A stretch of DNA of 34,453 nucleotides from the NCBI GenBank assembly GCA_002747695.1, contig PDQD01000025.1, positions 1 through 34,453 of the forward strand, written 5' to 3'. The translations under genes and the position numbers were made by a program. Positions within the stretch are counted from its first letter, which is position 1, and each line of letters starts with the position of its first letter. Source of the DNA: Flavobacteriia bacterium. Lineage in GTDB: Bacteria > Bacteroidota > Bacteroidia > Flavobacteriales > Flavobacteriaceae. The notes beneath the pieces are model-generated. The model was given only the letters and a program-made list of their open reading frames with translations, searched no databases and was not told where the DNA came from. Positions 1-34,453 of the stretch are shown piece after piece.

Positions 1-393
1 TTAGACACTATTGACCAAACGGCAGGCGCTGTTTTACCGCATCTAAAGCATAAAATCGTATTGTTTGACGCCCCTATGGGTGTCGGTAAAACAACGTTTA
101 TCAAATCATTGGCAAAAGCCATGAAGGTGGTTGATACGGTCAATAGCCCTACGTTTGCACTGGTCAATGAATACCGTACAGAAGATGACGATATTGTTTA
201 CCACTTTGATTGTTACAGACTGAAAAATGAAGAGGAAGCTCTTAACATAGGGATAGAAGATTATTTTGACAGCGGTTCTTTTTGCCTGATAGAGTGGCCG
301 GAAAAGATTGCCGGTTTAATCCCTGATGATGTGACAACCATCAAAATATCTGTTAACGAGGATGGTACAAGAGTTTTGGATATAATAGTTTAA
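1..393 (+). CDS. tsaE: TsaE, tRNA threonylcarbamoyladenosine biosynthesis ATPase (5'-truncated by window edge)
   Basis: The reading frame is open from base 1 (LDTIDQTAGAVLPHL...), so the ATG at 61 in the ORF track is internal and the true start lies before the window. A Walker A loop (GVGKTT) follows FDAPM, and NSPTF, FDCYRL and a C-terminal IEWPEK segment are all TsaE hallmarks. TsaE is the P-loop ATPase that works with TsaB and TsaD to make t6A37 on ANN-decoding tRNAs in the cytoplasm. Family members are about 135-155 aa, and 130 residues are visible, so only a few residues are missing. The next gene on the same strand is ald, 171 bases downstream. Confidence 0.93.
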   Translation, partial: LDTIDQTAGAVLPHLKHKIVLFDAPMGVGKTTFIKSLAKAMKVVDTVNSPTFALVNEYRTEDDDIVYHFDCYRLKNEEEALNIGIEDYFDSGSFCLIEWPEKIAGLIPDDVTTIKISVNEDGTRVLDIIV

Positions 394-522
394 ATTAAGG
401 CTTCAATTTTAAAGAATCTTTCGGTTACTTGCTTTAGAAAATATTTCCCATAACATGCCCGTTTTAATGCCCATGAATATTGGTGTTAGGAAATGAGGAA
501 TGTCATATTTAATCATAATTAT

Positions 523-530
523 TATCTTTG
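523..530 (+). promoter_or_regulatory. Candidate Bacteroidota -7 box for ald
   Basis: TATCTTTG fits TAnnTTTG and ends 34 bases before the ald start. I do not see a TTG at normal -33 spacing, so this is a half-match only. Confidence 0.35.
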
Positions 531-564
531 TTAAACTGTAGAATGATTAATATAGTTTAGTCTT

Positions 565-1767
565 ATGAGCCAAAAACCTAAAACGCCGTTTACGCAAAGT
601 GAATTAATGCCACAAGCTGAGACGCTGGAAATCAAACGACGTAAGGGGAATTTAGTTATAGGTATTCCCCGGGAAACGCATTATCAGGAAAAGCGTGTCA
701 CACTAACTCCGGATGCTGTGGCATCTCTTACCGCCGGCGGGCAAAAATTTGTCATCGAAACCGGTGCCGGTGAAGGTGCTTTGTTTACAGATAAAGAATA
801 CTCAGATGCCGGTGCAAAAATTGCCTACGAGGCCAAAGAGGTTTTTGAATGCCCTATTGTACTAAAGGTCGAACCACCGTCTTTAGAGGAAATTAAGATG
901 ATGATGCCTAAATCTGTGCTTTTTTCTGCTTTGCAAATCAAAACACAGTCTACCAAGTATCTGGATGCCTTAATCAAGAAAAAAATAACAGCATTAGCTT
1001 ATGATTATATAGAGGATGAGCAGGGTTTTTTACCTATAGTGAAATCACTGGGTGAGATAGCCGGTATTGCCTCTATACATATTGCTGCAGAACTCATGAG
1101 TAATTTGCCGGAAAGTAAAGGTCTATTGTTTGGTAATGTCAATGGCGTACCCCCTACAGATATTGTGGTCTTTGGCGCGGGAACAGTTGGGGAATATGCC
1201 TCAAAAACTGCTTTAGGGCTGGGTGCAAGGGTAAAAGTATTTGACAATTCAGTGTCCAAATTGAGAGCTTTGCAAAAGAATTTGGGTATCAGTGTCTATA
1301 CCTCAACACTGCAAGCCAAAGATATAGAGAAATCACTCAGACGTTGTGATGTGGCTATTGGTGCTCTGCGAGGTAAGTTAAGGACGCCGGTGGTGGTCAC
1401 AGATTTAATGGTACAAAAAATGAAAAGCAGTGCTGTCATTGTCGATGTGAGTATAGATCGTGGTGGGTGTTTTGAAACCAGTGTTGTGACCAATCATAAA
1501 GAGCCAACCTATATTAAACACGGGGTTATACATTATTGTGTACCCAATATGCCTTCGCGTTATGCCCGTACGGCAAGTGTCTCTATCAGCAATATTTTGA
1601 CTCCCATTTTACAACATATTGCAGAGGAGGGTGGCGTAGAACAAGTGATAAGATTTGACAAGGGTTTACAAGCTGGCTTGTATTTATACAATGGTATATT
1701 GACCCATAAAACATTGTCAGATTGGTTTAACAGACCTTACCGGGATTTGAACCTAATATTTTTCTAG
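565..1767 (+). CDS. ald: Alanine dehydrogenase family protein (flavobacterial type)
   Basis: This 400-aa protein aligns by eye with the alanine dehydrogenase / NAD(P) transhydrogenase alpha family, after an N-terminal extension of about 28 residues. Conserved features are the pyruvate-site Arg44 (EKRVTLTP), Lys101 (LKVEPP), the NAD-binding loop GAGTVG (204-209) with an acidic D227 in VFDNS, and the catalytic-loop Asp298 (VSIDRGG). The family reaction is alanine + NAD+ + water to pyruvate + ammonia + NADH. Where well-studied enzymes have the catalytic His in LFTYLHLA, this protein has LFSALQIK (Gln124), so the exact reaction is less certain than the fold. Its stop codon directly abuts the next ATG at 1768, which suggests co-transcription with the DUF4258-like and sirtuin genes. 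Confidence 0.85.
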   Translation: MSQKPKTPFTQSELMPQAETLEIKRRKGNLVIGIPRETHYQEKRVTLTPDAVASLTAGGQKFVIETGAGEGALFTDKEYSDAGAKIAYEAKEVFECPIVLKVEPPSLEEIKMMMPKSVLFSALQIKTQSTKYLDALIKKKITALAYDYIEDEQGFLPIVKSLGEIAGIASIHIAAELMSNLPESKGLLFGNVNGVPPTDIVVFGAGTVGEYASKTALGLGARVKVFDNSVSKLRALQKNLGISVYTSTLQAKDIEKSLRRCDVAIGALRGKLRTPVVVTDLMVQKMKSSAVIVDVSIDRGGCFETSVVTNHKEPTYIKHGVIHYCVPNMPSRYARTASVSISNILTPILQHIAEEGGVEQVIRFDKGLQAGLYLYNGILTHKTLSDWFNRPYRDLNLIFF

Positions 1768-2157
1768 ATGATGTCAAAATTTAAAGTTTTTTTTCGCCGA
1801 TTGAGTTATTTTCTCTTAGGATTGATCATTGGTATATTTATTTTAAAGCGGATTTATAACAAAAAAAACGCCACCTTTGATTATATGCCCAATGCCCGTA
1901 CTCTCAAAAGTATCAATGCCAAGCCCATCATTTATTTTTCTAATGAAGCCAAAACCCGGCTCAAAGAATCGGGTATAGATAGTGTAGAAGCGATGCGTTT
2001 ATTGAAAGACGGTAATGTCAATTTCGGTAAAAGCCATCAACATCAAAAACCCTGTGCAGAGTTTTTTATAGAACCAACCGCCAAAACCCCTGATCTTTCG
2101 CTTGTTGTAGAGCGTTGTGACAGTGTTAGTGTCATTAAATCAATTATTATTAATTAA
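1768..2157 (+). CDS. Small membrane-anchored DUF4258-like protein
   Basis: This 129-aa protein of unknown function starts on the base after the ald stop. It has a basic N-terminus and one membrane segment (LSYFLLGLIIGIFIL, about residues 12-27). A soluble domain follows, containing FSNEAKTRLKESGID, a short helix ending LLKDGNVNF, and a paired-strand end FFIEPT...LSLVVERCD..SVIKSI. That helix-then-beta layout resembles DUF4258, a toxin-like small fold, but the match is from memory and not proven. In flavobacteria such a gene often sits next to alanine dehydrogenase. The membrane anchor suggests the domain faces the periplasm. No function is assigned. Confidence 0.7.
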   Translation: MMSKFKVFFRRLSYFLLGLIIGIFILKRIYNKKNATFDYMPNARTLKSINAKPIIYFSNEAKTRLKESGIDSVEAMRLLKDGNVNFGKSHQHQKPCAEFFIEPTAKTPDLSLVVERCDSVSVIKSIIIN

Positions 2158-2161
2158 AAAT

Positions 2162-2857
2162 ATGATGTCAGAAAGAAAGACCATAGTTGTATTAACAGGT
2201 GCCGGTATGAGTGCAGAAAGTGGTGTAAGTACTTTTAGAGATTCAGGAGGCTTATGGGAAAATCACGATATTATGGAAGTAGCATCGCCTCAGGGCTTTG
2301 CCGGAAACCCTGAATTGGTGTTGGAATTTTACAACCAAAGACGTCGTCAATTAGGAACTGTAGAACCCAATGCCGGTCATACAGGATTAGTTGAATTGGA
2401 AAAGCAATATGAGGTCAAAATAATTACCCAAAATGTTGATGACCTGCACGAACGCGCCGGTAGCAGCGATGTGTTACATCTGCACGGCGAATTGTACAAA
2501 GTCCGCAGCACCTGCGATGAAACCGATGTAAAAGTTTGGAAAAAAGACTTGAACTTAGGCGATTTATGTGACAAAGGCTGTCAGTTGCGTCCGCATATTG
2601 TATGGTTTGGTGAAAGTGTTCCACTTTTAGAAACGGCTGTTGACATTACTATGACTGCAGATATCTTCGTGGTCATTGGGACATCGATGCAAGTCTATCC
2701 GGCGGCATCATTAATCAATTATGTACCTAGTGGTGTCCCTATTTATTTTATCGATCCGAGACCTACAATTTCAGAAAATGCTTTTGATCAATTGACCATT
2801 ATTCCTCGCACAGCTACAGAAGGAGTTAAAGAGTTGTTGGATACTCTGACCACATAA
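2162..2857 (+). CDS. cobB: NAD-dependent protein deacylase, class III sirtuin (CobB-like)
   Basis: The track opens at 2117 inside the previous gene. The ATG at 2162 gives a normal sirtuin N-terminus (ERKTIVVLTGAGMSAESGV) and 231 aa, so I use it. Motifs in order are GAGMSAESG and FRDSGG (NAD binding), FYNQRRR, TQNVDDLHERAG, HLHGE with catalytic His108, RPHIVWFGE, and VIGTSMQVYPAA. The Tyr57-x-x-Arg60 pair is the class III signature that favours acidic acyl groups (succinyl, malonyl) over acetyl. The zinc-ribbon region is reduced: Cys118, Cys136 and Cys140 remain, and no fourth cysteine is visible. The gene lies 4 bases after the DUF4258-like gene. It is a cytoplasmic enzyme that reverses lysine acylation on metabolic proteins. 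Confidence 0.92.
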   Translation: MMSERKTIVVLTGAGMSAESGVSTFRDSGGLWENHDIMEVASPQGFAGNPELVLEFYNQRRRQLGTVEPNAGHTGLVELEKQYEVKIITQNVDDLHERAGSSDVLHLHGELYKVRSTCDETDVKVWKKDLNLGDLCDKGCQLRPHIVWFGESVPLLETAVDITMTADIFVVIGTSMQVYPAASLINYVPSGVPIYFIDPRPTISENAFDQLTIIPRTATEGVKELLDTLTT

Positions 2858-3102
2858 TATTTGGCAGGTCAAAAGCCATTAAATTTTCCAATTAATTGTC
2901 AAAATCAGACTGTTTTTGACAGTGCTATTCTCATATGTAGTGGGGTGTCACTTCTATGGCGTTAAGATCTGAAATTAAGTTATGATATTGATAGTTAATT
3001 GGTTAAGGTTGTAATCCCTTGCCGTAAAAACTGCGCTGTTAGTCCGGAATATATTGTAGATAAGATTTTGTCAAATAAGGACATATTTGTACCTTTAACC
3101 AA

Positions 3103-3110
3103 TATTTTTG
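3103..3110 (+). promoter_or_regulatory. Candidate Bacteroidota -7 box for the DUF349 gene
   Basis: TATTTTTG matches TAnnTTTG and ends 19 bases before the start at 3130, implying a very short leader. The nearest upstream TTG triplets are at poor spacing (13 and 32 bases). Confidence 0.4.
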
Positions 3111-3129
3111 AACTTTTAAACATTGAGAT

Positions 3130-5166
3130 ATGTTGGATACAAATGACCAAAATTTACCTGATGTAAATGACAATATGGATGATGTTAAGTCTGTTAATTC
3201 TGATAATCAAGAATCAAAAGATTTAGAAGCGACTCAAAACACTCCGGAAGAATCAATAGCAGAGGCTACTGAGGTTCCGTCTGAAAGCGATGATAAGGCG
3301 GCTGTTACCGAAGATAGTCCGGTTGCTGAGGATACACCGGAACAAACAGAGACCAAAGAAAACCTTTCAGATTCTGAACAGGCTGCTGAGCCAACTGATG
3401 AAAAAGTTGCTTCAGATTCCAAAGATGCTGATGAAGAACCAGAGGTACCTGCAATTGCGTTGGGTGATGATGCTGATGTGGAAGATGTTGTTAAATATTT
3501 GGGTCATGTGATTGCGACATATCCTATCCAGAAAATAGGTCAGCAGGTAGAGCAACTCAAAAGGATGTTTAATGTGAAGTTTGGTCAATTGTTGAAAGAG
3601 GCCAGAAAAAAACATGCAGAAGAGGGGGGAGAACCATCAGATTTTCACTATGAAAACCCTATCCAACAAGTGTATAATGACGTGTTATTTGAGTATAAAA
3701 CCAAACGACAGGCTTATCAGGATAAAATTAATGCGGAACGTCAGGAAAATTTAGTGAAAAAACAAGCTGTTATTGAAGAATTAAAAGCCCTAATCGACAG
3801 TGAAACACCTGACAATATTTATAACAACTTTAAAGCGTTGCAAGATAAATGGCGTAGTATAGGTGCTGTGCCTCATGAGGCTTATAAAGACTTATGGCAA
3901 ACCTATCATTTTCATGTCGAGCGTTTCTATGATTTATTACATTTGAGTAATGAACTTAGAGACTTGGATTTTAAGCATAATCTGGAAGAGAAAACCAAGT
4001 TAGTACTCAAAGCAGAAGCCCTGGCGGAATCAGAGGATATCAAGTCTGCTTTCAGCGAGTTGCAGATTTTACACCGTATATGGAAAGAAGATGTCGGTCC
4101 TGTTGCCAGAGAATACAGAGAAGAAATTTGGAATCGCTTTAGTGAAGCGACAAAGAAAATCCACGATAAACGTCACAGCTATTATGATTCTCTGAAAGAA
4201 ACTTATGAGCAGAATCTGTTGAAAAAAGAAGCTGTACTGCAGGAGTTGGAGCATTATAACCAGATAGAACACAAGTCTCATAATGATTGGCAAAAAAGTA
4301 TCAAGCAGGTTGAAGCCTTGAGAAAACAGTTTATAAAAGCCGGTCGTGTACCCAAACATAAAGATCGTGAGATTTGGGAGAAATTCAGAAGTGTCAACAA
4401 AGTTTTCAATCAAGCGAAAAACCAATATTACAAAGGCGTTAAAAAAGATCAACAGGTCAACCTGGAGAAAAAGAGAGCGCTTATAGAAATCGCTGAGTCT
4501 TATAAAGATAGTGAAGATTGGAATGAGGCTGTTGAGGTCATGAAAAAAATTCAGCAGGATTGGAAAACTATAGGTCATGTGCCCCGCCGGGTATCTGATA
4601 CAGTCTGGAATGAATTCAAAGGTGCCTGTAATCATTTCTTTGACCGTTACAGAGCGGCCATGAATTCTTTGGAAGAAAGCCGTATGGGTGTTTATATTCA
4701 GAAAAAGAAATACCTGAATGACCTGAAACAGCAAGCGGAATCAGAAGATTTTAATCCTGATTTGGAAACCCTGATGTCTTATGTGGATGCATGGAAAGAT
4801 TTTGGGGTTGTACCTGAAAAACAACGTTATATTGATGTGAAATTCAATAAGTTTTTGGATCCTTATTTTGACAAAGTTTCAGAGGACAAATCAAAGCTCT
4901 TAATGTTGAGATATAAAACTCATATTGACCAGTTGGTGGAACAAAAAGATACGAGACGTATCAATGATGAGATACAGTTTGTTCGTAAGAAAATAGACCA
5001 TATAGGTAAAGAGAAACAACAAATGGAGACCAACTCTCAATTCTTCTCAAATGCAGATGAAAGTAATCCTATGTTGAAAAACATTCGTAAGGAAATAGAA
5101 AAATTGAGCTTTGAGTTGGGTATTTGGGAAGACAAGCTCAAGTATCTCAGAGGTATTGAGTTTTAG
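3130..5166 (+). CDS. DUF349 repeat protein with acidic disordered N-terminus
   Basis: This 678-aa protein begins with about 110 residues that are highly acidic, low in complexity and rich in Glu, Asp, Ser and Thr. The rest is a run of helical repeats of about 70-75 residues carrying the DUF349 pattern. Examples are ALQDKWRSIGAVPHEAYKDLWQTYHFHVERFYD, LHRIWKEDVGPVAREYREEIWNRF, LRKQFIKAGRVPKHKDREIWEKFRSVNK, IQQDWKTIGHVPRRVSDTVWNEFK and YVDAWKDFGVVPEKQRYIDVKFNKFLD. I count five copies. The end is a coiled coil (NPMLKNIRKEIEKLSFELGIWEDKLKYLR). No signal peptide or membrane segment is present, so it should be cytoplasmic. The family is widespread in Bacteroidota and its role is not established. The gene is monocistronic, with a promoter-like box upstream and a strong terminator behind. 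Confidence 0.9.
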   Translation: MLDTNDQNLPDVNDNMDDVKSVNSDNQESKDLEATQNTPEESIAEATEVPSESDDKAAVTEDSPVAEDTPEQTETKENLSDSEQAAEPTDEKVASDSKDADEEPEVPAIALGDDADVEDVVKYLGHVIATYPIQKIGQQVEQLKRMFNVKFGQLLKEARKKHAEEGGEPSDFHYENPIQQVYNDVLFEYKTKRQAYQDKINAERQENLVKKQAVIEELKALIDSETPDNIYNNFKALQDKWRSIGAVPHEAYKDLWQTYHFHVERFYDLLHLSNELRDLDFKHNLEEKTKLVLKAEALAESEDIKSAFSELQILHRIWKEDVGPVAREYREEIWNRFSEATKKIHDKRHSYYDSLKETYEQNLLKKEAVLQELEHYNQIEHKSHNDWQKSIKQVEALRKQFIKAGRVPKHKDREIWEKFRSVNKVFNQAKNQYYKGVKKDQQVNLEKKRALIEIAESYKDSEDWNEAVEVMKKIQQDWKTIGHVPRRVSDTVWNEFKGACNHFFDRYRAAMNSLEESRMGVYIQKKKYLNDLKQQAESEDFNPDLETLMSYVDAWKDFGVVPEKQRYIDVKFNKFLDPYFDKVSEDKSKLLMLRYKTHIDQLVEQKDTRRINDEIQFVRKKIDHIGKEKQQMETNSQFFSNADESNPMLKNIRKEIEKLSFELGIWEDKLKYLRGIEF

Positions 5167-5189
5167 ACAAGGAGTTATATTTGACCATA

Positions 5190-5230
5190 AAAAACAGCCC
5201 AAAAACTTACGCAGTTTTTGGGCTTTTATT
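5190..5230. terminator. Bidirectional intrinsic terminator
   Basis: A perfect 12-bp stem (AGCCCAAAAACT / AGTTTTTGGGCT, 5196-5207 and 5213-5224) with loop TACGC is flanked by T-rich sequence on the plus side and A-rich sequence on the other. It lies between the convergent DUF349 and lolA genes and can end both transcripts. Confidence 0.92.
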
Positions 5231-5273
5231 ATTTCTGATGTTTTCAGACAAATAAAGACTTACGCCTCAACTA

Positions 5274-5912
5274 TTACAGTTCTGTAATGCTGTAGTTTTT
5301 CGCTTTATACTTAGCGCTGTCAAAGGTGAATTCTTTGGGGGATAGATTTTCATTGGGTTTAAAAGTTCTTATCCTGATGCTGACTTTTGTATTTCTTTTG
5401 TCGTGATAGGTAATAGAATGTATGTGTTTGGTATTGGTGTCTATACCTAACATGATATAAGCAATATCATCTTCTTTGATAGGTTTCAATTTGATGTATT
5501 GAACTTTAACACCTTCTACAGCTTGTAGTTTTCCCCAGGTGTAATGAAACCCTTTTTTGTAAAAATGCAGGATAGACGCCGGTGTAAACCCGTTAGATTC
5601 TTCATTGGCGTCAGAGATATAAACCTCTTCATCTTCATGGATGATGTTATAAATCCTGTTGCCATCGGAGATTCGGTCGGTTCCCATAAAATTGAGGTGG
5701 TATTTATCGCCCTTGACATAAATCTTTCCACCGGTTTTTTGGTGAATTTTCTCCTGATCATTATCCAGGGCATAATCAAAGGTAAGTATGATGTTGTTAT
5801 AATTCTCTATGGTATGAGAGACCTCGTCCAATAGCTGTTTGGATTTGCCACTGTCTTGGGCTGTCATCTGTAAAGATAAAAGACCTATAAATAATAAGAA
5901 TAGAGGTTTCAT
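5274..5912 (-). CDS. lolA: Outer membrane lipoprotein carrier LolA-family protein
   Basis: I place the start at the ATG at 5912. It gives a clean signal peptide (MKPLFLLFIGLLSLQMTAQ) and begins 10 bases after the ftsK stop. The track start at 5945 would overlap ftsK and put a charged segment before the signal. The mature protein is about 190 aa and has the LolA-like run of strands: IILTFDYAL, GGKIYVKGDKYHLNFMG, IYNIIHEDEEVYISD, TPASILHFYKKGF, then YIMLGIDTNTKHIHSITY. LolA carries lipoproteins across the periplasm from LolCDE to the outer membrane. The ftsK-lolA order is common in this group. The family is sequence-diverse, so the fold is clearer than the exact clients. Confidence 0.82.
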   Translation of the reverse strand: MKPLFLLFIGLLSLQMTAQDSGKSKQLLDEVSHTIENYNNIILTFDYALDNDQEKIHQKTGGKIYVKGDKYHLNFMGTDRISDGNRIYNIIHEDEEVYISDANEESNGFTPASILHFYKKGFHYTWGKLQAVEGVKVQYIKLKPIKEDDIAYIMLGIDTNTKHIHSITYHDKRNTKVSIRIRTFKPNENLSPKEFTFDSAKYKAKNYSITEL

Positions 5913-5922
5913 GGTATAGTTT

Positions 5923-8295
5923 TTAATGGTTTGTCTCATTGTCAAAATATTGTTTTAATGCTATTTCATCAGGAATAAGCACTTGTCTGGCTTTACTGCC
6001 TTCAAAAGGTCCAACGATTCCCGCAGCTTCCAATTGATCTATGATACGTCCGGCTCTGTTGTATCCTAATTTTAATTTTCTTTGTAACAGTGATGCCGAA
6101 CCTTGTTGCGCTTTTACAATGACATAGGCTGCTTCCTCAAATAGCTGATCTCTGTCGTCAATATCTATATCAATTCCCATGCCACTATCATCAGAAATGT
6201 ATTCAGGAAGCATATGAGCATCTGAATAACCGCGTTGTGAGCCAATAAAATCTACAATTTTCTCAACTTCCGGTGTGTCAATAAAAGCACATTGTAAACG
6301 TATCAATTCATTTCTGCCGGAGTAAAGCATATCCCCTTTACCGATGAGTTGGTCAGCCCCTTGGGAATCCAATATGGTTCGGGAATCGATTTTTGCTGTT
6401 ACCCTGTAGGCTACACGTGCCGGGAAGTTTGCCTTGATAATACCCGTAATGACATTGACCGAAGGTCTTTGGGTTGCGACAATCAGGTGAATACCTATAG
6501 CACGTGCCAACTGTGCCAACCGTGCAATAGGGGTTTCTATTTCTTTGCCGGCAGTCATGATAAGGTCAGCAAATTCGTCTATCACCAATACAATATAGGG
6601 GAGGAAACGGTGACCATTTTCAGGATTGAGTTGACGCGTTTTAAACTTATGGTTATACTCCTTGATACCTCTTACCATAGCCTTTTGGAGTAAGTTATAG
6701 CGTTCATCCATTTCCAGACAAAGAGAGTTTAAGGTATTGACAACTCTCGTAGTGTCTGTAATAATAGCATCGTCTGTATCGGGTAATTTAGCCAGATAAT
6801 GACGCTCGATTTTGTTGTAGAGTGCCAGTTCTACTTTTTTCGGATCTACGAGTACAAATTTGACTTCGGCCGGATGTTTTTTGTAAAGTAATGAGGTGAG
6901 AATAGCGTTAATCCCTACAGATTTACCTTGTCCAGTGGCACCTGCCATCAATAAGTGAGGCATCTTGGCAAGGTCAACAACAAAAGTTTCATTAGTAATG
7001 GTTTTACCCAAGGCCAAGGGCAGTTCCATTTCGGCATTCTGAAATTTTTCAGAAGCGATGACCGAACGCATGGAGACGATTGTCGGTTTTTTGTTGGGAA
7101 CTTCTATACCAATGGTTCCTTTACCGGGTATTGGCGCTATAATACGAATGCCCAAGGCAGACAATGAGAGTGCAATATCATCTTCCAGATTTTTGATCTT
7201 TGAAATTCTGATCCCTGCCTGAGGTATGATTTCATATAATGTCACAGTAGGACCTACGGTAGCTTTGATATGCGAAATACCTATATTATAATTGTTGAGT
7301 GTCTCTACTATGCGGTCTTTGTTTTGTTGTAATTCTTCGGGGTTGACAGCAATACTCTCACTATAAGATTTAAGCATATCCAGTGTAGGGAACTTAAATT
7401 GACTGAGGTCTAATGTAGGGTCAAACTCTCCAAAATCTTTAACTAAACGATCAGAAAGATTTTCTTCTACCACTTCTTCTTTTTCTGTATCATTCACTTC
7501 TATTTCCAGTTCATCATCATCTTTTTTACCCTTGTCAGTGGCAGAGTCTTTTGAAACCTGTTTCTGAGGTTCAGTGTCAAGGGGAGTGGTGTTAGTCAAA
7601 TCAAGGTCAATAGGGGGAGTAGTTGCCGTATTGGTGTCTGCAATAATGTCTTCTTTGGGGGTGTAAACATCTGTTTTTTCCTCCGGAATGTCTTGCTCTG
7701 TAACAGTATTGTCGTTAGCACCGGATTTTGAACGATTGAATAATGCCAGTAAATGCTCCGGAAGCCATTTAAACCGGAAAATCAAAACAGAAGCCAGCGT
7801 AATAAATAGTAACCCTATGGTTCCGATACGTCCAATATAAGTATTCAAATAATTGACAATTTCTAAACCTGTAATTCCTGAAAAGACAGATTGAGAAAAT
7901 GGCAAAGAGGCTAAAAGAACAGACAGCCATACCATACTAATAAGACCAAAGACAAGGATGGTGATGTATCGAGAGCGTTTCAATCTTAAAAAGATAAACC
8001 AGCCTCCTAAAAAAATCAATACAGGAATAATAACAGATGCAATCCCAAACCCCTTAAATACCAGTAAATGACTGAGGTGTGCACCGAGTTTTCCCAGCCA
8101 GTTTTTAGCCGTAACCTGCTTGTCGGATAATTCTGAAAGAATGCTTTGGTCAGCCCGCCATGTAGCTAAGTATGAGGTGATTGCAACAAAAATTAAAACC
8201 CCTATAAGCATGAGTATGATGCTCAAAACAAATTGGGACTGACGACTCAATGTCGGTCTGGATTTTTTGGATGCTTTTCGCGATTTTTTTGCCAT
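5923..8295 (-). CDS. ftsK: FtsK/SpoIIIE-type DNA translocase
   Basis: This 790-aa protein has a basic N-terminus and four membrane segments (about 22-46, 83-104, 109-132 and 158-175). An acidic, Thr/Pro-rich linker of about 110 residues follows (about 190-300), then the FtsK alpha and beta motor domains. Walker A is GATGQGKS (452-459) and Walker B is IVLVIDEFADL (568-578), followed by ARLARAIGIHLIVATQRPSVNVITG. The last 60 or so residues form the winged-helix gamma domain (QQGSASLLQRKLKLGYNRAGRIIDQLEAAGIVG), which reads polarity sequences on DNA. The protein is anchored at the division septum and pumps chromosome termini so that XerCD recombination at dif can finish. The gene is transcribed away from smpB and toward lolA. 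Confidence 0.97.
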   Translation of the reverse strand: MAKKSRKASKKSRPTLSRQSQFVLSIILMLIGVLIFVAITSYLATWRADQSILSELSDKQVTAKNWLGKLGAHLSHLLVFKGFGIASVIIPVLIFLGGWFIFLRLKRSRYITILVFGLISMVWLSVLLASLPFSQSVFSGITGLEIVNYLNTYIGRIGTIGLLFITLASVLIFRFKWLPEHLLALFNRSKSGANDNTVTEQDIPEEKTDVYTPKEDIIADTNTATTPPIDLDLTNTTPLDTEPQKQVSKDSATDKGKKDDDELEIEVNDTEKEEVVEENLSDRLVKDFGEFDPTLDLSQFKFPTLDMLKSYSESIAVNPEELQQNKDRIVETLNNYNIGISHIKATVGPTVTLYEIIPQAGIRISKIKNLEDDIALSLSALGIRIIAPIPGKGTIGIEVPNKKPTIVSMRSVIASEKFQNAEMELPLALGKTITNETFVVDLAKMPHLLMAGATGQGKSVGINAILTSLLYKKHPAEVKFVLVDPKKVELALYNKIERHYLAKLPDTDDAIITDTTRVVNTLNSLCLEMDERYNLLQKAMVRGIKEYNHKFKTRQLNPENGHRFLPYIVLVIDEFADLIMTAGKEIETPIARLAQLARAIGIHLIVATQRPSVNVITGIIKANFPARVAYRVTAKIDSRTILDSQGADQLIGKGDMLYSGRNELIRLQCAFIDTPEVEKIVDFIGSQRGYSDAHMLPEYISDDSGMGIDIDIDDRDQLFEEAAYVIVKAQQGSASLLQRKLKLGYNRAGRIIDQLEAAGIVGPFEGSKARQVLIPDEIALKQYFDNETNH

Positions 8296-8299
8296 GATG

Positions 8300-8307
8300 C
8301 AAAACTA
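8300..8307 (-). promoter_or_regulatory. Candidate -7 box for ftsK, left arm of a divergent inverted repeat
   Basis: On the minus strand this reads TAGTTTTG, an exact TAnnTTTG. It ends only 5 bases before the ftsK ATG, so transcripts from it would be leaderless or nearly so. It mirrors the smpB box at 8320-8327. Confidence 0.35.
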
Positions 8308-8319
8308 CATAAAAATGAT

Positions 8320-8327
8320 TAGTTTTG
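8320..8327 (+). promoter_or_regulatory. Candidate -7 box for smpB
   Basis: TAGTTTTG fits TAnnTTTG. It covers the track start at 8325, so the real smpB start must lie downstream. It is the right arm of a 9-bp inverted repeat (GCAAAACTA / TAGTTTTGC) with the ftsK box. Confidence 0.45.
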
Positions 8328-8357
8328 CCTTTTGCACAGGTCAAAACTTTTATACCA

Positions 8358-8828
8358 TTGAAACAAAATACTATCAATATCAAAAATAAAAAAGCGTTTT
8401 TTGAATATGAAATCTTAGAACGTTATACTGCAGGTATGGTGCTGAAAGGCACGGAAATAAAATCTATTCGTGAAGGTAAAGCCCGTATTACACAGAGCTA
8501 TTGTGAATTTAATGATGCCGGAGAGCTGTTTGTAATCAATATGTATATTCAGGAATTTGATAATGGTAATTATTATAACCACAGACCGCGAAGCGAAAGA
8601 AAATTATTGCTCAACAAGCATGAACTTAAAAAATGGTATAGAAAAACACGTGATGCAGGTATGACCATCGTGCCGTTAAGGCTGTATATCAGCGAGGGTG
8701 GCTACGCCAAACTGGAAATAGCCTTGTGTAGAGGTAAGAAAATGCATGACAAGCGTCATGATATAAAAGAACGTGACCAAAAGCGTTCTTTGGACAGGGT
8801 GAAAAAGAAATTTAATACTAAGCTTTAA
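8358..8828 (+). CDS. smpB: SsrA-binding protein SmpB
   Basis: I recognise SmpB from KNKKAFFEYEILERYTAGMVLKGTEIKSIREGKARI, FVINMYIQEFDNGNYYNHRPRSERKLLLN, GMTIVPLRLYISEGGYAKLEIALCRGKK and the basic tail HDKRHDIKERDQKRSLDRVKKKF. It delivers tmRNA to ribosomes stalled on broken mRNAs. The track starts at a TTG at 8325, but that codon lies inside a promoter-like box. The in-frame TTG at 8358 (giving MKQNTINIKNKK, 156 aa) matches the usual N-terminus of flavobacterial SmpB. No ATG is available before the conserved region. The next gene, maf, starts 7 bases after the stop, so the two are probably one transcript. I see no tmRNA gene in this window. Confidence 0.95.
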   Translation: MKQNTINIKNKKAFFEYEILERYTAGMVLKGTEIKSIREGKARITQSYCEFNDAGELFVINMYIQEFDNGNYYNHRPRSERKLLLNKHELKKWYRKTRDAGMTIVPLRLYISEGGYAKLEIALCRGKKMHDKRHDIKERDQKRSLDRVKKKFNTKL

Positions 8829-8835
8829 GTCTGTT

Positions 8836-9423
8836 ATGACCAACATTCTTCAACGTAAGTTTCAGGACAAACGGCTTATTTTAGCCTCAGGATCCCCCAG
8901 ACGTCACGAATTGCTGAAAGGAATGGATATTCCGTTTACCGTAAAGACGATTGAGGTGGAAGAACAATATCCCGGCTATTTGACCAAAGAGGCAATAACA
9001 GATTACCTGTCACAACTTAAAGCCGATGCTTTTAAACAACTTGATGCCAATGATATTGTCATTACGGCGGATACCATAGTTTGGTCAGAAGGTACGGCTT
9101 TGACAAAACCCATTGATGCTGATAACGCCGTAAAGACGTTACAAAAACTGTCCGGTCGTAAACATGAAGTTTACACCTCTGTATGTGTGAAATCACCCGA
9201 TAAACAAGTCGTTTTTTCAGATTGTACCAGTGTTTATTTTAAAGTTTTTGACCCGGATGAAGTGTCGTATTATGTGAGTGTTTACAAGCCTTTTGACAAG
9301 GCAGGAGCTTATGGCGTTCAGGAGTGGTTGGGCTATATTGGGATTGAACGTTTAGAAGGCAGTTACTATAATGTCGTGGGCTTACCTGTGCATAAATTGT
9401 ATCAGGTGCTTAAAGATTTTTAA
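8836..9423 (+). CDS. maf: Maf-family nucleoside triphosphate pyrophosphatase
   Basis: This 195-aa protein has the Maf N-terminal signature LILASGSPRRHELLKGMDIPF, the middle motif ADTIVW..GTALTKPIDADNAVKTLQKLSGRKHEVYTSVC, and the C-terminal KAGAYGVQEWLGYIGIERLEGSYYNVVGLPVHKL. Maf proteins are cytoplasmic house-cleaning enzymes that hydrolyse dTTP, UTP and modified nucleotides to monophosphates. The QEWLGY...IEGSYYNVVGLP form is the YhdE-like dTTP/UTP type. The gene is probably co-transcribed with smpB. Its stop codon is only 3 bases from the stop of the convergent metallophosphoesterase gene, with no room for a terminator between them. Confidence 0.93.
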   Translation: MTNILQRKFQDKRLILASGSPRRHELLKGMDIPFTVKTIEVEEQYPGYLTKEAITDYLSQLKADAFKQLDANDIVITADTIVWSEGTALTKPIDADNAVKTLQKLSGRKHEVYTSVCVKSPDKQVVFSDCTSVYFKVFDPDEVSYYVSVYKPFDKAGAYGVQEWLGYIGIERLEGSYYNVVGLPVHKLYQVLKDF

Positions 9424-9426
9424 TTG

Positions 9427-10158
9427 CTAAGGTATAGCAAACCACTTGACGTTAGATTCTACAGTATTTGAATCCAATCTTATCAAACGATAACCAAACT
9501 TTGAAGTGTCAAATAAAATCTGATCAGTAGCTTGTGGGAATTGGAACGCTGCTGATGGCGTAACATACTGCTCAATATTTTGCTGTGAACTGTAATCTTC
9601 TGTATGGTAATGACCGCAAAATACTTGAAACTGTTTATCAAAACTGTTTAAAAGAGTCACAATGTCATCTCTGTTTTGTAACGAATAATCAATATCAACT
9701 CTGGTGTTGACTTTTAAAACAGGGTGGTGTATAAAAATGACGGGGTGTAAAGATGATTGTTCTATAGTGTCTTTAAGCCAGTTCAATTGAAATTGGCTGA
9801 CATGAGCTCGGGAAGAATCCAAAAAAATATACTGATAGTCAGTGTCGGCAAAAGTATAGAACAATTCATTGCTGTTGGTCGCTAATGAATGTTTGATATA
9901 GGGTTTGAGCTTGTTGTAATTATCGTGATTGCCCAAGATAAAATAATAAGGGATTCCAAAATTTTCAAATGTTTCAAAGAAATAGTCGAGTATTTTAGAA
10001 TCCCCTATATCTCCTCCAAAGACCACAAAATCTACAGCGTGTGCTTTGATAGACTCTGCTATAAGTTCCCAATTTCTATGCGTGTTAACCCCTTTTTCTT
10101 TGGAAACCGGGTGGTCGATGTGAGAATCTGTTATAAATGCTACTGTTCTAATAAGCAT
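9427..10158 (-). CDS. Calcineurin-like metallophosphoesterase
   Basis: This 243-aa protein carries all the metallophosphoesterase metal-binding blocks in order: TDSH (D-x-H, about residue 10), GGDIGD, GNHDN, HHPVL and GHYHTE. There is no signal peptide, so it should act in the cytoplasm. The layout resembles the class III cyclic-nucleotide phosphodiesterase (CpdA-like / Icc) group, but the substrate cannot be read from the sequence. The start ATG lies inside the 3' end of pckA (11-base overlap), which points to translational coupling with pckA. Confidence 0.85.
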
Positions 10159-11782
10159 GTGAAAGTATCTGCGGACCGGCGGTTACCAGCGCTTTTCCAT
10201 GTGCTGTGTCAGTATATTTTTCGAAATTTTTAATAAACATCTCTGCCAGATTCATGGCTCTCTTATGCCAATGCTCAGGATTTTCGTAAGTGTTTATAGG
10301 GTTGAGAATTTTTGTCTCAGTGCCTTCTAACGCCTTAGGTATTTCCAAGTTAAAATACGGTGTGAATTCTGTTTCGGTTTGTTCTATACTACCATCGAGA
10401 ATAGCGTGAATGATAGCTCTGGTATTTTGAATAGAAATACGTTTGCCTGTACCATTCCATCCTGTATTAACCAAATAGACTTTAGCATTGTGTTTTTCTA
10501 TTTTTTTAACCAATTCTTCGGCGTATTTAGTTGGGTGAAGCGATAAGAACGGTTCACCAAAACAAGCGGAGAATGTTGGTTCAGGTTCAGTAACACCACG
10601 TTCAGTACCTGCCAGTTTGGCTGTAAATCCTGATAAGAAATGGTATTGAGCCTGTTCCGGTGTTAAAATAGAAACCGGAGGGAAGACACCAAAGGCATCA
10701 GCGGTTAAAAATATGATTTTTGTTGCATGACCCGCTTTTGATACAGGTTTTACAATATTATCTATATGATAAATAGGGTAGGATACTCTGGTATTCTGAG
10801 TAATACTACCGTCTGAGAAATCTGCATTACCATTTTCGTCCAATACGACATTTTCCAATAATGCATTCTTTCTTATGGCTTGGTATATTTCAGGTTCAGC
10901 CTTAGGATCTAGATTTATGGTTTTTGCATAGCATCCACCTTCAAAGTTAAAGACACCTTCATCGTCCCAGCCGTGTTCGTCATCACCTATAAGTGCACGT
11001 TCAGGATCTGTGGACAAGGTTGTTTTTCCTGTACCGGATAGACCAAAGTAAATGGCTACATCACCATCTTTACCTACGTTGGCAGAACAGTGCATGGCAG
11101 CAATACCGTGTAGCGGTAAATAGTAGTTCATCATGGCAAAAATACCTTTTTTCATCTCGCCTCCATACCATGTGCCACCGATGAGTTGCGTACGTTCAGT
11201 AAGGTTGAATACGGTAAACACCTCAGAGTTCATACCATGTCTTTCCCAGTTAGGATTGGTTGTTTTAGACGCATTGAAAACCCAGAAATCAGGTTCGCCA
11301 AAGTTGTCTAATTCTTCTTCAGTAGGTCTTATAAACATGTTTTTGACAAAATGAGCTTGCCAGGCTACTTCCATAACAAAGCGTACCTTTAACCGGGCGT
11401 TTTCGTTAGCGCCTGCATAACCGTCAACTACATAAAGCGTTTTGCCGTTTAGTTGCTCCTGTACGGTGCCTTTTAAATCATTCCAAACGTCAGTACTGAT
11501 AGGCTTATTGTCATTGGGCGAAGCTTCTGTAGACCACCAGATACTGTCTTTGGTAACATCATCTTTAACAATGTACTTATCTTTAGGCGAACGACCGGTA
11601 AATTTTCCGGTGTTTACATTTACAGCCCCCAAATTAGAAAGCATACCTACTTCATAACCTTCCAAATCTGTATTTAGCTCATGTCGGTAAAGCTCGTCAT
11701 AAGTGGGATTGTGAATGATTCTTTGGGGAGTAATGCCTTTGTTGTTAAGTGATTGAGTAATCACATCTAATCTTGCTGACAT
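10148..11782 (-). CDS. pckA: Phosphoenolpyruvate carboxykinase (ATP)
   Basis: This 544-aa protein is a standard-length ATP-type PEPCK. Visible motifs are [12 protein letters not shown] near the N-terminus, the Mn and substrate region [20 protein letters not shown], the kinase P-loop [34 protein letters not shown], and the adenine-binding end [19 protein letters not shown]. It converts oxaloacetate and ATP to phosphoenolpyruvate, CO2 and ADP, the first committed step of gluconeogenesis, in the cytoplasm. The gene is followed by an overlapping metallophosphoesterase. It diverges from the glutamine synthetase gene across a 285-base intergenic region that carries boxes for both promoters. Confidence 0.98.
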
Positions 11783-11812
11783 ATTTTGTAGTTTTTCAAT
11801 TGTTTATGAGTA

Positions 11813-11820
11813 CAAAGGTA
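11813..11820 (-). promoter_or_regulatory. Candidate -7 box for pckA
   Basis: The minus strand reads TACCTTTG, an exact TAnnTTTG, ending 30 bases before the pckA ATG. A TTG lies upstream at a short 12-base spacing, so the -33 part is doubtful. Confidence 0.4.
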
Positions 11821-11944
11821 AATAATCTATCTCAAATAACGACCATCTTTTGGCTATTTGATCTTAACACAGATTGTTAGAAAAATATGGTACTTTCAAA
11901 AAAACATACCTCTTTGTGGTTTATTTATTGATTGTGATGTTTTC

Positions 11945-12016
11945 ACCCCTAAAAAACAAGGGTTTTGTGGTTTTATTAATTGAATATGTTTATATTTGCC
12001 CTATAAAAATAGGGGT
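11945..12016. repeat. Inverted ACCCCTA / TAGGGGT half-sites flanking the glnN promoter
   Basis: ACCCCTA at 11945-11951 and its reverse complement TAGGGGT at 12010-12016 bracket the predicted promoter. The right copy is part of a small hairpin (CCCTAT-AAAA-ATAGGG, 11999-12014) at the expected start of the transcript. It could be an operator pair, but 7-bp matches can arise by chance. Confidence 0.3.
11965..11998 (+). promoter_or_regulatory. Promoter for glutamine synthetase III
   Basis: TTG at 11965-11967, a 23-base spacer and TATATTTG at 11991-11998 fit the Bacteroidota -33/-7 consensus at the long end of its spacing. The predicted leader is about 65 bases. Confidence 0.5.
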
Positions 12017-12067
12017 AAATATTTATCAACATAAAACGGTTTTTTAACTAATATTTAATTTTTTTCT

Positions 12068-14254
12068 ATGTCAACTATCCGATTCAGAGCTTTAGAGACT
12101 GCTGTAAAGCGTGAGCCTGTCAAATTTCAATACGAACATATCAAACAATCCGATTTATTTGGGGTAGATGTTTTTAATGAAGATTCTATGCGTCAAACGA
12201 TGACCAAAGAAGCTTTTAACAGTGTGCAGGACGCCGTCAATAAAGGCAAGAAGATCAGCCGTAATGTAGCAGATCAGGTGGCTTCGGCTATGAAGGCCTG
12301 GGCATTGTCCAAAGGCGCTACGCATTACACACACTGGTTTCAGCCGTTGACAGGTGCCACGGCGGAAAAACACGATGCTTTTTTCGAGTCGTTGTGGGAA
12401 GGTGGAGCTATGGAGAAATTTAACGGCGGACAATTGGTGCAACAGGAACCTGATGCGTCCAGTTTTCCCAATGGTGGCATACGGAACACTTTTGAAGCCC
12501 GTGGCTATACGGCATGGGATCCCACATCACCGGCATTTATTTTTGAAACTACACTGTGTATCCCCACTATTTTTGTGGCTTATACCGGAGAGGCTTTAGA
12601 TCATAAGACACCATTGTTAAAATCCTTACAATCACTCGATTGTCATGCTACAGCGGTAGCGCAGTACTTTGATAAAAAAATCACCAAGGTTATAGGAACG
12701 CTGGGTTGGGAGCAGGAGTATTTCTTAATCGATTCTGCATTTGCAGAGGTAAGACCTGATATCAAACTGACGGGTCGAACGCTTTTAGGACACTTACCGG
12801 CCAAAGGACAGCAATTGGATGACCATTATTTTGGCTCTATTCCGGAGCGGGTTATGGCTTATATGCGGGATTTGGAATACCAATCTATGAGACTGGGTAT
12901 CCCTGTAAAGACCAGACATAATGAGGTCGCACCCGGGCAATTTGAGTTGGCACCTATTTTTGAGGAGATTAATCTGGCAGTCGATCATAATGCTCTTTTG
13001 ATGGATATTATGGATAAGATAGCTAAGAGACATAATTTCAGGGTGCTTTTTCATGAAAAGCCTTTTGAAGGGGTTAACGGTTCCGGGAAACACAACAACT
13101 GGAGTCTGGCTACAGATACAGGTGTAAACCTTCTTAGTCCGGGACATACCCCAATGAATAATTTACAGTTTTTGACCTTCTTTATCAATACAATAAAAGC
13201 GGTCAGAGACAATGAGGAATTACTGAGAGCCTCTATAGCATCGGCAGGAAATGACCACAGATTAGGGGCTAACGAAGCACCACCGGCTATTATTTCGGTG
13301 TTTATAGGTTCGCAATTGACGAGGGTTTTAGATGAATTGGAAAATGTTACTAAAGGTAAGCTGTCTCCACAGGAAAAGACCGATCTCAAACTGAATATTG
13401 TGGGTAAAATTCCCGAAATATTATTGGATAACACTGATAGAAACCGTACTTCTCCATTTGCTTTTACGGGGAATAAATTTGAGTTCAGAGCCGTAGGTAG
13501 TAGTGCGAGTTGTGCCAATCCTATGATGGTGTTGAACACTATTGTAGCCAAACAACTCAAAGACTTCAAAATAAGCGTTGACCAAATGGTGAAAGACGGT
13601 ATGAAAAAAGATGATGCTATTTTCAATGTGTTGAGAGAATATATCAAAGTGTCAAAAGATATAAGGTTTGAGGGTGATGGTTACAGTAAAGCATGGGAAG
13701 ATGAAGCTGTTTCACGCGGGTTGAGTAATAATAAGACTGCGCCTAAAGCTTTAAAAGCTAAGATTAAACCCCAATACATCAAGTTGTTTGAGGAAATGAA
13801 TATTATGAATGATGTTGAAATTCATGCCCGTTATGAGATACAACTGGAGGAATACATCAACAAAATTCAAATAGAATCCAGAGTTTTGGGTGATATCGCG
13901 AGAAATCACGTGATTCCGGTGGCTATCAGGTATCAGAATTTACTGACAACCAATGTAAAGGATATTAAAGACATCTTTGGCGGTGAATTTGAGCAAGTGG
14001 CATCACAGCAAATGGGCTTAATCAAACACATCAGTGCGCATATCAGTAATATAGCCAAAAAAGTAGATGATATGATAGATAAAAGGCGTGATATCAACAA
14101 GTTGGAAAATGTTGAAGAAAAGGCTAACCGCTATTGCCAGGAAGTTGTCCCTTACTTTAATGATATAAGATACCACTGTGATAAACTCGAAATGATGGTA
14201 GATGATGAGGTATGGCCAATGAGTAAATACCGTGAGATTTTATTTACGAGATAG
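12068..14254 (+). CDS. glnN: Glutamine synthetase, type III
   Basis: The 728-aa length and sequence place this in the GSIII class found in Bacteroidota and cyanobacteria, not the 470-aa GlnA type. The N-terminal GSIII-specific part contains ALSKGATHYTHWFQPLTG and FEARGYTAWDPTSPAFI. The catalytic part contains GWEQEYFLID, TRHNEVAPGQFELAPIFEE (metal and ATP region), FHEKPFEGVNGSGKHNNWSL and RTSPFAFTGNKFEFRAVGSSAS. The C-terminal helical region (about 600-728) is typical of GSIII. The enzyme makes glutamine from glutamate, ammonia and ATP in the cytoplasm and is the main ammonia-assimilation route. It stands alone on its transcript, divergent from pckA, with a promoter and a possible operator upstream. 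Confidence 0.98.
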   Translation: MSTIRFRALETAVKREPVKFQYEHIKQSDLFGVDVFNEDSMRQTMTKEAFNSVQDAVNKGKKISRNVADQVASAMKAWALSKGATHYTHWFQPLTGATAEKHDAFFESLWEGGAMEKFNGGQLVQQEPDASSFPNGGIRNTFEARGYTAWDPTSPAFIFETTLCIPTIFVAYTGEALDHKTPLLKSLQSLDCHATAVAQYFDKKITKVIGTLGWEQEYFLIDSAFAEVRPDIKLTGRTLLGHLPAKGQQLDDHYFGSIPERVMAYMRDLEYQSMRLGIPVKTRHNEVAPGQFELAPIFEEINLAVDHNALLMDIMDKIAKRHNFRVLFHEKPFEGVNGSGKHNNWSLATDTGVNLLSPGHTPMNNLQFLTFFINTIKAVRDNEELLRASIASAGNDHRLGANEAPPAIISVFIGSQLTRVLDELENVTKGKLSPQEKTDLKLNIVGKIPEILLDNTDRNRTSPFAFTGNKFEFRAVGSSASCANPMMVLNTIVAKQLKDFKISVDQMVKDGMKKDDAIFNVLREYIKVSKDIRFEGDGYSKAWEDEAVSRGLSNNKTAPKALKAKIKPQYIKLFEEMNIMNDVEIHARYEIQLEEYINKIQIESRVLGDIARNHVIPVAIRYQNLLTTNVKDIKDIFGGEFEQVASQQMGLIKHISAHISNIAKKVDDMIDKRRDINKLENVEEKANRYCQEVVPYFNDIRYHCDKLEMMVDDEVWPMSKYREILFTR

Positions 14255-14352
14255 CATGGTTTGTGAATAAAAGGCGTTTAAAATCGTAAGGGGGGGATTT
14301 GCCTTTTCTAATAAAAGCCGGTCTGACTCTGGTAAGTAAATTATCTAAAATT

Positions 14353-14381
14353 TTGAATTTTAATAAGTTTTATTAGATTTG
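14353..14381 (+). promoter_or_regulatory. Promoter for the NifX-like gene
   Basis: TTG (14353-14355), an 18-base spacer and TAGATTTG (14374-14381) form one of the three cleanest Bacteroidota promoter matches in the window. The predicted leader is about 20-25 bases. Confidence 0.6.
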
Positions 14382-14409
14382 CATGTCAATCTAAACAAAT
14401 CAAATTCAT

Positions 14410-14829
14410 ATGAGTACAAGAGTAGCTTTATCAATTAACAAGAGTGGAAAAATAGTAGGTCATGCCGGAAAATGTATGGCATTTGCTATCTATGATATAG
14501 AGCAGGATGGTCAATTTACCAAATCAGTATTGGAGATGACCGAAGAGCAGCAATTGCATAATGTATTGCATAGTCAAAACGTCAAAATAGAGGATAGTCC
14601 TATATTGAGCGCCAATATTATTTTGACTCAGGGTATGGGGCAATCTGCGATTAATGATTTGGCAATGAAATTCAATATTGCAGCTTATGTTATTAAAGAA
14701 GAAGATCCAGATGAAGCTATTGAAAAATTAATTCAAGGAAGATTACAGGCTTATTCACAAGCAGAACATCATCACCATCATCATGGCGGTGGCGGTTGTG
14801 GCTGTGGCAGTGGCTGCGGATGTCACTAA
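14410..14829 (+). CDS. NifX/NifB-like (dinitrogenase Fe-Mo cofactor family) protein with His6 and Cys/Gly tail
   Basis: Residues 1-112 read as the small dinitrogenase iron-molybdenum cofactor fold (RNase H-like): VALSINKSGKIVGHAGKCMAFAIYDIE, an exposed loop, then ILTQGMGQSAINDLAMKFNIAAYVIKEEDPDEAIEKLIQGRL. In this family the GHAG and GMG segments bind cofactor or metal clusters. The last 20 residues are unusual: six consecutive histidines (120-125), then GGGGCGCGSGCGCH with four cysteines. This is a natural metal-binding tail. No nitrogenase gene is present, so a role in nitrogen fixation is unlikely; handling, storage or delivery of a metal or Fe-S species is a reasonable inference. The gene is monocistronic, with its own strong promoter and terminator. 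Confidence 0.85.
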   Translation: MSTRVALSINKSGKIVGHAGKCMAFAIYDIEQDGQFTKSVLEMTEEQQLHNVLHSQNVKIEDSPILSANIILTQGMGQSAINDLAMKFNIAAYVIKEEDPDEAIEKLIQGRLQAYSQAEHHHHHHGGGGCGCGSGCGCH

Positions 14830-14854
14830 GACTGTGTATTAAATAAAAGATTAG

Positions 14855-14891
14855 AAATCCTTTAGAACATTTGTTTTAAAGGATTTTTTTT
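14855..14891 (+). terminator. Intrinsic terminator after the NifX-like gene
   Basis: A perfect 10-bp stem (AAATCCTTTA / TAAAGGATTT, 14855-14864 and 14877-14886) is followed by a run of T. It begins 25 bases after the stop codon. Confidence 0.85.
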
Positions 14892-14963
14892 ATGTGCTTG
14901 ATACGATTTTGATTGTTTTTTCAGTTATTAACAAGGAGGTGTTAATTATTTTATTGAAAAAAC

Positions 14964-14994
14964 TTGACCATTACAAAGGTTTAGTTTATTTTTG
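14964..14994 (+). promoter_or_regulatory. Promoter for the pyrR-pyrB operon
   Basis: TTGACC (TTG at 14964-14966), a 20-base spacer and TATTTTTG (14987-14994) match the Bacteroidota -33/-7 consensus very well. The leader to pyrR would be about 20 bases, too short to hold a PyrR-type attenuator. Confidence 0.65.
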
Positions 14995-15018
14995 AAGAAT
15001 TAAAAGCACAGTTTATAT

Positions 15019-15558
15019 ATGAAACCTAAAGTTATATTGGACAGCAAAGAAATTGCTATTTTACTCGAAAGACTGTCTTGTGAATTGATAGAAAAACACG
15101 GTGATTTTTCAAATACAGTCCTTGTGGGTATCCAGCCGAGAGGTGTGTTTTTGATGGAAAAAATTGTAAAAATCCTCACGGAAAAATACGGACTGACAGA
15201 TTTGAAAACCGGTGTGTTGGATATCACTTTTTTTAGAGATGATTTTAGGCGTAGAAACACCCCTTTGGAAGCCAATACAACGTCTATCAATGTTGTTTTG
15301 GAGCATAAACGGGTGGTTTTAATAGATGATGTGCTCTTTACCGGAAGAAGCATCAGGGCAGCACTTACGGCCATAGATCACTATGGAAGACCGGATGATG
15401 TTGAGCTTTTAGTCTTGATTGACAGACGTTTCAGTAGAAATTTACCCATCCAACCGACTTACAAAGGTAAACAGGTAGATGCATTTAATACTGAGCGTGT
15501 TGCCGTTCAATGGACAGATACCGGTGATCATGACAAGGTATTATTACAAATTAAATAA
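15019..15558 (+). CDS. pyrR: PyrR, pyrimidine regulator / uracil phosphoribosyltransferase
   Basis: This 179-aa protein matches PyrR in length and motifs: LVGIQPRGVFLMEKI, DITFFRDDFRR, the PRPP-binding loop VVLIDDVLFTGRSIRAALTAI, GRPDDVELLVLIDRRF and the RNA-side segment LPIQPTYKGKQVD. PyrR proteins bind UMP or UTP and, in Firmicutes, attenuate pyr operon transcription by binding mRNA; they also make UMP from uracil and PRPP. It lies first in the operon, followed by pyrB, which fits a pyrimidine role. A terminator hairpin sits between the two genes, but I see no canonical PyrR-binding loop in the short leader or in the gap. RNA-binding regulation is therefore not shown here. Confidence 0.95.
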   Translation: MKPKVILDSKEIAILLERLSCELIEKHGDFSNTVLVGIQPRGVFLMEKIVKILTEKYGLTDLKTGVLDITFFRDDFRRRNTPLEANTTSINVVLEHKRVVLIDDVLFTGRSIRAALTAIDHYGRPDDVELLVLIDRRFSRNLPIQPTYKGKQVDAFNTERVAVQWTDTGDHDKVLLQIK

Positions 15559-15560
15559 TC

Positions 15561-15588
15561 AACTGTTTTTTTAAACAGTTTTTTTTTA
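15561..15588 (+). terminator. Terminator-like hairpin between pyrR and pyrB
   Basis: An 8-bp stem (AACTGTTT / AAACAGTT) with a four-T loop is followed by T8, immediately after the pyrR stop. It would reduce readthrough into pyrB. No competing antiterminator is obvious. Confidence 0.7.
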
Positions 15589-15611
15589 TCAGAACATAAA
15601 TAATTTATCAG

Positions 15612-16544
15612 ATGAAGCAACTCAGTGTACCCCATCTTATAGGGATAAAAGGCATGACCAAAAATGATTTGGAACTGATTTTTGAAACCGCCGATCAGTT
15701 TAAAGAAGTAATCAACCGTCCTATCAAAAAGGTACCGTCGTTGAGAGATGTGACAATAGCTAATTTGTTTTTTGAAAACAGTACACGTACTAAATTATCC
15801 TTTGAGCTCGCGGAAAAACGTCTTTCTGCTGATGTGGTAAATTTTTCTGCCAGTTCATCTTCTGTTCAGAAAGGGGAAACATTGATAGATACGGTCAATA
15901 ATATCCTGGCTATGAAAGTGGATATGGTTGTCATGCGTCATCCGGATGTGGGTTCCGCCAAGTTTTTATCCCAACACGTCAATGCCCGTATTATCAATGC
16001 CGGTGACGGTACCCATGAGCATCCTACACAAGCTATTCTGGATACGTATTCCATAAGAGAAAAACTCGGGAAATTTAAAGACGTCAAAGTGGTTATTATT
16101 GGTGATATTTTACATTCACGTGTTGCCTTGTCCAATATTTATGCTTTACAACTTCTCGGAGCTAAAGTAAAGGTGTGCGGTCCTCCGTCATTAATCCCCA
16201 AACATATGCCTTCACTGGGTGTGGAAGTAGAATACGATCTTAAAAAAGCGTTGCAATGGTGTGATGTCGCAAACATCCTCAGGGTGCAAAATGAACGTAT
16301 GAATGTAAAATATTTCCCATCCGGTAGAGAATACACGCAACTATATGGGGTAACCATGCATCTATTAAAAGAGATTGGCAAGGAAATTGTGGTTATGCAT
16401 CCGGGACCTATCAACAGAGGTGTGGAAGTAACCTCTGAGGTAGCAGATTCCGATCAAGCCATAATTCTGGACCAGGTGGAAAACGGTGTGGCTACCAGAA
16501 TGGCTGTGCTGTACCTGTTAGCAGAACAAATTAAACCCAAATAG
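15612..16544 (+). CDS. pyrB: Aspartate carbamoyltransferase catalytic chain
   Basis: This 310-aa protein has the carbamoyl phosphate site FFENSTRTKLSFELAEKRL, the 80s loop SASSSSVQKGETLIDT, MRHPDVGSAKFL, HEHPTQAILDTYSIRE, VVIIGDILHSRVALSN and the C-terminal VMHPGPINRGVEVTSEVAD. It condenses carbamoyl phosphate with aspartate to carbamoyl aspartate, the committed step of pyrimidine synthesis. No regulatory pyrI chain is nearby, so it is probably the unregulated trimer type. The stop is 2 bases before the next start, so the downstream STAS, T9SS and rnz genes are probably on the same message. Confidence 0.98.
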   Translation: MKQLSVPHLIGIKGMTKNDLELIFETADQFKEVINRPIKKVPSLRDVTIANLFFENSTRTKLSFELAEKRLSADVVNFSASSSSVQKGETLIDTVNNILAMKVDMVVMRHPDVGSAKFLSQHVNARIINAGDGTHEHPTQAILDTYSIREKLGKFKDVKVVIIGDILHSRVALSNIYALQLLGAKVKVCGPPSLIPKHMPSLGVEVEYDLKKALQWCDVANILRVQNERMNVKYFPSGREYTQLYGVTMHLLKEIGKEIVVMHPGPINRGVEVTSEVADSDQAIILDQVENGVATRMAVLYLLAEQIKPK

Positions 16545-16546
16545 TT

Positions 16547-16882
16547 ATGTATGAAATTATGAACAAAGAAAAAAGCATCATCTGTGGCCCAAAGAATGAA
16601 AGTCTGAGTGATTTTATCACAAATTTTGACAAAAACTATCCCGGTTTTTTCAAAAAAAACATTATTGTGGACTTATCAAAGGTTTCAAACTTAAAACATT
16701 CGGAAATTTTACTATTTTTGAACTATGCTAATGCACATTATGACAATCAAACGAGTTTTGTTATTATTGCGCCAAAAGCAAACCTAGATCGTCTTCCGAA
16801 AGAATTAATCGTTGTTCCTACATTGATTGAGGCTATGGATATCATAGAATTGGAAGAAATTAGTAGAGATTTAGGGTTTTAA
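16547..16882 (+). CDS. STAS-like small protein next to RNase Z
   Basis: This 111-aa protein has no signal or membrane segment. Its order of elements resembles a STAS / anti-sigma-factor-antagonist fold: IIVDLSKVSNLKHSEILLFLNYANAHYDNQTSFVIIAPKANLDRLP...VVPTLIEAMDIIELEEISRDLGF. The usual phosphorylatable Ser of SpoIIAA would lie near HSEIL. A gene of this kind commonly precedes ribonuclease Z in flavobacteria. Start choice is between 16547 (2 bases after pyrB) and an internal ATG at 16559 (MNKEK). Partner and function are unknown. Confidence 0.75.
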   Translation: MYEIMNKEKSIICGPKNESLSDFITNFDKNYPGFFKKNIIVDLSKVSNLKHSEILLFLNYANAHYDNQTSFVIIAPKANLDRLPKELIVVPTLIEAMDIIELEEISRDLGF

Positions 16883-16899
16883 CAACCTAAATTATTTCA

Positions 16900-17262
16900 A
16901 TGAAGAGCTTACTACTCTTGACGTTTTTTCTTGTTGGTGTCACAGTTGCTGTAGGACAAACTACCGGAACTGAGAGTGACTATGATTTTATGGGTGAAAC
17001 GGAACAGAGTATTAATCATGTTACGGCCGAGCCCAACCCTTTTAAGGAAAAAACAACTATTACATTTTATTCTGATAGTTCTCAGACTGTTGTGTTTGAA
17101 CTGAAAAATATTCTTGGTGAGTCTGTGTTTTTAATTCAAAACGATGTGAAAGAAGGAGAAAATACTATCACCTTAACAAGAGAAGATATTCCTTCGGGGA
17201 TGTATATTTATACATTACAGACTGATCAAGAAGTCGTCTCAAAACGTCTGGTTATTAAATGA
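16900..17262 (+). CDS. Miniature secreted protein, mostly a T9SS type A sorting domain
   Basis: This 120-aa protein starts with a signal peptide (MKSLLLLTFFLVGVTVAVGQ, cleavage about residue 19). About 20 acidic or polar residues follow (TTGTESDYDFMGETEQSIN). The rest is a type A C-terminal sorting domain of the type IX secretion system: EPNPFKEKTTITFYSD, VFELKNILGESVFL, EGENTITLTREDIPSGMYIYTLQTDQEVVSKRLVIK. There is almost no cargo in front of the sorting domain, which is unusual because such domains normally sit behind large secreted enzymes or adhesins. The last four bases overlap the rnz start (ATGA), so translation is likely coupled. It may be a small surface protein in its own right; its role is unknown. 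Confidence 0.85.
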   Translation: MKSLLLLTFFLVGVTVAVGQTTGTESDYDFMGETEQSINHVTAEPNPFKEKTTITFYSDSSQTVVFELKNILGESVFLIQNDVKEGENTITLTREDIPSGMYIYTLQTDQEVVSKRLVIK

Positions 17263-18176
17263 GTTTAAAGCTCACTATTTTAGGTTGTCATTCTGCTACC
17301 CCAAGGGTAAATGTTTATCCGTCTGCTCAGGTTCTTGACATAAACAATCATACATTTCTTATAGATTGCGGCGAAGGAACGCAAATGCAATTACGTAAAT
17401 ACAAGGTTAGTTTCAGTAAGATAGGACATATTTTTATCTCGCATTTGCATGGTGATCATTTTTTTGGGTTGGTTGGCTTATTGTCCAGCTTGGGTTTGTT
17501 GGGCAGACAAAAAGAAGTTCATGTGTACGGCCCGGAAGGCATTAAAAAAGCCGTTGACCTAATGATGGATGTCTCGCAAGTCCATCAAACATACCCCATT
17601 TATTTTCACGAGTTAACAGCTACAACATCAGAACTCATCTATACTGATGACAGAGTAGAAGTTTATACCATTCCCTTAAAACACAGAGTTTATACCAATG
17701 GGTATTTGTTCAAAGAAAAGCAGGTTTTGCGCAATCTCGATATTGATGCTATTAAGAAATATCCGGAAATAGCCCGTTGCGATTATTACCGGATTAAAAA
17801 AGGAGAGGATTTTTTATTGGCAGACGGTACTGTGGTCAGTAATGAAAAACTGACGCTACCGCCTAAAAAATTACTGAGTTATGCTTATTGTAGTGATACC
17901 TCTTACAATCCTGAAATTATACCATTGATTTATAAAACAGATTTACTGTATCATGAGGCTACTTTTTTGGATCAACATGAGGAGTTGGCGATAAAAACCG
18001 GTCATAGTACAGTGAAACAAGCCGCCACCATTGCTAAAAAAGCAAAAGTAGGGCAATTGGTCGTAGGTCATTATTCCAGCCGTTATCAAGACAAAGAGCC
18101 ATTTATCACAGAAGGGCAAGAGATTTTTACGCCTGTCCTATTAGCTGAATCGGGTAAAGTCATAACGGTGGACTAA
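17259..18176 (+). CDS. rnz: Ribonuclease Z
   Basis: This 305-aa metallo-beta-lactamase-fold protein has the tRNase Z motifs LGCHSATPR, LIDCGEGTQMQLRKYKVSFSKI, the zinc site HLHGDHFFGLVGLLSSLGLLGR, YTIPLKHRVYTNGYLF, YCSDTSY, LYHEATF and TGHSTVKQAATIAKKAKVGQLVVGHYSSRY. It is the short form. It cuts the 3' trailer from tRNA precursors in the cytoplasm, a step needed mainly for tRNAs without an encoded CCA. The start codon overlaps the stop of the T9SS mini-protein (ATGA). It is the last gene of the pyrR-pyrB-STAS-T9SS-rnz group. Confidence 0.97.
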   Translation: MSLKLTILGCHSATPRVNVYPSAQVLDINNHTFLIDCGEGTQMQLRKYKVSFSKIGHIFISHLHGDHFFGLVGLLSSLGLLGRQKEVHVYGPEGIKKAVDLMMDVSQVHQTYPIYFHELTATTSELIYTDDRVEVYTIPLKHRVYTNGYLFKEKQVLRNLDIDAIKKYPEIARCDYYRIKKGEDFLLADGTVVSNEKLTLPPKKLLSYAYCSDTSYNPEIIPLIYKTDLLYHEATFLDQHEELAIKTGHSTVKQAATIAKKAKVGQLVVGHYSSRYQDKEPFITEGQEIFTPVLLAESGKVITVD

Positions 18177-18369
18177 TAGTGTTGTCTTGTAGGAGTGTCT
18201 TAGCTTTATATCAAAGGTTGCTCTGAGCTGATAAGATGATTTAAAGCATAAAACTTTCCCCTTTTAAAGGTGTTTGAGTTGAAATTCAAGTTGAAGTTAA
18301 GCTAATCACACGGTCAATACAGGGTTTAGTGTTTTTTCAGCAGAGGTATAATTTTTAATACATAAGATT

Positions 18370-19347
18370 ATGAAAAAAATTTTAAGAGGGATTTTATTCC
18401 TGTGTACCTTAGCATTGATAGCCTTTGTCATATTTTATTTTTGGGCTTCATCTCCCACGCAGTCGGAGGAGGACTATGCGCAGATGATTACCTATGATTA
18501 CAAGCCCGTGACCACTCATGATTCTATATATAGTATAGTGACTTACAATATTGGTTACCTCAGTGGTATGACCAATAACCGGCCAGTGGAAAGAACAAAG
18601 GCGTTTCTTGAAACCAATATGAATTTGGTCTTAGACCAATTTGAACTATCTGACCCTGACATCATTGTTTTTCAGGAAATAGATTATGATGCCACGCGTT
18701 CTTACAGTGTTGATCAACAGGATGAAATTGCTAAGTTGGGGTATCCTTATGCTGCTAAGGCCATTAATTGGGATAAGCATTATGTGCCTTTTCCTTATTG
18801 GCCGCTAAAGGCCAACTTTGGGCAAGTTGTTTCCGGACAGTCTGTTTTGAGTAAGTATCCGCTGAGTGAACACGAGCGTATTGTTCTGCCAAGGGTAGGG
18901 GATAATCCGTTTTATAGAGATGCGTTCTATTTAGACCGTTTGGCACAAGTGGTGACGGTCAATCTTGATGGTCGAGAGGTTAAGGTTATCAATGTGCATT
19001 TGGAAGCTTTTGACAAGCCTACACGGGTAATACATACTGATGATGTTTTAGCGTTGTATAATCGATTTGCCAAGGACTATCCTACCATATTGTTAGGGGA
19101 TTTTAACAGTGACCCTGACTTTGAGAGTCCTGCGATAGATAAGATATTAAGCCAAACAGATATTGGTAATGCCGCTTTTACACCGGGCAGTTATGAAAAT
19201 ACCTATGATACAGCTGATCCATTCAAACGTATAGATTTTATCTTTTACTCTACAAATACCATTGACTATGTCGATGGACGGGTCATGAACTCATTTGCTC
19301 AGGCATCAGATCATTTACCGGTTGAAATGCGGTTTAGATTGAAATAA
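18370..19347 (+). CDS. Membrane-anchored endonuclease/exonuclease/phosphatase family protein
   Basis: An N-terminal membrane segment (ILFLCTLALIAFVIFYFWAS, about 8-27) precedes an EEP-fold domain. Its motifs are SIVTYNIGYL (metal side), IVFQEIDYDA (catalytic Glu), VINVHLEAFDKPTR, LLGDFNSDPDFE (GDFN) and the C-terminal SDHLPVEMRF (catalytic Asp-His). The family covers DNA endonucleases, inositol-phosphate phosphatases and sphingomyelinase-like enzymes. The signal anchor suggests an extracytoplasmic domain, which favours a lipid or nucleotide phosphodiesterase over DNA repair, but the substrate is not determined. The gene is alone on its strand and convergent with the polyamine operon. I see no TAnnTTTG box in the 193 bases upstream. 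Confidence 0.87.
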   Translation: MKKILRGILFLCTLALIAFVIFYFWASSPTQSEEDYAQMITYDYKPVTTHDSIYSIVTYNIGYLSGMTNNRPVERTKAFLETNMNLVLDQFELSDPDIIVFQEIDYDATRSYSVDQQDEIAKLGYPYAAKAINWDKHYVPFPYWPLKANFGQVVSGQSVLSKYPLSEHERIVLPRVGDNPFYRDAFYLDRLAQVVTVNLDGREVKVINVHLEAFDKPTRVIHTDDVLALYNRFAKDYPTILLGDFNSDPDFESPAIDKILSQTDIGNAAFTPGSYENTYDTADPFKRIDFIFYSTNTIDYVDGRVMNSFAQASDHLPVEMRFRLK

Positions 19348-19465
19348 ACCTACATTCAAGCAGTCGCAAGTGTTCTTCAAAAGACCGGTATTGGATACCC
19401 GGTTTATTGAGGTATGCTGTAAATAGAGAAAGCTTTAAAGTTTTTCGGGAGTTTTTTGATAGATG

Positions 19466-19774
19466 CTAATTGTCGAAATCAGGGTCTTCACTGATGTCTA
19501 TATCCTGATCAAAGATCAAATCATCATCGTTATCATCAAAATCATCATTGTCATTATCCACTTCGTGTTCCTCCATGGAATTCTCTAACTTTTTACTGAC
19601 CTTAACCAAGTATATAGTGTCTTCGGTTTCCACTCTTATGGCATCAATAAGGTTTTTTTTGGCATCTCTAAAGTTGATAATATCCATCGCATTATAACCA
19701 TCGGGATATTTTTCTACCAAAAGATCTAAAATTTCTTTGGTCAATTTACTATAGTCAACAATGATACGCTTCAT
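19466..19774 (-). CDS. Small protein with very acidic tail, last gene of the polyamine operon
   Basis: This 102-aa protein has a folded-looking first part (MKRIIVDYSKLTKEILDLLVEKYPDGYNAMDIINFRDAKKNLIDAIRVETEDTIYLVKVS, about 1-62) and a strongly acidic C-terminal tail of Asp, Glu and Asn (VDNDNDDFDDNDDDLIFDQDIDISEDPDFDN). It is a conserved small flavobacterial protein, sometimes mislabelled DNA primase; no primase motif is present. It starts 56 bases after the deoxyhypusine synthase-like gene on the same strand. The tail could bind a cation, a basic protein or polyamines, which is a guess from charge and position. Function is unknown. Confidence 0.75.
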   Translation of the reverse strand: MKRIIVDYSKLTKEILDLLVEKYPDGYNAMDIINFRDAKKNLIDAIRVETEDTIYLVKVSKKLENSMEEHEVDNDNDDFDDNDDDLIFDQDIDISEDPDFDN

Positions 19775-19830
19775 TTGAAAAAAAATCGATATAAATTAGG
19801 TTAGTGAAATGATTTAACACTGCAATAGTA

Positions 19831-20799
19831 TTACATGTTTAAGACATATGCAAATAATAATGGGGCAACAATTGTTGCATCAGATTCAATAATGAATTTT
19901 GGGGTGTCAATAGCCAGTTTCCCCCAAGTGATTTTCTCATTGGGCACGGCACCGGAATACGACCCATAGCTTGTGGTAGAGTCTGATATCTGACAGAAAT
20001 AACTCCAAAATGGTGTATCTGTACGTTCCAGATCCTGATACAACATCGGAACAACACAAATAGGAAAATCACCGGCGATACCACCACCTATTTGAAAAAA
20101 ACCAATACCGTTGTCTGAATTTTCAGTGTACCAATCTGCCAAAAATGCCATATACTCTATGCCTGATTTCATCGTAGAGGCTTTTAACTCTCCTTTTAAA
20201 ACATAAGAGGCGAAAATATTACCCATCGTACTGTCTTCCCAACCCGGTACGACAATAGGCAGGTTTTTTTCAGCAGCGGCATACATCCACGAGTCTTTAA
20301 GATCTATTTCGTAGTAGTCTTCTAATACACCGGACAATAGCATTTTATACATAAATTCGTGGGGGAAATAACGTTCGCCGTTGTTTTCTGCTTCTTTCCA
20401 GATTTTATAAATATGTTTTTGTAAACGTCTGAAGGCTTCTTCCTCCGGAATACAAGTATCGGTCACGCGGTTTAATCCTTTTTCTAACAAATTCCATTCG
20501 TCCTGTGGAGTCAAATCACGGTAATCCGGAACACGTTTGTAATGCGAGTGTGCAACAAGGTTCATAATGTCCTCTTCGAGATTGGCGCCGGTGCAAGAAA
20601 TAATTTGCACTTTGTCCCGGCGAATCATTTCGGCAAATATTTTGCCCAGTTCTGCCGTACTCATAGCGCCGGCTAATGATACAAGCATCTTTGACCCTTG
20701 ATCTAATTGCTCTTTATAAGCCTTGGCGGCATCAACTAATGAGGCTGCATTAAAGTGTAAAAAATACTTATTGATAAAATCTGAAATAGGTGATTGCAT
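19831..20799 (-). CDS. Deoxyhypusine synthase-family protein (polyamine-linked, altered active site)
   Basis: This 322-aa protein aligns with deoxyhypusine synthase: SLAGAMSTAELGKIFAEMIR, the NAD-site CTGANLEEDIMNL, WMYAAAEKNLPIVVPGWEDSTMGN, GGGIAGDFP (238-246), YGSYSGAVPNEKITWGKL and DATIVAPLLFAYVL. The lysine that forms the enzyme-imine intermediate is kept (TWGK, Lys294), as is the preceding Glu288. The spermidine-contacting Asp of GSDSGA is Tyr (GSYSGA), and the His after GGG in the eukaryotic enzyme is absent. Bacteria lack eIF5A hypusine, and the gene lies behind speA and speB. A small-molecule substrate, giving a homospermidine- or spermidine-type product from putrescine, is therefore the best inference. 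The exact product is open. Confidence 0.9.
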   Translation of the reverse strand: MQSPISDFINKYFLHFNAASLVDAAKAYKEQLDQGSKMLVSLAGAMSTAELGKIFAEMIRRDKVQIISCTGANLEEDIMNLVAHSHYKRVPDYRDLTPQDEWNLLEKGLNRVTDTCIPEEEAFRRLQKHIYKIWKEAENNGERYFPHEFMYKMLLSGVLEDYYEIDLKDSWMYAAAEKNLPIVVPGWEDSTMGNIFASYVLKGELKASTMKSGIEYMAFLADWYTENSDNGIGFFQIGGGIAGDFPICVVPMLYQDLERTDTPFWSYFCQISDSTTSYGSYSGAVPNEKITWGKLAIDTPKFIIESDATIVAPLLFAYVLNM

Positions 20800-20949
20800 A
20801 TTTTGAATAGGTTTTTAAAAATGATATGTAGTATTCCTTATATGATTTAATTATGACTGTCAGTACCGGTACGCTACAGGCTGAATTAGTATTGTAAACT
20901 GTTGTTTTAAGCCCGGTCTGGACTGTCAATTTATATGCTGAAAAAATGT

Positions 20950-21879
20950 TTAATCATCTCTGTCTTTAAACTTTGATATTTTAAATGTATTGTTTGTATA
21001 AGTATCTTCATCTTCTTCGGGGTCTTCTGCCGGTGCAAATTTGTAACTCAACATTTTATAGTAAAGTTTTGCGGCTAAAAATTCGGAAACTTTGCTCCCC
21101 TGTATGGGACAGAGCTCTACAAGGTCAAAACCCACAACATTTTTTTCGGTCATTACTTTTTTAAGAAATTCAAGGGTTTCATACCACATCAGACCACCGG
21201 GTTCGGGTGTACCGGTGCCGGGGAGTATAGATGGATCGAGTGCGTCCAAATCAAAGGTGATATAAACATTTTTGGTCATAAGATCCAAGGCATCCTCCAT
21301 CCAACCCTCATTATACAGCATATCATGCGCAAAAAAAACTTTCTCCTGATCCATAATAGAGACCTCTGATTTGTCCATGCTGCGAATCCCAACTTGAATC
21401 AAATTGGTATTCTGACTGGCATCATACACCGCACAAGCATGATTATAAGGACTGCCGAGATAAGTTTTGCGTAGGTCTGCATGGGCGTCTATTTGTAATA
21501 CAGTCAAATTGTCATAGTGCTCATAATGGGCTTTTATGGCACCTATGGATATAGAATGCTCACCCCCAAATAAGGTTACAAATTTTTTCTTGTTAATATA
21601 AGCCTTGGTCGTTTCGTAAACCTTTTTAAACACGTTTTCAGGGGATGATGCTTCGTCTATGGTTTCTGCAAGATAAATGCCTTCCTGAAAGACTTCTGTT
21701 CCGGTTTCAATATCATAAAGTTCCATGTTTTCAGCTGCTTCAAGAAAAGCTTCCGGTCCCTTGTCAGCCCCTTTTTGATAGGTACTTGTCCCATCATAGG
21801 TTACCGGAATTAATACGATTTTTGAAGTTCCCGGTTGCGCATTTGCTTCAGGAATTCCTGCAAAGGTTCTATTGTTCAT
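20950..21879 (-). CDS. speB: Agmatinase (ureohydrolase family)
   Basis: This 309-aa protein has the two-manganese ureohydrolase motifs FGGEHSISIGAI, QIDAHADLRKTYLGSPYNHACAV and TFDLDALDPSILPGTGTPEPGGLMWYE. It lacks arginase-specific spacing and lies directly behind arginine decarboxylase, so agmatinase (agmatine to putrescine and urea) is the best call. The last 30 residues are an acidic and charged extension (APAEDPEEDEDTYTNNTFKISKFKDRDD) beyond the usual family end. The start overlaps the speA stop by 11 bases, which indicates translational coupling. The enzyme is cytoplasmic. Confidence 0.94.
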   Translation of the reverse strand: MNNRTFAGIPEANAQPGTSKIVLIPVTYDGTSTYQKGADKGPEAFLEAAENMELYDIETGTEVFQEGIYLAETIDEASSPENVFKKVYETTKAYINKKKFVTLFGGEHSISIGAIKAHYEHYDNLTVLQIDAHADLRKTYLGSPYNHACAVYDASQNTNLIQVGIRSMDKSEVSIMDQEKVFFAHDMLYNEGWMEDALDLMTKNVYITFDLDALDPSILPGTGTPEPGGLMWYETLEFLKKVMTEKNVVGFDLVELCPIQGSKVSEFLAAKLYYKMLSYKFAPAEDPEEDEDTYTNNTFKISKFKDRDD

Positions 21880-23266
21880 AACCTAATATATTTAAAAATT
21901 CGTTTTCGTTTTGTCGTTCTCTAAAAATTTCCGTGATAATATTTCCCGCATCATCTTTTGTGATCAAAAGATGCCTCGGCTGAGGGATAAGGCAGTGTTG
22001 CAAGCCCCCATAACCGCCTATGCTCTCTTGATATGCCCCTGTGTTGAAATAGCCTATATATAGAGGTTTATTAGCATTGTAAACAGGTAAATAAATACCA
22101 TTAATGTGTTGCTCACTGTTGTAATAATCATCGCTATCACAGGTAAGACCGCCGAGTAAGACCCGTTCATAAGTGTCATTCCACCTGTTGATTGGCAGTA
22201 ATATAAAGCGTTTATTGATGGCCCAGCTATCCGGTAATGTAGTGATAAAAGAAGAGTTAATCATATTCCATTTTTCACGGTCATTTTGTTTTTTCTGGTA
22301 CAGTACTTTGTATATCATACCACCACTTTCACCTACCGTAAAAGAGCCAAATTCAGTAAATATATGTGGAACTGGGACGCCGGCATCATCACAAGCCAGT
22401 TTAATTTGGTTGATGATTTCCTCAACCATATATGCATAATCGTAATCAAAACCCAATGAGTTTTTGATGGGAAACCCACCGCCTATGTTCAGACTGTCCA
22501 GTGTAGGACATATCTTTTTAAGGTTGACATATACCCGCATACATTTATGAAGTTCGTTCCAATAATAAGCGTTGTCCTTAATGCCCGTATTGATGAAAAA
22601 ATGTAGCATTTTGAGTTCAACCTGATCATTACTCTCAATTTTATTTCGGTAAAAATTGACAATGTTTTTATAACCGATACCTAATCTGGATGTGTAAAAT
22701 TCAAATTTTGGTTCCTCTTCTGAGGCTATTCTGATCCCCACTTTAAAGGTCTTGTTGATACCGGTAGTCAACAGATCGAGTTCTTCATAATTATCAATGA
22801 TAGGAATACAGTTGTGATGCCCATTGTTGATTAAGTCTGTAATGTTATTGATATAAGCCTCACGTTTGAAACCGTTGCATATCACATAATTATCATTGGT
22901 CAGCTTGCCTTCTTTTTTTAAACTGTTGACGATGTCAATATCAAACGCCGATGAGGTTTCGATGTGAATATCGTTTTTTAAAGCCTCATCAAGAACAAAT
23001 TTAAAGTGCGAACTCTTGGTGCAATAACAATAGTTGTAAGTGCCCTTATAATCTAATTTTTTAAACGCCTCTGCAAACCATTGTTTTGATTTTTGGATGT
23101 TTTCAGAAATTTTCGGTAAATAATTAAACTTAAGCGGTGTGCCATATTGCTCAACTAGTTGCATCAAATTTATACCATGAAAGAATAAATTCCCTTTCTT
23201 GGTTTCAAATTCTTCCTGTGGGTAGTAAAATGTTTGATCGATTAAATCTGTATAGCGTATTTTCAT
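21869..23266 (-). CDS. speA: Biosynthetic arginine decarboxylase, short form
   Basis: This 465-aa protein is a fold-III PLP decarboxylase of the alanine racemase / ornithine decarboxylase type. It has the PLP lysine in YCYCTKSSHFKF (Lys84), HFFINTGIKD, the phosphate-binding SLNIGGGFPIKNS, IFTEFGSFTVGESGG, the catalytic Cys-Asp region GLTCDSDDYYN and the C-terminal GYFNTGAYQESIGGYGGLQHCLIP. It is shorter than the 630-660 aa SpeA of E. coli, as is usual in flavobacteria. Followed by agmatinase, it should turn arginine into agmatine and CO2. It is the first gene of the four-gene polyamine operon, with a 549-base intergenic region upstream. Confidence 0.9.
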   Translation of the reverse strand: MKIRYTDLIDQTFYYPQEEFETKKGNLFFHGINLMQLVEQYGTPLKFNYLPKISENIQKSKQWFAEAFKKLDYKGTYNYCYCTKSSHFKFVLDEALKNDIHIETSSAFDIDIVNSLKKEGKLTNDNYVICNGFKREAYINNITDLINNGHHNCIPIIDNYEELDLLTTGINKTFKVGIRIASEEEPKFEFYTSRLGIGYKNIVNFYRNKIESNDQVELKMLHFFINTGIKDNAYYWNELHKCMRVYVNLKKICPTLDSLNIGGGFPIKNSLGFDYDYAYMVEEIINQIKLACDDAGVPVPHIFTEFGSFTVGESGGMIYKVLYQKKQNDREKWNMINSSFITTLPDSWAINKRFILLPINRWNDTYERVLLGGLTCDSDDYYNSEQHINGIYLPVYNANKPLYIGYFNTGAYQESIGGYGGLQHCLIPQPRHLLITKDDAGNIITEIFRERQNENEFLNILGYEQ

Positions 23267-23815
23267 TTAATATAAATCGTAAGATAATTGTAAAATAATA
23301 AATAACCTATAGTATAAATGAAAGAACTATACCCTCATTTGTATTATTAAAGAAGATATAATGACAATGCTCATAGGTTTTATTAGACCAGCAATATTTT
23401 TTATAACGACCATAGACATTTTTGATTTCTCTTTAGACTAAAATAATGTCTTTAATTGATGTTGATTTTGTACGGTGTAAACATATAAAATTTTTTAATT
23501 GACCAAACATTTTTTTGTTTTTGAAATTAAATAATTTTTCTCTTCAGAAAATCAAGGAATTTCGTCTGTAATAACGTATTTTTGCCACTTTATTAAGGTC
23601 TGCTGAAAGGTTCGGGAAAATATCAATGATAGTACCGGTTCTATAAATGAATGTTGATGTCAACCTAAGATGTGTAACAGCTAAGGTTGTTGGGTTTTAG
23701 TTTTTGATACTGTGAGATCGACAGGTTTATAATCATCATTAAACACGCTGAGGCATGATTATTTTAAATATCAAAGGTTATAGGTGACCATTAAACAACA
23801 AGAAAAAATAAACAC
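23267..23815. other. 549-base intergenic region between divergent speA and the DUF6495-like gene
   Basis: This is the longest gap in the window and is very AT-rich. I see no gene, tRNA or long inverted repeat. A TAnnTTTG box (TATTTTTG) lies at 23577-23584 on the plus strand but has no proper -33 TTG and is far from the next gene. A 17-codon ORF at 23647-23700 and a weak CAACCT/AGGTTG pair are probably chance. The region may hold the speA and DUF6495 promoters or a small RNA not readable by eye. Confidence 0.6.
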
Positions 23816-24292
23816 ATGAAATACAGACTACTATCTAAAGAGCAGTTTGAAGCGCTGCATGAAGAATTTGCGACTTTCCTTGCCTCAAACGGTATTGATA
23901 AAGCCGCTTGGGATCGTATAAAATCCAATGACTTAAAACAAGTAGACACTTTTTTAGAACAATTTTCAGATTTGGTCTGGGAGGATGTGTTAAACCGCAC
24001 CCAATATCTGGAACATTATGCGGAACAAACCATCAATCTATTCCACTGCGAACCCAACCAAATCAACAGGATTATGGTACAAGTCAATAATACGGCTTAT
24101 GACCTGCGTACGGAAGAAGGTATTGAGTGGTTTATCAACAATTCGAATTCCCGTTTTATAGAATACCTCAAAGGCACAAAAAATTACGTCAATGAACGTA
24201 ACCTGGAATTATTTAAACTCATAGAACAAGGCGCAGAACTTTCCGATGGTGAACTCTTTAAAGCCTTGGGGCAAATTATTCAAAAGGATTAG
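23816..24292 (+). CDS. Hypothetical protein, DUF6495-like
   Basis: This 158-aa, acidic, mostly helical cytoplasmic protein has no signal or membrane segment. The start MKYRLLSKEQFEALHEEFATFLASNGID and the block FSDLVWEDVLNRTQYLEHYAEQTINLFHC resemble the flavobacterial family DUF6495, which I recall but could not check. The second half (VQVNNTAYDLRTEEGIEWFINNSNSRFIEYLKGTKNYVNERNLELFKLIEQGAELSDGELFKALGQII) looks like a helical bundle. No catalytic motif is visible. It stands alone, convergent with the restriction-modification pair. Function is unknown. Confidence 0.75.
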   Translation: MKYRLLSKEQFEALHEEFATFLASNGIDKAAWDRIKSNDLKQVDTFLEQFSDLVWEDVLNRTQYLEHYAEQTINLFHCEPNQINRIMVQVNNTAYDLRTEEGIEWFINNSNSRFIEYLKGTKNYVNERNLELFKLIEQGAELSDGELFKALGQIIQKD

Positions 24293-24373
24293 TTGGTGTA
24301 GAATATCCCTGAAAAGTTACTACATCAGAAAGGTTGTTTTAGTAAATCTGATTTAAAATCGATATGACAGCCT

Positions 24374-24982
24374 CTAAATCATCCATCGTTTTAACTCGTT
24401 AAGGCTAAAGTGATAATTGACTACGACGCCTTTATGTTCCCCGTTGACGATGTCTCCTTTACCGGATTGACGCCTGAACCGGCGCTTGTGTTTATACTTG
24501 TTGTAAATAGTCTGTAGAACACGGCAATGCTGATAATAAAAATGCTGCTCATCAGGGTGCAACACGCAAGGTCTGTCGGTCAGAACCCAAAGAATGGCAA
24601 CAGGTATTTGTTCAGTTTTTTCAATCTTAAAATAACGTAATAAATCACTCAGATTAAGCGCCAAAGTCTCTGAAGGCACTAAGTCTGCTTGGGGCAAACG
24701 CTCTTTGACCATCATGAAAGTTCGCCTCTGGGCTTTGATTTCCAGATATGAGCGCAGCGAACCATCTTTGTGATAGATTTCAATATCCGGGTAACCGTCT
24801 TTGTGACTTTTAGCCGCTTGGTATCCGGTGTTGGTATTGATATAATCGATAATCATCTGTTCCTGCTCTTCAGCAAAAGCGACATCATCTTCAAACCGGT
24901 AATTGAGTTTACTCTTACCATCACATCTGGTAGGGCATTGTGTGCAGTCATAATGGTTGTCTGAGATTTTAATATAGCTCAT
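24374..24982 (-). CDS. Probable restriction endonuclease, PD-(D/E)XK fold
   Basis: The ATG at 24982 gives 202 aa and a sensible N-terminus (MSYIKISDNHYDC); a GTG at 25006 would add 8 residues. A nuclease core is readable: a helix (AEEQEQMIIDYINTNTG), then GYPDIEIYHKDGSLRSYLEIKAQRR, which contains the PD-(x)n-EXK signature (Pro65-Asp66 and Glu81-Ile-Lys83). Before it is a cysteine cluster CTQCPTRC (Cys13, 16, 20) that may bind zinc or an Fe-S cluster. The basic end (NKYKHKRRFRRQSGKG) could contact DNA. It lies about 120 bases behind an adenine methyltransferase on the same strand, the layout of a type II restriction-modification system. I do not recognise the specific family. Confidence 0.7.
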   Translation of the reverse strand: MSYIKISDNHYDCTQCPTRCDGKSKLNYRFEDDVAFAEEQEQMIIDYINTNTGYQAAKSHKDGYPDIEIYHKDGSLRSYLEIKAQRRTFMMVKERLPQADLVPSETLALNLSDLLRYFKIEKTEQIPVAILWVLTDRPCVLHPDEQHFYYQHCRVLQTIYNKYKHKRRFRRQSGKGDIVNGEHKGVVVNYHFSLNELKRWMI

Positions 24983-25104
24983 AGTTTGATGTTTTTTAGT
25001 CGCCACAACTCCCTGATGACAGATGCTTGCTTATAGAACTTTTCCGGCTATAAGGTTTTTCAACGCTAACCTGTCAACCAACCCGGCTAATTACCCTTTA
25101 TGAT

Positions 25105-26193
25105 TTAAGGTTCCAGAGCCTTGCGAAAGTCTTGTCTCAGATCGTCAATGGAGACCAACTGTCCTTGACGTTTGACGTGCCAATACGTCCACCCGTTATG
25201 ATTGATTTTGCCTAAAATCAAGGCAGACATTTTATGAATGGATAATGTTTTATCACCCAAAGACACATGACCGTTGGCGGTTAACCGTACAGCATTCTTA
25301 CCCGCTTTATCGTATAGTAACTCATCTGTTTGTAAATAGCCTGAAGCTATCAGTTTATCAACCCCAACTCTGGGTTGTTTTTTATCCGGTATATTGAGAT
25401 ACAAGTCATTGTTGTGATCCGGTGTTACCGATTCCAGCCTTTGTTCTGCAGCCCGGATATATTGTTGTTCCCGTTCTATACCTATATACTGTCTCAAGGT
25501 GTGTTTGGCAACTGCCGCCGTAGTACCTGTGCCCATAAACGGGTCTAATACTATTTGTCCGGGTTTGGAAGAAGATAAAATGACATAGGCTAATAATTGC
25601 TCAGGTTTTTGTGTGGAATGAATTTTTTGGCCATTCTCGTCTTTTAAGCGTTCGTTACCTATACAAATCCCTAAATTCCATACGCTTCGCATTTGTTTAC
25701 CGCCATTGAGTTGTTTCATGGTCTTATAGTTGAACGTATAACGGGCATTTTTATCTTTGCTACACCACAACAAGGTCTCATTAGCATTGGTAAAACGGGT
25801 GCCTTTAAAATTCGGTACCGGATTGTTTTTAGCCCAAACCACGTCATTGAGTATCCAAAACCCAAGATTTTGCATGATATAACCTATTCGGTAGATGTTT
25901 TGGAAAGCGCCAATCACCCAAATAGAACCATCGTCCTTTAAAATGCGTTTACATTCTGACAGCCATTGTTCACAGAAAGTGTCGTAAGCTTTGTAGCTGT
26001 CAAATTTATCCCAGGAATCTTCAACCCCACTGAATTTAGTCCCCTCAGCCCTGATTAATGCACCGTCGGTTTGCATGAAATAAGGCGGATCGGCAAAGAT
26101 AAGGTCAACAGATTGTGAAGGAATTTTTTTTAACTCTTCTACGGTATCACCACTGATGATGGTATTGGTTATGGATTCTATCTTGTACTTCAA
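25105..26193 (-). CDS. Beta-class N6-adenine DNA methyltransferase, CcrM/M.HinfI type
   Basis: Motif IV (ADPPYFMQ, DPPY at 35-38) precedes motif I (LDPFMGTGTTAAVAKHTLRQYIGIE, about 216-240), the beta-class order. TQKPEQLLAYVI is the usual motif X. The C-terminal domain of about 90 residues has LTANGHVSLGDKTLSIHKMSALI and NGWTYWHVKRQGQLVSIDDLR, the pattern I know from CcrM and M.HinfI, which methylate GANTC. The track start (TTG, 26217) lies inside a promoter-like box. The in-frame TTG at 26193, giving 362 aa, sits about 15 bases after the expected transcription start and fits the family N-terminus better. No ATG is available. A PD-(D/E)XK protein follows on the same strand. Confidence 0.9.
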   Translation of the reverse strand: MKYKIESITNTIISGDTVEELKKIPSQSVDLIFADPPYFMQTDGALIRAEGTKFSGVEDSWDKFDSYKAYDTFCEQWLSECKRILKDDGSIWVIGAFQNIYRIGYIMQNLGFWILNDVVWAKNNPVPNFKGTRFTNANETLLWCSKDKNARYTFNYKTMKQLNGGKQMRSVWNLGICIGNERLKDENGQKIHSTQKPEQLLAYVILSSSKPGQIVLDPFMGTGTTAAVAKHTLRQYIGIEREQQYIRAAEQRLESVTPDHNNDLYLNIPDKKQPRVGVDKLIASGYLQTDELLYDKAGKNAVRLTANGHVSLGDKTLSIHKMSALILGKINHNGWTYWHVKRQGQLVSIDDLRQDFRKALEP

Positions 26194-26214
26194 GGTCTGA
26201 AAAAAATTAAAAGT

Positions 26215-26222
26215 CAAATTTA
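26215..26222 (-). promoter_or_regulatory. Candidate -7 box for the methyltransferase
   Basis: The minus strand reads TAAATTTG, an exact TAnnTTTG, just upstream of the preferred TTG start. No -33 TTG is visible at normal spacing. Confidence 0.35.
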
Positions 26223-26304
26223 AGCAATTTGAGGTATAAAGAAAGCCGTTCGATAAATTTCCTTAGGCGAATTCAAAGGAATATTATACAACATGAGTAG
26301 TATC

Positions 26305-26334
26305 AAAAAAAAAGCCCCGATTTCTGTCGGGGCT
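26305..26334 (-). terminator. Intrinsic terminator after yidC
   Basis: On the minus strand an 8-bp GC-rich stem (AGCCCCGA / TCGGGGCT) with a six-base loop is followed by T9, 12 bases after the yidC stop. It is a textbook terminator. Confidence 0.93.
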
Positions 26335-26345
26335 GGTGAAAAATA

Positions 26346-28280
26346 TTATTTTTTCATTCTCTTTTGGCGTTCTTGCTGCTCCTGAGCTTGTTTCATGGCT
26401 TCGTCCAAACGTTGTCTGAAAGCACTTTTCTTACGGTTTGGAGCTTCTGCTTTTTTCTTTTGAACCAAAGCATGAACTTTATCTTCATCTATCACATATT
26501 CTTTAATGACAAACATTATGGCAATAGTCAACAGGTTGGAGATAAAGTAATACAAACTCAAACCACTACCATACATATTAAAGAAGAATAACATCATGAT
26601 GGGGGAGATATAGAGCATCACTTTCATCATCTGTTGCATATCCGGCATACCTTCTTGTTGGGGCGGTTGCATATTGGCTTGTTGGCTTTGTGACATTTTC
26701 ATATAAAAGAAAATAGCAATAGACGCCAATAGCGGGAACAGACTCACGTGGTCGCCGTAAATTGGAATTTTAAAAGGTAATTTTAATACACTGTCATAAG
26801 ATGATAAATCGTCTGCCCATAAAAAGCTTTTTTGTCTCAGGTCAAAATTAGCAGGGAAGAACCTGAATAAGGCAAAGAATACAGGCATCTGCAAGAGTGC
26901 GGGAATACAACCCGACAACATGCTGACCCCGGCTTTATTTTGAAGTGCCATGGTTTCTTGTTGGCGTTTCATGGCATTTTCTTTACCCGGATATTTGGCG
27001 TTGATTTCTTCCATTTCCGGTCTTAACACCTTCATTTTGGCACTGGACAGATAAGATTTATAAACCAATGGTGACATAAGAATACGTACAACAATGGTCA
27101 TTAGAATGATAATCAATCCATAACTGCCAATAATGCTTTTCAATCCGTTGAATACAGGAATAAATAAGTACTTATTGATCCAGCGGAAAATTCCCCAACC
27201 CATATTGACAGAACGTTCAAAATGCTTGCCTTCATAGGTTTTTAAGACATTGTAATCTGACGGGCCGAAATAAAACTGCCAGTTTTCGTTGAGATTACCG
27301 TTGTTGGCGGTCAAAGGTATTGTCGATTGAAACGCTTTGGTGAACAGGGTGTCTTTATCTTCGTCTTCAACCATATTTTCAACAACTACATTTATCTTTT
27401 TAAAGGGTTTATCTGTAGTTAAAATTGAATTAAAGAATTGCTGTCTGTAAGAAATCCAGGTAACCTCTTCTATGGTTTTTTCTTTGTCTTTTTTGGCAGA
27501 CGTAACTTCTTTATAGTCATCACCGTCAAAACGGTAATTCAAAGTCGTGTATTGGTTCTCATACCTGATGCTTTTTTCTGTATGAAAGGCTTTTAAATCC
27601 CAATTGAAATTGACCGGTTGGCTGGTGTTGATCACTTGTTCCAGTCCCTGAGAACGGATGTCAAAGTCTATCAGATAATCTGATGGTTTCAGTGTATAAA
27701 TGTATTCCAGATACTGCGTAGGGGATACTTTTAACTTCATTGATAAAGACTGGAAACCATCCTTTTCTGTTAATTGCGGTTGGAAAAACAAGCCATTGGT
27801 GTTGAGTGTTTTTTGACCTGTTGTCGCTATTTGTAAGTTAAGGTTGGCATTACCTTCATTGATCAGGTACATCGGTTTTCCATCATAGGTGTTGAATTTT
27901 TTGAGTAATAAAGAAGTAATCTGCCCCCCTTTATTACTAACGCCTATTTTCAGCACGTCATTCTCTATATAGGTGGTGTTTTCCTGAGCTGAAGGTAGCT
28001 GAGCACTGTAAGCAAAAACGCCCAATTGATTCCTAAGGTCTTTGTTGATTAAAGAATCGGTTACAATTGTCTCCGGCTGATGATTGACTTGTGCTGAAGA
28101 GTCTAAGACCTTTGTGCCGGCTTGGGCTTTTTGAATGCTATCGGCAATGTGTTGCTCTTCCTGTTGTTTTATTTGTGCCTCTTGTGTTTTTTTGGTTTGA
28201 TTGAAAAACATCCACATGATGATGGCTCCCATCAATATAAATCCAAGTAAACTATTGACATCAAATTTTTTCTGCTCCAT
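26346..28280 (-). CDS. yidC: Membrane protein insertase YidC
   Basis: This 644-aa protein has the Gram-negative YidC layout: an N-terminal membrane segment (LLGFILMGAIIMWMFF), a large periplasmic beta domain (about 90-350), then the five-segment insertase core. The core starts at WINKYLFIPVFNGLKSIIGSYGLIIILMTIVVRILMSPLVYKSYLSSAKMKVLRPEM, with the hydrophilic-groove arginine in VRILMSPL and the motif ISPIMMLFFFNMYGSGLSLYYFISNLLTI near the end. The basic tail (KKAEAPNRKKSAFRQRLDEAMKQAQEQQERQKRMKK) can contact ribosomes. It inserts inner-membrane proteins alone or with SecYEG. It lies downstream of pyrG, as in many Bacteroidota, and has its own promoter-like box. Confidence 0.97.
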   Translation of the reverse strand: MEQKKFDVNSLLGFILMGAIIMWMFFNQTKKTQEAQIKQQEEQHIADSIQKAQAGTKVLDSSAQVNHQPETIVTDSLINKDLRNQLGVFAYSAQLPSAQENTTYIENDVLKIGVSNKGGQITSLLLKKFNTYDGKPMYLINEGNANLNLQIATTGQKTLNTNGLFFQPQLTEKDGFQSLSMKLKVSPTQYLEYIYTLKPSDYLIDFDIRSQGLEQVINTSQPVNFNWDLKAFHTEKSIRYENQYTTLNYRFDGDDYKEVTSAKKDKEKTIEEVTWISYRQQFFNSILTTDKPFKKINVVVENMVEDEDKDTLFTKAFQSTIPLTANNGNLNENWQFYFGPSDYNVLKTYEGKHFERSVNMGWGIFRWINKYLFIPVFNGLKSIIGSYGLIIILMTIVVRILMSPLVYKSYLSSAKMKVLRPEMEEINAKYPGKENAMKRQQETMALQNKAGVSMLSGCIPALLQMPVFFALFRFFPANFDLRQKSFLWADDLSSYDSVLKLPFKIPIYGDHVSLFPLLASIAIFFYMKMSQSQQANMQPPQQEGMPDMQQMMKVMLYISPIMMLFFFNMYGSGLSLYYFISNLLTIAIMFVIKEYVIDEDKVHALVQKKKAEAPNRKKSAFRQRLDEAMKQAQEQQERQKRMKK

Positions 28281-28315
28281 AAGTCCTTATTGGTGTTTTA
28301 AAAAATTAAAGGTTA

Positions 28316-28323
28316 CAAAAATA
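28316..28323 (-). promoter_or_regulatory. Candidate -7 box for yidC
   Basis: The minus strand reads TATTTTTG, ending 35 bases before the yidC ATG. No good -33 TTG is visible. It suggests yidC can be transcribed separately from pyrG. Confidence 0.4.
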
Positions 28324-28511
28324 GTAAAAATAAGGCATGTATCTGCCTGTGTTTGCTAAATTGCCGTTAAATGTAGTTTACGCGTAGCATCTGTGTCATT
28401 GCCAATCCGGTATTTCACTGGTAGCCATAGTAAACGTGTGTTGAAGTACGACCAAACAGCGCCATCTGTATTGAGATTGAATGTATAGTTTTTAAACTGT
28501 TGATTTCAACC

Positions 28512-31154
<2,643 letters not shown>

Positions 31155-31278
31155 CGTGTTTTGTATTGTTGATTTAGGTTTATTATTCTCTTATTCAACT
31201 GTTTAAGGTGTTTTGTTTGTGTGCTATCGGTGTTTACTTGCTTAAATTTACTGTTAAAAAAAATACAATTTAGTAACA

Positions 31279-31307
31279 TTGGATTAACATAGCCTTTAAT
31301 ATTTTTG
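31279..31307 (+). promoter_or_regulatory. Promoter for the phosphate transporter gene
   Basis: TTG (31279-31281), an 18-base spacer and TATTTTTG (31300-31307) match the Bacteroidota -33/-7 consensus. The -7 box ends 26 bases before the ATG at 31334. Confidence 0.62.
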
Positions 31308-31333
31308 CATTGACTAATTAAAATTACTCAGAC

Positions 31334-33595
31334 ATGAATGATATTTATATTTTGATGCTCGTTGCTTTAGGCGTTTTGGCTATTTTAGATTTGGTGGTAG
31401 GGGTTAGTAATGATGCGGTTAACTTTTTAAATTCTGCTATTGGTTCAAAAGCATTGAAGTACAGAAATATTATGATTATTGCCAGTATAGGTATATTTCT
31501 GGGAGCGGCAACTTCCAGTGGTATGATGGAAGTGGCAAGGAAAGGTATTTTTGTGCCCGGAGAGTTCTACTTCAATGAATTGATGTATATTTTTATGGCG
31601 GTTATGATAACCGATATATTACTGCTGGATGTCTTTAATACGCTGGGGATGCCTACATCAACGACGGTGTCTATTGTGTTTGAGTTATTGGGTGCAGCGG
31701 TTATTATGGCATTTATAAAAGTGTCCGTCAATGATGCGGAAACCCTGTCAGATCTGGGTAAATATATTAATTCCGGTAAAGCTCTGGAGATTATTCTGGG
31801 TATCTTTCTTTCGGTGGTCGTAGCCTTTACCGTGGGGGCTATTGTGATGTTTTTCTCCCGTTTGGTCTATTCCTACGGTTTTCAGACCAGAAGTAAGTTA
31901 TTACAAGCTATTTTTGCAGGTTTAGCCATTACAGCTATCGTCTATTTTATCATTATAAAAGGTATCAAAGGAAGTTCATTATATGTTTCTTTAAAAGATG
32001 TGATGGATAATTATCAGTTTGTGATTTTGCTTGGAAGCTTTGTTTTTTGGACTTTGTTGGGGTATATAACACTACTTTTAACCAAAGTCAATTTGCTTAA
32101 AATTATTATAGGCTTAGGTACATTTTCTCTGGCATTGGCTTTTGCCGGTAATGACTTGGTCAATTTTATAGGGGTGCCTATTACAGCATTGGATTCATAT
32201 TTTATTTTAGAGGAATCCGGGTCTTTGGCGACTGAGCTTAAAATGACGGCACTGTCCGGTAAAGTACCAACGAATACTTACCTCTTATTGTTAGCAGGTG
32301 GTATTATGGTGGTTACTTTATGGTTGTCTAAAAAAGCCAAAAAAGTAACTGAAACAGAGATTAACTTAGCGCGTCAGACAGAAGGGGCAGAGCGTTTTCA
32401 TCCTAATGACCTTTCAAGAGTAGTGGTACGTGCGGCTAATGCATTTAATAATACAGTTGAAAAAATATTCCCTAAATCCTGGATCAAATACGTCGATAGT
32501 AGATTTCAGAAGCCTGTGATTGATTTGCCACTGGATAAAAAACACAATATGCCTGCCTTTGATATGGTCAGAGCTTCGGTTAATATGGTGATGGCGGCAA
32601 TTCTTATTTCTATTGCTACATCCATGAAATTACCATTGTCGACTACTTATGTTACATTTATGGTAGCCATGGGTACTTCCCTGGCAGACCGGGCATGGGG
32701 CTTGGAGAGTGCCGTTTACAGGGTTGCCGGTGTGTTTAATGTTATAGGCGGCTGGTTTTTGACCGCTATTATAGCTTTTATTGTTTCAGGAACCTTTGTC
32801 TATATCATTTATCTGGGTAAAATAACAGCTGTAGCCTTGTTGCTTATTCTGGTCTTTGGAATTATTTTCAAAAATTTCATCAACTTTAAAAACAAAGAAA
32901 AAGAAAAACGGGAGCAGAAGAACTATGATTACGCATTAAACAAAAGCGTAAAACAGGTTATAGATGAAAGTTCAGATAAAATTTCAGAAGTCGTCAAGCG
33001 GGTAAGAAAATTGTATGCCAATGTATATATAGATTTAAGTGCGCATGACCTCAACAAACTTAAAAAGAACAAAAAACACGTCGATAAACTGGAAACAGAA
33101 GTAGAAAGGCTGGAAAGTGAGCTGTTCTATTATATCAAATCTATTGATGATGATCCATCATTGAGAGGTAGTAAGTTCTATATATTGATTTTGAGGTATA
33201 TTCAGGATATTTCTCAGTCTATTAATTATATATCAACGGCGAGTTATAATCACGTTAATAATAACCACAAGAAACTTAAATCGTCTCAATTAGCTGATTT
33301 GCAGAAGATACAGACTGAATTGGATGATATGTTATTGGCGATTGAAGATATTTTCCAGAGTCAGGAGTTTGCGAAACTGGATATTTTACTGGTCGAGAAA
33401 ACAAGTTTGTTCACTTATATTGAAGACTTAATCAATAATCAGGTGAAACGTATAAGAGTAGAAGAAACCAGTCCAAAGAATGCCAAACTTTATTTCAGTA
33501 TATTGTTAGAAACCAAAGATCTGGTCGATGCTTTCTTAAAAATGATTGAGCTCTTTACCAACTTTAAAAAAGTGGAGAGTGAAAGGCTAAGATAG
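31334..33595 (+). CDS. pit: PiT-family inorganic phosphate transporter with C-terminal PhoU-like region
   Basis: This 753-aa protein has the two inverted PiT signature repeats: LVVGVSNDAVNFLNSAIGSKAL near residue 22 and AFAGNDLVNFIGVPITALDSY near 276. About eleven membrane segments are visible, including GMPTSTTVSIVFELLGAA and MKLPLSTTYVTFMVAMGTSLADRAW. PiT proteins import metal-phosphate by cation symport. After the last membrane segment (about 510-525), roughly 230 hydrophilic helical residues follow (KSVKQVIDESSDKISEVVKRVRKLYANVY...LETEVERLESELFYYIKSID...YIQDISQSINYISTASYNHV), which look like a PhoU-type three-helix bundle. In many bacteria PiT is paired with a separate PhoU-like DUF47 protein; here it seems fused. 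The promoter upstream is good. Confidence 0.93.
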   Translation: MNDIYILMLVALGVLAILDLVVGVSNDAVNFLNSAIGSKALKYRNIMIIASIGIFLGAATSSGMMEVARKGIFVPGEFYFNELMYIFMAVMITDILLLDVFNTLGMPTSTTVSIVFELLGAAVIMAFIKVSVNDAETLSDLGKYINSGKALEIILGIFLSVVVAFTVGAIVMFFSRLVYSYGFQTRSKLLQAIFAGLAITAIVYFIIIKGIKGSSLYVSLKDVMDNYQFVILLGSFVFWTLLGYITLLLTKVNLLKIIIGLGTFSLALAFAGNDLVNFIGVPITALDSYFILEESGSLATELKMTALSGKVPTNTYLLLLAGGIMVVTLWLSKKAKKVTETEINLARQTEGAERFHPNDLSRVVVRAANAFNNTVEKIFPKSWIKYVDSRFQKPVIDLPLDKKHNMPAFDMVRASVNMVMAAILISIATSMKLPLSTTYVTFMVAMGTSLADRAWGLESAVYRVAGVFNVIGGWFLTAIIAFIVSGTFVYIIYLGKITAVALLLILVFGIIFKNFINFKNKEKEKREQKNYDYALNKSVKQVIDESSDKISEVVKRVRKLYANVYIDLSAHDLNKLKKNKKHVDKLETEVERLESELFYYIKSIDDDPSLRGSKFYILILRYIQDISQSINYISTASYNHVNNNHKKLKSSQLADLQKIQTELDDMLLAIEDIFQSQEFAKLDILLVEKTSLFTYIEDLINNQVKRIRVEETSPKNAKLYFSILLETKDLVDAFLKMIELFTNFKKVESERLR

Positions 33596-33659
33596 GCTTC
33601 AAGTGGTTGCGGCTTTGGGTTTGATAGGATATTATATACGCTTATTAAAGTAGAAGTTT

Positions 33660-33667
33660 TATTTTTG
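33660..33667 (+). promoter_or_regulatory. Candidate -7 box for manA
   Basis: TATTTTTG ends 19 bases before the TTG start at 33687. No TTG at -33 spacing is visible. Confidence 0.4.
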
Positions 33668-33686
33668 TGGTCAAAATTATAAGGTA

Positions 33687-34453
33687 TTGTCACAGTTATA
33701 TCCATTAAAATTTACACCCATACAGCAAGAAAAAATATGGGGCGGTACATTATTGAATAGTGTATTGCATAAACAACCGGTGAGTAATTCTGTAGGTGAA
33801 AGTTGGGAGGTTTCTGCCATAGAAGGTTTTGTGTCCGTAGTGTCCAATGGCGCTATGAAAGGCAAAAGCTTGCAGGACATTCTTGATGAATATCCCAAGG
33901 AATTATTAGGTCAAAAGGTTTATAAAAAATACAACAAAACATTTCCCTTGTTAATCAAGTTTATTGATGCCCGTGAGGATTTGAGTGTACAGTTGCATCC
34001 TGATGATGTTCTGGCGCAACAACGGCACAACAGTCTGGGGAAAGAGGAAATGTGGTATATTGTTCAGGCGGATAAGGACAGCAAACTCTATTTGGGGTTC
34101 AATCAGGAGCTCAACAAAGCAACATTGCTGGAACATATCCAAAACAAAACATTGCCGGGTGTTTTGCATCAACAACCGGTGACAGCCGGTGATGTGTTTC
34201 ATATTACCCCCGGCTTGGTACATAGTATAGGTGGTGGTATTCTACTGGCAGAAATACAGCAGAGTAGCGATGTTACTTACAGACTTTATGATTGGGACAG
34301 AACTGATGATCAAGGAAAATCCAGAACTTTACACATAGAAGAATCGCTGGATGCGATAGATTATGATTATCATAAATCACCAAAAATCCCTTATGAAATT
34401 GTCCAAAACAGGTCAAAAACATTGGTTGACGGTGATTATTTTAAGACTGACAT
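33687..34453 (+). CDS. manA: Mannose-6-phosphate isomerase, class I (3'-truncated by window edge)
   Basis: This gene is missing from the ORF track because it runs off the end without a stop. The frame is open from 33654 but has no ATG before the conserved region. The TTG at 33687 gives MSQLYPLKFTPIQQEKIWGG, the usual N-terminus of flavobacterial type I PMI. Zinc and active-site motifs are DLSVQLHPDD (Gln, His), GKEEMWYI (Glu) and GDVFHITPGLVHSIGGGILLAEIQQSSDVTYRLYDW (His and substrate Arg). It interconverts mannose 6-phosphate and fructose 6-phosphate in the cytoplasm. About 255 residues of an expected 310-320 are present. It may also be called phosphoheptose or GDP-mannose pathway isomerase by some pipelines. 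Confidence 0.93.
   Translation, partial: MSQLYPLKFTPIQQEKIWGGTLLNSVLHKQPVSNSVGESWEVSAIEGFVSVVSNGAMKGKSLQDILDEYPKELLGQKVYKKYNKTFPLLIKFIDAREDLSVQLHPDDVLAQQRHNSLGKEEMWYIVQADKDSKLYLGFNQELNKATLLEHIQNKTLPGVLHQQPVTAGDVFHITPGLVHSIGGGILLAEIQQSSDVTYRLYDWDRTDDQGKSRTLHIEESLDAIDYDYHKSPKIPYEIVQNRSKTLVDGDYFKTD

Follow-up and report, generated by a model that had tools for sequence, protein, structure and literature searches.

A NifX-fold protein with a histidine- and cysteine-rich tail in Flavobacteriaceae, a candidate metal buffer or escort

The fold considered here is that of nitrogenase cofactor carriers. In NafY, H121 is the key ligand of FeMo-co (PMC8496260); in NifX, H35 ligates NifB-co and the C-terminal helices bind NifE (PMC13128457). 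The same domain is found in Pyrococcus IssA, a thioferrate storage protein with a single Cys and a tail that is Pro-rich, cationic and aromatic (PMC5524996). The tail of E. coli SlyD binds up to 7 Ni (PMC7055735). Stand-alone PF02579 proteins number in the thousands and are labelled “NifB/NifX family molybdenum-iron cluster-binding”, in hosts in which they have no known role.

One such protein is encoded in the window, by which we mean the whole 34,453-nucleotide stretch of Flavobacteriia DNA that was analysed (Table 1). Translation bears out the open reading frame of the first-pass annotation, 139 residues with AEHHHHHHGGGGCGCGSGCGCH as the last 23: six histidines, four cysteines and a final histidine (7 His and 4 Cys). 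Across the four genomes of the genus, its CAT CAT CAC CAT CAT CAT is the sole run of six His codons. The NifX-family domain named there holds as well: over residues 13-108, PF02579 (Nitro_FeMo-Co) scores 33.4 bits against a gathering cut-off of 26.3, and the fold is of the NifX type. AF2 models residues 1-110 confidently (block means mostly 84-93, lowest 72) and leaves residues 117-139 disordered, with pLDDT below 50. At E < 0.001, Foldseek returns PF02579-type structures exclusively, including NifX in the NifEN complex and the NafY core, with E down to 2e-7 and a clear fold match to NifX, NafY, MJ0327 and TM1816. A core-only single-sequence search gave no confident match, and the clade profile later gave one: aligned with 1p90, a profile of 15 relatives places H18 on NafY H121 and C22 on NafY C125. 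H18 is invariant in these 15 relatives, and the cluster-ligand histidine of the HFG-type loop is thus present; the Phe of this loop is Ala in the window protein. Some members have Gly, Ser or Ala in place of Cys22, which is therefore not essential.

Table 1. Features of the locus, with positions in the window
Feature	Position	Strand	Evidence
Bacteroidota-type promoter: TTTG (14352-14355), 18-bp spacer, TAGATTTG (14374-14381)	14352-14381	+	consensus match
CDS, 139 aa, NifX-fold protein with His/Cys tail	14410-14829	+	ORF, PF02579, AF2, Foldseek
NifX-fold domain, residues 1-116	14410-14757	+	PF02579, AF2, Foldseek, profile alignment
H18 codon	14461-14463	+	aligned with NafY H121
C22 codon	14473-14475	+	aligned with NafY C125
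Disordered His6 and Gly/Cys tail, residues 117-139	14758-14826	+	pLDDT, composition
Intrinsic terminator, stem of 16 pairs, then T run	14853-14888	+	folding energy

Several identities can be set aside. The NifX equivalog model TIGR02663 scores 18.5 bits against a cut-off of 112, and MrpORP (NF041136) scores 26.7 against 450, with the match confined to the C-terminal domain of that model; PF02579 is the sole domain found, and the absence of an FKBP-type isomerase domain rules out SlyD. Matches to His6 in the PDB are purification tags and designed proteins and were discarded as relatives; a search of the PDB with the tail alone, which is of low complexity, gave no match, nor did a search of phages with the protein, and no NifX-like protein rich in His turned up in literature searches.

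The gene has its own expression signals. The promoter fits the Bacteroidota consensus TTTG-N18-TAnnTTTG and ends 28 bp 5' of the ATG, and in 9 of 16 relatives a TAnnTTTG element lies 27-36 bp before the ATG. Since chance alone should give about 2.7 TTTG/TAnnTTTG matches in the whole window, the promoter is credible because of its position, not its rarity; the good promoter seen in the first-pass annotation stands for the Bacteroidota consensus but not for a generic sigma-70 scan, which found no excess above chance. The terminator claimed alongside it is indeed strong (-16.6 kcal/mol, z -5.2). As read from translations, a type III glutamine synthetase gene lies upstream and PyrR downstream, and a search for a conserved gene neighbour across the clade found none; with its own promoter and terminator and neighbours that are not conserved, the gene is probably monocistronic. 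The window holds no nif genes, and the earlier statement that nitrogenase is absent holds for the window only, the genome being 63% complete; as far as the neighbourhood shows, the protein does not serve nitrogenase.

Searched with the core, each of the four genomes of the genus yielded a homologue, at 42-44% identity; three of these genomes are publicly available MAGs (Flavobacteriaceae SJ88, Flavobacteriia S06.Bin215 and ‘Polaribacter’ SulCav_FS06). The clade is scattered over 16 of 400 sampled Flavobacteriaceae genomes. Each of the 15 complete Flavobacteriaceae members, and G064 as well, has a tail rich in His and/or Cys; the copy in G559 is truncated or broken near the end of its contig. 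Tails are Cys-only, His-only or mixed, which fits selection for metal ligation and not for a fixed sequence, and vary in length and sequence, as in HHEHDHGHHHEHEHAHEHGGGCGCGSGDDHGHDHGNGGCC (G001), GHHHDHEHGHDHGQGHAGCNCGGGHH (G532), HHHHHHHDHHHHHHHDHDHEDEE (G773), GCSCGNH (G593) and GCNCNCGKKEH (G674); those of the congeners are longer and resemble the nickel-binding segments of SlyD and HypB. In a tree built from a set without IssA sequences, the Flavobacteriaceae clade (support 96/93) and its sister group (96/95 for the two together) branch separately from the other PF02579 proteins of Bacteroidota. The members of the sister group are a plasmid protein of a methanotroph, whose tail is HEHGHEHGHHHHD, plasmid proteins of cyanobacteria, His-tailed proteins of Azospirillum, G064 (Bacteroidota of another family) and Acinetobacter plasmid proteins that have no tail. 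The tail had been suspected of being lineage-specific, and incidental should nearly all relatives lack it; the survey of relatives speaks against both, with every complete member tailed, presence and composition conserved, only length and sequence variable, and tailed relatives in other phyla. Between the sister species G001 and G002, the tail differs by 17 synonymous and 9 non-synonymous codon changes, plus indels, and the core by 25 synonymous and 4 non-synonymous ones. The tail drifts in sequence while keeping its composition. Two further observations come from the same genus. One congener has a small ORF (L079:1408-1653, G003:C19) with a His/Gly/Cys-rich tail, CGCGCDGGGHHGGGHHGGGHDGDGHDGGGCGGGND, unrelated to the NifX fold; at L010:1309-1833, reverse strand (G001:C85), the open frame 5' of the gene's likely start reads as many NFT repeats, which come from a short tandem DNA repeat.

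What would such a protein do? We incline slightly towards a stand-alone metal buffer or escort, in which a NifX fold would carry a metal-holding tail like those of SlyD and HypB. In the manner of those tails, this one would soak up soft metals, divalent or monovalent (Fe, Ni, Zn or Cu), at many sites and with little specificity; the folded domain would use H18 and the loop next to it to bind a metal or iron-sulfur species or to pass it on; and, in cells that live at low oxygen and use sulfide or hydrogen, the protein would keep available those metals that free sulfide would otherwise precipitate. Among the roles first offered for the protein, a metal-binding one is well supported by conservation, the tail being universal in the clade, H18 conserved and the tail chemistry like that of Ni/Zn-binding tails; the thioferrate option is weakened, as the tail has neither Lys/Arg nor aromatic residues whereas that of IssA is cationic and aromatic. 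The methanotroph relative, which lies near FeoB, ZIP and P-type ATPase genes, counts for the buffer or escort reading, as do the cyanobacterial relatives in their psbA/petC clusters; against it, the untailed Acinetobacter relatives in sulfide islands show that a tail is not needed for the fold to function. This reading and those invoking nickel or sulfide overlap and are not mutually exclusive.

Could the tail instead be incidental, low-complexity sequence added by slippage to an ordinary PF02579 protein? Its length and sequence do vary widely, with indels even between sister species, but every complete member is tailed, the composition is largely Gly/His/Cys/acidic and tails recur in several phyla. 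Moreover, the codons are mixed (GGC/GGT/GGA, TGT/TGC, CAT/CAC), and the tail is therefore not a simple nucleotide repeat. An incidental origin is thus highly improbable. A store or chaperone of nickel for [NiFe]-hydrogenase maturation, its tail acting like that of SlyD beside HypB, has more in its favour and still seems to us rather unlikely. HypE, called as TIGR02124 over its cut-off, occurs in 10 of 16 carriers versus 46 of 384 non-carriers (Fisher 5.6e-6) and, by genus, in 7/9 versus 37/228 (p 1.3e-4); all three congeners have HypB, G611 has a partial one, and in G615 a contig ends within a fragmentary HypE. Only 10 bp separate the G717 gene from one that itself follows hypE and encodes a membrane protein weakly similar to nickel/cobalt transporters; the hyp cluster of G773 holds a similar membrane protein. 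The congener tails look SlyD-like, and no CGCG-type SlyD tail or CGCG-bearing FKBP was found in the genus, where the only other decoded CGCG motif is in a small non-FKBP protein; this favours the nickel role and leads us to reject a tail borrowed from a genomic SlyD. However, carriers cluster in a few lineages of the PyrG tree, and an independent-pairs test is not significant; HypE and HypB are both missing from two near-complete carriers, G541 and G722; the gene itself is missing from most relatives that have hydrogenase; no carrier encodes urease, which removes it as an alternative nickel enzyme; and carrier HypBs already have a His/Cys N-terminus of their own, which rules out that carriers need the gene for want of a His-rich HypB. 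The hydrogenase association is suggestive, not established, and is confounded by shared ancestry.

A role in sulfide stress is a possibility that we entertain tentatively: the protein would bind species of the metal-sulfide or Fe-S kind and, under sulfidic conditions, protect Fe-S or store it, with the tail as metal donor or acceptor. In sulfide-using cyanobacteria, sqr is linked with arsR-type genes and special psbA variants (PMC5061849); the Pseudanabaena homologue sits between psbA/petC and genes for a CDF transporter, an SQR-like flavoprotein and an ArsR/SmtB regulator, and that of Stanieria beside psbA and petC. On Acinetobacter plasmid islands (L227, L229, L231), an untailed NifX-like gene accompanies rhodanese and TauE/SafE genes, joined in L229 by those for an ArsR/SmtB regulator, an MBL-fold enzyme and DsrE. 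The G064 gene is preceded by those for a PALP (PLP) enzyme and two JAB proteins, possibly a sulfide-assimilation cluster; the name SulCav of one congener suggests a sulfidic cave; and the branch that joins these sister-group proteins to the Flavobacteriaceae clade is a supported one. Yet no sulfide gene was recognised among the annotated neighbours of the window gene or its Flavobacteriaceae orthologues, the Acinetobacter copies in sulfide islands are untailed, and the window tail is unlike that of IssA. Separately, two carrier genomes (L098:6042-7833, L099:6765-8380) have a second NifX-like gene, untailed and with an internal His-rich loop, which adjoins a flavoprotein gene whose product resembles sulfide quinone reductases of type III.

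Beyond the metal buffer or escort proposed for the window protein, one may speculate about a cross-phylum NifX-fold subfamily outside nitrogen fixation which, with a SlyD/HypB-type tail, would both hold metal and deliver it, perhaps in the form of metal-sulfide clusters, in cells that use sulfide or hydrogen; we put this forward with reserve. If true, the subfamily would be a metallochaperone type not yet described, and the fold of nitrogenase cofactor carriers would be tied to metal or sulfide homeostasis in general. The clade offers a concrete handle: a conserved ligand histidine, a conserved tail of metal-binding type, and two testable contexts, nickel/hydrogenase and sulfide.

How, then, does the window protein compare with the known systems? 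It shares its fold and the cluster-ligand histidine with NifX and the NafY core, but has no nif gene in the window, scores below the NifX equivalog cut-off and carries a His/Cys tail where NifX has NifE-binding helices. With IssA it shares the PF02579/IPR003731 domain and, behind it, a disordered tail that contains Gly; unlike that of IssA, the window tail combines 7 His and 4 Cys with no Lys, Arg or aromatic residue. By pLDDT and composition, the tail is like that of SlyD: both are disordered, rich in His, Cys and acidic residues, and variable in sequence. SlyD, however, has FKBP and IF domains, neither of which is present here. The tail shares a CGCG motif and a His run with the N-terminal CxxCGC and His-rich segment of HypB, as do HypBs of the same family; unlike HypB, the window protein has no GTPase domain, and its segment is C-terminal. 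Four HypBs (L113:10091-10891, L109:4214-5017, L117:14916-15713, L119:18092-18901) of these Flavobacteriaceae begin with MCGTCGCG (or MCTTCGCG) and continue into an extended His-rich stretch, which matches the window tail in its chemistry. Finally, the Pseudanabaena and Stanieria plasmid NifB/NifX-family proteins belong to the sister group in the tree; the Pseudanabaena protein is about 29% identical to the window protein and has CGC in its tail, and, whereas the window gene stands alone, the cyanobacterial gene lies in a cluster of the sulfide type.
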